Source: Paraburkholderia fungorum (GTDB taxonomy: Bacteria; Pseudomonadota; Gammaproteobacteria; Burkholderiales; Burkholderiaceae). From it: a DNA stretch of 64,000 nucleotides. Under the pieces are notes generated by a model. That model made no database searches and was not told where the DNA came from. It saw only the letters and a list, made by a program, of their open reading frames with translations. A program made the position numbers and the translations under genes. Below, one piece after another: positions 1 to 64,000 of the stretch; the stretch's first letter is position 1; each line of letters begins with the position of its first letter. The stretch lies in contig NZ_FNKP01000001.1 in assembly GCF_900099835.1 (NCBI RefSeq), positions 186,001 to 250,000 of the forward strand, in the 5' to 3' direction.

Positions 1-722
1 GCAACGTCGGCAATACTGACCACGATCTGAGTCAACGCCATGCACGCCAGTGCGGCAATGCCCACCCGCCTCAGCGTTAATCCGTGTCGAACGACGATGA
101 CGCCCGCACACGCGCCAAGCACGAACTCGTTTAAATGCATCAACGGAAAATAAAATATCAGGTCATGCGAGTGCGACGGGTATCCCTGGTAATGATGGGT
201 AAACAGATAAAACGTCACGTACTGTGTTGCTATCCATAGCGACGCGGTTGCCGCTATCAGCCGTGCGGTGCTGCTTCGCACTATCAACACCGTCATGTAC
301 GGGAACAGCGCGTAAAAGAATACCTCGACTGAAAGCGACCAGCCCGGCGCATTGACCGCCAACGGGTAGCCCGGAATCCAGGCTTGCAGGAGTAGCGCGG
401 AGAGCGCGAGTTGCGACGAAGTTGCACTCGAAATCAGCGGCAAACTGAGCAGGAGACACGCCACATAGACTGGATAAATGCGGGCAAATCGTGCGATCCA
501 GTATGCCTTTCGCGTCGACGTATCCATCGGCCCCCGATACACGGAGGCCATGATGAATCCAGAAAGGCAGTAGAAAAACGAAACCGCCAGATTGCCGTGA
601 GCGGCGACCTGATTGAGCCATGACGTATCGAAGGGGACAACACTTCGGCCGAAATGAAAAAAGACCACTAGCAACGCGGCGACAAATCTAAACGGAGTCA
701 AGCGTTGCAGACTCAATTTCAT
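1..722 (-). CDS. Acyltransferase family 3 (OafA/YrhL-like), 3' end cut by window edge
   Basis: Integral-membrane acyltransferase of the acyltransferase-3 family, which moves acetyl or other acyl groups onto cell-surface sugars or lipids. About 240 N-terminal residues are visible and the rest lies beyond position 1. The start RLTPFRFVAALLVVFFH, the following LSGFI segment and the ARIYP motif are typical of the family, as is the succession of hydrophobic helices. The ATG at 722 is preceded by an AGGAGG-like ribosome site at good spacing. It is the last visible gene of a minus-strand polysaccharide cluster and probably decorates its product (inference). A run of nine C lies about 80 bases upstream of the start. 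The substrate is unknown. Confidence 0.85.
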   Translation of the reverse strand, partial: MKLSLQRLTPFRFVAALLVVFFHFGRSVVPFDTSWLNQVAAHGNLAVSFFYCLSGFIMASVYRGPMDTSTRKAYWIARFARIYPVYVACLLLSLPLISSATSSQLALSALLLQAWIPGYPLAVNAPGWSLSVEVFFYALFPYMTVLIVRSSTARLIAATASLWIATQYVTFYLFTHHYQGYPSHSHDLIFYFPLMHLNEFVLGACAGVIVVRHGLTLRRVGIAALACMALTQIVVSIADV

Positions 723-1178
723 TCAATACCTCCTGGCGATTCATTCGTTCGATGATCGACAAGAGGTCTTTGCGAGCCGTTGCTGAATAACTTGAAGCCG
801 CCCCCCCCCGAGCAACGATGCAAACGCGACACGGCGGAGAGTGAAACTGCTTTTCCAGCGCGTGATGCCCCTTTAAGAAGCCTAAATCTTACACTATTTA
901 ACTTTGTGAAATTTTGTGTAAGGTATGAGGGACATCCCCGATAGCCTGGCGTCGCTCTCTTCGCAGCACAGGATGCAGGCGGCGCAGAGCCTTATGGCTG
1001 CGGCTTTTTATGAAGCTGGCGTGTCGGTCCTGCGGGGTTCGATGAGAACGGCTTGGGGGTTCGGCGCCCGAGGAGCGCCGTCGCTGCTGGCTGGCTGTTT
1101 CCTGGAGGGCACGCGGCGCGTCCGGTTGCTTTCTCCGGCAGCGCCCCTGCGCTGCCTTGCCTCACCGGTTACGCCACG
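723..1178. other. Gene-free stretch between acyltransferase and GT4 gene
   Basis: This stretch of about 456 bases has no convincing gene. It holds a nine-C run (801-809), an A+T-rich segment near 880-920 with 7-base inverted arms CTTACAC/GTGTAAG (888-894 and 916-922), and a hairpin with 8-base arms GGCAGCGC/GCGCTGCC around 1138-1157, just past the GT4 stop codon. The A+T-rich part could be a promoter. A plus-strand open frame from 925 is probably chance. Confidence 0.5.
801..809. repeat. Nine-C homopolymer upstream of the acyltransferase
   Basis: Nine consecutive C on the plus strand (G on the coding strand) lie about 80 bases upstream of the acyltransferase start codon. Tracts of this length can slip during replication. 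In a promoter region that would change spacing and expression. The link to phase variation is inference. Confidence 0.6.
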
Positions 1179-3575
1179 TCAGTCTGCCGTCCCCGCGATC
1201 TCGGCCAATCGCCGTGCGTAAGCACGGGCGACCGCATCCACTGAGTAGTCACGCTCGATGCGTGCCTTGCCCGCCTGAGCAATCCTCTCACGCAACGGTG
1301 CGTCGTCGATCATGCGTTTCAGCTGTTCGGCCGCGATCGCGACGTCGGGATCGCACCAGTACTGCCCTTCGGAGAATAGATAGTCGCCGGCACGCAGCGG
1401 GATGAGTTCGCCATCTACGAGGAACGCGGTGTCCGCTTCGCAGAAGTCGACGTTGCCGGAGAAGTTGGTCGCCACGACCGGCTGCCCCAGCGCCATAGCC
1501 TCGGCGATCACGCGACCGAAGCCTTCACTGCGATGCAGCGAAACATAGGCATCGCAACAGGCCATGAAGTCGGTCGAATCCTGCCGGCTCATCCGCTCGG
1601 ACATGATGTAAATACGGCTGTCGCCCGCAGCCAGGTCGAGCACTGCGCGCCAAACCGGATCGTCGTCACGCACGTTCATCGCCTTGATGGCGAGCCCGAC
1701 GCCCGCGCCCTGCTGGCCGAACGCCTGCTTGAACGCCTGCACGCCGGCGAGCGGATTCTTGCGGCTAAGCCACGAGTTGCCGTCGAACATCAGATAGAAC
1801 AGAAACTCGTTCGACGGCAGCCCGAACCGTTCGCGTGTCGGGTCTTTCAACGCAGGCACTTCGACGGCCATTGGCATGTAATGGACCGGCGTGTCGCCCA
1901 AGGGGCTATAGACACTCTGCACGAAGCGGCTCTGCGCCCAGATCTCGTCGACCATATGATGCACATTGCCGAACGCGCTCGGCCAGTGAGGCAGTTCCCA
2001 CGGCCACGCGCCGATCTTGTACGTCGGCGCGTCGATCAATTTACGGCCGCCCTCCAGCGCAAGGCGCACCATTTCCGGCGCCGGCAGGCAAATCAGGCTG
2101 ATTCGATATTTGAGCTCGTCGCTGATCAGGTGATCGACCGAGTGATCCAGCTTCAGCGGACCCTGCATCGGCGCGTTGATCAGCGTGACCGGCGTGGCGT
2201 TCAGCTGGAGCACGCGCGCGGCCATGCGAGCATCTTCGCCCAGGCCGAGCACGCCCTGCGGGAAGCCGATCACGTTCACGCCGTGGCTGTAGCCGGTCGC
2301 TTCGACACGCGCGTAATAGCGGGTTGGCTCGCGCTGATCGTCAGCGTCGGTGCGCTCGACGCGGCGCACCTTGAGCGACCCCAGCAACGGGTATTCAACG
2401 TCACCCCACGCGCTCCACCAATTCACGAGCTGAGCGCGGCCGGCTTCCGTGCCGATGTCGTACAGGCTGCGCAGATCGGCGCGTTCGTTCGCGATCAGCG
2501 TGAGAAAGCGTGGCAGCAACGATGTACCGGCCTGCTGCTCGTCGTCGATGCCGGCCAGCACATCGGCCACCCGGGCAGCCGACCATTTGATGGTGTGATA
2601 TTCGTGTTGTCCGTCTTTGTCCCACCACGAAAGCAGGGCTAGACGCTCGCTGAAACTGGCCAGGTTGAACGACTTCTGAAGGTCGAGACGTTCACTCCAG
2701 ATCAGATTCAGAAAGCGGGGCAACGGCGGCAGCAAACATTGCTCGCCCCATTCCATCTCGAACAGCGGCCCGAGCACCGTCGGCGGTACCCACCTGATCA
2801 CGCGATATTGCGACTGACCATGTTCGACCCACCACGACAGGCAATTGAGCCGGCCGACAAAAGTCTGCAGCGAACCGAACGCGGCCCGGAGGTCTGGCCG
2901 TTCGGCGACGAGCCGCGACAGAAAACGCGGCACGTGCAGGCCGTCGTCGACGGTGGGCTGCTCGGGCTCGAGTAGCACGCCGCCGATCGGCGGCGGGGTC
3001 CAATTGATGCGCGGATATTCGCGCTGCCCGTCCTCTGCCCACCAGCTCAGGCAGGCGAGCCGGCCGGTCAACGTGGTCAGGTCGAAAGCGCTGCGCAAAT
3101 CGTCGCGCCCGTTCGTGAGGAGCGCGAGAAAGCGCGGCAACGGTATGTTGGCGGACTGCGGCGCCTCGACCTGCTCCAGCAATTCGGGCGAGGAAATCCG
3201 TTCGAGCAGGGTTTCAGCGAGGAGCTTCGTGTCGAGCGCGCTCGGCGCGGTCGAGCGAAGCCAGAAAGTCACGGCGTCCGGATGCTGATCGATCAGCGCA
3301 TCGTTGTCGAGTTGTCGCAGATATTCAAGGTCTTCCGGACGAAGCGCCCAGTGGAAGTCCGAGTATGTCTCGCGCGCCGTCATTTCCCACCAGAAGTACA
3401 GCGTGACGCGGTCGTCCAGCGTCCTGGTATTGAAGGGCGCGAGGTCAGCTCTGAACTGCACTAAAAAGTAGATCGCGCTCGGCAGGCAGAATCGCTCTGC
3501 GGGCGAAGGGTACTGATACTCTGCCAGCCACCCTGTATTGTTTTTTTTGGGTCCCAGATTAAGCAAGTTATGCAA
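1179..3575 (-). CDS. GT4-family glycosyltransferase with repeated N-terminal module
   Basis: Glycosyltransferase of 798 residues, probably cytoplasmic. The C-terminal part (about 430-798) is a GT-B fold, family 4 type domain: it starts at VNVIGFPQGVLGLGEDAR and carries the nucleotide-sugar motif EGFGRVIAEAMALG (near 680), which has the E-x7-E pattern. The N-terminal 400 residues are unusual. A module LPRFL..L...R.DL....... GRL..LSWW...GQ.EY..I.W recurs at about residues 144, 213, 283 and 352, with a diverged copy near 32. The chosen start is TTG at 3575, because a stop lies a short way upstream in this frame and no good ATG follows. An A8 tract (coding strand) falls at codons 10-12. It sits downstream of other transferases in one minus-strand cluster. 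Donor and acceptor sugars are unknown. Confidence 0.85.
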   Translation of the reverse strand: MHNLLNLGPKKNNTGWLAEYQYPSPAERFCLPSAIYFLVQFRADLAPFNTRTLDDRVTLYFWWEMTARETYSDFHWALRPEDLEYLRQLDNDALIDQHPDAVTFWLRSTAPSALDTKLLAETLLERISSPELLEQVEAPQSANIPLPRFLALLTNGRDDLRSAFDLTTLTGRLACLSWWAEDGQREYPRINWTPPPIGGVLLEPEQPTVDDGLHVPRFLSRLVAERPDLRAAFGSLQTFVGRLNCLSWWVEHGQSQYRVIRWVPPTVLGPLFEMEWGEQCLLPPLPRFLNLIWSERLDLQKSFNLASFSERLALLSWWDKDGQHEYHTIKWSAARVADVLAGIDDEQQAGTSLLPRFLTLIANERADLRSLYDIGTEAGRAQLVNWWSAWGDVEYPLLGSLKVRRVERTDADDQREPTRYYARVEATGYSHGVNVIGFPQGVLGLGEDARMAARVLQLNATPVTLINAPMQGPLKLDHSVDHLISDELKYRISLICLPAPEMVRLALEGGRKLIDAPTYKIGAWPWELPHWPSAFGNVHHMVDEIWAQSRFVQSVYSPLGDTPVHYMPMAVEVPALKDPTRERFGLPSNEFLFYLMFDGNSWLSRKNPLAGVQAFKQAFGQQGAGVGLAIKAMNVRDDDPVWRAVLDLAAGDSRIYIMSERMSRQDSTDFMACCDAYVSLHRSEGFGRVIAEAMALGQPVVATNFSGNVDFCEADTAFLVDGELIPLRAGDYLFSEGQYWCDPDVAIAAEQLKRMIDDAPLRERIAQAGKARIERDYSVDAVARAYARRLAEIAGTAD
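3541..3548. repeat. T8/A8 homopolymer inside the GT4 gene start
   Basis: Eight T on the plus strand, read as AAA AAA AA in the glycosyltransferase at codons 10-12. Slippage by one base would shift the frame within the first 40 bases. It is therefore a candidate on/off switch, or alternatively a site of sequencing error. The consequence is inference. Confidence 0.55.
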
Positions 3576-3813
3576 TCCTTGAAGGCCGTGAGAAGGAATA
3601 GTCGTCGGTCAGCATAGGATGGGGCGAGTCGCCGGAGGTGTTCACCAACTGCTTGCCCCAACGCTGTCTGACCGCCTCTAATTCCTGGTTGAAGCAGCTG
3701 ATTTTTCCAGCACAGGTTTCGCAACTCACGCCGACGCCGAGCACCAGACCACCTTGCCGAAAGTTGTTGTCCGGGTACGGCAACTTCTCGCCGACGTTCG
3801 CCTGCAGCGCCAC
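3568..3813 (-). CDS. Possible small protein between glycosyltransferase genes
   Basis: An 81-codon frame starting at GTG 3813 and ending 8 bases inside the start of the following GT4 gene. It lies in the otherwise empty gap between the two transferase genes. Third codon positions are mostly G or C, as in real genes here, and the composition is protein-like. It includes a cysteine group (SCETCAGKISCF) near residues 30-41. No ribosome site is obvious and I recognise no family. It could be a genuine small protein, a remnant of a longer gene, or chance. Confidence 0.35.
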   Translation of the reverse strand: MALQANVGEKLPYPDNNFRQGGLVLGVGVSCETCAGKISCFNQELEAVRQRWGKQLVNTSGDSPHPMLTDDYSFSRPSRIA

Positions 3814-3836
3814 CGAAGCGACTCGTCGAACCAGCC

Positions 3837-3864
3837 GGCGCTGATGACTTCAGTCATCAGCGCC
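3837..3864. other. Perfect 13-base inverted repeat, intercistronic hairpin
   Basis: Two 13-base arms (GGCGCTGATGACT and its exact complement) separated by two bases, placed about 60 bases past the stop of the GT2-methyltransferase gene. No T tract follows on either strand, so it is not a classical terminator. It could be an RNA-stabilising or processing hairpin, or a protein-binding palindrome. Confidence 0.6.
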
Positions 3865-3922
3865 CATCAGGCAGACGAAGCCGGCTGTGCGTAGCAGCGT
3901 GATGCGAGTCAGCGCCGGGCAG

Positions 3923-5584
3923 TTACTTGCGAATGAAATAAACGTCCTGATTGCCGTCCCAGCCGCCAGTCAGACGTTCCACGATCGTCAGTTGGTTTTC
4001 TTCGCAGAAAGTCCGCAGCCAGCGCTCCGGAATCAGCGAAATACCGTAACGCTCTCCGGCATCCACGACGATTTTGGCTCTCACCGAATTCTGACGTTGC
4101 GAGTCGACAAACGCATATTCGCCGGCGTCGTAAGACGACAGCAGGCGTTGGCGAGCTTCTTCGCCTACCGAATAGCAATCGGCCTCACCTAGACGCTCTC
4201 TCGACCGCGCGCCATGTGTGGTGACGACGGCAATGCCGCCCGACCGGATCTTGCTGAAGAAATGCTTCAATGCCGACTGGGCACCTGCCTGCGAAAGATG
4301 CGGGATGAGTGACGCCAGGGCTGCGACGTCGAACTTCTCGTTTTCGAGTGCGGCATATTCGAAAAGCGGAGCAACCAGGTGATGCCCATGGACGCCGAAT
4401 GTCGAACGGCAAAATTCGACAGCGGGCGCCATGACGTCCGCGACATGGATATCGGATGCCTTGAATTTTCTGGCGAGGTGCCGGGTGTTGCGTCCGTAGC
4501 TGGAGGGGAGTTCAAGAATCGTCGGGTTTTTGCTACCGGACAATTTGGCGGCCCGCTCGACGAACTTCGCCATCTGCAAGCCAACCGATTCGTAGTGCCC
4601 CTTCGAACCGTCGAAGAAGTCGTCGTTGGGATGAACCGGCGCGGCAGCGACGATCTCGACGTTCGATTTCTCAGCAGAACCGGACGCGGTCGACTCGGCA
4701 AATACCTCGTCGATGCCCAATTCTCTAAGCGCACTGCGGATTGTCAGGTTTTCTGCATGCGTTTGCAGACCAAGCTGATTTTTCACCGCGTCACTGATTC
4801 GGGTAATTCTGCGTCGGGCTTCGATCAGCGCGGCCACTTTCTCGTATTCGAGCAGGCGTTCCCCGCCTAGTTTGCCTTCGGCTCCCACAACGCCAGTCGA
4901 ATTACTCAGATCCGATTTGATGTAATAGTCGCCAACGACGGTTCCGATCAATTCGAAATCGGACGGATAGGCGGCCGTAATGCGCAGCAGAAGATCGTAA
5001 TCTTCCTCCCACGTCAGCAGGGTATCGAAATATAGCTCGGGAGAAGCAATCGACCTGTCGATCAGGTAGGAGTGAATCGGGCAGAAGTTGGCCACGAACA
5101 GATCTTCGAGACCTTCGCCGGGGAAAACCGCCGAGTCTGCGCGTGTCGCCACGAGAAACTGCGGAGAGACGTCGGCATGCACCACCCGGACCGACGAGAA
5201 CGCAATAGCGGCGTTGCTTGCCTTCAATTGGTCGACCAGAAGGCCATAGGCCTCCGGATACAACACATCATCGTAGTCGAGGAAAGCGACGTACTGACCA
5301 CTAGCCTTGGCCAGTCCCAGGTTCAACAGTTCCGTGCGCGCATCTTTGGGTTCTTCCGACGTGAAATTCACCAGTTCCAGCGAAGGCGCGTCGTGCATCT
5401 TGAGCAAGCGAGCCAACGATGCCTCGACCTGCGCGATATCAGAAGGTGAGAACCTTTGCAGCGTAACGATGATATTGAGCGGACGATAGGTTTGTCCGAC
5501 CAGCGAAAAAACACAACGCTCCAACTCATTGAGGCGTTTGACGTCATGAAGCCTGACGATACAGTCGACTTGATTTTCAATCAT
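3923..5584 (-). CDS. Bifunctional GT2 glycosyltransferase / methyltransferase
   Basis: A 553-residue protein with two enzyme domains. Residues 1 to about 230 form a GT-A family 2 glycosyltransferase: VDCIVRLHDVKRLNELERCV at the start and the metal-binding acidic cluster FLDYDDVLYP at 101-110. Residues from about 330 onward look like a class I SAM-dependent methyltransferase, with TILELPSSYGRNTRHL near 355 as motif I (the glycine-rich loop is atypical) and a later AVVTTHG strand. The ATG at 5584 was chosen; an in-frame TTG at 5596 would overlap the preceding gene. Only 5 bases separate it from that gene, so the two are probably co-transcribed. It likely adds a sugar and methylates it or the chain end (inference). 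Acceptor unknown. Confidence 0.8.
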   Translation of the reverse strand: MIENQVDCIVRLHDVKRLNELERCVFSLVGQTYRPLNIIVTLQRFSPSDIAQVEASLARLLKMHDAPSLELVNFTSEEPKDARTELLNLGLAKASGQYVAFLDYDDVLYPEAYGLLVDQLKASNAAIAFSSVRVVHADVSPQFLVATRADSAVFPGEGLEDLFVANFCPIHSYLIDRSIASPELYFDTLLTWEEDYDLLLRITAAYPSDFELIGTVVGDYYIKSDLSNSTGVVGAEGKLGGERLLEYEKVAALIEARRRITRISDAVKNQLGLQTHAENLTIRSALRELGIDEVFAESTASGSAEKSNVEIVAAAPVHPNDDFFDGSKGHYESVGLQMAKFVERAAKLSGSKNPTILELPSSYGRNTRHLARKFKASDIHVADVMAPAVEFCRSTFGVHGHHLVAPLFEYAALENEKFDVAALASLIPHLSQAGAQSALKHFFSKIRSGGIAVVTTHGARSRERLGEADCYSVGEEARQRLLSSYDAGEYAFVDSQRQNSVRAKIVVDAGERYGISLIPERWLRTFCEENQLTIVERLTGGWDGNQDVYFIRK

Positions 5585-5589
5585 GTGTT

Positions 5590-7776
5590 TTACCAACGCG
5601 GTTTCGCGAAGCTAGTGTGTGCGGAGAAATCGGCGATCCTGCTCCACTCAACGGGAACAGGCTCTGGATACTGCTGAGGTAATTGCTTGCCCAGGCCATC
5701 CATTTCGCTCTGCAACCACTGCTCGAATTCCGCGCCGCGCCACTTCCTCGCAAGCAAAGAAGCAGACGTGTAAATCATTTCTATCGTCGATACGCTCATC
5801 TTGCGATTGGTGACACGATGAAGGAAAAGTGCCTGTGGACAGGTTTTCAGACCGAACCCATGCGCCCTGGCACGCCAGGAAAGATCGACGTCTTCGCAAT
5901 ACATAAAGAAGGTTTCGTCGAAGCCGCCCAATTCCTCGAAGCAGGTTCTGGAAATTGCCAGGCACGCACCCGATACCCAAGGCGTTTCGAGCGTCAGGTA
6001 ATCATAGGGTTTGGGGTGTTCCGACGGGAATTGCAGTGCTTCGACCAGCGATCTTCCGTCCGACGCCAATACGGCTTTAACCAGACTGCCGATCGCGTCC
6101 GGATGCAGAACGCCATCCGGATTGAGTGAAATATAGATATCGGCGCCGTCGGCGAAAGCAGCGCGCATCAGCCTGTTGTGGCCGCCGCCAAAGCCCACGT
6201 TTCCTTCCGACGGGAAACGTGTCAGGAAGCTGCGGTCCAGATGACAGTGTTCGCTCGAATTACCGTTGTCGACCAGGTACAGATTGTTGGCTACCGGCAG
6301 GCCGGCTTCTGCGAGAGAGATACGGGCCGCTTCGACCGCACGCTCGAGTTCCGCCTGGTCATTGTTATAGGTCACGACGCCGATAACGACCTTTACGTTG
6401 CGCTGCCCTTTGACGTGCAAGCCAAGAACTCGTTGCTGAATGATGTCGGCAAGTCGTCGAGGCGGCTGCGCGATCGGCGTCGGCCGAACGGCGCGGATCT
6501 TGACACCCTTCGGGTCAAGCAGATGGAAAACATAATTCTTCACAAACGCTTTCAGATCAGGCGCAGACGCGATGTTCATCATTGCCGGAGTTTTCTCATA
6601 CAGCTCCGGCCGCGCGATTTTCATCCAGTGAAAACCTGCGTGCTCGCATGCGTAGAAGAAAAGCCGCTCAATTGAATGCGCGAGCGTTGCGTCCGTCTGG
6701 CTAGCTTCAGCCGGAAAATCGTCGAAAGTCAGATTCAGGTCGACCAGATTTTTCAAGGCCGCCGTTCGCGCCCAGAACATTGAGCCGGATGGAAAATCGA
6801 GCGGTGCCGATTTGTCGATAGCGAAACCGAGACGGTTTGCCAGCTTCTGCGCGCCGTCGAAGTTGCCTCCCCAATTGGTCCAGTGCCTCATGGTTTCAAA
6901 ATGCTGGGCCGCGACCATCCCCAACTTGGGATCATGTTCAAAAGCGTAAAGAACACTGCCGACGATTTCGGCCGAACCGGACAGGCTTTCGAGAATGAAG
7001 TGACGCCACTGGGCCAAAGCGCTTGCGTGATGGGACCGCTTGCCATGCAGACACAGAACGAACTCATAGCTCTCGAATACATTCTTGAATGCGAGCAATT
7101 TTGGCGCGATATCGCGGCCGCGGTTGGGGACCACGCGAACTTCGACGACGCCTTTTGTCCAGCCCTTAAAAGCATTCTGGATTAATTCGGCAGAGAATGA
7201 ATCGCAGGTCGATATGAATATATCTACACCGACGGGAATGCTATTCAAATAAACACGAAACTCTGGTGCAAGTTCCGGATAAAACAAATGGATAATCGCA
7301 GCGACACGCTCCGTTTTCAATTGTTTCAACGTCGGAAACTGAAACGGAACCTTGGCACTATAATCAATTTCAATCGCACGACCTGCCTCCGGAGGAGTCA
7401 CCGGCGGCAGTGGCGCTCCGTCTAACTTGACGGTAGGCATGATCCGCTTCAGGTGCTTGGTCAACGGATGCAGGAAGCGGGGCCACGAACGGCGCGACCC
7501 TGCAATGGACTGTGCAGATGTTTCGCGCATGGTGGCCACTTCGGCTGCCGCCGCGTCTGCGATTGCGCGATACCGGCTTTCGATCGCTTTGATTCTGCGC
7601 CGCTCTTCCAGAATCATGTCGCGCAGCATTAGACGGTGCTCGTCTTTGCCCCAAATGTGCTGATCTGTCTTTGAGGAGTCCGCAGTTGTTGCAGTATTTG
7701 GCTCGTCCGGGCGCTCCTCACCCGCGATTGCAAGCGAGGAGGACACACGATCCTGTTCTGTTGTAATCGAGTTCAT
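5590..7776 (-). CDS. Rhamnan-synthesis-F-like / GT2 glycosyltransferase fusion
   Basis: A 728-residue protein and the first gene of the minus-strand polysaccharide cluster. Residues about 150-420 match the rhamnan synthesis protein F (RgpF) type: [16 protein letters not shown] near 215, then LHGKRS and the [12 protein letters not shown] segment. Residues about 455-690 are a GT2 domain of the rhamnosyltransferase type: [10 protein letters not shown] near 459, [11 protein letters not shown] near 555 and [17 protein letters not shown] near 624. The first 130 residues are charged, possibly coiled coil ([20 protein letters not shown]). Both domains act on polyrhamnose-like chains in known systems, so a rhamnose-containing surface glycan is a reasonable guess. 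ATG at 7776; the promoter is presumably in the A+T-richer gap beyond. Confidence 0.8.
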
Positions 7777-8361
7777 GCGATAGCAAAAGTTGTGGAGTAT
7801 GCGAGATCAAAAAACTGTGTGGTCGGATGCTGGACGGTCCGTCCAGGAGTCAGTGAGCGCCCACGTAATTTGGCTAGCTGCATTGTACCCGAGGATCTAC
7901 TATGGACTTTCTCGCATGGCGGCTTTGAGCCGATCAGCAGCGTCATTCGCAGCTAAATTTACCGATCATTTCTGTGAACCGGTCAAATAAACCAGGAAAG
8001 TCACTTCAATAAATAGTCCCTACACAGCGGTCGTTCATCGGTGAAGAAGAAAATCAGGAATGTTAATTTCAAAGATCTTTCAGTTGAATATTGAAAGCCG
8101 GAAATGAGTAAGACTTGATGGGAGCTTGATGTGGGCAGCGTGCCGCTATCCGTGAAGACTTCGCGTGGCTGAAGTTCTGCGAACAGGCCTGAAGGGCGAC
8201 TCACACGACACGATGATGTGCGTAAGCCTCGCACGTCGAAGCAGAGAATCTGATGCGTCGAGCGAAATGAGGAGTGCGGTCGCCAGCAGCATTTATCGAT
8301 GCGGCGAACTTCCGTCCATCGGGATTCCAGCCCAGCCAGATTTCTCGCAAGGCCAAAAATG
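7777..8361. other. Gene-free stretch between polysaccharide cluster and tRNA-Arg
   Basis: About 585 bases without a convincing gene. The part from about 7950 to 8110 is visibly richer in A and T than the surroundings and may contain the promoter of the minus-strand polysaccharide cluster. Open frames at 7790-7990 (plus) and 8001-8234 (minus) have no ribosome site and no recognisable product. I see no integrase, direct repeat or insertion sequence. Confidence 0.5.
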
Positions 8362-8391
8362 AAAAAGGCCCTTGGCTTTCGCCGCAGGGCC
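8362..8391 (-). terminator. Rho-independent terminator of tRNA-Arg
   Basis: On the minus strand a GGCCCT/AGGGCC stem around a GCGGCGAAAGCCA loop is followed by TTTTTCATTTTT. It lies about 45 bases past the 3' end of the tRNA gene and is oriented to end that transcript. Confidence 0.85.
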
Positions 8392-8434
8392 TGATCTATG
8401 TGGGTTTGAATTACCCACCATCATTTCATTATTC

Positions 8435-8510
8435 TGGTGCGCCCGGCTGGGATCGAACCAGCAACCCCTGCCTTCGGAGGGCAGTACTCTATCCATTGAG
8501 CTACGGGCGC
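8435..8510 (-). tRNA. tRNA-Arg (anticodon CCG)
   Basis: Full cloverleaf on the minus strand. The acceptor stem GCGCCCG pairs with CGGGCGC. The D arm is GCTC..GAGT, the anticodon stem CTGCC/GGCAG encloses loop CTCCGAA (anticodon CCG at 8475-8477), and the T arm contains GGTTCGATCC. The discriminator base is A and the CCA end is encoded. It decodes the Arg codon CGG. A terminator follows at 8362-8391. It stands at the edge of a glycan cluster, a common position for island borders. Confidence 0.97.
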
Positions 8511-8783
8511 TTCACGCAAAAGCGCGGCAACCGGAACGGATGCGACGCCAAAGCAAGACCGCAAGAATACCCGGTTTCGGCCCGACCGTCCACCTGACGG
8601 CCCATATGACACGATCTCGCGCCCGTCAACCGCGCTTCGCGCTTCGGGTAAACGCCTGCTGAACAGCCCGCCGCGCGCCTCGCCGCCGCTGAAATCTTGC
8701 GTCTATAATCGTCCGTGGCTGATCAAAAACAAGAAGTTGCCGTCACGCTGTACCGCTCACATACCCACGGAGACGAGACAAGC

Positions 8784-9680
8784 ATGAGCGAAGCACCCCA
8801 CGGAGCCCCAATCAAAACACCAGGACAGCTCATCGCCGCGATCATCGCCGGGTTTGCTGTGCCAATCGTCATCATCGTTCTGCTGGCCGTCTACGTCGAT
8901 AATTCGACCCGCACGGGCGCCGGCACCGACTCTCTCTCCGAAGACCAGGTCACGTCCCGCATCAAGCCGCTGGCTCAGGTCGATATTCGCGACGCCAATG
9001 CGCCGCGCGTGTACAAGAGCGGCGAAGAGGTTTACAAGGCGGTTTGCTCGGCGTGTCACGCGTCGGGAGCGGCGGGCGCGCCGAAATTCACCAATACCGC
9101 CGACTGGGCGCCGCGTATCTCGCAGGGCTTCGACACGCTGTGGCATACGGCGCTCTCCGGCAAGGGCGCGATGCCTCCGCGCGGCGGCACCAGCCCGGAC
9201 GACTACAGCGATTTCGAAATCGCCCGCGCCGTGGTTTATATGGCGAACAACTCCGGCGCCAGCTTCCCCGAACCGGCGCAGCCAGCAGCGGGCGCGGCGG
9301 CCGCGTCCGGCGCGCCCGCTGCTGCACCGGCAGGCGCATCGGATGCCGGCGCGGCCCAGGCCGCCGCAGCGATGGCGGCGATGGCAAGCGTGCCCCAGGC
9401 AGCCGCACCGGCGGCGGGCGGCACGCAAAGCGCGGACGCGTCGCAAGCCGGCAAGGCGTTGTATCAGCAGGTTTGTCAGGCGTGTCACGCGGCGGGCGTG
9501 CTGAACGCACCGAAATTCGGCGATAAGGACGCCTGGGCGCCGCGTCTGAAAGAGCCGATGGACACGGTCTATAACTACGCGCTGCACGGCAAGGGCGCGA
9601 TGCCGGCGAAGGGCGGCTCGAATGCCTCCGACGCCGACGTGAAAGCGGCGGTCGACTACATGGTTAGCGCTGTGAAGTAA
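8784..9680 (+). CDS. Membrane-anchored di-heme cytochrome c (c5-like)
   Basis: A 299-residue electron-transfer protein. It has one N-terminal membrane anchor (about residues 17-38, LIAAIIAGFAVPIVIIVLLAVYV region) followed by two cytochrome c domains in the periplasm. Heme motifs are CSACH at 88-92 and CQACH in the second half, each followed by a GKGAMP segment that supplies the axial Met. An Ala/Pro/Gly-rich linker of about 75 residues joins the domains. The ATG at 8784 was chosen because a GGAG sits upstream and the protein then begins with a short cytoplasmic tail. An upstream in-frame start at 8715 would add 23 residues. It probably feeds electrons to a terminal oxidase; partners are not visible here. 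Confidence 0.92.
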   Translation: MSEAPHGAPIKTPGQLIAAIIAGFAVPIVIIVLLAVYVDNSTRTGAGTDSLSEDQVTSRIKPLAQVDIRDANAPRVYKSGEEVYKAVCSACHASGAAGAPKFTNTADWAPRISQGFDTLWHTALSGKGAMPPRGGTSPDDYSDFEIARAVVYMANNSGASFPEPAQPAAGAAAASGAPAAAPAGASDAGAAQAAAAMAAMASVPQAAAPAAGGTQSADASQAGKALYQQVCQACHAAGVLNAPKFGDKDAWAPRLKEPMDTVYNYALHGKGAMPAKGGSNASDADVKAAVDYMVSAVK

Positions 9681-9727
9681 GGCGCGGCACTGATCGCCGC
9701 GTTACGGCTTTCACTTGCAGTAGACAT

Positions 9728-9769
9728 AAAAAATCCCTGCTTTGCGCGAAACGCGAGCAGGGATTTTTT
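9728..9769. terminator. Bidirectional terminator between cytochrome c and rep
   Basis: AAAAAATCCCTGC and GCAGGGATTTTTT form a 13-base stem around a GC-rich loop. It lies between the convergent cytochrome c and rep genes and has T tracts on both strands, so it can serve both. Confidence 0.9.
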
Positions 9770-9912
9770 ATGCGCATTGATTGTTCAGCGCGCTGGCGCG
9801 ATGGAAAACCGCCGGGAGTACGAGCCGCGAGGCAAACCAAGCAAGCACCAGCCTGGGCGCGGGCACAAAAACACCACCATCGACTCGCAGGCTCCATCCC
9901 CCATCCGCCCGC

Positions 9913-12003
9913 TCAAGGCTTCTGCAACAGCGCCTTCAAACTGGCCAACCGGTCTTTCGGTGACATCGGCGCTTCTTCGGGCGTCGGCGGCGGTGCATCG
10001 TCCAGCAGCATCTCGGGGATAAACCGCGACGGCTCGCACACCACCGTCTCCCGCGCGCGCTTGCGTTTCTTGCACCAGTTCAGATGCAGGCTGCGCTGCG
10101 CCCGCGTAATCGCGACGTACATCAAACGGCGTTCTTCCTCGATACGCGCGTCGTCGATCGGCTCGTCATCGGGACCGCCGCGGTGCGGCATGATGCCCTC
10201 CTCGACGCCCACCAGAAACACGTGCGGATATTCCAGACCCTTCGACGCATGCACGGTCGACAGACGCACCGCATCGGGATCTTCCTCACGGCCTTCCAGC
10301 ATCGACATCAGCGCGACGGTTTGAATCAGACCGAGCAGGTTCTTGCCGGTATCGCCGAGACCGTCGGCGGTGTCGTAGCCGGTGGCTTCGCTGTTAGCTG
10401 CATCGGCAGGCTCGGCCTTGGTGCCTTTACGTTTGAGCCACTCCATGAACTCCAGCACGTTCTGCCACTTGGACTGCGCCTGGCGTTCGTCGAACGCGTC
10501 GTACAGATACGCTTCGTAGTGGATCGCGTCCATCAGTTCGTCGAGCAGCGGGCCCGCTGCGTCCTTCTCCGCGCGATCGGTGAGGCGCTGCATGAAGTCG
10601 CAGAACACGCGCATCGGCTCGATCTGACGAGGCGACAGGCGCGCTTCGATCCCGCCCATGTAGACCGCTTCGAACAGCGACACCTTCGCCTGACCCGCGA
10701 ACGAGCCGAGCGCCTCGAGCGTCGTATTGCCGACGCCACGGCGCGGCGTGGTGATCGCTCGGATGAACGCGGGGTCGTCGTTCGCGTTGGCGATCAGACG
10801 CAGATACGCACAGATATCCTTGATTTCGGCTTTGTCGAAGAACGACTGGCCGCCGGACAGCACATACGGAATCCGCTCGCGACGCAGCACCTGCTCGAAA
10901 ATACGCGCCTGGAAATTGCCGCGATACAGGATCGCGTAGTCGCGGAAATTCGCGCGCCGCTCGAACTTGTGCGCCGACAAACGGAACACGACCGACTCCG
11001 CTTCGTGCTCTTCGTCGTTACAACCGGTGACGGTGATCGTGTCGCCCATGCCGTGTTCGGACCACAGCTTCTTCTCGAACAGCTTCGGGTTGTTCGCGAT
11101 CACGTTATTCGCCGCGGTCAGAATGCGCACCGTCGAGCGGTAATTCTGTTCGAGCTTGATCAGATGCAGCTTCGGAAAATCCTTGCTCAGCTGGCCGAGA
11201 TTTTCGAGCGTGGCGCCGCGCCAGCCGTAAATGGCCTGATCGTCATCGCCCACCGCCGTGAACGCCGCACGCTTGCCGGCCAGCAGCTTCACGAGTTCGT
11301 ACTGGCACGCGTTGGTGTCCTGATACTCGTCGATCAGCAGATAACGCAGCTTGTTCTGCCAGCGGTCGCGCACCTGCTCATTCTTCTCGAAGAGTTCGGC
11401 GGGCAAGCGGATCAGATCGTCGAAATCGACCGCCTGATACGCGTGCAGCGTCGCCACGTAATTGCGGTAGACGATCGCGGCCTGATGCTCGTCCTCGGTC
11501 GCGGCAATCGCGATCGCCTGCTCCGGCATGATCATGCCGTTCTTCCACAGCGAGATGATCGACTGGATCTTGCGGATAAAACCCTTGTCCGTGGACCCGA
11601 CCTGCTCCTGGATCATGCCGAAGCAGTCGTCGGAATCCATGATCGAGAACTGCGGCTTCAAGCCGACGTGTTCCGCCTCCTGCCGAAGAATCTGCACGCC
11701 AAGCGAGTGGAACGTACACACCGTCAACTGATTGACGGGCACCTTGCGGCCTTCCTTGCCGGGCGTGGTGAGCGTCTTGCCTTCGAGCAGCTTGCCCACG
11801 CGCTCGCGCATTTCCAGCGCGGCCTTGTTCGTGAACGTGACGGCGGCGATGTGGCGCGGCTCGAAGCCTTTGGCTTCGATCAGGTGCGCGATTTTCTGCG
11901 TGATCACGCGCGTCTTGCCGCTGCCTGCGCCGGCGAGCACGAGACACGGACCGTCGAGATAACGGACCGCTTCATTTTGAGCGGGGTTCAGGCCTGCGGA
12001 CAT
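9913..12003 (-). CDS. rep: ATP-dependent DNA helicase Rep (UvrD/Rep, superfamily 1A)
   Basis: A 696-residue 3'-5' DNA helicase that helps replication forks pass protein blocks and takes part in restart. Motif I LAGAGSGKTRV is near residue 28, followed by TFTNKAA (Ia), DEYQDTN (II), VGDDDQAIYGWRGA (III), LEQNYRS (IV), TVHASKGLEYPHVFLVG (V) and VAITRAQ (VI). The wording of these motifs (LNPAQNEAVRY, SRFIPEML) follows E. coli Rep more closely than UvrD. The internal ATG at 12003 (MSAGLNPAQ) was chosen; the frame stays open to 12084, but those residues are not family-like. It is transcribed divergently from the Gfo/Idh oxidoreductase. Confidence 0.93.
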   Translation of the reverse strand: MSAGLNPAQNEAVRYLDGPCLVLAGAGSGKTRVITQKIAHLIEAKGFEPRHIAAVTFTNKAALEMRERVGKLLEGKTLTTPGKEGRKVPVNQLTVCTFHSLGVQILRQEAEHVGLKPQFSIMDSDDCFGMIQEQVGSTDKGFIRKIQSIISLWKNGMIMPEQAIAIAATEDEHQAAIVYRNYVATLHAYQAVDFDDLIRLPAELFEKNEQVRDRWQNKLRYLLIDEYQDTNACQYELVKLLAGKRAAFTAVGDDDQAIYGWRGATLENLGQLSKDFPKLHLIKLEQNYRSTVRILTAANNVIANNPKLFEKKLWSEHGMGDTITVTGCNDEEHEAESVVFRLSAHKFERRANFRDYAILYRGNFQARIFEQVLRRERIPYVLSGGQSFFDKAEIKDICAYLRLIANANDDPAFIRAITTPRRGVGNTTLEALGSFAGQAKVSLFEAVYMGGIEARLSPRQIEPMRVFCDFMQRLTDRAEKDAAGPLLDELMDAIHYEAYLYDAFDERQAQSKWQNVLEFMEWLKRKGTKAEPADAANSEATGYDTADGLGDTGKNLLGLIQTVALMSMLEGREEDPDAVRLSTVHASKGLEYPHVFLVGVEEGIMPHRGGPDDEPIDDARIEEERRLMYVAITRAQRSLHLNWCKKRKRARETVVCEPSRFIPEMLLDDAPPPTPEEAPMSPKDRLASLKALLQKP

Positions 12004-12499
12004 CGTCTGGATGGTGATGCGGTTGAAACTGCGGTTTGTGGGCGCGCCGGTGAGAAAAAGCACCGGCCGAAGGCCCGGGGGCATGCTGCGCGCCGCCGGC
12101 CGGATCGGGTGCTCCGCAAGCGTGCGAAGGTGATCTGACCCGCCGCGAATCGCGCGAGAGGAGCGATGTTAACACGGATGCCAGGCCCGCACGCTGACAA
12201 CAAGTGCCCTCTAATAGGTGCGGTTAGCTGCATCTTCGAAGTCCGGCAAAGGCGGTCTTTCGAAACGAATCGCCGTGAAAAATGACACCTCTTTCCGTCG
12301 AATGGCGACGCGCATTAAGCGCCCTGACCGCGAACGCCCACGACAGAAACCCCGCCGCCGACCGCCACGCGCAACCGCACCACACGCCAATCACCTGCCA
12401 CGCGCCTGCCGCTCGCCCGTCAGGACATGCCACAATTACGGTGTTGCGCGCCGTCGCCGCGGTGGCAAAACGGCGCGCCGTTTCTGCAGGAAGACACGC
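12004..12499. other. Divergent spacer between rep and oxidoreductase
   Basis: About 496 bases that must contain the promoters of rep (minus) and the oxidoreductase (plus). Open frames run through it on both strands, but they are GC-rich chance frames with no recognisable product. I see no hairpin or repeat worth naming. Confidence 0.5.
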
Positions 12500-13549
12500 A
12501 TGTCCGCATCGCTGAAGATTGGATTGATGGGTTACGGTTTTGCTGGCGCGACCTTTCATGCGCCGGTGATCGCACATTGCGGACGCGCGAGCGTCGCCGC
12601 CATCGCGACCGGTCAGCCCGAGCGCGCGCTGGCCGGTTATCCGCACGCAAAAATCGTCGCCGATCTCGACGCGCTGCTCGCGCTCGACGATATCGACTGC
12701 GTCGTGATCGCCACGCCCAACGACACCCACTTCGACCTCGCGCGCCGCACGCTCGAAGCCGGCAAGCACGTGGTGGTCGACAAACCGGTGACGCTAACTG
12801 CGGCCGAAGCCCACACGCTCGCGAACATCGCGCTCGCTCGCAGCAAATTGTTCGTGCCCTTTCACAACCGGCGCTGGGACGGCGATTTCCTGACCGTCCG
12901 CGATCTGCTTGCGCGCGTGGAACTGGGGCGCATCACGCAATACGAATCGCATTTCGACCGGTTCCGGCCGGAAGTGCGTCAGCGTTGGCGCGAAGAGGCG
13001 TCGCGTGGCGGCGGCTTGCTGTTCGACCTCGGGCCGCATCTGATCGACCAGGCGCTGGCCCTGTTCGGCGCTCCGCAAACCGTATCGGCGACGGTGCGCA
13101 CGCATCGCGACAACGCTAGCGCGCCGGACTACGTACACATTCAGCTTGGTTATGGCGAGTTCGAAGTGGTACTGCACGCGAGCGCGCTGACCGCGCTGGT
13201 CGCGCCGCGCTTTACGATCCACGGCACGCGGGGGAGCTATGTGAAATACGGGCTCGACACGCAGGAAGACCAGTTGAAAGCCGGCCTGCGTCCCGGCGAT
13301 GAAGGCTTCGGCGCCGGCAACACGGCGGGCGTGCTGCGCGTGCTCGAAGGCGATCAGGAAGTGGAACGCGAAGTGCCGACGCGCAATGGCGACTACACGG
13401 GCTTCTATATCGCGCTGGCCGACGCCATTCAAAATGGCGTCGCGTTCCCGGTCACCGCTCAGGATGCCGTCGACGTGATGACCATCATCGAGTTGGCCGC
13501 GCGTAGTTCCGAAGAAGGCGTCCGCCTGCCGTTCGAGCGAATTCGCTGA
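12500..13549 (+). CDS. Gfo/Idh/MocA-family NAD(P)-dependent oxidoreductase
   Basis: A 349-residue soluble dehydrogenase. The N-terminal Rossmann domain opens with IGLMGYGFAGATFHAPV (GxGxxG type). The conserved EAGKHVVVDKPVT stretch near residue 90 holds the EKP-type lysine, with the Glu replaced by Asp. The C-terminal GFO_IDH_MocA domain contains GGGLLFDLGPHLIDQALALF. The family oxidises or reduces sugars and polyols. The substrate cannot be read from sequence; the overall pattern resembles YdgJ/YvaA-type members. ATG 12500 follows CAGGAAG. The frame is open far upstream, but that part is arginine-rich and not protein-like. It is a single gene with a hairpin downstream. Confidence 0.88.
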   Translation: MSASLKIGLMGYGFAGATFHAPVIAHCGRASVAAIATGQPERALAGYPHAKIVADLDALLALDDIDCVVIATPNDTHFDLARRTLEAGKHVVVDKPVTLTAAEAHTLANIALARSKLFVPFHNRRWDGDFLTVRDLLARVELGRITQYESHFDRFRPEVRQRWREEASRGGGLLFDLGPHLIDQALALFGAPQTVSATVRTHRDNASAPDYVHIQLGYGEFEVVLHASALTALVAPRFTIHGTRGSYVKYGLDTQEDQLKAGLRPGDEGFGAGNTAGVLRVLEGDQEVEREVPTRNGDYTGFYIALADAIQNGVAFPVTAQDAVDVMTIIELAARSSEEGVRLPFERIR

Positions 13550-13571
13550 CATCGTTTTCCTGCGCGGCGCA

Positions 13572-13598
13572 GCGGGCTGTGTACCAAAAACAGCCCGC
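13572..13598 (+). terminator. Hairpin after the oxidoreductase gene
   Basis: GCGGGCTGT and ACAGCCCGC form a 9-base stem 22 bases past the stop codon. Only a GC-rich stretch follows, and the T tract (GTTTTA) comes about 20 bases later, so termination here is likely but not classical. Confidence 0.45.
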
Positions 13599-13758
13599 GC
13601 CGCAAGTGCCGCGCGGGCGCGTTTTACCTGACAAAAGAACAGCTACATGACAGGTACACAACGTTACAAAACATCCCGCCTGCGCCGTCAGCGCAAATCC
13701 GCCACCATCCGTTGCTACCCACGTAGCACCATCAAAGACAAAGATTTCCGGAGAAACC

Positions 13759-14106
13759 ATGCCTCGAACTATCCGCGCGATTGCCGCGTGCGCTTTACTG
13801 ACGTCACTTGCCGCCTGCGTCGTGCAGCAACCGGCACCGGCACCGCGTCCCAACCCGCAGCAGATCGCGGATCAGCGCCTGCATCAGGTGGACGGCCGGA
13901 TCGACAACCTCGGTCGCCGGATCGATAACCACGTGAATCAGGGCTATTACCCGCCCCCGCAAGGCGGCGCGTTGCACCATCGTCTGGAAGTGATCCGCCA
14001 GGAAGCGCACGACATGGCCGCGCAACACGGCGGCGGTCTTTCGTCCGAAGAGCAACGTGTGCTGAATCAGGAACTGGATAACGCGGCGCACGCGATCGGC
14101 GAGTAA
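13759..14106 (+). CDS. Small predicted lipoprotein
   Basis: A 115-residue secreted protein. The signal peptide (MPRTIRAIAACALLTSLAAC) ends in the lipobox LAAC, so Cys20 should be lipidated. A Pro-rich segment (PAPAPRPNP) follows, then a heptad-like helix QRLHQVDGRIDNLGRRIDNH and a C-terminal helical part LNQELDNAAHAIGE. ATG 13759 has a CCGGAG ribosome site. It stands alone, with a strong terminator at 14139. I do not recognise a named family; a cell-envelope role is inferred from the lipobox only. Confidence 0.85.
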   Translation: MPRTIRAIAACALLTSLAACVVQQPAPAPRPNPQQIADQRLHQVDGRIDNLGRRIDNHVNQGYYPPPQGGALHHRLEVIRQEAHDMAAQHGGGLSSEEQRVLNQELDNAAHAIGE

Positions 14107-14138
14107 ACACGCGGGCGTTTCCATAACCTCTGCAACGC

Positions 14139-14169
14139 CAGCGCGGGCATCACGTCCCGCGCTTTTTTT
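14139..14169 (+). terminator. Terminator of the lipoprotein gene
   Basis: AGCGCGGG and CCCGCGCT form a stem around CATCACGT and are followed by seven T. It ends the lipoprotein transcript upstream of the glycine riboswitch. Confidence 0.9.
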
Positions 14170-14254
14170 GGCGTGTAAAAACCGCTGCGCTTACTCCCAC
14201 ACGGCCTGCGGGCCTTCAATTGACAAGCCTCCGGCCGTCGCGTACATTCGCCGC

Positions 14255-14550
14255 ACGCGTCGGGAGAGAGCGCTGGCCGCTGGATTTCGCAGGCCGCGCC
14301 GCCGAAGGGGCATACCCGCAAACTCTCAGGCAAAAGGACCGACCGCGTCGAAAAACCCGCTTCAATGCAGCACCGAGGCATCCGGTTTTTCGCACTCTGG
14401 AGAGCGGCAGTAGCCATCTGTATCGTCCAAACAGCGAACAGATTCAGGCAAGCTGCCCACCGAAGGGGCGCGCGTCTCACCGTGACGAATCAACGTTCCT
14501 GGCAACGTCGTCACGGCGGCGCAATCTCTCAGGTATCGAGGACAGAGGGG
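14255..14550 (+). promoter_or_regulatory. Tandem glycine riboswitch
   Basis: Two consecutive glycine aptamers lie in the leader of gcvT. Aptamer 1 (about 14255-14345) shows CGGGAGAG, GCCGAAGGGGCA, CTCTCAGGCAAAAGGACCG. Aptamer 2 (about 14391-14550) shows CTCTGGAGAG, ACCGAAGGGGCG, ATCTCTCAGGTATCGAGGAC. These conserved blocks identify the gcvT-type RNA, which binds glycine and switches on the glycine cleavage genes when glycine is plentiful. The second aptamer carries an enlarged variable stem (GTGACGA...TCGTCAC around 14480-14513). Confidence 0.95.
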
Positions 14551-14635
14551 TCATGCAGAACCACGCTCGCAGGCATTCGGCCGCGAGGCGTAGCGCCGCA
14601 TGGCCTTTTTTGTTTCGCGAGATGCCCGAGGCCCC

Positions 14636-15754
14636 ATGACCGAACTCAAACACACCCCGCTCAACGCCACCCATCGTGCGCTCAACGCCCGCATGGTCGA
14701 TTTCGGCGGCTGGGACATGCCCGTCAACTACGGCTCGCAGATCGACGAACATCGCGCCGTGCGCACCGACGCCGGCATGTTCGACGTCTCGCACATGTGT
14801 GTCGTCGACTTCATCGGCGAGCGCGTGCGTGCGTTCTTCGAATACGCGCTCGCCAACAACGTCGGCAAACTGCAAACGCCGGGCCGCGCGCTTTACTCCT
14901 GTCTGCTGAACCCGAATGGCGGCGTGGTCGACGATCTGATCGTCTATTACTTCGGCGAAGATCACTTCCGTGTCGTCGTGAACGCGGGCACTGCCGATAA
15001 AGACATCGCCTGGTTCGGCCAGCTCAACGCCGAAGGCGGCTTCGGCCTGACCATCACGCCGCGTCGCGATTACGCGATCGTCGCCGTGCAAGGCCCGAAT
15101 GCGCGTGAGAAAGTCTGGCAAACCGTGCCGGCCGCTCGCGCCGCCACCGAAGCGCTCAAACCGTTCAACGCCGCCCGAATCGAAGAAACGCCGTTCGGCG
15201 AACTGACCGTCGCGCGCACCGGCTACACCGGCGAAGACGGCTTCGAAATCATCGTCCCGGCGGATCACGTCGAAGCGCTCTGGCAGGCATTGCAGGCCCA
15301 AGGCGTGCGCCCCGCCGGTCTCGGTGCGCGCGACACGCTGCGCCTCGAAGCCGGCATGAACCTCTACGGCCAGGACATGGACGACAACGTGTCGCCGCTC
15401 GACGCCGGTCTCGCATGGACCGTCGACCTGGCCTCGCCGCGCGACTTCGTCGGCAAGGCGAAGCTGGAAGCGAACGGTTCGCAGGCTGCGTTCGTCGGCC
15501 TGATCCTGCTGAAGGAAAACGGCAAGGCGGCGGGCGTGCTGCGTGCTCATCAGAAAGTCGTCACGCCGCACGGCGAAGGCGAAATCACCAGCGGCACGTT
15601 TTCGCCGACGATGCAGGAATCGATCGCCTTCGCGCGCGTGCCCAAAGGCGTGCAAGTGGGCGACACCGTTCACGTTCAGATTCGCGATAAGGCCGTACCC
15701 GCAAGCGTGGTAAAACTGCCATTCGTGCGCAACGGCAAGGTGCTGGCGGTTTAA
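14636..15754 (+). CDS. gcvT: Aminomethyltransferase (glycine cleavage T protein)
   Basis: T protein of the glycine cleavage system, 372 residues. It transfers the methylene group from the aminomethyl-lipoyl H protein to tetrahydrofolate, releasing ammonia. Family motifs are [11 protein letters not shown] near residue 23, FDVSHM near 50, the folate-binding [10 protein letters not shown] near 195 and [15 protein letters not shown] near 240. Length matches the family. ATG 14636 was chosen because [10 protein letters not shown] is the usual beginning; an in-frame ATG at 14600 would add 12 untypical residues. It is the first gene behind the glycine riboswitch, with gcvH and gcvP downstream. Confidence 0.97.
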
Positions 15755-15879
15755 GCAGCCCGCGCGTGCGTCCCTCAGAAATTTTTTGCCTCGCAGATGA
15801 GGAGCCTGGCGGGTCAAATCGCCAGGCTTGGGACCTTCCCCATTTAAGTCACTACCGAATCACCGCATAGGAGCATCCG

Positions 15880-16260
15880 ATGAGCATCCCGGCCGATCTG
15901 AAATACACCGAATCGCACGAGTGGGTCCGCACCGAAGCGGACGGCACGCTGACGGTCGGCATTACCGACCACGCGCAGGAAGCGCTCGGCGATATCGTCT
16001 TCTTCGAAGTCCAGGAACTGGGCAAGACCGTGACCGCCGGCGACACCGTCGCCGTCATCGAATCGGTGAAGGCCGCTTCCGATATCTACGCGCCGGTTTC
16101 GGGCGAGATCATCGAAGCGAACACGGCCGTGGCCGACACGCCCGATTCGGTCAACAGCACGCCGTACGAAAGCTGGCTCTTCAAGATCAAGCCGGCCGAC
16201 GGCGCGACGCATGACCGTCTGATCGACGCCGACGCGTACTCGAAGTCGATCGGCGCCTGA
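15880..16260 (+). CDS. gcvH: Glycine cleavage H protein (lipoyl carrier)
   Basis: Lipoyl carrier protein of 126 residues that shuttles the aminomethyl group between P, T and L proteins. The lipoylated lysine is Lys64 in [17 protein letters not shown]. The start [15 protein letters not shown] is the family norm, and TAGGAG precedes ATG 15880. The gap to gcvT is about 125 bases and to gcvP about 86 bases, consistent with one gcvTHP operon under riboswitch control. Confidence 0.98.
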
Positions 16261-16346
16261 TTTACCTTTACGTTTAACCCGTCAGGTGCGGCGGGTTCTT
16301 CCTGAAACGCTGCAACAGGAAGGCAGCCGCACCGCCAGGAACACCC

Positions 16347-19283
16347 ATGAAGCTCGAACACCCGGATCGTCTGATGAACCGCACTCCTCTCTCGCTCGCC
16401 GCGCTCGAAGTGCACGACGCCTTCGCCGAACGGCATATCGGCCCGGATTCGGCCGATCAGCAAGCGATGCTCGAAGCCCTCGGCTTCGCATCCCGCGCCG
16501 CGCTGATCGACGCCGTGATTCCGAAGACGATCCGCCGCACCGAAACGCTGCCGCTCGGTCCCTTCGCGCAACCCAGAAGCGAAGCCGAAGCGCTCGCCGC
16601 ACTGCGCGAACTCGCGGACAAGAACCAGGTGTTCCGCTCGTACATCGGGCAGGGCTATTACAACGCGCACACCCCGACGGTGATTCTGCGCAACGTGCTG
16701 GAAAATCCGGCGTGGTACACCGCGTACACGCCGTATCAGCCGGAAATCTCGCAAGGCCGTCTGGAAGCGCTGCTGAATTTCCAGCAGATGGTCGTCGATC
16801 TGACGGGTCTCGCCATCTCGAACGCGTCGCTGCTCGACGAAGCCACCGCTGCGGCTGAAGCGATGACGCTGCTGCAACGCGTCGGCAAGTCGAAGTCGAA
16901 CGTGTTCTTTATCGCCGACGACGTGCTGCCGCAAACCATCGAAGTGGTGAAAACGCGCGCGACGCCGGTCGGCATCGAAGTGAAAGTGGGTCCCGCAGCG
17001 GAAGCTGCGAACGCGAATGCGTTCGGCGTGCTGTTGCAATACCCGGGCGTGAACGGCGACGTGCGCGACTACCGCGCGCTGACCGAAGCGATCCACGCAG
17101 CAGGCGGCCACGTGGTCGTCGCGGCGGATCTGCTCGCGCTGACCGTCCTCACGCCGCCGGGCGAATGGGGCGCGGACGTGGCCGTCGGCAATACGCAGCG
17201 CTTTGGCGTGCCGGTCGGTTTCGGCGGCCCGCATGCGGCTTACCTCGCCGTGCGCGACGAATTCAAGCGTCAGATGCCGGGCCGTCTGGTCGGCGTGACG
17301 GTCGATGCACAAGGCAACCCCGCACTGCGTCTCGCGCTGCAAACGCGCGAACAGCATATCCGCCGCGAAAAGGCGACCTCGAACGTGTGTACCGCGCAGG
17401 CGCTGCTCGCGATCATGGCGAGCATGTACGCGGTTTATCACGGCCCGCACGGTCTGAAGACCATCGCGCTGCGCGTGAACCGCATCGCCGCGCTGCTCGC
17501 AGAAGGCGCGAAGCAACTCGGCTACACGCTGGTCAACGATACCTTCTTCGACACCCTCACGTTCGACACCGGCGCGCGCACCCAGGCGTTGCTCGACGCG
17601 GCCACCGCGAAGCGCATCAATCTGCGCCGCGTGAGCGCGACGCAAGTGGGCCTGTCGGTCGATGAAACCACGTCGCGCCGCGATCTCGCCGATCTGCTCG
17701 CCGTGTTCGCGCAGGCAGCTTTCTCGAGCGACGTGCCGCAAGTCGACGCACTCGACGCAAAGCTCGCGGCATCGAACACGGCTTCGGTGCCGGCCGCGCT
17801 CGAACGCACCAGTGCGTACCTCACGCACCATGTGTTCAACCGTCATCATTCTGAAACGGAAATGCTGCGCTATCTGCGCAGCCTGTCGGACAAGGACCTC
17901 GCGCTCGACCGCTCGATGATCCCGCTCGGCTCGTGCACGATGAAGCTGAATGCGACGTCGGAAATGTTGCCGGTCACGTGGCCCGAATTCGGCCAGATCC
18001 ACCCGTTCGCACCGGCTGAGCAGACCGTCGGCTACCGCGAGATGATCGACCAGCTCGAAGAGATGCTGGTCGCGGCAACCGGCTATGCGGCCGTGTCGCT
18101 GCAACCGAATGCGGGCTCGCAAGGCGAGTACGCCGGTCTGCTGATCATCCACGCGTATCACGCGTCGCGCGGTGAAGGTCATCGCAACGTCTGCCTGATT
18201 CCCGCTTCGGCGCACGGCACGAACCCGGCATCGGCGCAAATGGCCGGCATGCAGGTCGTGGTCGTCGCGTGCGACGCGCAAGGCAACGTCGATATCGAAG
18301 ACCTGAAGAAGAAAGCCGAACAGCACGCCGACAAACTGGCGGCGATCATGATTACGTACCCGTCCACGCACGGCGTGTTCGAGGCGAACGTGCGTGAAAT
18401 CTGCGAGATCGTGCACGCGCACGGCGGCCAGGTTTACGTCGACGGCGCGAACATGAACGCGATGGTCGGTCTGTGCGCGCCGGGCCAGTTCGGCGGCGAC
18501 GTGTCGCATTTGAATCTGCACAAGACCTTCTGCATTCCGCACGGCGGCGGCGGACCGGGCGTCGGTCCGGTCGCAGTCGGCGCGCACCTCGCGCAATTCC
18601 TGCCGAACCAGATTTCGTCGGGCTACGAACGCGCGCCGAACGGTATCGGCGCAGTGTCGGGCGCACCGTACGGCTCGGCGTCGATTCTGCCGATCTCGTG
18701 GATGTACATCGCGATGATGGGCGCGAAGAACCTGACCGCCGCAACCGAGACCGCGATCCTCAACGCGAACTACGTCGCGAACAAACTCGCGCCGCATTAC
18801 CCGGTGCTGTATTCGGGCCCCGGCGGCCTGGTCGCGCACGAGTGCATTCTCGATCTGCGTCCGATCAAGGAAACCAGCGGCATCAGCGTGGACGACGTCG
18901 CCAAGCGCCTCGCCGACTACGGCTTCCACGCGCCGACGATGAGCTTCCCGGTGCCGGGCACGCTGATGGTCGAGCCGACCGAATCGGAATCGAAGGAAGA
19001 ACTCGACCGCTTCATCGAAGCGATGATCGCGATTCGCGACGAGATTCGCGCGGTCGAAGAAGGCCGCTCGGACCGCGAGGACAATCCGCTGAAGCACGCG
19101 CCGCACACGGCAGCGGTCGTGATCGCCGACGACTGGAAGCATGCGTATGCGCGCGAAACCGCCGCGTATCCGCTGAAGACGCTGATCGCGAAAAAGTACT
19201 GGCCGCCGGTTGGCCGCGCGGACAACGTGTACGGCGACCGCAATCTGTTCTGCTCGTGCGTGCCGATGTCCGACTACGAGTAA
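16347..19283 (+). CDS. gcvP: Glycine dehydrogenase (decarboxylating), P protein
   Basis: Single-chain P protein of 978 residues. It is a PLP enzyme that decarboxylates glycine and loads the aminomethyl group on the H protein. The N-terminal half has [11 protein letters not shown] and [12 protein letters not shown]; the C-terminal half has the PLP lysine in [15 protein letters not shown] near residue 725, as well as [10 protein letters not shown]. Size is that of the fused (not split) form. ATG 16347 follows CCAGGAAC. Third gene of the gcv operon. A long imperfect hairpin follows the stop codon at 19292-19348. Confidence 0.97.
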
Positions 19284-19291
19284 GCACAAGC

Positions 19292-19348
19292 ACCGCCGCG
19301 CATCGTCCGCTGCCGTGAAAGCGGTTGAAAAAGGACAATGCGCGGCGG
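19292..19348 (+). other. Long hairpin after gcvP
   Basis: Arms of 16 bases (19292-19307 and 19333-19348, one mismatch, GC-rich core CCGCCGCGCAT) enclose a 25-base loop containing a smaller possible stem. There is no T tract. It could partly terminate or stabilise the gcv transcript before the alginate-lyase-like gene. Confidence 0.5.
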
Positions 19349-19422
19349 CGCCCGCGATCCTGTCGCTGATGGGCGCAAACGGCTAACATCACACACCGAA
19401 TCAGCCAAATTAGGAGTTTCGC

Positions 19423-20553
19423 ATGGCGCGAAAGGTGCGATTGATGCAAAGCCGGGCGCACGCAGCGCGCGCCCGAACGTGGTGGCCGACCTGCACATTG
19501 CTGATGGCTGGCGCAGCCGCGCTGCTGCCGCTACAGCAGGCGCAAGCCGCAATGAATTTCTGCGCAGCGCCCGCGTTGCAAACCAGTGAACGCACGAACG
19601 CCGATCCCGGCGTGAAATTGCTGGTGAGCAACGTGCAGGCGCATCTGAACGAGCAGCCGCACGCGCAGGCAAAGCTGCACACGGAAGGCACGCTGCCGCA
19701 CGAGGGCATCTACGACCAGAGCGTCGAGGCGGAGCAGGATCTCGATCTGCTGCGCGACGCCGCGCTTGCATGGCGCGCGACCAGCGACGACCGCTATCTG
19801 AAGCTCGTCGACCGTCTGCTGTATGCATGGGTCACCACCTATCAACCGAGCTTCAATCCGATCGACGAAACCCGTTTCGAGGGGCTGATTCTCGCGTACG
19901 ACATGACCGCGAGCGCGTTGCCCGTGAAAACGCGCAACGCGTCGATGGCGTTCCTGACGAAGCTCGCGAACGGCTACATCGCGCAGATCGACGCGCAGCC
20001 GCGTCCGCTGAAAGGCACGTTCCGCAACAACTGGCAGAGTCACCGTATCAAGCTGATCGCAATGGCCGCGTTCACGCTCGATAACCGCAAGATGATCAAC
20101 GCGGCGCAGCGTCTGTTCGTCGAGCATATCGGCGACAACATCAACGCGGACGGCTCGACCATCGACTTCAGCGAACGCGACGCGCTGCATTACGTCACCT
20201 ACGATCTGCAGCCGCTCGTCACGGCAGCGCTCGCCGCGCGCCGTCACAACCGCAACTGGCTGCAGGAGAAAGGCGCGAACGGCGCCACGTTGCTGGCCGC
20301 GCTCAACTGGCTCACGCCGTTCGCGACCGGCAAGCAGACTCACGAAGAATTCGTGCATTCGAGCGTTCCGTTCGATGCAAAACGTCGCGAGGCCGGCTTG
20401 CCTGGCTATTCGGGTCAATGGGATCCGAAGAACGCGACGGAACTGTTTCACCTGGCCGCGCGTCTCGATGGACGCTTTACGCCAGTCGCGCTGCAACTCG
20501 CACCCACGCCGCCTGCCTGGCTCGCCGTGTGTTTGCCGTTGCCGGCGCGCTAA
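19423..20553 (+). CDS. Alginate-lyase-family protein, exported
   Basis: A 376-residue protein with an N-terminal export signal (hydrophobic [12 protein letters not shown], likely cleaved near QAQAA) and an alpha/alpha-barrel alginate lyase-like domain. Family motifs include [20 protein letters not shown] near residue 203 and the catalytic-type segment [16 protein letters not shown] near 246. This resembles periplasmic PL5/AlgL-type lyases, but substrate specificity cannot be fixed from sequence. TAGGAG precedes ATG 19423. It lies between gcvP and sdaA on the same strand with short gaps (139 and 29 bases), so it may share the glycine-responsive transcript, an odd location for a polysaccharide lyase. 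Confidence 0.8.
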
Positions 20554-20582
20554 ACCTATTACTTTTCAGCAGGGAGCAGTCA

Positions 20583-21971
20583 ATGGCAGTCAGCGTGTTC
20601 GATCTCTTCAAAATCGGCATTGGTCCGTCCAGTTCGCATACGGTTGGGCCGATGCGCGCTGCGCTGATGTTCGTGCAAGGGCTTGAACGCGACGCTCTGC
20701 TGGCTGCAACGGCTTCGGTGAAGGTCGATCTGTACGGCTCGCTCGGTGCAACGGGCAAGGGCCACGGCACGGATCGCGGCGTGATGCTCGGCCTGCTCGG
20801 CGACGCGCCCGATACGGTCGATCCCGACACCATCACGCAACGACTCGAAGCCGTGCGAGTGACGCGCAAGCTCGCGTTGCTCGGCACGCACGACGTGCCG
20901 TTCGTGCAGAAAGAGCACATTTCGTTTTACCGGCAGGCGTTGCCCGAACATCCGAACGGCCTGAAGCTGCGCGCGTTCGACGCGCAAGGCGAGACCTTGC
21001 GTGAGGCGACGTATCTGTCGGTGGGCGGCGGTTTCGTGGTGACGGCCGGCGCGCCGAACACAAAGGTACTGAGCGCCGTCGATCAACTCCCCTACCCGTT
21101 TCGTACCGGCAACGAGTTGCTCGCGCTGTGCGAATCGAGCGAAAAAAGCATTGCTCAATTAATGTGGGAAAACGAGCGCGTCTGGAACAGCGAAGAAGAC
21201 ACGCGCAGCGGCCTGCTGAAAATCTGGGACGTGATGCAGTCGTGCGTGTCGCGCGGTTGCGGCATCAACAACCCGGCTGCGGATGGCAATTTGCCGGGAC
21301 CGTTTCAGGTGAAGCGCCGTGCGCCGCAGTTGTATCGCGCGCTGTCGGGCAATCCTGAACTGGCGTTGCGCGATCCGCTGTCGATGGTCGACTGGATCAA
21401 TCTGTACGCGATCGCCGTCAACGAGGAAAACGCGGCGGGCGGTCGTGTCGTGACCGCGCCGACCAACGGCGCGGCCGGCATCATCCCGGCTGTGCTGCAT
21501 TACTACACGCGCTTCATGCCTGGCTCGAACCAGCAGGGCGTGATCGATTTTCTGATGACGGCGGCGGCCATCGGCATTCTGTACAAGCTGAACGCGTCGA
21601 TTTCCGGCGCGGAAGTGGGCTGCCAGGGCGAGGTGGGCGTCGCGTGTTCGATGGCGGCGGGTGCGCTGGCTGCGGTCATGGGCGGTACGCCGCGACAGGT
21701 CGAGAACGCGGCTGAAATCGGCATGGAACACAACTTGGGGCTGACCTGCGATCCGGTCGGCGGAATGGTACAGATTCCGTGTATCGAGCGTAATGCGATG
21801 GCGTCAGTGAAGGCCGTGAATGCAGCGCGGATGGCGTTGCGCGGCGACGGCAGCCACTACGTGTCGCTCGATTCGGTGATCAAGACCATGCGCGAAACCG
21901 GCGCGGATATGAAGACGAAGTACAAGGAAACGTCGCGTGGCGGCTTGGCGGTGAATATCGTCGAGTGTTAA
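20583..21971 (+). CDS. sdaA: L-serine ammonia-lyase (iron-sulfur)
   Basis: Single-chain serine dehydratase of 462 residues that converts L-serine to pyruvate and ammonia with a 4Fe-4S cluster. It begins [20 protein letters not shown], the family hallmark. Cluster cysteines are expected in [11 protein letters not shown], in [15 protein letters not shown] and in [11 protein letters not shown] 20583 has AGGGAG upstream; the frame extends to 20418 but overlaps the preceding gene. Placed after gcvTHP, it can turn serine made from glycine-derived one-carbon units into pyruvate (inference from order). A terminator follows. Confidence 0.97.
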
Positions 21972-22009
21972 CGGCGCCTGTTTCATGCAGCGCTGCTGCT
22001 TGATGAATG

Positions 22010-22040
22010 AAAACGCGGACCTGACCGGTCCGCGTTTTTT
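22010..22040 (+). terminator. Terminator after sdaA
   Basis: ACGCGGACC and GGTCCGCGT form a 9-base stem around TGACC and are followed by six T. It lies about 40 bases past the sdaA stop. Confidence 0.93.
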
Positions 22041-22199
22041 ATGCGCTGACGCATTCGCGTTGGCCGTTCATCTGCGACGCCGTGACAGCACCTGCACCCT
22101 CGGCGTAAGCTGTCGGAGCGCCCATCGCCCGACAGCTTCACCTACGTCCGATGCGGCATCTCACATCGCTCTCTCGCACTGCCAGGAGGTTTCTTCGCA

Positions 22200-23918
22200 A
22201 TGTCGCTGCCGAATGCTCCCGTTTCTGATTCCAACGCCGCCCAAACCACGGGCGCGCGTCTCGTTGTCGATGCCTTGCTCACGCACGGCGTCGAACGGGT
22301 TTTCTGTGTTCCGGGCGAAAGCTTTCTCGCCGTGCTCGATTCGCTGCACGACGAAACCGAACGCATCCAGACGATCGTTTGCCGGCACGAAGCAGCCGCC
22401 GCGAACATGGCCGAAGCGGTCGGCAAACTGACGGGCCGTCCGGGCGTCGCGATCGTCACGCGCGGACCGGGTGCCACGCATGCATCGATCGGCGTGCACA
22501 CCGCGTTTCAGGATTCCACGCCGATGATTCTGCTGATCGGCCAATGCGCGCGCGAACATCTCGACCGCGAGGCGTTCCAGGAAATCGACTATCGGCGCAT
22601 GTTCGGTCAGATGGCGAAGTGGGTCGCGCAGATCGACGATCCGAAGCGCATTCCCGAATATCTGAGCCATGCCTTTCACACAGCGACGTCCGGTCGACCC
22701 GGCCCCGTCGTGCTGTCGTTGCCGGAAGACGTGTTGAGCGACGTGTGCGATATCGTCGCCGGTGCGCCGGCTTATCAACGCGTCGCGGCGTCGCCATCGG
22801 GTGCGCAAATCGACAGGCTGCGCGAATTGCTCGAAGGCGCGCAGCGGCCGATGGTGATCGCGGGCGGCAGCGGCTGGACGCCCACCGCGTGCGCGGATTT
22901 TCAACGCTTCGCCGAGAACTGGCAGTTGCCCGTCGGCCTCGCATTCCGCTTTCAGGACACACTCGACAACGAGCATCCGAACTATGCGGGCGATGTCGGT
23001 CTCGGCATCAATCCCGCGCTTGCGCAACGTATCCACGATGCCGATTTGCTGATCGTGCTCGGCCCGCGCATGGGCGAGGCGACGACCAACGGCTACACGC
23101 TGCTCGACGTGCCGAAAACGAAGCAGACGCTGGTGCACGTGCATCAGGGCGCGGACGAGTTGGGACGGGTCTACTCGGCGGATCTGCCGATCGTGTCCGG
23201 CATGCCCGAGATCGCGGCATTGCTCGCGGCGCTGAAGCCGTCATCGGAACAACTTGCGTGGGCTGGCTCAGCCACCGACGCGCATCGCGCGTACCTCGAA
23301 TGGCGCAAGCCGCGCCCAATTCCCGGCGACGTGCAGATGGGCGAAGTGATCCAGCAATTGCGCGCGCATCTGCCGGACGACGCGATTCTGACGAACGGCG
23401 CGGGCAATTACGCGACGTGGCTGCATCGGCACTTTTCGTATCGGCATTACCGCTCGCAACTCGCGCCGACGAGTGGCGCGATGGGCTACGGCGTACCCGC
23501 GGCGATTGCGGCGAAGTCGCTGTATCCGCAGCGCGCGGTGGTTGCGCTCGCCGGTGACGGTTGTTTCATGATGGCCGCGCAGGAACTCGCGACGGCGATG
23601 CAATACGACCTTCACGTGCTGTTTATCGTCGTGAACAACAGTCAGTTCGGCACGATCCGGATGCATCAGGAACGGCACTATCCGAACCGCGTGCATGGCA
23701 CGGCGACCACAAATCCCGACTTCGCGGCGTTCGCCAGGTCGTTCGGCGCGCACGGCGAAACCGTAGAGCGAACCGAAGATTTTCTGCCCGCCTTGCATCG
23801 CGCGATGGAGGCGAAACGTCCGGCATTGATCGAGATACGGCTGCCGCAGGAAGCGAGTACGCCAGGCGCGACGCTTGAGCAGATTCGCGAACAAGGGCGG
23901 AAAATGCGAGGCGAGTAA
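22200..23918 (+). CDS. Thiamine diphosphate enzyme, acetolactate-synthase-like
   Basis: A 572-residue ThDP-dependent enzyme of the acetolactate synthase/pyruvate oxidase group. The N-terminal domain has the catalytic Glu in CRHEAAAANMAEA near residue 64, and VTRGPGATHASIG. The central domain has VIAGGSGWTP. The C-terminal domain carries the ThDP-Mg motif GDGCFMMAAQELATAM...NNSQFG near 455-485. AGGAGG sits at good spacing before ATG 22200. No ilvH-type small subunit is adjacent, so it is probably a catabolic or orphan member rather than the valine-pathway enzyme. The substrate is unclear. Single gene, closed by a bidirectional terminator. Confidence 0.88.
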   Translation: MSLPNAPVSDSNAAQTTGARLVVDALLTHGVERVFCVPGESFLAVLDSLHDETERIQTIVCRHEAAAANMAEAVGKLTGRPGVAIVTRGPGATHASIGVHTAFQDSTPMILLIGQCAREHLDREAFQEIDYRRMFGQMAKWVAQIDDPKRIPEYLSHAFHTATSGRPGPVVLSLPEDVLSDVCDIVAGAPAYQRVAASPSGAQIDRLRELLEGAQRPMVIAGGSGWTPTACADFQRFAENWQLPVGLAFRFQDTLDNEHPNYAGDVGLGINPALAQRIHDADLLIVLGPRMGEATTNGYTLLDVPKTKQTLVHVHQGADELGRVYSADLPIVSGMPEIAALLAALKPSSEQLAWAGSATDAHRAYLEWRKPRPIPGDVQMGEVIQQLRAHLPDDAILTNGAGNYATWLHRHFSYRHYRSQLAPTSGAMGYGVPAAIAAKSLYPQRAVVALAGDGCFMMAAQELATAMQYDLHVLFIVVNNSQFGTIRMHQERHYPNRVHGTATTNPDFAAFARSFGAHGETVERTEDFLPALHRAMEAKRPALIEIRLPQEASTPGATLEQIREQGRKMRGE

Positions 23919-23934
23919 CACGCGCCACGCCATG

Positions 23935-23963
23935 AAAAAACCCCGCCGAAGCGGGGTTTTTTT
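23935..23963. terminator. Bidirectional terminator between ThDP enzyme and binding protein
   Basis: AAAAAACCCCGC, loop CGAA, GCGGGGTTTTTTT. It serves both convergent genes. Confidence 0.95.
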
Positions 23964-23989
23964 GTTGCAGCTTCAGCAGCGAAAAGCGC

Positions 23990-25138
23990 TTACTTGCCGC
24001 CGACGCTTTGCAGCGTCGTCCACTTGCCGTCGACAACCTTGTACAGCGTGATGCCGCCGTTCTTCAGATCGCCGTGCGCGTCATACGCGAGGTTCGACGA
24101 CGTGACAGCCGGCATCGACGTCTTCGCCAGCACCGGCAGATACTTCGCCGGATCGGTCGAGTTCGCGGTCTTCATTGCGGTGAACATGGCCATTGCGCCG
24201 TCGTACGCGTACGGCGAGTATGTTTGCACGTCCTCGTTGAAACGCTTCTTGTACTTCGCGACGTAGTCCTTGCCGCCCGGCATTTCTTCCAGCGGCAGAC
24301 CCGCCAGCGATGCCACCGTGCCGTTCGCCGCGTCGCCCGCGAGCTTGATGAAGGTCGGCGTGTGAACCATTTCGCCGCCCATCAACGGAGCCTTGATGCC
24401 CAGTTGCTTCATCTGCTTGACCATCGGCGCCGCTTGCGAATCTGCGCCGCCGTAATAGATCAGGTCCGGGTTGTTCGACTTCAGCTTCGTCAGGATCGAC
24501 TTGAAGTCCACAGCCTTGTCGTTCGTGTATTCACGATCGACGATCGTGCCGCCCGCCGCCTTCGCCGCTTTCTCGAACTGATCGGCCAGACCCTGGCCGT
24601 AGGCCGTGCGGTCGTCGACGATCACGATCTTCTTCATGCCCAGCGTCTTCACCGCGAACGTGCCCGCGACCGAACCTTGCTGCGTGTCGGACGTCATCAT
24701 GCGGAACGTGGTCTTGAAGCCTTGCTGCGTGTATTCCGGTGCGGTCGCCATGGCGATCTGCGGAATGCCCGCGTTCGCGTAGATGCGCGAAGCCGGGATC
24801 GTGGTGCCCGAGTTGAAGTGGCCGAGCATGCCCTTGATGCCGTCGTCCACCAGCTTCTGCGCGACGGTCGTACCGGTGCGCGGGTCAGCCTGGTCGTCGG
24901 CTGCATCCAGCACGAAGTGAACCTTCTTGCCGCCGATCACCGGATTGGTCGCGTTCATGTCTTCCACAGCCAGCGTGATGCCGTTCTGGAAGTCCTTGCC
25001 GTAGTGAGCCTGCGCGCCCGTCATCGGTCCGGCGAAACCCACCTTCACGTCTTCGGTCGATTGAGCCTGTGCCGTCCCCGCAACCGACATCGCAGCAACC
25101 AGCGCCGCGCCTGCCAGCTTTGTCATCTTGTGTTGCAT
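23990..25138 (-). CDS. Branched-chain amino acid ABC transporter binding protein (LivK-like)
   Basis: Periplasmic binding protein of 382 residues. The signal peptide ends near GTAQAQS, and the type I fold ligand-binding domain follows: VKVGFAGPMTGAQAHYGKDFQNG and GMLGHFNSGTTIPASRIYA, typical of LivJ/LivK. GTAVAQK-type and IVDDRTAYGQGLADQF segments also match. AAGGAGA precedes ATG 25138. It lies 91 bases downstream of putA on the same strand, with no permease genes next to it, so it may supply ligand to a transporter encoded elsewhere. Possible co-transcription with putA suggests an amino acid ligand (inference). Confidence 0.93.
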   Translation of the reverse strand: MQHKMTKLAGAALVAAMSVAGTAQAQSTEDVKVGFAGPMTGAQAHYGKDFQNGITLAVEDMNATNPVIGGKKVHFVLDAADDQADPRTGTTVAQKLVDDGIKGMLGHFNSGTTIPASRIYANAGIPQIAMATAPEYTQQGFKTTFRMMTSDTQQGSVAGTFAVKTLGMKKIVIVDDRTAYGQGLADQFEKAAKAAGGTIVDREYTNDKAVDFKSILTKLKSNNPDLIYYGGADSQAAPMVKQMKQLGIKAPLMGGEMVHTPTFIKLAGDAANGTVASLAGLPLEEMPGGKDYVAKYKKRFNEDVQTYSPYAYDGAMAMFTAMKTANSTDPAKYLPVLAKTSMPAVTSSNLAYDAHGDLKNGGITLYKVVDGKWTTLQSVGGK

Positions 25139-25229
25139 CGCTTGCTTCTCCTTGGTACCAGGTGAGTGTGGAGCGGGATCGGGGTCGCCGTACCGCTTCC
25201 GTTTTAATTGAGTGATCAGAGAGGTTCGC

Positions 25230-28200
25230 TCAACCGATCGTCATCAAATTCGCATTACCGCCGGCCGCTGCCGTATTCACGCTGACCGAGCGTTCCGTCA
25301 GCAGACGCTCGAGTGCGTAGTCTTCATCGCCGCTTTCCAGCGCGCGCGCCGCGACGCCCTGCACCGACACGATCGGTCCCGAACGCTTCGCGATTTCCTT
25401 CACCAGCGCGAGCAGTTCGTCGCTATCGCCCTCGAACAGCACTGCGTCGAATGGCGTGTCGGCGCTCTTCTTCACGCTGGCATGCGACTTCAGCGACGCG
25501 GGCAACTGCGCCACCAATTGTTCACCGGCCGCGCCTTCGAACAGCGCACGGTTTCCCGTAGCCAGCGCGGCCGCGAACTGCACGCGCGCGCCGCTCGCCG
25601 TCGACGCAATACACAGCACCGCGCCGCGTGCACCGAGCGTATAGGTGTTGCGCTCGCCGGTCGGCCCGGACAACACCGCCGTCGCGCCCGCCGGCACATG
25701 CGCCAGATAACCGTCGCAACGTGCAGCCAGCTCGGGCTGACGTTCGGAGATCAGCCAGTCGCGCAGCGTGGTGAGCGCGGCGGTCGGATTGTCGCCGTTT
25801 TCGGTCGAGCGCGGGGGTTCCGCGACCAGCGTCTGAGCCAGCGATTTCGGCAAACCAGCCGGACGCGTCGCCAGCAGACGTTGCAGATACAGCGCGCCAC
25901 CCGCCTTCGGACCCGTGCCCGACAGACCTTCGCCGCCGAACGGCTGCACACCCACCACCGCGCCGATCACGTTGCGGTTCACATAAATATTGCCGACGTG
26001 CGCGCGGCTGATCACGTGCGCGATCGTTTCGTCGATCCGCGTATGGATGCCGAGCGTCAACCCGTAACCCGTCGAGCGGATCTGTTCGAGCAGCTTGTCG
26101 AGCTGGCTGCGGCGATAGCGCACCACGTGTAGCACCGGGCCGAACACTTCACGCTTCAGTTCGTCGATGCTGTCGAGTTCGATCAGCGTCGGCGGCACGA
26201 AGGTGCCCTGTGCGCAACCTTCCGGCATCGGCAGTTGCTCGACCTTGCGGCCCTTGTCGCGCATCGCCGCGACGTGTGCGTCGATGCCGCGTTTCGCGTC
26301 GAGGTCGATCACCGGGCCGACGTCGATCGACAGACGGTCCGGATTGCCCACCGCCAGCTCGCGCATCGCGCCGGTCAGCATTTCAAGCGTGCGGTCCGCC
26401 ACATCGTCCTGTAGACAAAGAACGCGCAGCGCGGAACACCGTTGACCGGCAGAGTCGAAAGACGATTGCAGCACGTCCGCGACCACCTGCTCGGCGAGCG
26501 CCGACGAATCGACGATCATCGCGTTCTGGCCGCCGGTTTCCGCGATCAGCGGAATCGGCTTGCCGTCCGGGTCGAGCCGGTTCGACAGCGTCTTGTTGAT
26601 CAGACGCGCGACTTCGGTCGAGCCAGTGAACATCACGGCGCGGGTGCGCGCATCGGCCACCAGTGCCGCGCCGACCGTTTCGCCGTCGCCCGGCAGCAGT
26701 TGCACCGCGCCTGCCGGCACGCCGGCTTCGCGCAGAATGCGCACGGCTTGCGCGGCGATCAGCGGCGTCTGTTCAGCGGGTTTCGCGAGCACCGTGTTGC
26801 CGGCTGCTAGCGCGGCGGCCACCTGGCCCATGAAAATCGCCAGCGGGAAATTCCACGGGCTGATACACACCACCGGACCCAGCGGACGATGCGTGTCGTT
26901 CGAAAACTCTTCGCGGATTTGCGTCGAGTAGTAGCGCAGGAAGTCGATTGCTTCGCGGATTTCCGCGACCGCGTTCGCCAGCGACTTGCCGGCTTCGCGC
27001 ACCACCAGGCCCATCAGCGTGTGCATTTGCGCTTCGAGCAGATCGGCGGCACGCGCGAGGCAATCGGCGCGCGCGTCGACCGGCGTTGCCTGCCAGATCG
27101 GCGCGGCGGCGACCGCATGCGCGAGCGCGGCGCTCACATGTTCCGCGGTCGCTTCGACCACCGTGCCGACGAGGTCGCGATGATCGGCGGGATTGCGAAC
27201 GTCGCGCGCATTGCCGACCGCGATTTCGTTGTCTTCGAGCATCGGCGCCGCGCGCCACGGATGATGCGCGCTAGCCAGCAACGCCGACGACAGCGACGCC
27301 AGCCGATGCTCGTTCGACAGATCCAGCCCCATCGAATTGAGACGCTCGCTGCCGAACAGATTGCGCGGCAGCGGAATCTTCGCGTGCGGCGCGCCGAGCG
27401 GGACGATCTTCGACGCTTCGTCGACCGGATCGGCGATCAGGTCCTTGATCGCGACGTTTTCATCGGCGATACGGTTCACGAACGACGTGTTCGCGCCGTT
27501 TTCCAGCAGACGGCGCACGAGATACGCGAGCAGCGTTTCGTGCGTGCCGACCGGCGCGTAAACGCGGCACGGACGGTTCAGCTTTCCGGCCGACAGCGGG
27601 CCCGTGACTTCCTCGTACAGCGGTTCGCCCATGCCGTGCAGGCACTGGAACTCGTACTGGCCGGGGTAGTAGTTGTTGCCCGCGAGGTGATAGATCGCCG
27701 ACAGCGTGTGCGCGTTGTGCGTGGCGAACTGCGGATAAACCGCGTCCGGCGCGCCGAGCAGCTTCTTCGCGCACGCGAGGTACGACACATCCGTATAGAT
27801 CTTGCGCGTGTAGACCGGATAGCCTTCGAGGCCGTCCACCTGCGCGCGCTTGATTTCGGTGTCCCAGTACGCACCCTTCACGAGTCGAACCATGATCCGG
27901 TGACGGCTGCGGCGCGCGAGATCGATGATGTACTCGATCACGAACGGGCAACGCTTCTGATACGCCTGCACGACGAAACCGATGCCGTTCCAGCCCGCCA
28001 GTTCCGGGTCGAAGCACAGCGCTTCGAGCAGATCGAGCGAGATTTCGAGGCGGTCGGCTTCTTCGGCGTCGATGTTCAGGCCGATGTCGTAACGGCGCGC
28101 AAGGATCGCCAGCGAGCGCACGCGCGGCAGCAGTTCGCTCATCGTGCGTTCCTGCTGCGAGCGCGAGTAGCGGGCGTGCAGTGCGGAGAGCTTGATCGAT

Positions 28201-29168
28201 ATACCCGGGCCTTCGTAGATGCCACGGCCGCCGGCAGCCTTGCCGATCGCGTGAATCGCCTGCTCGTACGATGCGTAGTAGCGCTGCGCGTCGGCTTCGG
28301 TCGTCGCCGCTTCGCCGAGCATGTCGTACGAGTAGCGGAAACCGCGCGCTTCGTATTTGCGGCTGTTGGCCAGCGCTTCGGAAATGTTCTCGCCGGTGAC
28401 GAACTGCTCGCCCATCAGGCGCATCGCCATGTCCACGCCCTTGCGGATCAGCGGCTCGCCGCCCTTGCCGATCATGCGCGTGAGCGCCGACGACAGGCTC
28501 GTTTCGCTGTTGGTCGTAATCAGCTTGCCGGTGATCATCAGGCCCCAGGTCGCGGCGTTGACGAACATCGACGGCGCCTGGCCCATGTGCGATTTCCAGT
28601 CGCCCTTGCTGATCTTGTCGCGGATCAGCGCGTCGCGCGTCGCGCGGTCGGGAATGCGCAGCAGCGCTTCGGCGAGGCACATCAGCGCGACGCCTTCCTG
28701 GCTCGACAGCGAGAATTCGTGGATCAGCCCTTCGACACCGCCGCCCTTGCTCTTGCCGCGCAGCGTTTCGACCAGCTTGCCGGCCAGTGCCTGAACATCG
28801 CCGGCGAGGTTCGCGGGCAAACGCGCCTGACCCAGCAGGAACGGCACGCACTCCGGCTCCGGCCGGCGATAAGCCGCCGTGATCGCCGCGCGCAGTACCG
28901 ACTGCGGTTGCACGTTCTGCGCGAAATCGAGAAACGGATGCGACGCGCCGTCTTCTTCGTTTTCGACTGCGGCGCCGTCGGCCAGATCGGCCGAACCCGT
29001 CGCACCCGACAGTTCAGGAGGCAATTGGCCGTGCTCGATCTTTTCGAGGTACGCAAAGATCGCCTGCTTGATGAGCCAGTGCGGAGTGCGTTCGAGACGG
29101 GTCGCGGCATCTTTCAGCCGGGTGCGCAGGAGGTCGTCGACCTTGACGCCGAGGGTGGTGCTAGCCAT
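25230..29168 (-). CDS. putA: Trifunctional proline utilization A (PutA)
   Basis: A 1312-residue enzyme that oxidises proline to glutamate in two steps and represses its own gene. Residues 1-50 are a ribbon-helix-helix DNA-binding domain (TTLGVKVDDLLRTRLKDAA). The proline dehydrogenase barrel (about 150-560) has HRIMVRLVKGAYWDTEIKRA. The aldehyde dehydrogenase domain (about 650-1130) has Glu in LIAETGGQNAMIVDSS and the catalytic Cys near 911 in DSAGQRCSALRV. Length is close to the E. coli protein. ATG 29168 was chosen because the RHH domain starts there. Upstream lies an inverted pair of GTTGCA motifs at 29246-29276, the core reported for E. coli PutA. Confidence 0.97.
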   Translation of the reverse strand: MASTTLGVKVDDLLRTRLKDAATRLERTPHWLIKQAIFAYLEKIEHGQLPPELSGATGSADLADGAAVENEEDGASHPFLDFAQNVQPQSVLRAAITAAYRRPEPECVPFLLGQARLPANLAGDVQALAGKLVETLRGKSKGGGVEGLIHEFSLSSQEGVALMCLAEALLRIPDRATRDALIRDKISKGDWKSHMGQAPSMFVNAATWGLMITGKLITTNSETSLSSALTRMIGKGGEPLIRKGVDMAMRLMGEQFVTGENISEALANSRKYEARGFRYSYDMLGEAATTEADAQRYYASYEQAIHAIGKAAGGRGIYEGPGISIKLSALHARYSRSQQERTMSELLPRVRSLAILARRYDIGLNIDAEEADRLEISLDLLEALCFDPELAGWNGIGFVVQAYQKRCPFVIEYIIDLARRSRHRIMVRLVKGAYWDTEIKRAQVDGLEGYPVYTRKIYTDVSYLACAKKLLGAPDAVYPQFATHNAHTLSAIYHLAGNNYYPGQYEFQCLHGMGEPLYEEVTGPLSAGKLNRPCRVYAPVGTHETLLAYLVRRLLENGANTSFVNRIADENVAIKDLIADPVDEASKIVPLGAPHAKIPLPRNLFGSERLNSMGLDLSNEHRLASLSSALLASAHHPWRAAPMLEDNEIAVGNARDVRNPADHRDLVGTVVEATAEHVSAALAHAVAAAPIWQATPVDARADCLARAADLLEAQMHTLMGLVVREAGKSLANAVAEIREAIDFLRYYSTQIREEFSNDTHRPLGPVVCISPWNFPLAIFMGQVAAALAAGNTVLAKPAEQTPLIAAQAVRILREAGVPAGAVQLLPGDGETVGAALVADARTRAVMFTGSTEVARLINKTLSNRLDPDGKPIPLIAETGGQNAMIVDSSALAEQVVADVLQSSFDSAGQRCSALRVLCLQDDVADRTLEMLTGAMRELAVGNPDRLSIDVGPVIDLDAKRGIDAHVAAMRDKGRKVEQLPMPEGCAQGTFVPPTLIELDSIDELKREVFGPVLHVVRYRRSQLDKLLEQIRSTGYGLTLGIHTRIDETIAHVISRAHVGNIYVNRNVIGAVVGVQPFGGEGLSGTGPKAGGALYLQRLLATRPAGLPKSLAQTLVAEPPRSTENGDNPTAALTTLRDWLISERQPELAARCDGYLAHVPAGATAVLSGPTGERNTYTLGARGAVLCIASTASGARVQFAAALATGNRALFEGAAGEQLVAQLPASLKSHASVKKSADTPFDAVLFEGDSDELLALVKEIAKRSGPIVSVQGVAARALESGDEDYALERLLTERSVSVNTAAAGGNANLMTIG

Positions 29169-29245
29169 GTTTCCTTCTTCGGAGACCAGACAGATGCCTG
29201 GCGAAAGACTAAAAGTTGGGCGAATCGTACGCTTCTCAATAAAAA

Positions 29246-29276
29246 GGTGCAACCGACTCTCTGACGTGGTTGCACC
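29246..29276. promoter_or_regulatory. Candidate PutA operator pair
   Basis: GGTGCAACC (29246-29254) and GGTTGCACC (29268-29276) form a perfect inverted repeat, 78 bases upstream of putA. Each arm contains GTTGCA, known as the core bound by the E. coli PutA ribbon-helix-helix domain. The two cores are 21 bases apart centre to centre, about two helical turns. PutA here carries that DNA-binding domain, so autoregulation is likely (inference). Confidence 0.7.
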
Positions 29277-29478
29277 CTGCTGGAAGCCTTACCCAACATG
29301 GCTTTTCGGCCGATGGCTTCGCGCCCGGCGACGCCGGTTGCGATCAGTGTTTTCCCTGGCCTGATTCTTTTTGCATTTCACCCTTATCAAACCGTCCGAC
29401 GCGCCGTTATAGAGCCATAGCGGTACGCGGCCTCACGGCACGCAAAAAAACGATACGGGGTTTTTGAGGACAGAAGAA

Positions 29479-29637
29479 ATGGAAAAGTGGCTGGTAGTAG
29501 CGGGCATCTGGGCGATGTGCGCGGCGTGTGCCGTGCTGTTTATCCGTGGCGCGACGGCCCGGTCGGACAAGCGTGCGGCCGTCGGCGGAAACGTGCGTGC
29601 GTCGGCGGGCGAGCGACGGGCAGCGCTGAACGATTGA
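29479..29637 (+). CDS. Small single-pass membrane protein (52 aa)
   Basis: A 52-codon gene, ATG 29479 to TGA 29637, with a GAGGA ribosome site 8 bases upstream. The protein begins MEKWLVVAGIWAMCAACAVL, one membrane helix of about 19 residues followed by a basic, Arg-rich tail (FIRGATARSDKRAAVGG). It is transcribed divergently from putA, and the PutA-type operator lies between them, so it might be co-regulated. No named family is recognised. The good ribosome site, the clear helix and the positive cytoplasmic tail support a real gene. Confidence 0.65.
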   Translation: MEKWLVVAGIWAMCAACAVLFIRGATARSDKRAAVGGNVRASAGERRAALND

Positions 29638-29743
29638 TGGGTTAGCCCGCGCCCGACATGGCGGCGCTGACTCATCACCGAACGATGCGTGCAGCAGGCA
29701 TGCGCCACCGGGTTCGACCCGGCGGCGCAGCGGACCGCGCACG

Positions 29744-30001
29744 TCAGTGCGAAACGGAAGGTGTTGGCGAAAACTGCGCGCAGGAGTCGTCGGGCGAGAC
29801 GAGCTGGTCGTGCAGACGACACAGCCGGCTATGCGCGACGCTCGCGCCGAATCCCGAACTGAATACTGTGAGGCCCGGAATGCTTTGCTCCAGTGAATGC
29901 CGATCGTCGGCGCGATACCGGCAGCTTGCGCACTGCGGCGCGCACGCCTGTTCGCGTGCGTCCGCAGTGACGGCGACGCGGACTGAACGTCCCGTTGTCA
30001 T
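29744..30001 (-). CDS. Small cysteine-rich protein coupled to YeiH-type gene
   Basis: An 85-residue protein whose ATG (30001-29999) overlaps the TGA of the upstream transporter gene by one base (TGATG), a sign of translational coupling. Six cysteines are seen: CAPQCASC near residues 20-27, then CRLHDQLVSPDDSCAQF near 61-77. The middle segment SIPGLTVFSSGFGASVA is hydrophobic but too short for a membrane helix. The cysteine pattern suggests metal binding or redox chemistry (inference). I do not recognise a named family. Confidence 0.6.
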   Translation of the reverse strand: MTTGRSVRVAVTADAREQACAPQCASCRYRADDRHSLEQSIPGLTVFSSGFGASVAHSRLCRLHDQLVSPDDSCAQFSPTPSVSH

Positions 30002-31419
30002 CAGCCCTGCCCCAAGCTATTCCAATACGATGCGAACACGTGCGCGGACAGCGCGTAGCCGATGGCGATATTGACCACCACACCAGCTGTGAACGCGAGG
30101 AACGGCTTGAGCCCGGTCGCCGTGAGCGAGCGCAAACGCGTGGTCAGGCCGATGCTCAGGAAGCAGAAAGTGAACGCCCACGTACGCAGCGCGGTAATCG
30201 GCGCAACGAATTCGGGCGTGACGACCTTGCGGTAGTCGGCCAGCGAATAGTGGCTCGCGATCCACGTCACCAAGGCCGACGCAATCACGAAGCCGATTAC
30301 GAATTTCGGAAAGCGCGCCCAGATTTCGCCCGCATTTGCTTTGGATTTGACGCCGCCATCCTGCGACTCCCAGCGCGTCGTCGCGACGATCGCCAGCACG
30401 AAGGCCCAGATGCCAATCCAGATATCGCGGCCGACCACTTTCATCAGCGTGAACGCTTGCAACGATGCTTCCGGCGAGCCGGCGATGGCGCCGCTCGCGT
30501 GCTTCGCGAAGTCGCCATAGGCTTGCGCGGCGGCGATGCCGGCGGCGTCCGCGAATTCGGACGTGCCGATCCATGCGCCCGCCACCGCCGTCGAAAGTCC
30601 CAGCGAGCGCGACGCGAACGGCAGCACGAAGATCATCACGATGGCCCACAGCACGACCAGCGTGATCGCGACCGATGCCTGCTCACGTTTTGCGCGCACC
30701 GCGCCCGCAATCGCAATCGCCGCCGACACCCCGCACACCGCGCCACCGACGCCAAGCACGGCAGCAAAACGTCGATCGAGTCCGAATGCCTTGGCGGCGA
30801 AGAAAATCACGAAGAAGGTCACGAGCGACACGATGCTCGCCTGCACGACCGCCACCGGACCCGCCCACACGAGTAACGTGAACGGCAGCGTCGCGCCGAG
30901 CAGCACGATGCCGACCTTGATATAAAACTCCACCCGCAAGCCCGCCGAAAACCATTCGGGCAACGTGAGAACGTTCGACACCAGCAAGCCGAGCGCGAGC
31001 GCCACCAGCGGCGGCTCCAGGTTGTACTTCGACGCGTTGACCCATGCGCCGACCGTAAAGATCAACGCCGACGCCACGAACAGAATCGCGAACGACGCGA
31101 GGAATGCGCCAACCCGCTGCTTGAGCGCCGCGAGGCTCACGCCGAACAGCAGCGCGAACACAACGAACAGCGCAATGTAGTTCGGCAGATGCCTGCCGAG
31201 ATCCTGCGCGGCCTGGCCGACGCTCGTCCATTTGGCCGGCGCAACCGAGAGCCACTTGATGCTGCTACCCGACGCGAACAGCGCCCACGCGACCACAATC
31301 ACCAGCAGGCCGACCCACACGGCCCACCAGTCTTCAGTCGAAAAAAGTCCGCCGCCGTGCGCGGTCTGCCGGTTCCTGGGCGCGGCGCCCGTCGGCAGGG
31401 TTTGATTGGTATCGCTCAT
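30001..31419 (-). CDS. YeiH-family putative sulfate exporter
   Basis: A 472-residue integral membrane protein of the YeiH (conserved hypothetical 698) family, annotated widely as putative sulfate exporters. About eleven hydrophobic helices are visible, beginning with WWAVWVGLLVIVVAWALF. The family segments GIVLLGATLPF, LGVGGAVCGVSAAIAIAGA and WIGTSEFADAAGIAAA are all present. ATG 31419. A small cysteine-rich gene overlaps its stop codon and is probably translated from the same mRNA. Export of sulfate or another oxyanion is family-level inference. No LysR-type regulator, a frequent neighbour of this family, is adjacent. Confidence 0.88.
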   Translation of the reverse strand: MSDTNQTLPTGAAPRNRQTAHGGGLFSTEDWWAVWVGLLVIVVAWALFASGSSIKWLSVAPAKWTSVGQAAQDLGRHLPNYIALFVVFALLFGVSLAALKQRVGAFLASFAILFVASALIFTVGAWVNASKYNLEPPLVALALGLLVSNVLTLPEWFSAGLRVEFYIKVGIVLLGATLPFTLLVWAGPVAVVQASIVSLVTFFVIFFAAKAFGLDRRFAAVLGVGGAVCGVSAAIAIAGAVRAKREQASVAITLVVLWAIVMIFVLPFASRSLGLSTAVAGAWIGTSEFADAAGIAAAQAYGDFAKHASGAIAGSPEASLQAFTLMKVVGRDIWIGIWAFVLAIVATTRWESQDGGVKSKANAGEIWARFPKFVIGFVIASALVTWIASHYSLADYRKVVTPEFVAPITALRTWAFTFCFLSIGLTTRLRSLTATGLKPFLAFTAGVVVNIAIGYALSAHVFASYWNSLGQG

Positions 31420-31589
31420 CGCAATGCCCCGAGGAAGTTAAGGTGCATCGGCGCGGGATTGTTGGATTTTTGCCTGAAATATGCGCCGATTCGGCGAAAT
31501 ATAGGCGAGCAGCGCGCTAAAGCGAAACGACCATTCGCTCTATGAATATGACTGGAAGGAGTAAGGCTGACGAAGGCTAACGGGCGGCG

Positions 31590-33839
31590 TCAGATGTCGA
31601 GCGGATCGACTTCGAGATTCCACCGCAGCACGCCCTTGACGCCGCGCAGCAGTGGCTGCCAGGCACGCAGCGTGGCCTGCAACGCGGCCCGCGACGCGCT
31701 CTCGATCAGCAGTTGCGCGCGATGCACGTGCATCACCTTGACGATGGTCAGCGGCACGGCGTCATAGACGGTGACGCGCTCGGCGGCCGGAATGCTGGTC
31801 AGCTCGGCGGCGGCTTGCTGCAGGAACGCAAGCGCGGCTTCGAGCGTGCGCCCCTCGGCCCGCAACAACGCCTGGTAGACGAACGGCGGCAGGTGCGCAT
31901 CGCGCCGCTCGGCCAGCGTGGAATTAGCAAAGCCGACGTAATCCTGCCGACCGAGCGCGTGATAAAGCGCGTGTCGCGGATAACGCGTTTGCACCAGCAC
32001 TTCGCCCGGCAGGCCGGAGCGGCCCGCGCGGCCGCTTACCTGCATCAATTGCGCGAAGAGACGCTCACTGGCGCGGAAGTCGTGGGAGAACAGCGCGGTA
32101 TCGGCGTTCAGCACGCCGACCAGCGACACGCGCTGGAAGTCGTGCCCCTTCGCGATCATTTGTGTACCAACGAGGATATCGACTTCGCCGGCATGGACAT
32201 CGGAAAACAGCGCTTGAGCACTGCCTTTGCGACGCGTGCTGTCGGCGTCGATACGCAGCACGCGGGCGCCCGGCACCGCGCTCGCCAGCGTTTCTTCGAC
32301 GCGTTGCGTGCCGCGCCCCATCGGCGCGATGTCGACGTTGCCGCACTCCGGGCAGGATCGCGGAATACGCGCTTCCCAGCCGCAATGGTGGCAGCGCAAC
32401 GCACGCTCGGGCTTATGCAGAACGACATAAGCCGTACAGCGCGGACATCCGGCGACCCAGCCACAGGAATCGCACGCGAGTTGCGGCGCGTAGCCACGAC
32501 GGTTCAGGAAGATGAGGCTTTGCTCGCCGCGCTCCAGCCGCAACTTCAGCGCGGCAATCAGTGGCCCCGACAAGCCCTCCACGGACGCCCGCCCGCGCCT
32601 TCGCTCCTCTTCGAGATCGATCAGCCTCACCGTCGGCAGCACGGCGTCGGCGACGGCGCGGCGCGACAGCGTGAGCCGCTTGTAGCGCCCCTGGTCGGCC
32701 TGCCACCAGCTTTCCAGCGACGGCGTCGCCGAGCCGAGCACCACCGGCAGCGCCAGTTGCTTGGCGCGATAGATCGCCAGATCGCGCGCCGAATAGCGCA
32801 GGCCTTCCTGCTGCTTGTACGCCGGATCGTGCTCTTCATCGACGACGATCACCGCGAGCTTCGGCAACGAGGCCAGCACCGCGAGCCGCGTACCCAGAAC
32901 GATGCGGGCGCGGCCGGTATGCGCGGCAAACCAGTTGCGGGCGCGCTCGCCCTCCGCGAGACCGCTGTGCAGCGTGACGATCGCCGTGGCGTCCAGCGCG
33001 GCGAAGCGCGCGCGGAAAGCCGCTTCGAACTGCGGCGTCAGATTGATTTCGGGCACGAGGACGAGCGCCTGCGCGTCCGGCTTCTTCGCCAGAATCTCGG
33101 CGAGCGCGCGCAGATAGACTTCGGTCTTGCCGCTGCCTGTCACCCCGTGCAGCAGAAATGGCGCGAAGCCGTCGGCGTCGCGAATTGCTTCGACGGCAGC
33201 GGCCTGCTCGCCGGTGAGCGTAGGGAGCGCGGGCGCTTCCGCTGAGTTCTGGCTGGAGGGCAAGCCGCCGACAGCCGCAGCTTCGATCACCTCCAGCGCG
33301 ACCCAACCTTCGTCCTGCCACGCGGCGAGGCTCGCCAGCGCTTTGGGATGGAGCGCGCGGGCGTCGGCGGCAAGCAGGAATTCCGATTCGGCCAACGCCT
33401 GCGCGAGCTTTTTCAGCGCACTTGCACGGGCTGGTAATGCATCAGGCAAGGCCGAGCGGCCTTCCGGCGTCAGGCTGTAACGCTCTTCCGGCGCGAACAG
33501 ACGCGACCAGCGCGAAGCGTCGCGCAAGGCTTGAGGCAACGCGGGCAGCGCTACTTCTCCAAGACCACGCTGGTAATAGTCCGCGGCGAATGCGGTCAAC
33601 TTCAACCATTCCATCGACACCGGCGGACACGCCGTACAGACGCTGCTCACCGACCGCAGACGGTCCGGCGGCACGTCACTGTGAGTGGTCACTTCGCACA
33701 CGAGCCCGACCACATGCCGTTTGCCGAACGGCACGCTGACCAGCATGCCGGGCGCGGCAAGTTCAGGCGTGTCGCACCGGTAGTCGAACAGGGTCGGCAG
33801 CGGATGGTCTAGCGCGACACGGACAAAGGCTTCGCTCAC
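31590..33839 (-). CDS. priA: Primosomal protein N' (replication restart helicase PriA)
   Basis: A 749-residue helicase that recognises stalled forks and reloads the replisome. The N-terminal 3'-end binding domain (VRVALDHPLPTLFDYR) is followed by Walker A LLHGVTGSGKTEVYL near residue 240 and the DEAH-type box VVVDEEHDPAYKQQ. The zinc region holds paired cysteines CDSCGWVAGCPRC and CHHCGW...CPECGN near 480-525. Helicase motifs VGTQMIAKGHDF and GRAGRSG follow. A GTG at 33839 is the likely start because the family sequence begins there; the frame is open to 33905, but upstream residues are Arg-rich. Minus strand, separated from hemE by a gene-free stretch. Confidence 0.95.
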   Translation of the reverse strand: MSEAFVRVALDHPLPTLFDYRCDTPELAAPGMLVSVPFGKRHVVGLVCEVTTHSDVPPDRLRSVSSVCTACPPVSMEWLKLTAFAADYYQRGLGEVALPALPQALRDASRWSRLFAPEERYSLTPEGRSALPDALPARASALKKLAQALAESEFLLAADARALHPKALASLAAWQDEGWVALEVIEAAAVGGLPSSQNSAEAPALPTLTGEQAAAVEAIRDADGFAPFLLHGVTGSGKTEVYLRALAEILAKKPDAQALVLVPEINLTPQFEAAFRARFAALDATAIVTLHSGLAEGERARNWFAAHTGRARIVLGTRLAVLASLPKLAVIVVDEEHDPAYKQQEGLRYSARDLAIYRAKQLALPVVLGSATPSLESWWQADQGRYKRLTLSRRAVADAVLPTVRLIDLEEERRRGRASVEGLSGPLIAALKLRLERGEQSLIFLNRRGYAPQLACDSCGWVAGCPRCTAYVVLHKPERALRCHHCGWEARIPRSCPECGNVDIAPMGRGTQRVEETLASAVPGARVLRIDADSTRRKGSAQALFSDVHAGEVDILVGTQMIAKGHDFQRVSLVGVLNADTALFSHDFRASERLFAQLMQVSGRAGRSGLPGEVLVQTRYPRHALYHALGRQDYVGFANSTLAERRDAHLPPFVYQALLRAEGRTLEAALAFLQQAAAELTSIPAAERVTVYDAVPLTIVKVMHVHRAQLLIESASRAALQATLRAWQPLLRGVKGVLRWNLEVDPLDI

Positions 33840-34314
33840 GCTGTCGTTATGGGAAATTGGGCGAACGCGGCGAGATGCCGCTGCGACTCTGACGCAAATA
33901 TGCACATTGAATAGGCGGCGACCCGGACGAAGTTAAAGTAACACTTCAATTTCGGCGCTAAGTTTTGGATTCCGCTGAACAATTGCAAACGTCCGCCAGC
34001 CTGTGGATAACTTTGTTGAGAACTTCGGTCAGAAGAGCCGGAAACCGCGCCGTGGCGGCCTTCTGTGGGATTCCGCACATTTCGCCCCACCGCCCTGAAA
34101 CCCTTGCCAGACAAGGCTTAGATCAAATGCGCCCCCACTGTGCAAGGGTCAGGACACGACGAAAGCTTCTACCGCGCCGCAGCGTGGGGAATGTGCATAA
34201 GTCAAGTCTTGACAACCGCGAGACCGCCATCTGACGGCCTCTTGAGCACAAATTTCCCCTTAGGCGGAGAGCCCACCTCGCTGCAACGCAGCAAAAGTGG
34301 TAACGATTACGGCA
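33840..34314. other. Gene-free stretch between priA and hemE, with one DnaA box
   Basis: About 475 bases with no convincing gene. It contains TGTGGATAA at 34002-34010, an exact match (reverse strand) to the DnaA box TTATCCACA. It presumably also carries the priA promoter. A single box is not an origin. Confidence 0.6.
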
Positions 34315-35415
34315 TCAGGCTGGTGCATGCGCACCGCTACGAATCGCGCGACTGTGGCGATGCACTTCATCGACAAGTTCGGCGACATTTTCTGGCGGCG
34401 TGAACTGCGAAATACCGTGACCGAGATTGAAAACGTGGCCCGGATGATTGCCGAAGCTGTCGAGCACCGCGCGCGCTTCCATGCGGATCGCGGCCGGCGG
34501 CGCAAACAGCACCGACGGATCGATATTGCCCTGGAGCGCGACCTTGCTGCCCACGCGCTCCCGCGCATTGCGCAGATTCACCGTCCAGTCGAGGCCGACG
34601 GCATCGACGCCGATGTCAGCAATCTCGTCCAGCCACAAGCCGCCGCCCTTCGTGAAGGTGATCACGGGCACTTTTTCGCCGTCGTGTTCGCGCTTCAACT
34701 GGCTGACCACCTGCTGGATGTAGTGCAGCGAAAAGCGTTGATAGATGCCGTCTGCGAGCGCCCCACCCCAGGTGTCGAAAATCATCACGGCTTGCGCGCC
34801 GGCTTCGATCTGCGCGTTCAGATACGCCGCGACCGAACGCGCGTTGATTTCGAGAATGCGATGCATCAGGTCGGGACGCGCGTAAAGCATCGACTTGACG
34901 GTGCGGTGGTCCGGCGAGCCGCCGCCTTCGACCATGTAGCACGCCAAAGTCCAAGGGCTGCCGGAGAAGCCGATTAGCGGCACCCGCTGACGGCCCTGCG
35001 CGTCGGTGAGCGCAGTGCGAATTTCGCGCACAGCGTCGGTGACGTAACGCAGCGTGGCGTCGATGTCGGGCACGGCGAGACGCGCAACGTCGTCTTCGGT
35101 ACGCACCGGGCGCGCAAATTTCGGCCCTTCACCCGTGACGAACTCCAGGCCGAGACCCATTGCATCGGGAACGGTCAGGATGTCGGAGAACAGAATCGCG
35201 GCGTCGAGCGGATACCGTTCGAGCGGTTGCAACGTGACTTCCGTTGCGAACGCAGGGTTCTTCGCCAGGCCCATGAAGCTGCCCGCGCGACCTCGCGTGG
35301 CGTTGTATTCCGGCAGATAGCGGCCAGCCTGGCGCATCAGCCAGATCGGCGTGTAGTCGGTCGGCTGGCGCAGCAGCGCGCGCAGGAAAGTGTCGTTCAG
35401 GAGTTTATGGGCCAC
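34315..35415 (-). CDS. hemE: Uroporphyrinogen decarboxylase
   Basis: A 366-residue enzyme that decarboxylates the four acetate side chains of uroporphyrinogen III to give coproporphyrinogen III in heme synthesis. Family signatures are [15 protein letters not shown] near residue 22, the substrate-cleft segment [16 protein letters not shown] near 72 and [16 protein letters not shown] near 150. [12 protein letters not shown] lies near the end. The start is a GTG at 35415. Length matches the bacterial family. Single gene, divergent from the pheC-like gene. Confidence 0.97.
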
Positions 35416-35644
35416 GTTGCGTACGACTCAGGGCAAAGGGGCATTTTACCGGACCCGGCTCCCGGCATTGCGCCTGATGCGGTCAATAACTGTTGCGCGA
35501 AGGGCATGCATCAGGCTTTCGAGCGATTTTGCCCTGCTGATCCGCCCTAACGACACCTGGCTGAATGGCCGATATTCAAGCGGGAAATGCCGGGCTATGA
35601 TCCTTCAGCCTTACCAGACAATTACAAACCCGCACGGAGACTCG

Positions 35645-36439
35645 ATGAACAGAACAGCCCTCGCATTGCTCGGCGCGCTTGCCGGCATTTTGATGCACGC
35701 AGGCGTGGCCAGCGCGCAAACTACCGCCGCCGCTGCGCCTTCACGGCTCGACGAAATCATCTCTCGCGGCACGCTGCGAGCCTGCACCACCGGCGACTAC
35801 AAACCGTACTCGTTCTATAAGGCGGATGGTCAATTCGAAGGCATCGACATCGACATGACCGAGTCGCTGGCGAAATCGCTTGGCGTCAAGGTCGAATACG
35901 TGAAAACGTCGTGGTCGAATCTGATGAACGATTTCGTCGCGAAGTGCGACATTGGCGTGGGCGGCGTATCGCCCACGCTGGAACGGCAGAAGCGCGCGTT
36001 CTTCACGCAGGCTTACATGATCGACGGCAAAACGCCGATTGTTCGATGCGACGACGTGAACAAATACCAGACGGTGGCGCAGATCGACCAACCCGCCACC
36101 CGCGTGATCGTTAATCCAGGCGGCACTAATGAGCGGTTCGCAAGGCAATATTTCCCGCACGCGACCCTGACGGTGTACCCGGACAACGTGACGATCTTCA
36201 AACAGATCCTCGCGGGCAAGGCGGACGTCATGGTGACGGATGCGTCGGAAACCCTGTTGCAGCAAAAATTGAATCCGGGCCTGTGTTCGGTGCACCCGGA
36301 CAAGCCGTTCCAGTACGGGGAGAAGGCGTGGCTGCTGCCGCGTGGCGACGTTGCATTCCAGCAATACGTCGACCAATGGCTGCATCTGGCACGGGCAACT
36401 GGCGAGTATCAGGCGATCTCGGATAAGTGGCTCAAATAG
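35645..36439 (+). CDS. pheC: Periplasmic cyclohexadienyl dehydratase-like protein (PheC type)
   Basis: A 264-residue exported protein with the solute-binding fold. The signal peptide ends at about GVASAQT. The sequence follows Pseudomonas PheC closely at LDEIISRGTLRACTTGDYKP, TSWSNLM, IVNPGGTNERFARQ and PDNVTIFKQI. The acidic residue used for catalysis by PheC (in TDAxE) is kept in VMVTDASETLLQQ, which argues for arogenate/prephenate dehydratase activity rather than transport. It ends AISDKWLK. No ABC permease genes are adjacent, which also fits an enzyme. ATG 35645 with CGGAGA upstream. The alternative is an amino acid binding protein of family 3. Confidence 0.8.
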   Translation: MNRTALALLGALAGILMHAGVASAQTTAAAAPSRLDEIISRGTLRACTTGDYKPYSFYKADGQFEGIDIDMTESLAKSLGVKVEYVKTSWSNLMNDFVAKCDIGVGGVSPTLERQKRAFFTQAYMIDGKTPIVRCDDVNKYQTVAQIDQPATRVIVNPGGTNERFARQYFPHATLTVYPDNVTIFKQILAGKADVMVTDASETLLQQKLNPGLCSVHPDKPFQYGEKAWLLPRGDVAFQQYVDQWLHLARATGEYQAISDKWLK

Positions 36440-36447
36440 CGGGAGGC

Positions 36448-36491
36448 GAAACCACCCGTCGCTATGCTTTTCGAAAGTTGCGGGTGGTTTC
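36448..36491 (+). terminator. Possible terminator of pheC-like gene
   Basis: GAAACCACCCG (36448-36458) and CGGGTGGTTTC (36481-36491) form an 11-base stem with a 22-base loop, starting 8 bases past the stop codon. The 3' arm ends in TTT without a longer T run. Confidence 0.55.
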
Positions 36492-36830
36492 CACGCCCGG
36501 AAGAATTTACTCGTGCGCCAAAATCATGTAACCGGACGCCCCGATATCAGACGAATGCAAAATCGTGCCAAAGAAATATCGCCCCTCCGTTCACTCCCTT
36601 TTTCGCACGCGATGATCGGTTAGGCAAATGTTGCCGCGCAGCACCGGTTTCTGCTTTAGGCGAAGATTTTTTGGAGGCCGTAAAAATGTGTGTAACGCGG
36701 GGCTTCATCCCAAAAAACGATGTACATGCAACCATTTCATGCGGAATCGACTGAACGAATTACGCCGCGATATGCACCGCGAATAGCATCAATCACGCGT
36801 ATGAAATTGCGGCGCAGTCATCGGTAAAAG

Positions 36831-36847
36831 TTACGTTTGAAACGTAA
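36831..36847. promoter_or_regulatory. Palindrome TTACGTT-TGA-AACGTAA
   Basis: A perfect 7-base inverted repeat with a 3-base centre in an A+T-rich patch of the gene-free stretch between the pheC-like and acyl-CoA ligase genes. It could be an operator for the RNA candidate about 120 bases downstream; no regulator gene is near. Confidence 0.4.
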
Positions 36848-36949
36848 AATTTTGGCAATAAGTCCCGGAGCGCCTTATCTGGCGGGCGTTACAACCTGAA
36901 ACACTTTGTTACCGCGTTCACAGATTAATTCGCCCACAATGCCTCAACG

Positions 36950-37154
36950 GTTTCAACACGGATGTGGCTGGGTGCGTGGTGTGAGCGGATACGATGCACT
37001 TGCCGGTCGGCGTATGCCGAAGCCCTGTGAAGGGGCATCCCTGCTGGGGCCGTAGTCGACGTAGGGTCGTCGTCTCAGTTGGTTCCAACTTTGGTCTCCT
37101 CGCGCTAACCCCGTAGCGTGTGGTTTTTAGCGGGCTCCAGGCCCGCTTTTTTTT
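36950..37154 (+). ncRNA. Candidate orphan structured RNA ending in a terminator
   Basis: About 200 bases with a chain of possible hairpins on the plus strand: TCGGC/GCCGA around 37007-37020, GCCC/GGGGC around 37022-37036, AGTTGG/CCAACT around 37077-37090, and a final rho-independent terminator at 37130-37154. No plausible reading frame runs through it. The next gene is convergent, so it cannot be the leader of a downstream plus-strand gene. The 5' end is a guess. I could not match it to tmRNA, SRP RNA, RNase P RNA or a riboswitch by eye; a 6S-like RNA cannot be excluded. Confidence 0.45.
37130..37154 (+). terminator. Strong terminator at the end of the RNA candidate
   Basis: GCGGGC, loop TCCAG, GCCCGC, then eight T. 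It lies 690 bases past the pheC-like stop codon and so probably belongs to an independent plus-strand transcript. Confidence 0.9.
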
Positions 37155-37335
37155 CGTCTGGTCAAACGTTTGCGCGTTGCGAAGTAGGTCTTTTCTGAGG
37201 GGTCCGCAAGCAGTCTTTAGGGCTTGTACGCGCGAATGTCGAGCAAGCTCCCCGGCATATTTCCCACACTTTTGACTGTGTCCATTCGCAGGATTGCGCG
37301 CCGATTTCTTCGCTTGCGCGTTGCCTCGCGTTCAA

Positions 37336-39066
37336 TCAGGCGGTCTTATCTTCCTTTAGCTTTAACTCGCTAATCATCCTTTCGCGCATGATGAATTTCT
37401 GCACTTTGCCCGTCACGGTCATCGGCAACTCGTCGACGAAACGGATGTACTTCGGCACCTTGTAGTGCGCGATCTGGCCTTGGCAAAATTGCTGGATCTC
37501 GTCGGCTGTCGCCTGCTCGCCTGAGCGCAGCACGACCCACGCGCAGACTTCCTCGCCGTACTTCGTGTCGGGCACGCCGAACACCTGCACGCTCTGAATC
37601 TTCGGATGGCGAAACAGAAACTCCTCAATTTCACGCGGATAAATGTTCTCCCCGCCGCGAATCAGCATGTCCTTCAGTCGGCCGACAATGTTGCAATACC
37701 CTTCAGCATCGAGCGTCGCGAGATCGCCGGTGTGCATCCAGCCATCGGTAATGCTTTCGCGCGTCTTCGCGTCGTCGCCCCAATAACCCTGCATCACCGA
37801 ATAGCCACGCGTGCACAGTTCGCCCGTCTCGCCGACCGGCACAATCTCGCCGAGCGGGTCGACGATCTTCACTTCCAGGTGCGGCTGGATTCGTCCAACG
37901 GTCGTCGTGCGCTTGTCGAGCGGGTCGGTGGTCGAACTCTGGAACGACACCGGGCTGGTTTCCGTCATCCCGTACGCGATGGTGATTTCGCTCAAATGCA
38001 TCTTCGAGACGACTTTCTTCATCGTTTCGATCGGGCAAGGCGAGCCGGCCATGATGCCGGTGCGCAAACGTGAGAAGTCGTAGCCGGCGAAATCTGGATG
38101 GTCAAGTTCCGCGATGAACATGGTCGGCACGCCATGCAACGCAGTGCATTTTTCCTCGGCAACCGCCGCCAGCGTCGCCGCCGGGTCGAATCCCTCCCCC
38201 GGAAACACCATGTTCGCGCCGACCGATACGCTCGCCAGCACCGCCAGGACCATCCCGAAACAGTGATACAGCGGGACGGGGATGCACAGGCCATCCTGTT
38301 CGGTCAGCCGCATGGCCATCGCGATGTAACGCGCGTTGTTGACCACGTTGCTGTGGGTCAGCGTCGCGCCCTTCGGGTTACCCGTGGTGCCGCTGGTGAA
38401 CTGGATATTGATCGGCTCGTGGCACGACAACGTGGAGCCGATCGCGTCGAGTTTGGACATATCGAGCGTGGCCCGTCCCTGCTCAATCACGTCGGAAAAA
38501 CTCAACATGCCGGGTGTTTCCGTGTCGCACATGCGGATTACATAGCGCAACTCGGGCAATCTCGCGGCATGGAGGTCGCCGGGCATCTGGGTAGCCAGTT
38601 CGGGAGCGAGTTCCTGCAGCATCTCGAGATACATCGAGGTCTTGAAACGCTCGGCCGCGATAATCGCCTTGCAGGCGACCTTGTTCAACGCGTATTCAAG
38701 CTCAGCCAACCGGTAAGCCGGATTGATGTTGACGAGTACGGCCCCGATTCGCGCAGTCGCGAACTGAGTCAGCAACCACTCCACCCGATTCGGCGACCAG
38801 ATTCCGACGCGATCGCCCTTTGCGATACCGAGCGCGAGAAGCCCGGACGCCAGCACGTCCACCTCATTGGCAAATTCTTTCCACGTCCAGCGAATGCGCT
38901 GCTCGCGAAATACCACGGCCGGCCGGTCAGGAAAGCGCTCGGCGGTATCACGCAGAAACTGCGCGACAGTTGCTTCGCTCAGCGGAATTTCAGTCGACCC
39001 GCGGACATACGAGAGGCCGTCTTTCGGTTCAATGAGTCCACCTTCGCCTGACATTTGCGTTGCCAT
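37336..39066 (-). CDS. AMP-binding acyl-CoA ligase (fatty-acyl-CoA synthetase type)
   Basis: A 576-residue adenylate-forming ligase that joins a carboxylic acid to CoA through an acyl-AMP intermediate. Motifs are the P-loop [18 protein letters not shown] near residue 205, [11 protein letters not shown] near 330, the hinge [20 protein letters not shown] near 445 and the catalytic lysine in [11 protein letters not shown] near 550. The pattern is that of medium/long-chain fatty acyl-CoA synthetases of the AcsF2 group. The natural acid is not known. CGGAGA precedes ATG 39066. Single gene, between the RNA candidate and the end of the ATP synthase operon. Confidence 0.9.
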
Positions 39067-39250
39067 GGTGTTGTCTCCGTGAGCGGAAGCTCGCTCTATT
39101 GAAATGAATTTGAAATCGATTGTGCCACCGGCCCGCGTCGGTTCGGCATCAAGTCTTACCCGCAGCGCATCGCGTCGACGCTACGCCGCGCAGGCCCTTC
39201 ATCCCAGTCGTCGATTGGGCTGACCTTTCCGTAAACGTCAACCTTAGATC

Positions 39251-39277
39251 AAAAAAAAGCAGCCACGAAGGCTGCTC
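39251..39277 (-). terminator. Terminator of the atp operon
   Basis: On the minus strand AGCAGCC, loop TTCGT, GGCTGCT and eight T, about 20-45 bases past the atpC stop codon. Confidence 0.95.
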
Positions 39278-39296
39278 TTTCTCTGAAACGTATTGC

Positions 39297-39722
39297 CTAG
39301 TTCTGACCACGCAGCTTGCGCAGACGCTGGATCGCAGCGAGCTGAGCCGTCGCGTACGCCAATTCCGCTTGCGCGGTTGCGTATTCGAGGTTCGAACCCG
39401 TGTTTTGCAGCGCTTCTTCCGCACGCTTGCGTGCATCTTCAGCTTTGGCTTCGTCGAGATCCTTGCCACGAATCGCGGTGTCGGCGAGAACCGTCACAGC
39501 GCCCGGCTGGATTTCGAGGATGCCGCCAGCGACGAACACAAACTCTTCTTCGCCGTTTTCAGCTTCGATGCGCACCGCACCCGGACGGATCCGCGTGATG
39601 AGCGGCGTGTGGCCCGGCAGAATGCCGAGTTCACCTGCTTCGCCCGGCAGCGCGACGAACTTCGCCTGGCCCGAGAAGATCTGCTCTTCCGCGCTGACGA
39701 CGTCTACTTTAATGGTTGCCAT
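39297..39722 (-). CDS. atpC: ATP synthase F1 subunit epsilon
   Basis: Epsilon subunit, 141 residues, part of the F1 central stalk; it couples and inhibits rotation. N-terminal beta domain [21 protein letters not shown] and [14 protein letters not shown], then a C-terminal helical hairpin rich in Ala, Glu and Arg. Last gene of the atp operon, 161 bases after atpD, with AGGAG before ATG 39722 and a terminator after the stop. Confidence 0.97.
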
Positions 39723-39883
39723 AAGTGTCGACTCCTGTGAACGAAAGTCAGCGCTTGAGCGCTAACCCTCGTCCCATGCAAGGCTGGGTTGGGCGTAGTA
39801 AGAGGCGCCGGATGTGCGACTGAATGCTGTAATGGCATCCGATCAGCGCGGAGTCCCGCGCCCCGCTTCGTTAAACCCGACCT

Positions 39884-41296
<1,413 letters not shown>

Positions 41297-41394
41297 TCAA
41301 TTCTTCACTCGCGCAAAGGCGCAATTTCGATGGGGCCGCCAAGGTGGGCGCGCCGCAAAGGGCGCACACGAAGCAGCTTGCCTGACCATCAAGG

Positions 41395-42279
41395 TCAGAC
41401 TGCCGCCGCGCCACCGACGATTTCCGACAGTTCTTTCGTGATCGCGGCCTGACGGCTCTTGTTATACACGAGCTGCAATTCGTTGATGACCGTCTTCGCG
41501 TTGTCCGAAGCGGCCTTCATCGCGACCATCCGAGCCGACTGTTCCGATGCCATGTTTTCCGCGACGGCCTGATAGACCAGCGCTTCGACATAACGCACCA
41601 GCAGTTCGTCCACCACTGCCTGCGCATCCGGCTCGTAGATGTAGTCCCACTGCGTGCTCGGCGTCGTGCCGTCTTCTTCCGTGCGCTCGAACTGTTCTGC
41701 CGACAGCGGCAGCAGTTGCTCGATCACCGGCTCCTGCTTCATCGTATTGACGAAGCGCGTGTACGCCAGGTACACAGCCGAAATCTTGCCTTCCGAGTAC
41801 AGGTCGAGCTGCACCTTCACCGCGCCGATCAGCTTTTCCAGATGCGGCGTATCGCCCAGATGCACGACGTTCGACGACACCTTGGCGCGCAGACGGTTCA
41901 GGAAACCCAGACCCTTGCTGCCGATCGCAGTTGCTTCGACCGTCTTGCCCTGGCCTTCCAGTTCCTTGAACTTCTGCAGCGACGCACGCAGCACGTTGGT
42001 GTTCATGCCGCCGCACAGACCTTTATCAGTCGTCACGAGGATGAAACCAGCCGTCTTCGCGCCGTCGTTCGACACCATGAACGGGTGACGATACTCCGGG
42101 TTCGCACGGCTCATGTGTGCAGCGATATCGCGGACCTTGTCGGCATACGGGCGAGCAGCGCGCATGCGCTCCTGAGCGCGGCGCATCTTCGATGCGGCCA
42201 CCATCTCCATCGCTTTCGTGATCTTGCGCGTGTTTTGCACGCTCTTGATCTTGCCGCGAATTTCCTTCATTCCAGCCAT
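41395..42279 (-). CDS. atpG: ATP synthase F1 subunit gamma
   Basis: Gamma subunit, 294 residues, the rotating shaft inside F1. The N-terminal coiled-coil [20 protein letters not shown] and the C-terminal helix [15 protein letters not shown] are the two shaft strands; [11 protein letters not shown] lies in the globular part. ATG 42279 was chosen (MAGMKEI is the family start); the frame is open to 42336. Confidence 0.98.
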
Positions 42280-42417
42280 TGCTTGCTCCTTGTCGACCCA
42301 AATTAGCGCTTTAACGCTTACTTGGGCCCCATGCAAAGCGATCTAAGCAGCGCGGGTTCAGTTGCCCGCGGCCCGCGCCGCTTCAAGGTCTTTTATGCCT
42401 TGCGGATCACTCGCAAA

Positions 42418-43959
<1,542 letters not shown>

Positions 43960-44017
43960 TATTCGCTCCTGATAGTCAATTCTGTTGCGTGCCAGCCGCT
44001 TCAGCGCGTGTCGCGCT

Positions 44018-44557
44018 TCAGGCCGTCAGAGCCGTTTGCATGCTGGCAAGCCGCGCGCGGACCGAGGTATCGAGCACTTCGTCGCCCACCGTCACGCGAA
44101 CGCCGCCGATCAACGACGAGTCGACTTCGACCGTCGGCTTCAGCTTGCGTTGGAACTTGCGTTCGAGACTTGCGACGAGTTCGTTCAACTGCGCGCCTTC
44201 GAGCGGGAATGCGCTGACGATCAGCACATCGGCCGCCCCTTCGCGGGCGTTCTTCAACTCTTCGAACTGCACAGCGATTTCCGGCAGCAGTTGCAGGCGA
44301 TGGTTATCGACCAGCATTTGCACCAGATTCTTCGCTTGCGCGTTGTCCTTGAGCGGCGACTTGACCGCGGCCAGCAGCAGTTCGCTGACCTGGGCGCGGC
44401 TTACTTTCGGGCTCGAGGCGATCGACAGCACTTCGGGCAGACGCGCAACCTGTGCCAGCTCCTGCACGAGCGTGGACCAGGCGGCGATGTCACCAGCTTC
44501 GGCCACGCCAAACAGCGCTTCTGCGTACGGACGGGCGATGGTTGCAAGTTCGGCCAT
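44018..44557 (-). CDS. atpH: ATP synthase F1 subunit delta
   Basis: Delta subunit, 179 residues, connecting the top of F1 to the peripheral stalk. The helical N-terminal domain ([17 protein letters not shown]) and the C-terminal signature [19 protein letters not shown] are clear. It starts 2 bases after the atpF stop, so translation is probably coupled. Confidence 0.98.
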
Positions 44558-44559
44558 GA

Positions 44560-45030
44560 TCAGAGCTCGGCTTTCAGTTGATTCAGCAGGTCAGCGTGAG
44601 CTGCCTGGTCGACTTCGCGCTTCAGGATCTGTTCAGCGCCCTTGACCGCGAGTGCAGCGACTTCGCCGCGCAGCGTTTCGCGCGCCTTCACGACTTGCTG
44701 GTCCGCGTCGGCCTTCGCTTGCGCGATGATGCGAGCGGCTTCAGCTTGCGCTTGAGCCTTGATTTCGTCAGCGACTGCCACAGCGCGCTTTTCCGCGTCA
44801 GCAATACGTTGCTGACCGTCGTTGCGTGCCTGAGCGAGTTCCTGGTCGACGAGCTTGTGAGCAGCGGCGAGTTCTTGCTTGCCCTTTTCAGCAGCCGACA
44901 AACCGTCAGCAATCTTCTTCGAGCGCTCGTCGAGGGCATTGATCAACGGCGGCCACACGAACTTCATCGTGAACCACGCGAGGATCAGGAACACGACCAT
45001 TTGCGCAAACAGGGTTGCGTTGAGATTCAC
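44560..45030 (-). CDS. atpF: ATP synthase Fo subunit b
   Basis: Subunit b, 156 residues: one N-terminal membrane helix ([22 protein letters not shown]) and a long charged helix that dimerises as the peripheral stalk (heptad-rich, Ala/Glu/Lys). AAGGAA precedes ATG 45030. Standard length for the proton-type enzyme. Confidence 0.98.
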
Positions 45031-45169
45031 GGTGTTTCCTTAAACGTTGCTAGTTCGGAAAAGTGAAACGGCAAGGCGCTCATCGATTCTGTATTCGATC
45101 AGCGCCTAAGTGCCCGTTCCGCCCTGCGCCTTTACCAGTTATAGCTCAGGCGCAAACTTCCGAGGAACC

Positions 45170-45463
<294 letters not shown>

Positions 45464-45520
45464 TTAGAACTGGTTGGAACTGGGATTTAAAAACTAAAGC
45501 GATTCTTTTGACGGCGCAGT

Positions 45521-46372
45521 TTAGTGCGTGTCGTGTGCCTGGCCGATGTACACCAGCGTCAGCATCATGAAAATGAAGGCCTGCAGCAGAACGATCAGGA
45601 TGTGGAAGATTGACCACACGCTGCCGGCGATCACGTGGCCGATGAAGCCAAGCACCGTCGTGTCCGCGCCGAAGCTCCAGATGCTGCCGAGCAGGGCAAT
45701 CAGCAGGAACAACAGTTCGCCCGCGTACATGTTGCCGAACAGCCGCATGCCGAGCGAGACCGTCTTCGCGACGAACTCGATGATGTTCAGTGCAAGGTTC
45801 GGGATCCACAGCAGCGGATGCGCGCCGAACGGAGCGGACAGCAGTTCATGCACGAAGCCGCCGGCGCCCTTGATCTTGAAGTTGTAGTAAATCATCAGCA
45901 CGAACACGCCGAGAGCGATACCGAGCGTGCCGTTAAGGTCGGCAGTCGGAACGATGCGGTGGTGCGGGATGGTTTCGGACAGACCCAGCCAGCCAATCAC
46001 GTGGCCCGGCAGGTCGACAGGGATAAAGTCGAGCGAGTTCATCAGCGCGACCCAGACGAAAACGGTCAGGGCCAGCGGCGCGATGAAAGTGCGCGAGCCG
46101 TGGATCATCGACTTCGATTGATCCTCGACCATTTCGACCAGCATTTCGATTGCGCACTGGAAACGGCCGGGTACGCCCGACGTTGCCTTACGCGCAGCGA
46201 GATGCAGGATGAAGATCGTGGCCAGACCGCAAACGATCGACCAGAAAAGGGTGTCCAGATTCCACACGTGGATGTCGAAAATCGACGTCTGATGCGCGGT
46301 GGAAAAGTTCTGCAAGTGGTGCGCGATGTACTCGGACGGATCCATTGCGCGCGTGCCTTCGCTAGCTGCCAT
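45521..46372 (-). CDS. atpB: ATP synthase Fo subunit a
   Basis: Subunit a, 283 residues, forming the proton half-channels against the c-ring. The essential Arg lies in [17 protein letters not shown] near residue 215. Five to six membrane helices are visible. ATG 46372 ([19 protein letters not shown]) was chosen; the frame is open to 46474. A shorter start at MDPSEY is possible. Confidence 0.97.
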
Positions 46373-46545
46373 ATCGTTAAAGCCACCCAAATTGTCGAAA
46401 ATCGTCTTAGGCCGTACCCGCAGCAATGCTGTATTGCGGGAACACGCCGGGTGCGGATCGTGTCTCATCCGCACACCTGTTGCCGGCGCTGCGCGCCAGC
46501 CTGAATTTTTTGCTGCTACTTTGTTGCTGCTACCTGGAGGCTAAC

Positions 46546-47091
46546 CTAGCGCCAGGCCAAGGCGATCCAGTATGTCTTGAGCGCGATGAGGTAGGTCACG
46601 AGCAGCGGCACCCAGCATACGTCGTGATACCAGAAGGCGATGGCTACAAACATCGCGATCGTTGTCCCCATCTTGAGCGCTTCGCCGATCATCCAGCTCA
46701 TCACTGTTTTGGCGCCGCTCAGCGTTCTAAGGCGCGCCGCAAACAGTGCGCCTGGTATCCAGCAAATTGCGCCCCCCAGGAACGCGGACAGCGCAGCAGC
46801 GCCCGGCGGCTTATAGAACAGCCACCACAACAGCGTAGCACCCAGGGACAAAACCATTTGCGCTGCCACGACCTTGAAAGGCGTAACGCGCGATGGACGA
46901 CTCACGTTAGGACCAAACAGCTTTTCAGCTTCGGCCCGCGTGAGCGGAACGATATTGTTATCTTCTTGCGCGACATCCCACTCATCGCCAGATGCAGCTT
47001 GCTGACCGGAGGGCAGATCGGAAGCGGTGCGTTCATCGCGGTGTCCGTCGTGCCCATTCTTCGGCGCTTGATTCGACGTTTTGACCGCCAT
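46546..47091 (-). CDS. atpI: ATP synthase accessory protein AtpI
   Basis: First gene of the atp operon, 181 residues. The N-terminal 65 residues are polar and Asp/Glu-rich, longer than in E. coli AtpI. Four hydrophobic helices follow (VVAAQMVLSLGATLLWWLFY, SAFLGGAICWIPGALFAARL and two more). AtpI helps assemble the c-ring in other bacteria. The operon promoter should lie just beyond 47091. Confidence 0.9.
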   Translation of the reverse strand: MAVKTSNQAPKNGHDGHRDERTASDLPSGQQAASGDEWDVAQEDNNIVPLTRAEAEKLFGPNVSRPSRVTPFKVVAAQMVLSLGATLLWWLFYKPPGAAALSAFLGGAICWIPGALFAARLRTLSGAKTVMSWMIGEALKMGTTIAMFVAIAFWYHDVCWVPLLVTYLIALKTYWIALAWR

Positions 47092-47579
47092 CGCAGTGTT
47101 CCGAAAGTCTTGTTCCAGCCCGCGAGCTTACGCTGCGCTTACGGGGTTGCCGTGCAATTAAATCCGGGCGATTGTAAGCGATAGTTGCAGGCAATTCAAG
47201 ACTTTAGCCCGTTCAATAACCTGCGTGAAACGCGCCTCCACAATGCGGCAACGCCGTTTTTTTGAGCGAAAACACGTCAAATGTAAGGCGGCAAGGCAAT
47301 GGCAAAACATGATGCACAAAATGGGTTCGCAGATGTGCGGCGAACCGTCGCGAAAGCGCTAAATCGGACGTCTCGTAAATGCAACAAACGTCAATTTATG
47401 CGCTTAGGGTTGGACAGGCGATGCATCTACAGGTAAGACGCGTTTGAAATTGGAATCGCCCTGCCCTCTTCGAAAATCATCACGCTTAATTTAATTAGGA
47501 ATCCAACCAATGAGAAGATGCTCTCGCTGCCGTAGGAATCCAGCGCAAACAAAAGCGCCAGCATCTGCTCAAAAGCAAA
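47092..47579. other. Spacer between parB and the atp operon
   Basis: About 490 bases, A+T-richer than the flanks, that should contain the atp operon promoter (minus strand). A 67-codon minus-strand frame at 47427-47630 begins inside the parB terminator and has no ribosome site, so I do not call it a gene. CGGC-AAC-GCCG followed by seven T near 47254-47271 is a weak hairpin on the plus strand. Confidence 0.5.
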
Positions 47580-47605
47580 CGGGCGACTCGATAACGAGTC
47601 GCCCG
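47580..47605 (-). terminator. Terminator of the mnmG-rsmG-parAB transcript
   Basis: CGGGCGACTCG, loop ATAA, CGAGTCGCCCG: an 11-base perfect stem about 35 bases past the parB stop. On the minus strand GTTTGCTTTT follows. Confidence 0.85.
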
Positions 47606-47638
47606 TCGATTCCGCGCTGCGTCTATGCAATGTGCGGA

Positions 47639-48526
47639 TCAGGCCGTCGCATTACCGCGCAGGCGCACAAGAATCCCTTCTAGCGCATCCAGATCGCCGA
47701 AGTCCACTAGCACCTGTCCACGTCCGCGTCGGCCCAGTTTGATCTTCACCGTTGCCGACAACAAATCCGACAACTCCTCTTCCAGCCGACGCGTATCGCG
47801 CCCGCCATCCTGATTCGCACGCGCCTTGACCGCCGGCGCGGCTTTGGTCGTCGTCGTCACCAACTTTTCGGTTTCGCGCACCGACATGCGCTTATTAACC
47901 ACCTGGTTAGCCAGCGTGATCTGCGTCGCGGCATCGACGGCGAGAAGCGCGCGCGCGTGCCCCATGTCCAGATCGCCAGCCAGCAGCATGGTCTGCACGG
48001 GCGACGCCAGATTGAGCAGACGCAGCAGATTCGACACTGCGCTACGTGACCGGCCAACCGACTCCGCCGCCTGTTCGTGCGTGAAATTGAACTCGTCGAG
48101 CAAGCGCTGGATGCCCTGCGCCTCTTCCAGAGGATTCAGATCTTCGCGCTGAATATTCTCAATCAGCGCCATCGCGGCGGCAGCCTGGTCCGGCACATCC
48201 TTCACCAGCACAGGCACTTCGTCGAGACCCGCCAGACGTGCGGCCCGGAAACGCCGCTCGCCCGCGATGATTTCGTACTTGTCCGCGGAAATGGGACGCA
48301 CAAGAATCGGCTGCATCAACCCCTGCGCGCGGATGCTGGCGGCCAGCTCCTGCAGCGCGCCTTCATCCATGCGCGTACGCGGCTGATACTTACCCGCCTG
48401 CATCTTGCTGAGCGGCAACACGTTCGGTGCGCCCTCGATCGTCGCCGTCTCGGTGATGTCGGCCGTGCCACCCAACAGCGCCTCCAGACCCCGGCCCAAT
48501 CCCTTCTTTCTTGCTACTGCGTTCAT
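47639..48526 (-). CDS. parB: Chromosome partition protein ParB
   Basis: A 295-residue CTP-dependent DNA clamp that loads at parS and spreads. The ParB/Srx domain carries the CTP-binding GERRFRAARLAG near residue 92 and ENIQREDLNPLEEAQG. The helix-turn-helix FTHEQAAESVGRSRSAVSN near 153 reads parS. The C-terminal dimer domain (RLEEELSDLLSATVKIK) follows. It lies 18 bases after parA. Two perfect parS sites lie within 4 kb, at 50632 and 52186. Confidence 0.98.
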   Translation of the reverse strand: MNAVARKKGLGRGLEALLGGTADITETATIEGAPNVLPLSKMQAGKYQPRTRMDEGALQELAASIRAQGLMQPILVRPISADKYEIIAGERRFRAARLAGLDEVPVLVKDVPDQAAAAMALIENIQREDLNPLEEAQGIQRLLDEFNFTHEQAAESVGRSRSAVSNLLRLLNLASPVQTMLLAGDLDMGHARALLAVDAATQITLANQVVNKRMSVRETEKLVTTTTKAAPAVKARANQDGGRDTRRLEEELSDLLSATVKIKLGRRGRGQVLVDFGDLDALEGILVRLRGNATA

Positions 48527-48544
48527 TGTGCTTCCTCGATCCGC

Positions 48545-49336
48545 TTAGGACGCCTGGGGCGCGTCATTGAAGGCGCGCACCCGTTCAATCATTTCCGCGC
48601 CGAACTGCACATACGCCTGCGCACCACGTGAAGCCTTATCGAACACCACTCCCGGCAAGCCATAGCTGGGTGCTTCGGCGAGACGCACGTTGCGCGGGAT
48701 TACCGCGTCGAAAACCTTGTCGCCGAAATGCTCTTTCAGTTGATCCGAAACCTGCTGCTGCAACGTGATACGCGGATCGAACATCACGCGCAACAAACCG
48801 ATGACCTTGAGGTCACGGTTCAGGTTTGCATGCACCTGCTTGATCGTGTTGACGAGGTCGGACAGACCTTCGAGCGCAAAGTACTCGCACTGCATCGGGA
48901 TGACGACGCCATGCGCGGCGCACAGGCCGTTGAGCGTGAGCAGCGACAAAGCCGGCGGGCAGTCGATCAGCACGAAGTCGTATTCGGTTTCGACCGCCGC
49001 GAGTGCGATCTTCAGTTGCCGCTCACGGTTCTGCACGCTGACGAGTTCAACCTCCGCACCCGCGAGCTCCCGGTTCGCCGGCAGCACGTCGTACCCCACG
49101 GCTTCCGGACGGATTCGCGCATTGGCGACCGACACGCCATCTACGAGCACCTCGTAGACAGTATTCGCACACGCTGCCTTGTCGATGCCGCTGCCCATCG
49201 TGGCGTTGCCCTGCGGGTCCAGGTCGATGAGAAGGACTCGCTGTCCCTGCGCTGCCAAACTCGCGGCCAGATTCACTGTGGTCGTCGTCTTGCCGACGCC
49301 GCCTTTCTGGTTCGCAACGCAGAAGATTTTTGCCAT
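48545..49336 (-). CDS. parA: Chromosome partition ATPase ParA
   Basis: Deviant Walker ATPase of 263 residues that moves ParB-parS complexes. ANQKGGVGKTTTTVNLAASL (Walker A with signature Lys) is at residues 8-27, LIDLDPQGNAT near 37, and DFVLIDCPPALSLLTLNGL near 115. The lack of an N-terminal DNA-binding extension marks it as the chromosomal (Soj) type. Third gene of mnmG-rsmG-parA-parB. Confidence 0.98.
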   Translation of the reverse strand: MAKIFCVANQKGGVGKTTTTVNLAASLAAQGQRVLLIDLDPQGNATMGSGIDKAACANTVYEVLVDGVSVANARIRPEAVGYDVLPANRELAGAEVELVSVQNRERQLKIALAAVETEYDFVLIDCPPALSLLTLNGLCAAHGVVIPMQCEYFALEGLSDLVNTIKQVHANLNRDLKVIGLLRVMFDPRITLQQQVSDQLKEHFGDKVFDAVIPRNVRLAEAPSYGLPGVVFDKASRGAQAYVQFGAEMIERVRAFNDAPQAS

Positions 49337-49423
49337 CGTTGGAATGTCCCTTTTACTGCTAGATGAAGAAGAATTGCTATTTGATTCTGACGAAGTCGCA
49401 AATTGCGAATCGTGGCTACGTGG

Positions 49424-50110
49424 TTAATTGTTGCCGTCTACCAGAACCTTGATCAGGTGGCGCTCGGCGTCAAGAGACGGCACGTTCAGCCGGATGATCT
49501 GTTCCACGTGAGAACCTGCCGGCAGACGCTCAATCTCGCCGTCCGGGCGCACTCCCTTCATGGCCCAGATCGCGCCCTGCTCCGCAACCAGATGACGGGC
49601 CAGTGTAACGAAATCCGACAGTTCTGCGAATGCGCGCGAGACAATTACGTCGAACTTTGCAGGTACTTCGGCGCCCGGCTTCAAACTTTCAACCCGGCCG
49701 GTCACCACGGACAGATTCGTCAGGCCCAACTCGGCCTTTGCCTGAGCCTGAAACGCCGTCTTCTTATGAACGATGTCGTTCGTGGTAATAGTCCATTCGG
49801 ACAGGACGATCGCCAGCACGATGCCCGGCATACCGCCGCCTGACCCCACGTCGAGAACCGACGACGGGCCGAGCGGCGCGAGGTGCGGCACGATCGAAAG
49901 CGAATCGAGAATGTGCTGGATCAACATTTGCCGCGGATCGCGGATCGCCGTCAGGTTGTAGACGGCGTTCCACTTCGACAATAACGCGACGTAGTCCAGC
50001 AGCTTGTTGAATTGGGCGTCGCTCAATTCGAGGCCGAGTTCGCTGACGCCGTCTGCAAGCAACGACGCCAACTCCTGCGAGGCTGTGCTCCCCTTCTGAC
50101 CCACCATCAT
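49424..50110 (-). CDS. rsmG: 16S rRNA (guanine527-N7)-methyltransferase RsmG
   Basis: A 228-residue SAM-dependent enzyme (formerly GidB) that methylates G527 of 16S rRNA. Family segments are [20 protein letters not shown] near residue 45, the SAM motif [17 protein letters not shown] near 85 and VVTGRVESL near 132. Its ATG overlaps the mnmG stop codon (ATGA), so translation is coupled. ATG 50110 or the next ATG at 50107 may be used. Confidence 0.97.
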
Positions 50111-52065
50111 TGCGTCACCGGCGTGTTGTCGGAGCCCGGTACGGCAGGTTTCGTCGAACGACGTCCCAAACCGCGCTTCAGATGAACCATCAGCAGCGAA
50201 ATCGCGGCGGGCGTGATGCCGGAAATCCGCGACGCTTGGCCAATAGTTTCCGGGCGGAATTGCGTTAACTTCTGACGCGCCTCGAAGGACAGGCCTCTGA
50301 CTTCCGCGTAGTCCAGCCCTTCCGGCAAACGCGTGCTTTCATGAGCTTCATTGCGCTCGATTTCACCAGCTTGACGATCGATATATCCCTGATACTTGAT
50401 ACCGATCTCGATCTGCTCCTTGATCTGAGCGAGCAATACTTCGTCTTCGGCGAGTACTTCGGGTGCTGCGCATTCGCCGGCGCGCAGTCCGCACACGCCG
50501 TCGTAGCTGACGCCCGGACGGCGCAGCAGATCCGCGAGACTATATTCGTGATCGATCGGCTTGCCGAGAAGCGCCGTGGCTTCGTCGGCTGGCAATGTCT
50601 TGGGATTCACCCACGTGGTACGCAGACGCTCTGTTTCACGTGAAACAGCGTCACGTTTACGACTGAATGCATCCCAACGGATGTCGTCGACTACGCCAAG
50701 CTCGCGACCAATCTCGGTCAGCCTCATATCGGCGTTATCTTCCCGCAGGCTCAAGCGATATTCCGCACGGCTGGTAAACATCCGATACGGTTCGGACACG
50801 CCGCGTGTCACGAGGTCATCAACCAACACGCCCAGATAAGCCTGGTCGCGGCGCGGACACCATGCGTCTTTGCCTTGCACAAACAAACCGGCGTTGATAC
50901 CAGCCAGCAGACCTTGCGCCGCCGCTTCTTCGTACCCGGTCGTACCGTTGATCTGGCCTGCGAAGAACAACCCGTTAATCACCTTGGTTTCCAGCGAAGC
51001 CTTCAATCCACGCGGATCGAAATAGTCGTATTCGATCGCATAGCCCGGTCGCAAGATGTGCGCGTGTTCCAAACCGCGCATCGAACGGACAAGCTCCAAC
51101 TGCACATCAAACGGCAAGCTCGTCGAGATGCCGTTCGGGTAGAACTCATTGGTCGTCAGCCCTTCCGGCTCGAGGAAAATCTGATGCGATTCTTTCGACG
51201 CAAACCGGTGAATCTTGTCTTCGATCGACGGGCAATAGCGCGGCCCCACCCCTTCGATCACGCCGGTATACATCGGCGACCGGTCGAGTCCACCACGAAT
51301 AATGTCGTGGGTACGCTCGTTTGTGTGCGTAACCCAGCACGGCACTTGTCGCGGATGTTGTTCGACACGACCTAGGAACGAGAACACCGGCACCGGATCC
51401 AGGTCACCCGGCTGCTCTTCGAGTTGGGAAAAGTCGATCGTACGGCCGTCAATACGCGGCGGCGTACCCGTCTTGAGGCGACCCTGGGGCAGCTTCAATT
51501 CCTTCAGACGCGCTGACAACGACACCGCCGCCGGATCGCCGGCACGGCCACCGGTGTAGTTGTTCAAGCCCACGTGAATCTTGCCGTCGAGGAAAGTCCC
51601 CGCCGTCAGCACAACCGCGCGAGCGCGGAAGCGAATGCCCACCTGCGTGACGGCACCGACGACGCGGTCACCCTCAACCATCAGATCATCAACAGCCTGC
51701 TGGAACAGCCAAAGATTCGGCTGATTTTCCAGCCGATGCCGGATCGCCTGCTTATACAGCAGACGGTCAGCCTGAGCGCGCGTCGCCCGAACTGCCGGGC
51801 CTTTCGACGAATTCAGGATACGGAACTGGATCCCGCCTTCATCCGTCGCGGCTGCCATCGCACCGCCAAGCGCGTCGACTTCCTTAACCAGATGGCCTTT
51901 ACCAATGCCGCCGATGGACGGATTGCAGCTCATCTGGCCGAGGGTTTCGATGTTGTGGGTCAGCAGGAGCGTGGTGTTGCCCATGCGTGCCGAGGCCAAC
52001 GCGGCTTCGGTGCCGGCATGACCGCCGCCGACGACGATTACGTCAAATTCTGTGGGAAAGAGCAT
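50107..52065 (-). CDS. mnmG: tRNA uridine-5-carboxymethylaminomethyl modification enzyme MnmG
   Basis: FAD protein of 652 residues (GidA) that, with MnmE, modifies the wobble uridine of several tRNAs. The FAD-binding motif [20 protein letters not shown] lies near the start. Signatures [15 protein letters not shown] near 270 and [17 protein letters not shown] near 365 are present. ATG 52065 was chosen ([14 protein letters not shown]); an ATG-like start 12 bases further is possible. Codons for AVSRETER near residues 473-480 contain a perfect parS site. Confidence 0.98.
50632..50647. promoter_or_regulatory. parS: parS site inside mnmG
   Basis: TGTTTCACGTGAAACA, an exact match to the bacterial parS consensus, within a perfect 18-base palindrome (flanking C and G also pair). 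It lies in the mnmG coding sequence, about 2.1 kb from the parB start. It should be a ParB loading site for the origin region. Confidence 0.93.
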
Positions 52066-52173
52066 TGCGGATCTCACGCCAGATCGTCGCGTGAGCCTTT
52101 CAAAGGAAGAGGTATGGGCGAATTATAACGGGTTCGGTTTAGGCCCGAATTTCGTCCGAATGACCAGGTCGTA

Positions 52174-52207
52174 AAAAAAGCGGTGTGTTTCACGTGAAAC
52201 ACACCGC
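52174..52207 (-). terminator. Terminator whose stem is a parS palindrome
   Basis: A 28-base perfect palindrome (52180-52207) with a core parS is followed, on the minus strand, by a run of seven T (52173-52179 region). It lies about 33 bases past the stop of the livF gene at 52240 and should end that transcript before mnmG. The fold has GCGGTGTG/CACACCGC as outer stem. Confidence 0.8.
52186..52201. promoter_or_regulatory. parS: parS site between mnmG and livF
   Basis: A second exact TGTTTCACGTGAAACA, centred in a longer 28-base palindrome and about 120 bases upstream of the mnmG start codon. The surrounding sequence doubles as a rho-independent terminator. Confidence 0.95.
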
Positions 52208-52239
52208 TTCGAAGTGCGAAGAACAGAAAGGCGCGTGCT

Positions 52240-53004
52240 TTAGGCCACTTTTTTGGTTAGACCCAGATATGTCTCAATCACACGAGGATTCTTTGCCAAG
52301 TCCGCCGCCGCCCCTTCCAGCGCCAATTCTCCGGTTTCAAGTACGTACCCATAGTCGGAGATTTGCAACGCGGCCCGCGCGTTCTGTTCGATCAGCAGTG
52401 TCGCAACGCCCGTCTGCCGCAACGCGCTGATGATGTGGAAAATCTCCTTCACGATCAGCGGCGCTAAGCCCAAGCTCGGCTCGTCCAGCATCAGCAGATC
52501 GGGTTTGCCCATGAGTGCGCGCCCCACTGCCAGCATTTGCCGCTCACCGCCGGAAAGCGTGCCGGCTGCCTGCTTGCGGCGCTCCTTCAACCGTGGGAAA
52601 AGCGTAAACACCGGTTCGAGTTGGTCGAGAAAATTGCGCTCCCCTGCCCGCTTTCGCCGATACGCTCCAAGGACCAGATTATCCTCAACCGTCATCGAGG
52701 CGAATAACTCGCGCTTTTCCGGCACCAGACACATGCCGCGCGCGACCCGCTTTTCAACCGGCACCGCGCTCACGTCCTCATCCCGATAAACGACGGCGCC
52801 TTTTGCATGACCCGTGCTCGGCAATGCGCCCATGATTGCGTTCAGCAACGTGGACTTACCGGCGCCGTTCGGGCCGATCACCGAGACAATCTGTCCTGCC
52901 CGCACTTTGATCGCCGCGCCATGCAGCGCCTCAACCTTGCCGTATCGGACGGACAACCCGTTAACGTCGAGAATCGGCGCAACAACATTCATTGTGTTCT
53001 CCAT
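52240..53004 (-). CDS. livF: Liv-type ABC transporter ATP-binding protein (LivF type), cluster 1
   Basis: ATPase of about 254 residues. Walker A VIGPNGAGKSTLLNAIMG near residue 42, signature GTLSGGERQMLAVGRAL near 145 and Walker B LLMLDEPSLGLAP place it in the LivF branch. ATG 53004 overlaps the TGA of the LivM-LivG gene (TGATG); GTG 53007 and ATG 52992 are other possible starts. Last gene of the operon starting at 57218; a parS-containing terminator follows. Confidence 0.93.
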   Translation of the reverse strand: MENTMNVVAPILDVNGLSVRYGKVEALHGAAIKVRAGQIVSVIGPNGAGKSTLLNAIMGALPSTGHAKGAVVYRDEDVSAVPVEKRVARGMCLVPEKRELFASMTVEDNLVLGAYRRKRAGERNFLDQLEPVFTLFPRLKERRKQAAGTLSGGERQMLAVGRALMGKPDLLMLDEPSLGLAPLIVKEIFHIISALRQTGVATLLIEQNARAALQISDYGYVLETGELALEGAAADLAKNPRVIETYLGLTKKVA

Positions 53005-54788
53005 CACTCCACCCCGCCCAGATACGCTTCGAGCACAGCCGGGTCTTGTTGCACATCCTGCGGCAATCCTTCGGCGATCCGCGTACCGAACTCCATCACC
53101 ACCAGCCGATCGGTGAGATTCATCACGAAATCCATATCGTGCTCGACCAGCAGCACGCTCATCCCTTCCGCTTTCAACCGACGCAGCAAGTCCGCGAGTT
53201 GCAGCTTTTCCTGATAGCGCAAACCTGCGGCTGGCTCATCGAGTAGCAGCAGCGTCGGATCGCAGCACAATGCGCGGGCGATTTCGAGAATCCGCTGCTG
53301 ACCCAAAGCCAGGCTGCCAGCCTCGTCATACATATGCTGCTCAAGTCCGACGCGGCGAATCTGGCGTGCCGCTTCCGCCATCAGACGTGCTTCTTCCGCA
53401 CCATTCAGCCGCGCCACGCTCCGCCAAACCCCGGCTTGGCCACGCAGATGCGCGCCAATCGCGACGTTCTCCAGCACGGTCATGCCCGGCAGCAACTTGA
53501 CGTGCTGGAACGTGCGGCCGATACCGCGCTTGACGATTTCACGTGAACTCAGCGAATCGATACGCTCGCCACGGAACGTGATCTCGCCGCTCGTCGCCTG
53601 AAGCACGCCGGTCACGAGATTAAAGGTGGTGGATTTGCCCGCGCCGTTCGGCCCGATCAGACCGATGATCTGCCCCGCTTTCACTTCGAAGCTGACGTCG
53701 TTCACCGCGACCAGACCGCCAAACTGCTTGCGCGCCTTGTTCACCGTCAATAGGCTTTCACCGCTGGCGGGCTTGCTGCGCTGCGGCAACGGCTCTGCGT
53801 GATCGGCCAGATGCGCGCGTGGACCACGCGGGAAAAATCGCGCGACGAACGGCCAGACGCCCTGTCGTGCGTACTGCAGCAACAGCACCATCAAGATGCC
53901 GAACACGATGACCTCGAAGTTGCCGTTCTCGCCGAGCAGCTTCGGCAGCAGTGTCTGCAGATAGTCCTGCAATACGGTCAGAATCGCCGCGCCGAGGACC
54001 GCGCCCCACACATGCGACACCCCGCCTACCACCGCCATGAACAGAAATTCGATGCCATGGTTCAGACCAAACGGCGTCGGATTCACCGCACGCTGCAAAT
54101 GCGCATACAGGAAGCCCGAAATCGACGCCAGCACTGCCGCATAAACGAAGATCACCACGCGCATCCAGCCGGTGTTGACGCCCATCGCCTCGGCCATCAT
54201 GCCGCCGCCGCGCAGCGCGCGAATCGCCCGCCCCGGTCGACTATTAAGCAAATTTTGAACAGAAATAACCGCCCCGAGGACGACCACCCAGATCAGGTAA
54301 TAGATATGGCGACCGGATTCCAGGTTGATGCCGAACACATTCAACACTGGAATTCCGTTAATGCCGTCGTACTTGCCGAGCATGTCCAGATTGCCGAACA
54401 GGTAGAACAGCGCGAGGCCCCACGCGATCGTGCCAAGCGGCAGAAAGTGGCCCGACAGACGCATCGTGACGAGGCCGAGCATCAGCGCGATCAAGGCCGT
54501 TACCACCACGCCCGCGATCAACGCGAGCCACGGCGAAACGCCGTAAGTGGTCGTCAGATAGGCGGTCGCATAGGCACCGATGCCGACGAACGCTGCCTGC
54601 CCGAAACTCGTCATTCCGCCGATCCCGGTCAACAGCACCAGCCCGATCGCGACGATCGAATACAGCCCGATGTAGTTGAGCAGCGTCACCCAATACTCGG
54701 GGACGTGAATCGGCTGCGGCAACACCGGCAGCGCGAACAGCACCACAAGGAACAACCAGAAGAACCTGTTTTGCATGATCCGTTTCAT
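53004..54788 (-). CDS. LivM permease-LivG ATPase fusion, cluster 1
   Basis: A 594-residue fusion of a membrane permease and its ATPase. Residues 1 to about 320 are LivM-like, with some nine helices and GIGGMTSFGQAAFVGIGAYA near 55 and ALRGGGMMAEAMGVN, the ATPase-contact loop. After a linker (HAEPLPQRSKPASGES) residues about 345-594 are LivG-like: Walker A GLIGPNGAGKSTTFNLVTG, RTFQHVKLLPGMTV, signature SLALGQQRILEIARAL, LLLLDEPAAGL. Both halves look intact. ATG 54788; it follows livH by 4 bases. Fusion fixes a 1:1 ratio of this permease and ATPase. Confidence 0.92.
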   Translation of the reverse strand: MKRIMQNRFFWLFLVVLFALPVLPQPIHVPEYWVTLLNYIGLYSIVAIGLVLLTGIGGMTSFGQAAFVGIGAYATAYLTTTYGVSPWLALIAGVVVTALIALMLGLVTMRLSGHFLPLGTIAWGLALFYLFGNLDMLGKYDGINGIPVLNVFGINLESGRHIYYLIWVVVLGAVISVQNLLNSRPGRAIRALRGGGMMAEAMGVNTGWMRVVIFVYAAVLASISGFLYAHLQRAVNPTPFGLNHGIEFLFMAVVGGVSHVWGAVLGAAILTVLQDYLQTLLPKLLGENGNFEVIVFGILMVLLLQYARQGVWPFVARFFPRGPRAHLADHAEPLPQRSKPASGESLLTVNKARKQFGGLVAVNDVSFEVKAGQIIGLIGPNGAGKSTTFNLVTGVLQATSGEITFRGERIDSLSSREIVKRGIGRTFQHVKLLPGMTVLENVAIGAHLRGQAGVWRSVARLNGAEEARLMAEAARQIRRVGLEQHMYDEAGSLALGQQRILEIARALCCDPTLLLLDEPAAGLRYQEKLQLADLLRRLKAEGMSVLLVEHDMDFVMNLTDRLVVMEFGTRIAEGLPQDVQQDPAVLEAYLGGVE

Positions 54789-54792
54789 CGTG

Positions 54793-55848
54793 TCACTCCT
54801 CTTCCTCTTCGGCGTGCGGGCTGGCAAGACTTCGCCAGAGCAGCACGGGGATGATCAGCGTGAACACGATCACTTCCTTATAAGCACTCGCCCAGAACGA
54901 CGAATACGACTCCAGCAGGCCAACGAGAATCGATCCGGCAGCCGCCAGCGGATAGCTGACCAGTCCGCCGATAATCGCGCCCACAAAGCCCTTCAGACCG
55001 ATCAGGAAGCCCGAGTCGTAGTAGATGGTGGTCAACGGTGCCACGAGGATGCCGCACAGCGCGCCGAGCCCCGCAGCGAGCGTGAACGCGAGCCGACCAG
55101 CCTGCGTCGTGCCGATGCCGACCAGCCGCGCGCCGAGCCGGTTCACCGAGGTCGCGCGCAATGCCTTGCCCGAGATCGAGCGATCGAAGTACAGGTACAG
55201 CGCGCCGATCAGCACGGCCGCGGTGCCGACCACCCACAGGCTTTGCCCCGAGATCGACAGACTGCCGAGGTTGAACGTGGCGTCCGAAAACGCGGTCGTG
55301 CGCGAACCTTCCGCGCCGAACATCACGAGCCCGAGGCCGACCATCGCGAAGTGCACCGCCACCGCCACGATCAACAGCAGCAGCGTGGTCGCTTCCGCGA
55401 TCGGCTCGTACGCGAGCCGGTAGACGAACGGCCCCATCGGAATCACGATCAGCAAGGTCAGCGCGATCTGCACAATCATCGGCAGCGGTTGCAGGAACAC
55501 GCCACGCGTCAGTGCATAGACGGCAATCGGGAACAGCAGGTATTTGCCGGCCAGCAGCGCCAGCGTGCGAGCCGCGTGTCGGCGCCGCTCGGCGTGCCGC
55601 GCCATGCCCCCTACTTCGACGACGAAGCAGGCCGCGCCCATCGCCATCAGCAACCAGCACGTGGCCGGAAACTTCTGTGTCTGCAAGGCGGCGAGCGTCA
55701 ACGCGCCGTACGAAACAAACTCCCCCTGCGGGATGAAGATCACCCGCGTCACGGAGAACACCAGCACCAGCGCAAGCGCAAGCAGCGCGTAAATCGCGCC
55801 GGTGGTGATGCCGTCCTGCGCGAGGATCGCCGCAATTGATAGATCCAT
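54793..55848 (-). CDS. livH: Liv-type ABC permease (LivH type), cluster 1
   Basis: A 351-residue permease with helices ITTGAIYALLALALVLVFSV at the start and the contact loop ALRATSVNRLGARLVGI near 230. It is some 50-60 residues longer than typical LivH. The extra part (about residues 55-120, with GMARHAERRRHAARTLALL and a further helix) is inserted between the first helices. It ends in six acidic residues (HAEEEEE). GAGGA lies just before ATG 55848; the frame is open to 55956. Part of the operon with the binding protein at 56058. Confidence 0.9.
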   Translation of the reverse strand: MDLSIAAILAQDGITTGAIYALLALALVLVFSVTRVIFIPQGEFVSYGALTLAALQTQKFPATCWLLMAMGAACFVVEVGGMARHAERRRHAARTLALLAGKYLLFPIAVYALTRGVFLQPLPMIVQIALTLLIVIPMGPFVYRLAYEPIAEATTLLLLIVAVAVHFAMVGLGLVMFGAEGSRTTAFSDATFNLGSLSISGQSLWVVGTAAVLIGALYLYFDRSISGKALRATSVNRLGARLVGIGTTQAGRLAFTLAAGLGALCGILVAPLTTIYYDSGFLIGLKGFVGAIIGGLVSYPLAAAGSILVGLLESYSSFWASAYKEVIVFTLIIPVLLWRSLASPHAEEEEE

Positions 55849-56057
55849 ACTTCCTCGTCCTGAAGCGTCGAAATCGAAAACCGGGAACCGGTCGAGGTGG
55901 CGGCGAAACTCCTGGCCGTCCACCGACCTGCAATGTCTGAAAAGACGCCGCCGCACCGGAACACGGCGCGGCGGGCGATGCCATTGTCGTCGAACAGAAT
56001 GGCAATGCGGCGTGTCAGGCCGCTGAGTGCGCGAGAGGCGCGTACCGCTTTATGTTG

Positions 56058-57218
56058 TTAGTCGTTCTGCAGTTTCCACTTGCCGTCGACGATCTGCACG
56101 ATCACGCGTGCGCGCTTGTCGAGGCCGTTGTGGTCGGTCGTCGTGGTGTTCATGATGCCGTGCGAGACCGGCAATTCCTTGACGTTCTCAAGTGCGGCAC
56201 GCAGTGCCACGCGGAATGCTTCGGTGCCCGGCTGGGCCGTCTTCAGTGCGACGGGGATCGCGGCCTGCAGCATCTGCCCGGCGTCCCATGCGTGACCGCC
56301 GAAGGTCGCCACCGAACCCGCGCCATAGGCCTTCTCGTACGCCGTCTTATACGCTTCGGAAGACGCCTTCACCGGATTCGAATCCGGCAACTGATCCGCC
56401 ACGAGGATCGGGCCAGCCGGCAGGAACTCGCCTTCGCAATCCTTGCCGCACACGCGCAGGAAGTCGTTGTTGGCGACGCCGTGCGTCTGATAAACCTTGC
56501 CCTTGTAACCGCGTTCTTTCAGCGTCTTGGCCGGCAACGCCGACGGCGTGCCCGCCCCCGCGATCAACACTGCGTCGGGATTCGCGCCCATCGTCTTCAG
56601 GACCTGGCCCGTCACCGATGCATCGGTGCGGTTAAAGCGCTCGTTCGACACGATCTTCAGATGATGCGCAGCGGCCGCAGCCGTGAACACGTTGTTCCAG
56701 CCGTCGCCGTAGGCATCTGCGAAGCCGATGAAGCCCACCGTTTTGACGCCGTGACGCTCCATGTAATCGGCGATGGCGTCGGCCATCAGGCTGTCGTTTT
56801 GCGGCGGCTTGAACGCCCACGCGCGCTTTGCGTCGATCGGCGAAATGATCGCAGCCGATGCCGCCAGCGAGATCACCGGCGTCTTGCCTTCGGCTGCCGG
56901 ATCGAGCATGGCGAGCGAGTTCGGCGTGACCGTCGAGCCGATGATCGCGTCCACATGATCTTCGTCGATCAGCTTGCGCGTGTTCTGCACGGCCTTGCCG
57001 GTGTCGGAGGCGTCGTCGAGAACGATGTACTGCACGGTCTTGCCGCCAATCTCTTTCGGCAGCAACGCGATCGTGTTCTTCTCAGGAATCCCGAGCGATG
57101 CAGCGGGCCCCGTCGTGGACAGCGTCACGCCGATCTTCACCTGGGCGAACGCTGCGCCGGCGCCGCACATCAACGCCATCGCGATGCCTGTGCGTACCCA
57201 TTGCCTGGTCTTTTTCAT
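56058..57218 (-). CDS. Liv-type ABC substrate-binding protein 1, cluster 1
   Basis: Periplasmic binding protein of 386 residues: signal peptide ending near GAAFAQ, then type I fold with KIGVTLSTTGPAASLGIPEK and PDAVLIAGAGTPSALP. The CGKDCEG pair may form a disulfide. Closely related along its length to the protein at 57640-58806, which points to duplication. It heads the operon SBP-livH-livMG-livF. The 5' region has palindrome ACTAACATGTTAGT. The subgroup often binds aromatic or branched-chain acids; the ligand here is unknown. Confidence 0.92.
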   Translation of the reverse strand: MKKTRQWVRTGIAMALMCGAGAAFAQVKIGVTLSTTGPAASLGIPEKNTIALLPKEIGGKTVQYIVLDDASDTGKAVQNTRKLIDEDHVDAIIGSTVTPNSLAMLDPAAEGKTPVISLAASAAIISPIDAKRAWAFKPPQNDSLMADAIADYMERHGVKTVGFIGFADAYGDGWNNVFTAAAAAHHLKIVSNERFNRTDASVTGQVLKTMGANPDAVLIAGAGTPSALPAKTLKERGYKGKVYQTHGVANNDFLRVCGKDCEGEFLPAGPILVADQLPDSNPVKASSEAYKTAYEKAYGAGSVATFGGHAWDAGQMLQAAIPVALKTAQPGTEAFRVALRAALENVKELPVSHGIMNTTTTDHNGLDKRARVIVQIVDGKWKLQND

Positions 57219-57438
57219 TGCGAGTCTCCAAACGCTTTTGAAGCGCGTATCTGTAATCCGGCTCATCGACCGGGTGTCTGAATCTAGTTATTGGGTTCAG
57301 GCGTGCCAAGCATGGTTTTCCCCTGCCCGACATGAATGCCGTCACCGTCTTTTTTGGTGCCACTACGCTGCCACTGCCCTGCTGCTACCGCCACTACCCG
57401 CTGCTGCGATTTCTCTGTCGGACTTCGTCGAGCAGACC

Positions 57439-57452
57439 ACTAACATGTTAGT
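57439..57452. promoter_or_regulatory. Palindromic operator candidate ACTAACATGTTAGT
   Basis: A perfect 14-base palindrome about 220 bases upstream of the binding-protein 1 start, in the gene-free stretch after the terminator of the binding-protein 2 gene. Its form suits a TetR- or LysR-like dimer. No regulator gene lies in the window nearby. Confidence 0.5.
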
Positions 57453-57575
57453 AGTATTGCGTTCTGCATCATTGACGGTCAATAGACTGAACGGCTAATG
57501 CGGGTTTGTCCTGAAACTACGGAACCACACTTTTCACGTGAAGCGCTCACTCGGTGCAATCGCGTAAAACGGGCA

Positions 57576-57611
57576 ATAAAAAAGACGCGTCAACTGCACG
57601 CGTCTTTTCTG
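57576..57611 (-). terminator. Terminator of the binding protein 2 gene
   Basis: AAAGACGCGT (57581-57590) and ACGCGTCTTT (57598-57607) form a 10-base stem, with TTTTTTATTG following on the minus strand. It separates the two binding-protein transcripts. Confidence 0.92.
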
Positions 57612-57639
57612 GATGGGTTCCCGTATCGTTTGCCTTCGC

Positions 57640-58806
57640 TCAGTCGCCGGCCAGCTTCCACTTGCCGCCGACGATCTCCACCATCACGCGTGCACGCTGG
57701 TCGAGGCCGGCGTGGTCGTTCGCGCTCATGTTGAAGATGCCGTGCGACGCGGGCATGTCTTTGGTGCTTTCCAGCGCGGCGCGCAATGCGTCGCGGAACG
57801 CGGGCGTGCCAGGCTGGCCTTTCTTCAACGCGATAGGGATAGCGCGTTGCAGCAGCAGCCCTGCGTCCCATGCGTGACCGCCGAAAGTCGACACCGAGCC
57901 CGCGCCATAAGCGCCTTCATACGCATGCTTGTACGCGAGCGCGCTCTTCTTCACCGGATTCGAATCGGGCAATTGATCCGCGACCAGCAGCGGACCCGCC
58001 GGCAGATACGTGCCTTCGCAATCCTTGCCGCACACGCGCAGGAAGTCGTTATTCGCGACGCCGTGCGTCTGGTAAAGCTTGCCCTTGTAGCCGCGTTCCT
58101 TCAGCGTTTTCTGCGGCAACGCGGCCGGTGTACCCGCACCTGCGATCAGCACCGCGTCCGGGTTCTGCGACATCACCTTCAACACCTGGCCGGTGACCGA
58201 CGCATCGTTGCGTGCGAAACGTTCGTTTGCGACCACCTTGATCTTCGCGAGCGTGGCGGCGTTGCTGAACTCCTTGAACCAGCTTTCGCCGTACGCGTCG
58301 GAGAAGCCGATAAACGCGACCGTCTTCACACCGTGATTCGCCATGTGCTGCGCGATGGCGGTGGCCATCAGGATGTCGTTTTGCGGCGTCTTGAAGACCC
58401 ACGCGCGCTTCGCATCCATCGGCTCGACGATGCTGGCGGCCGCGGCCATCGAGATCATCGGCGTGGTGCTTTCAGCAGCGACGTCGATCATGGCGAGCGA
58501 ATTCGGCACGACGGTCGAGCCGATCAGTGCGTCGACGTGATCTTCGCTGGTGAGCTTGCGGGCGTTCTTGACCGCATTGGTGGAATCGGTTGCATCGTCG
58601 AGCACGATGTAGTCGATCTTCTGCCCCGCCACCTCTTTAGGCAGCAGCGCAATGGTGTTCTTCTCGGGAATTCCCAGCGATGCAGCCGGTCCCGTTGCCG
58701 ACACCGAAACGCCAATTTTCACGTCTGCGAATGCATGGGTGCTCCATGCCGAAGATACGCCCGTAGCGACCAATGCCGCGCTAATCCAACGCAATGCCGA
58801 CTTCAT
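57640..58806 (-). CDS. Liv-type ABC substrate-binding protein 2, cluster 1
   Basis: A 388-residue binding protein, paralogous to the one at 56058-57218. Shared stretches include SLGIPEKNTIALLPKE, QTHGVANNDFLRVCGKDCEG and VADQLPDSNPVK. The signal peptide ends near HAFAD. Differences concentrate in the ligand-facing middle part, so the two may bind related compounds with different preference (inference). It has its own terminator and its own promoter region with two inverted repeats, and so is a separate unit from the permease operon. ATG 58806. Confidence 0.92.
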   Translation of the reverse strand: MKSALRWISAALVATGVSSAWSTHAFADVKIGVSVSATGPAASLGIPEKNTIALLPKEVAGQKIDYIVLDDATDSTNAVKNARKLTSEDHVDALIGSTVVPNSLAMIDVAAESTTPMISMAAAASIVEPMDAKRAWVFKTPQNDILMATAIAQHMANHGVKTVAFIGFSDAYGESWFKEFSNAATLAKIKVVANERFARNDASVTGQVLKVMSQNPDAVLIAGAGTPAALPQKTLKERGYKGKLYQTHGVANNDFLRVCGKDCEGTYLPAGPLLVADQLPDSNPVKKSALAYKHAYEGAYGAGSVSTFGGHAWDAGLLLQRAIPIALKKGQPGTPAFRDALRAALESTKDMPASHGIFNMSANDHAGLDQRARVMVEIVGGKWKLAGD

Positions 58807-58840
58807 CCCGCTCCTCTGTCTACCCCGGTTATTCATTCGA

Positions 58841-58862
58841 ATTTAAATCCGCAGATTTAAAT
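58841..58862. promoter_or_regulatory. Inverted repeat ATTTAAATC-N4-GATTTAAAT
   Basis: Perfect 9-base arms around CGCA, 35 bases upstream of the binding-protein 2 start. A+T-rich; it may be an operator or overlap the promoter. Confidence 0.5.
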
Positions 58863-58880
58863 ACCGACCCAGCGGTCGGT
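58863..58880. promoter_or_regulatory. TetR-type operator candidate ACCGACC-N4-GGTCGGT
   Basis: Perfect 7-base arms around CAGC, directly next to the A+T-rich repeat. The ACCGACC/GGTCGGT pattern resembles operators of TetR-family repressors of fatty- and aromatic-acid catabolism such as Thermus PfmR. The acting regulator is not in the window. Confidence 0.6.
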
Positions 58881-59021
58881 GAATAGCGAGTTTAGCGGAC
58901 GAAAGCGCGGCCCCGCAAGCATTTTGCAGGGTTGTGTGGCGTGGAATCAGCGGATATACGGTGAATAAAAAAGGGTCTCCGAATTAGAGAAAAAATGGAA
59001 TGGCGATTAATCGAAAGTACA
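58881..59021. other. Spacer between the two Liv clusters, left part
   Basis: A+T-rich spacer of about 140 bases between the operator repeats of the binding-protein 2 gene and the terminator of Liv cluster 2. No gene seen. Confidence 0.4.
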
Positions 59022-59060
59022 AATAAAAAGCGCTGTTGGATATCAATCCAACAGCGCTTT
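59022..59060 (-). terminator. Terminator of Liv cluster 2
   Basis: AAAGCGCTGTTGGAT (59027-59041) and its exact complement (59046-59060) form a 15-base stem with loop ATCA. On the minus strand CTTTTTATTTG follows. It is about 270 bases past the livM stop; the sequence between shows no gene. Confidence 0.88.
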
Positions 59061-59329
59061 CGTCTGGGCACTTAGTGCCTCATTGTCTCCTCGTTCTCCA
59101 CCTGCAAATTCGGTGCTGCGTCAGAACTGCATGAAGATTAAACGACGACCCTCCAGGCTACAACTAGCAATTACCCTAGTGGTGCACTGCGGCACCGAAT
59201 TGGGGCACGTTTATGCCTGTTGCGCCCGCTTCCGTTTGATACTTCCGCGCAAGCGGTTTGCAGTCTACCTCAGCTGAATGTCTGAAACCAATACATCGGA
59301 TTCCAGATCAATTGTGCGACGCATCGTAT

Positions 59330-60304
59330 TCAGGCTCGCAGCGGCCGAACCCGCGCCACGATCTCGCCAACAATGCCGCGCCGGAACGCTAGCACGCACG
59401 CGATAAAAATGATCCCCGTGACGATGGTCACCGATTCACCCAGCGAGCGGAACCAGTCCACGCCGGTAGACGCAGCCAATGCCGAGCCGATATCGCCGAG
59501 ACGGTCTTCGAGCGCGACGATCAGCGCTGCGCCGAGCAGCGGGCCGAACAGCGTGCCCATGCCGCCGACCAGCGTCATCAGGATCACCAGGCCGGACATG
59601 GTCCAATAGGCGTCGCTGAGCGTTTCAAAACCCTGCACGAGCACCTTGAGCGACCCCGCAAGCCCGGCAAGCCCGGCGGAAAGAATGAACGCCAGCAGCT
59701 TGAAGCGATCCGTGTCATAGCCGAGCGACACCGCACGCGGCTCGTTTTCCTTGATTGCGACCAGCACCTGTCCGAACGGCGAGTGAACGATCCGCACGAT
59801 CAGCAGGAACGCCAGCACCATCACGGCCAGCACGACAAAATACAGCGTCACGTCCGATGACAGATCGAGCAGGCCGAACAGCTTGCCGCGCGGCACACCT
59901 TGCAGACCGTCCTCGCCATGCGTGAACGGCGCTTGCAGGAACACGAAATAAACCATTTGCGCGAGCGCCAGCGTCACCATCGCGAAGTAGATGCCCTGGC
60001 GGCGAATCGCGAAAAGTCCGACCAGCAGGCCGAGCACGGTGGCCGCCGCGGTTCCCGCGAGCACGCCGAGTTCCGGCGAAAAGCCGAGCGTCTGCATCGC
60101 ATAGCCCGTCACATAACCGGCCGATGCGAGGAACATCGCGTGACCGAACGACAGCAAACCGGTATAGCCGATCAACAGGTTGAAGGCGGCCGCGAACAAC
60201 GCGAAGCACATCACCTTCATTACGAAGAGCGGATAGATGCCGAGCACAGGCACCGCGAGCAGTGCGATCAGCAGCAGGCCGTAGAGGACTTTTCTCTGCA
60301 TCAT
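59330..60304 (-). CDS. livM: Liv-type ABC permease (LivM type), cluster 2
   Basis: A 324-residue permease: LLIALLAVPVLGIYPLFVMK at the start, LLIGYTGLLSFGHAMFLASAGY near 42 and the ATPase-contact loop AIKENEPRAVSLGYD near 200. Its ATG overlaps the livH stop (ATGATG), and AAGGAA is upstream. The frame is open further upstream into livH but only as a shadow. Last gene of the G-F-K-H-M operon. Confidence 0.94.
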   Translation of the reverse strand: MMQRKVLYGLLLIALLAVPVLGIYPLFVMKVMCFALFAAAFNLLIGYTGLLSFGHAMFLASAGYVTGYAMQTLGFSPELGVLAGTAAATVLGLLVGLFAIRRQGIYFAMVTLALAQMVYFVFLQAPFTHGEDGLQGVPRGKLFGLLDLSSDVTLYFVVLAVMVLAFLLIVRIVHSPFGQVLVAIKENEPRAVSLGYDTDRFKLLAFILSAGLAGLAGSLKVLVQGFETLSDAYWTMSGLVILMTLVGGMGTLFGPLLGAALIVALEDRLGDIGSALAASTGVDWFRSLGESVTIVTGIIFIACVLAFRRGIVGEIVARVRPLRA

Positions 60305-61185
60305 TTTTCCTTGCCGAAGAGACCCGCCGGACGCACCAGCAACACGAGCGCCATGATCACGAAGACGACAGTCGCCGACGCCTCCGGATAAAACACGCGC
60401 GTCAGTCCTTCGATCACGCCAAGCATGAGGCCGGTGAGAATCGAGCCCATGATCGACCCCATCCCGCCGATCACGACCACCGCGAACACGGTGATGATCA
60501 TCGGCTGGCCCATCAGCGGCGAGACCTGGATGACCGGCGCGGCCAGCACGCCGGCAAACGCGGCCAATGCGACGCCGAAGCCGTAAGTGAGCGTGATCAT
60601 CAGCGGCACGTTGACGCCGAATGCTTCGACCAGTTTCGGATTTTCCGTGCCTGCGCGCAGGTACGCGCCGAGCCGCGTCTTCTCGATCACGAACCACGTC
60701 GCGAAGCACACCGCCAGCGAAGCGACGACTACCCACGCGCGATAGTTCGGCAGGAACATGAAGCCGAGGTTAGTCGCGCCGGACAGCGCCGACGGCACGT
60801 CGTACGGCTGGCCCGACGAGCCGTAGATTGAACGGAACACACCTTCGACCACCAGCGTCAGCCCAAATGTGAGCAGCAAGCCGTAAAGATGATCGAGCTT
60901 GTACAGCCAGCGCAGCATCGTGCGTTCGATCGCCACGCCGAACAGTCCGACGATCAGCGGCGCGAGGAAAATCATCACCCAGTACGGGAGGCCGAAATAC
61001 GACAGGCCCATCCACGCGAGCATCGCGCCGAGCATGAACAACGCGCCGTGCGCGAAGTTGATCACGTTGAGCAAGCCGAAGATGATCGCCAGCCCGAGGC
61101 TCAGAATCGCGTAGAACGAGCCGTTCACGAGGCCCAGCAGCAACTGGCTCAGCATCGCCGGAAGCGGAACGCCAAAGATGTCCAT
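60301..61185 (-). CDS. livH: Liv-type ABC permease (LivH type), cluster 2
   Basis: A 294-residue permease of normal length, with LLLGLVNGSFYAILSLGLAI near residue 15, NFAHGALFMLGAM near 45 and the contact loop LRAGTENPKLVEAFGVN near 200. It lies 163 bases after the binding-protein gene and overlaps livM by 4 bases. Confidence 0.94.
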   Translation of the reverse strand: MDIFGVPLPAMLSQLLLGLVNGSFYAILSLGLAIIFGLLNVINFAHGALFMLGAMLAWMGLSYFGLPYWVMIFLAPLIVGLFGVAIERTMLRWLYKLDHLYGLLLTFGLTLVVEGVFRSIYGSSGQPYDVPSALSGATNLGFMFLPNYRAWVVVASLAVCFATWFVIEKTRLGAYLRAGTENPKLVEAFGVNVPLMITLTYGFGVALAAFAGVLAAPVIQVSPLMGQPMIITVFAVVVIGGMGSIMGSILTGLMLGVIEGLTRVFYPEASATVVFVIMALVLLVRPAGLFGKEK

Positions 61186-61348
61186 TAAAGCCCTTAACCC
61201 CTGAAGCTAGTGCCAGGGTGAGATCGGTGAAGCGCGAGCGGCCCGTCACGCGGACGGCAACATCATGACGTTGAATCCGCCGCGCGCGGCATCCTGAACG
61301 GTTGACCGCCAGTCACGGACCGGCAGCCGTCATGCCTTCACGCCGCGT

Positions 61349-62572
61349 TTATTTCCACAACGCGCAACGCGTCTGCGCCTTGGTCGTGAACGCCTGCTCG
61401 CCGGGAATCGTCGCCATGATCTTGTAGTAGTCCCACGGCTCCTTCGATTCAGCCGGCGTCTTCACCTGCATCAGGTACATGTCGTGAATCATGCTGCCGT
61501 CCTCGCGGATGTAGCCCTTCGCGTAGAAGTCGTCGATCTTGGTCTTGCGCAACTGGGCCATCACCTTGTCGGTGTCGGTCGAACCGACTGCCTTCACCGC
61601 GTTCAGGTACGTCATGGTCGCGGAGTAGTCGGCGGCCTGCAGGCTCGACGGCATCTTCTTCGTCTTGTCGAAGTAGCGTTGCGCCCACTTGCGCGTCTCG
61701 GGGCTCTTGTTCCAGTACCAGCTATCCGTCAGCACCAGACCTTGCGTGGTTTCCAGACCCAGGCTGTGCACGTCGTCGATGAACATCAGCAGCGCAGCCA
61801 GCTTCATCGTCTTGGTCAGGCCGAATTCCTTCGCGGCCTTGATCGAGTTGACCGTGTCGCCGCCCGCGTTCGCGAGGCCGAGAATCTGTGCTTTCGATGC
61901 TTGCGCCTGCAACAGGAACGACGAGAAGTCCGACGCCGACAACGGTGCGCGCACTGCGCCGAGCACCTGCCCGCCGTTCGCCTTCACGACGTCCGAGGTC
62001 GCCTTTTCAAGCGCCTTGCCAAATGCGTAGTCGGCGGTCAGGAAGTACCACGTCTTGCCGCCCTGCTTCGTTACCGCGGAGCCCGTGCCGTTGGCGAGCG
62101 CGGTGGTGTCGTACGCGTAGTGGATCGTGTACGGCGTGCATTGCTCGTTGGTCAGCGTGTCGGCACCCGCGCCGATGTTGATGTAGACCTTGTGCTTCTC
62201 ACCCGCCACCGTGTTCATCGACAAACCCGTTGCCGAGTTCGTGCCGCCGATCAGCATGTCCACGCCGTCACGGTCGAACCACTCACGCGCGCGCGATGCG
62301 GCGATATCCGCCTTGTTCTGGTGATCCGCGTAGACCAGCGTGATCGGCTTGCCGTTGACCTTGCCGCCGAAGTCGGCAATCGCCATGCGGATCGCCTCCA
62401 GCCCGCCCGGTCCGTCGATGTCCGCGTAGAGCCCCGAAAGATCGGTGATGTAGCCGATCTTCACTGCGTCGTCGGCCGCTTGCGCGCTGCCCAATGTAGA
62501 CGCGGTAAGCGCGGCGCCCGCAGCAACCGCAAAACAGAGGGAGGTAAGCCGCGCGAGTGGGTTCTTTTTCAT
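61349..62572 (-). CDS. Liv-type ABC substrate-binding protein, cluster 2
   Basis: A 407-residue binding protein. The signal peptide is long (about 32 residues, ending GSAQAAD), followed by KIGYITDLSGLYADIDGPGG and MLIGGTNSATGLSMN. Cysteines occur in NEQCTPYT and near the C-terminus (TRCALWK). Unlike the cluster 1 paralogs, it belongs to the subgroup seen with amide, urea or aromatic ligands; the ligand is not decided by sequence. ATG 62572 follows CAGGAGAC. Located between livF and livH. Confidence 0.92.
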   Translation of the reverse strand: MKKNPLARLTSLCFAVAAGAALTASTLGSAQAADDAVKIGYITDLSGLYADIDGPGGLEAIRMAIADFGGKVNGKPITLVYADHQNKADIAASRAREWFDRDGVDMLIGGTNSATGLSMNTVAGEKHKVYINIGAGADTLTNEQCTPYTIHYAYDTTALANGTGSAVTKQGGKTWYFLTADYAFGKALEKATSDVVKANGGQVLGAVRAPLSASDFSSFLLQAQASKAQILGLANAGGDTVNSIKAAKEFGLTKTMKLAALLMFIDDVHSLGLETTQGLVLTDSWYWNKSPETRKWAQRYFDKTKKMPSSLQAADYSATMTYLNAVKAVGSTDTDKVMAQLRKTKIDDFYAKGYIREDGSMIHDMYLMQVKTPAESKEPWDYYKIMATIPGEQAFTTKAQTRCALWK

Positions 62573-62653
62573 TCGTGTCTCCTGTTTCTTCGCTTGTGGT
62601 TATCAGAGGCTGATGAGAGCTGGTGAAAGCCTGACAGGCAATCAGACGCGTTT

Positions 62654-63412
62654 TTATACGCCCAGTAAATCGTGCAACACCGGCATCTTTCCTTCGAGCT
62701 CAGCCGCCCCGAAGTGCTCGACGATCGCACCGTGCTCCATCACGTAAAAGCGGTCGGCAAGCGGCGCCGCGAAGCGAAAATTCTGTTCGACCATCACGAT
62801 CGTGTAGCCGCGCGACTTCAGCGTGATGATCATCCGCGCGAGGGCCTGGACGATGACCGGCGCTAGCCCTTCCGAGATTTCGTCGAGCAGCAGCAGGCTC
62901 GCGCCGGTGCGCAGAATGCGCGCGACCGCGAGCATCTGCTGTTCGCCGCCCGACAAACGCGTGCCTTGGCTCATCCGCCGTTCCTGCAGGTTCGGAAACA
63001 TCGAATAGATTTCTTCGAGCGACATCATGTGCGCCTTGTCGCCGACCGGCGGCGGCAACAGTAGATTTTCCTCGCACGAGAGGCTCGAAAAAATGCCCCG
63101 TTCTTCCGGGCAATAACCGATGCCGCAATGCGCGATGCGATGCGTCGGCAGGTTGATGGTTTCGCGTCCGCCAATGCGGATCGACCCCGTGCGCCGCCCC
63201 GTCAATCCCATGATCGCGCGCAACGTGGTGGTGCGGCCCGCGCCATTGCGACCGAGCAGCGTGACCACTTCGCCGCGGTTCACCGTCAGATCGACGCCGT
63301 GCAAAATGTGGGATTCACCGTACCAGGCCTGCAGACCCGCAATATCCAGCGCGGGTGCGCCGTTGTCCGCCCCGCTCACTTCGAGGCCTTCACGCTCGGC
63401 GATCGTGTTCAT
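62654..63412 (-). CDS. livF: Liv-type ABC ATP-binding protein (LivF type) with Arg in Walker A, cluster 2
   Basis: ATPase of 252 residues. The P-loop reads LLGRNGAGRTTTLRAIMG (near residue 53), with Arg where nearly all ABC ATPases have Lys. The signature RLSGGEQQMLAVARIL and Walker B LLLLDEISEGLAP are otherwise intact, so the gene is not decaying. ATG 63412 overlaps the livG stop by one base (TGATG). Confidence 0.93.
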   Translation of the reverse strand: MNTIAEREGLEVSGADNGAPALDIAGLQAWYGESHILHGVDLTVNRGEVVTLLGRNGAGRTTTLRAIMGLTGRRTGSIRIGGRETINLPTHRIAHCGIGYCPEERGIFSSLSCEENLLLPPPVGDKAHMMSLEEIYSMFPNLQERRMSQGTRLSGGEQQMLAVARILRTGASLLLLDEISEGLAPVIVQALARMIITLKSRGYTIVMVEQNFRFAAPLADRFYVMEHGAIVEHFGAAELEGKMPVLHDLLGV

Positions 63413-64000
63413 CAGTGGGCTCCGGCGAGCGACGCGTCGGCGCTGCCCATGTAGGCCTGCATCACCAGCGCGTTCTTCGACACCTCGGCATAGCTGCCCT
63501 CGGCGAGCACCTCGCCCCGTTGCAATACGGTAATCGTGTCGGAGATACCGGCGATCACATTCATGTTGTGCTCGACCATCAGAATCGTGCGGCCGCTCGA
63601 TACTTTTTTGATCAGCGCCGTGACGCGGTCGACGTCTTCGTGGCCCATGCCTTGCGTCGGTTCGTCGAGCAGCATCAGTTCCGGTTCCATCGCGAGCGTG
63701 GTGGCGATTTCCAGCGCGCGCTTGCGGCCGTATGAAAGTTCGACCGTCGGGACATCGGCGAAATCGGTCAAACCGACCTGGGTCAGAAGATCCATCGCGC
63801 GATCGTTCAATCGACGCAAAGTGCGTTCGCTCTTCCAGAAATGAAACTCCGTGCCGAGCGAGCGCTGCAAACCGATTCGCACGTTCTGCAATGCCGTCAG
63901 ATGCGGAAACACCGCGGAAATCTGGAACGAACGGATGATGCCGCGCCGCGCGATTTGCGCCGGACGTTCACGCGTAATGTCGACGCCGTTGAAGACGATC
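63412..64000 (-). CDS. livG: Liv-type ABC ATP-binding protein (LivG type), cluster 2, 5' end outside window
   Basis: The C-terminal 195 or so residues of a LivG-like ATPase; the Walker A region lies beyond position 64000. Visible are RRGIIRSFQISAVFPHLTALQNVRIGL (written here in part), the signature VELSYGRKRALEIATTLA, Walker B LMLLDEPTQGMGHED and the switch His in ILMVEHNMNVIAG. It is the first visible gene of the G-F-K-H-M operon. Confidence 0.93.
   Translation of the reverse strand, partial: IVFNGVDITRERPAQIARRGIIRSFQISAVFPHLTALQNVRIGLQRSLGTEFHFWKSERTLRRLNDRAMDLLTQVGLTDFADVPTVELSYGRKRALEIATTLAMEPELMLLDEPTQGMGHEDVDRVTALIKKVSSGRTILMVEHNMNVIAGISDTITVLQRGEVLAEGSYAEVSKNALVMQAYMGSADASLAGAH

Follow-up and report, generated by a model that had tools for sequence, protein, structure and literature searches.

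A chromosomal parS site that probably lies within the intrinsic terminator of a liv operon in Paraburkholderia fungorum

Can one short palindrome serve both as a DNA site on which the partition protein ParB is loaded and as the RNA stem that ends transcription of the gene before it? The question is raised by the gap between livF and mnmG in Paraburkholderia fungorum, where an exact parS sequence is flanked by complementary arms and, on one strand, by a run of T residues. An earlier note, made from the letters of this DNA, proposed that a single element is both a ParB loading site and a transcription terminator that protects mnmG. The dual assignment is well supported by comparison among related genomes, namely by covariation of the arms, by the spacing from livF and by an unextended second parS within mnmG; the terminator, as these comparisons indicate, would be that of livF rather than a device for mnmG.

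An exact parS site within a long palindrome

The window, by which we mean the whole stretch of 64,000 nucleotides that was analysed, contains parB, parA, rsmG, mnmG, livF and further liv-type genes in this order, all on the minus strand (Table 1). The name livF is putative and follows from an ABC transporter ATPase in a liv-type cluster; parA is likewise named from its Pfam AAA_31 domain and its place ahead of parB.

Table 1. Positions of the parS-associated features and neighbouring genes in the window
Feature	Position	Strand	Remarks
parS, exact chromosomal consensus TGTTTCACGTGAAACA	52186..52201		0 mismatches; upper stem and ACGT loop of the hairpin
32-bp perfect palindrome AAGCGGTG-parS-CACCGCTT	52178..52209		8-bp arm on each side of parS; covaries among relatives
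RNA hairpin of the putative intrinsic terminator	52177..52210	-	15 pairs including one G-U; 4-nt loop
T7 tract after the stem (putative terminator U tract)	52173..52179	-	A7 on the plus strand
Putative -10 box of the mnmG promoter, TATAAT	52122..52127	-	downstream of the terminator; 35/35 same-genus genomes
Second exact parS, within mnmG	50632..50647		internal control; long arms and T run absent
livF	52240..53007	-	ORF; Pfam ABC_tran; liv-type cluster; putative source of the terminated transcript
mnmG (gidA)	50107..52077	-	ORF and Pfam
parA	48545..49336	-	Pfam AAA_31
parB	47639..48526	-	Pfam ParB_N, HTH_ParB, ParB_C

The chromosomal parS consensus is TGTTTCACGTGAAACA, as given in PMC5450999. 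A scan of the 8.58-Mb genome found only two exact copies of it, the next-best match having 2 mismatches, and dinucleotide shuffles of the window gave a mean of 0.25 chance matches at up to 3 mismatches. Both copies lie 1.3-4.6 kb from parAB. The site thus has the properties of the parS class: an exact consensus, few copies placed beside parAB, and a position conserved among relatives. The Burkholderia parS sequence and its binding by ParB were already known (PMC5450999, PMC4948915). An imperfect parS-like palindrome, GATTTCACGTGAACTC, is also present at 53535-53550, within the ORF upstream of livF.

In the intergenic copy, the exact consensus stands at the centre of a perfect palindrome, as had been proposed, although the palindrome is 32 rather than 28 bp long and occupies 52178-52209, a few bases away from the 52174-52207 first assigned to it. 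No other perfect inverted repeat in the window, with loops of 0-12 nt allowed, has arms as long as its 16 nt, and a separate repeat search, which misses some inverted repeats, also ranks the parS palindrome top, with 20 pairs. The earlier note was right about two features of the minus strand, a T run after the palindrome and a position just after the livF stop. Read along that strand, the livF stop (52240) is followed after 29 nt by the hairpin (52210-52177), by seven T residues (52179-52173), two of which also close the 32-bp palindrome so that tract and stem end overlap, and then by TATAAT (52127-52122) and mnmG.

The minus-strand RNA has a predicted folding energy of -25.4 kcal/mol (z -5.7), which was equalled by 0 of 200 shuffles. 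The plus-strand RNA folds too (-28.0 kcal/mol), but no T run follows its stem, so that only the minus strand has the polarity of a terminator. The element therefore shows what is looked for in an intrinsic terminator: a stable GC-containing hairpin, a U tract on the sense strand only, and a short, steady gap from the upstream stop. A consensus terminator scan of the window did not include the parS hairpin among its calls, probably because T residues are counted only after the longest stem and the stem here pairs into the T run. The runner-up among inverted repeats, with 15-nt arms at 59027-59060, is also terminator-like on the minus strand (59026-59061), with 15 perfect pairs and a 4-nt loop; it lies in a second liv cluster and has no parS.

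Conservation, arm covariation and the tie to livF

Conservation was followed in 35 genomes of the same genus, that of P. fungorum included, which had not been selected for T runs. Each of the 35 has exactly two parS sites, one at +1437 of mnmG and one upstream of it, 110-147 nt from the start of the gene. The two copies differ consistently. At the livF-side copy the palindrome is at least 24 bp long in 31/35 genomes, with lengths of 32 bp (11 genomes), 28 (8), 30 (6), 26 (4), 16 (3) and 34, 24 and 18 (one each), and a T run of four or more is found in 35/35 and of five in 34/35. At the mnmG-internal copy the palindrome measures 14-18 bp and a T run of four or more occurs in 0/35. Two of the three 16-bp cases, G010 and G033, have only livF relics and the third, L069, has a register shift, while in the 18-bp case, L071, a G-U pair breaks the count. 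Median hairpin energies were -23.7 kcal/mol (weakest -14.7) for the livF-side copy in the 33 genomes with livF, defined as tblastn identity of 80% or more with livF ending beside parS, and -12.2 kcal/mol for the mnmG-internal copy in all 35. TATAAT stands ahead of mnmG in every one of these genomes, 63-86 bp from parS (about 66 bp from the parS centre in the window).

The arms were compared in 78 unique elements that have both a T run and livF (80% or more identical) beside them, identical elements having been removed; 33 belong to the unselected genomes of the genus, and a T-run search supplied the genomes of the other 45. In 76 of them parS is the centre of the palindrome, which measures 18-36 bp. 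Of the 456 cells at arm positions 9-14 in these 76 elements, 422 are Watson-Crick pairs. In 5000 shuffles of the arms the mean was 357 and the maximum 376, but the shuffles overstate independence because the element sequences are related. The safer part of the covariation evidence is the variety of pair types, of which there are 14 against a shuffle maximum of 12. The arms themselves include AGCGGTG/CACCGCT, AGCGGCG/CGCCGCT, AGCGGCT/AGCCGCT and AGCGCCG/CGGCGCT, and further AGCGTCG/CGACGCT, AACGGCA/TGCCGTT and GATGGTG/CACCATT. As a sliding control, the correct register gave a Watson-Crick fraction of 0.93 and other registers 0.20-0.43, except for 0.81 at register -3, which was computed from fewer cells and probably reflects a GGCGGC repeat.

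Two elements pair in an unusual way. In L342 (G132) the left arm pairs through a duplicated half-parS, so that the stem is in a shifted register with an intact parS beside it; L069 (G024) has the same duplicated half-site and shift, with one mismatch, and its parS is also intact. We also considered strand-specific wobble pairs as proof of selection at the RNA level. The arm cells contain 31 G-U pairs in the sense RNA and one A-C, but 27 of the 31 fall at arm position 14, beside the T run, and without that position the ratio is 4 to 1; this argument was rejected.

The position of the element follows livF. From the livF stop to the parS centre the distance is 36-99 nt, with a median of 40, in 77 of the 78 elements (L053 has no usable stop position), whereas the mnmG start lies 102-594 nt beyond the parS centre in the same set. 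In 21 unique elements the mnmG start is more than 200 nt away, and in all 21 the parS centre is 38-40 nt past the livF stop. Because this gap is nearly fixed even where mnmG is far, the element reads as the terminator of livF. The earlier proposal that it protects mnmG is accordingly narrowed, insulation of the mnmG promoter being a consequence in genomes where that promoter is close.

Natural experiments separate the two parts of the element. Only fragments of livF are left in G010, G033, G103, G137 and G155, and in G240 the frame is broken, as judged by tblastn and ORF listing. Hairpin energies in these six genomes are, in the same order, -8.0, -7.2, -4.6, -6.3, -9.3 and -10.3 kcal/mol, compared with a median of -22.6 and a weakest value of -14.6 among the 78 livF-linked elements. 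All six retain the exact 16-bp parS and the T run, four of them having come from the T-run search. Since parS is kept while the stem has decayed, parS needs no terminator, and the comparison suggests that the core would persist through ParB binding and the arms through termination. Four genomes run against the pattern. G190 has a complete livF-like ORF (76% identical), yet a weak, bulged hairpin of -11.0 kcal/mol; the hairpin of G226 is weak as well (-12.2), with livF identities of 94% and 71% in different searches. G341 shows no intact livF frame in the ORF listing, yet has a strong stem (-19.8). In G064, outside the clade, a livF-like gene (75%) ends 13 nt before the parS centre, which has neither arms nor T run.

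A composite reading and its rivals

We consider it highly likely, with a probability of about 0.88, that the element is a composite parS-terminator, a ParB loading site lying within the intrinsic terminator of the liv operon. The central 16 bp would be one of the chromosome's two ParB loading sites; together with the GC-rich complementary arms and the U tract, the same 16 bp would make the terminator hairpin of the upstream operon, of which livF is the last gene. RNA polymerase leaving livF would copy through parS, the parS RNA would fold back as the upper hairpin with the arms completing the stem, and polymerase would be released on the U tract, about 45 bp ahead of the conserved TATAAT of the putative mnmG promoter. 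Since polymerase must copy parS before the hairpin forms, the terminator cannot spare parS from livF transcription. What it would protect is the DNA further on, and with it the mnmG promoter where this is close.

A ParB dimer on parS would meet polymerase before termination. ParB is a sliding CTP clamp loaded at parS (PMC10681803). It would load here and slide off, leaving parS blocked only transiently, so that both uses could share one palindrome with little conflict. In single-molecule experiments with purified Bacillus subtilis ParB and Escherichia coli polymerase, processivity was unaffected and no roadblock was seen; transcription slowed at 200 nM ParB only, by about 20%, owing to increased pausing (PMC10681803). 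The lack of a roadblock in vitro makes one shared palindrome plausible without strong conflict.

Sharing of a palindrome could nonetheless go further, with ParB occupancy altering termination and liv transcription altering ParB loading, so that nutrient uptake is linked to partition. A terminating polymerase would pause atop parS, the mnmG TATAAT is only some 66 bp from the parS centre, Pseudomonas aeruginosa ParB represses genes beside the intergenic parS3 and parS4 (PMC5521831), and polymerase pausing in vitro rose with 200 nM ParB (PMC10681803). We nevertheless regard such functional coupling as unlikely. In the same in vitro work processivity held, no roadblock arose and condensates formed during transcription (PMC10681803); parS persists with a decayed stem in the six genomes with relic or broken livF; and the spacing of 63-86 bp between parS and TATAAT varies.

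The perfect dyad symmetry of at least 24 bp in 31/35 genomes would also be expected had the palindrome been extended for ParB or for DNA structure, as a larger operator or a cruciform, with an incidental T run. This is quite improbable, since the other parS of the same chromosome never exceeds an 18-bp palindrome in any of the 35 genomes, the T run is one-sided and lies downstream of livF, loss of livF goes with decay of the arms but not of parS, and the spacing follows livF. The opposite simplification, a terminator whose parS match is fortuitous and unused by ParB, is the least probable of the readings weighed: the exact sequence occurs just twice in 8.58 Mb, each time beside parAB, and B. 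cenocepacia chromosome 1 has the same parS, for which ParB binding was measured in vitro (PMC5450999). The core is moreover the same in elements with different arms and remains exact in those with a decayed hairpin, an identity that is partly by construction, as the search pattern fixed 14 of 16 bases, but all 35 genomes of the genus have it there. Small RNAs derived from 3'-UTRs commonly end at intrinsic terminators, and the hairpin could serve mainly as the 3' end of a stable small RNA from the livF 3'-UTR, and not to insulate. With a spacer of 29 nt from livF to the stem, short for such an RNA, this is very improbable as the main role; it is compatible with the terminator reading, the two not being mutually exclusive.

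The composite parS-terminator can be set beside several known systems. It resembles the chromosomal parS of ParABS systems in its exact 16-bp consensus, its nearness to parAB and its two conserved copies per genome, and differs from an ordinary one in that one copy has covarying arms and a one-sided T run, with which the other copy dispenses. It resembles intrinsic (Rho-independent) terminators in its GC-containing stem, 4-nt loop and U tract, 29 nt after a stop and on the correct strand; unlike in other such terminators, the upper stem and loop would be fixed by ParB recognition, while the lower arms drift and compensate. Intergenic parS sites near promoters are likewise found in P. aeruginosa (parS3 and parS4), where ParB represses the adjacent genes and the word "terminator", in the text consulted, concerns constructs and vectors (PMC5521831). 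ParB repression near intergenic parS is thus known (PMC5521831; reviewed in PMC7022226, whose text as consulted lacks the word "terminator").

By analogy, the precedent is the terminator formed by DNA uptake sequences in Neisseria and Pasteurellaceae (PMC1852404), where a sequence recognised at the DNA level has likewise been co-opted as a terminator stem. Uptake sequences, as described there, are present in hundreds of copies or more, and each stem takes two complementary copies (PMC1852404); parS here, unlike them, is itself a palindrome, occurs twice in the genome and is a loading site of the segregation machinery. As the stem is one parS palindrome rather than two complementary high-copy units, the element is analogous to that class and not a member of it. 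Among the listed titles and abstract openings of open-licence literature that pairs parS with terminators, we found no description of parS as a terminator stem.

The element would be a clear instance of two separable selections acting on a single short palindrome, for DNA recognition by a protein in the core and for RNA folding in the arms, and the natural experiments described above separate the one from the other. The debated coexistence of transcription and ParB loading becomes simply testable at a parS-terminator.

Occurrence in the family and in other bacteria

Within the Burkholderiaceae, parS followed by T5 within 3-12 nt was found in 125 of 299 genomes: 37/39 of the window's genus (g1), 37/40 of g34, 36/40 of g36, 3/3 of g38 and 12/177 of the remainder, with none in g27, g48 or g49. 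In 28 genomes sampled from 15 other genera of the family, parS is present in 27. One stretch was read per genome, which showed the upstream site in 16 of the 27 and the mnmG-internal site only in the other 11. Of these 16 upstream sites, L299 is a two-sided palindrome of 32 bp; at L301 and L302 (g32) the stem has decayed but a T run is present; and at the remaining 13, with palindromes of 14-24 bp, no combination of stem and T run points toward mnmG. As judged from these sequences, the putative livF-linked parS-terminator is a trait of g1, g34, g36 and g38 in this sample, which are probably Paraburkholderia, Caballeronia, Burkholderia and a close genus.

Other arrangements were seen along the way. 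In most of the g36 genomes of loci L085-L112, an extra few hundred bases lie between the parS-terminator and mnmG. L304 (G089, g35) has a tandem repeat of parS upstream of mnmG, in near-identical contexts about 234 bp apart (C7:112, 346, 580, and again 1047). In L082 (G041, of a different family in the order), mnmG is preceded by two parS sites 60 bp apart, both within longer imperfect hairpins of -24.0 and -21.1 kcal/mol, the first followed by a T-rich tract.

For the Pseudomonadota, we compared parS followed by T5 with its mirror control, parS with A5. The former was found in 43 and the latter in 27 of 398 genomes, and by genus the counts were 25/212 and 21/212. On these counts a T run alone near parS means little, and a general rule of parS plus T run across the phylum was largely rejected; AT-rich flanks may account for most of the T runs found beside parS beyond the Burkholderia clade. 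Complementarity of the arms gives the clearer signal; it was read in 30 loci from the 43 T5 genomes and in 30 loci of the control (27 genomes, some places twice). Palindromes of at least 22 bp with two or more G/C in the arm were found outside the Burkholderiaceae at L122, L126, L130 (with a variant parS core), L132 and L135 among the 30 T-run loci, against 0 of 30 control loci, of which L151 and L154 have extended palindromes with no more than one G/C in the arm. Within the Pseudomonadota, the apparent merger of parS and terminator is clade-specific, with scattered further cases.

A scan of named genomes for parS with T6 covered at least 117 stretches (80 by name) and gave 133 strand-sites, with one more dropped at a locus edge. 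Thirteen loci were taken as Burkholderiaceae, from a livF or mnmG identity of at least 72%, and removed, which left 119 strand-sites in 103 loci among the matches listed. Four or more extra Watson-Crick pairs flank parS at 48 of the 102 listed strand-sites with a full 16-bp palindrome, compared with a mean of 3.25 and a maximum of 11 in 5000 shuffles; with two or more G/C required, the count is 25 of 102, compared with a mean of 0.76 and a maximum of 5. These figures count two-sided elements twice and come from a sample chosen for T6, with mechanically called ORFs. Where more than 400 nt of sequence was available upstream, 26 of the 43 listed sites with a palindrome of at least 24 bp are preceded within 70 nt by a stop codon on the same strand, versus 13 of 66 others.

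A merger of parS with a terminator-like stem thus appears to recur in very different bacteria, which suggests that terminator surveys and parS maps are best read together. At L207, in Selenomonas ruminantium, a 46-bp palindrome has T runs on both sides and lies between convergent ORFs that end 27 and 25 nt away; at L232, in Leuconostoc inhae, a two-sided palindrome of 36 bp also lies between convergent ORFs. One could see a recurrent design here, in which ParB loading sites were incorporated into terminators independently in several phyla, in some cases as two-sided elements between convergent genes, since the loading site then sits where polymerase traffic ends, operon activity (liv or other) gates ParB loading, and ParB-raised pausing tightens termination. 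We hold this to be unlikely. Further extended cases of parS with T6 occur in Phascolarctobacterium (L209, L236), Acinetobacter (L194, L221), Bifidobacterium (L228), Brevinema (L240) and Psychrobacter (L175). Two-sided parS palindromes of 32-46 bp, flanked by A and T runs, were observed at L207, L232, L135, L178, L202, L277 and L299, and by their sequences are candidate bidirectional terminators.
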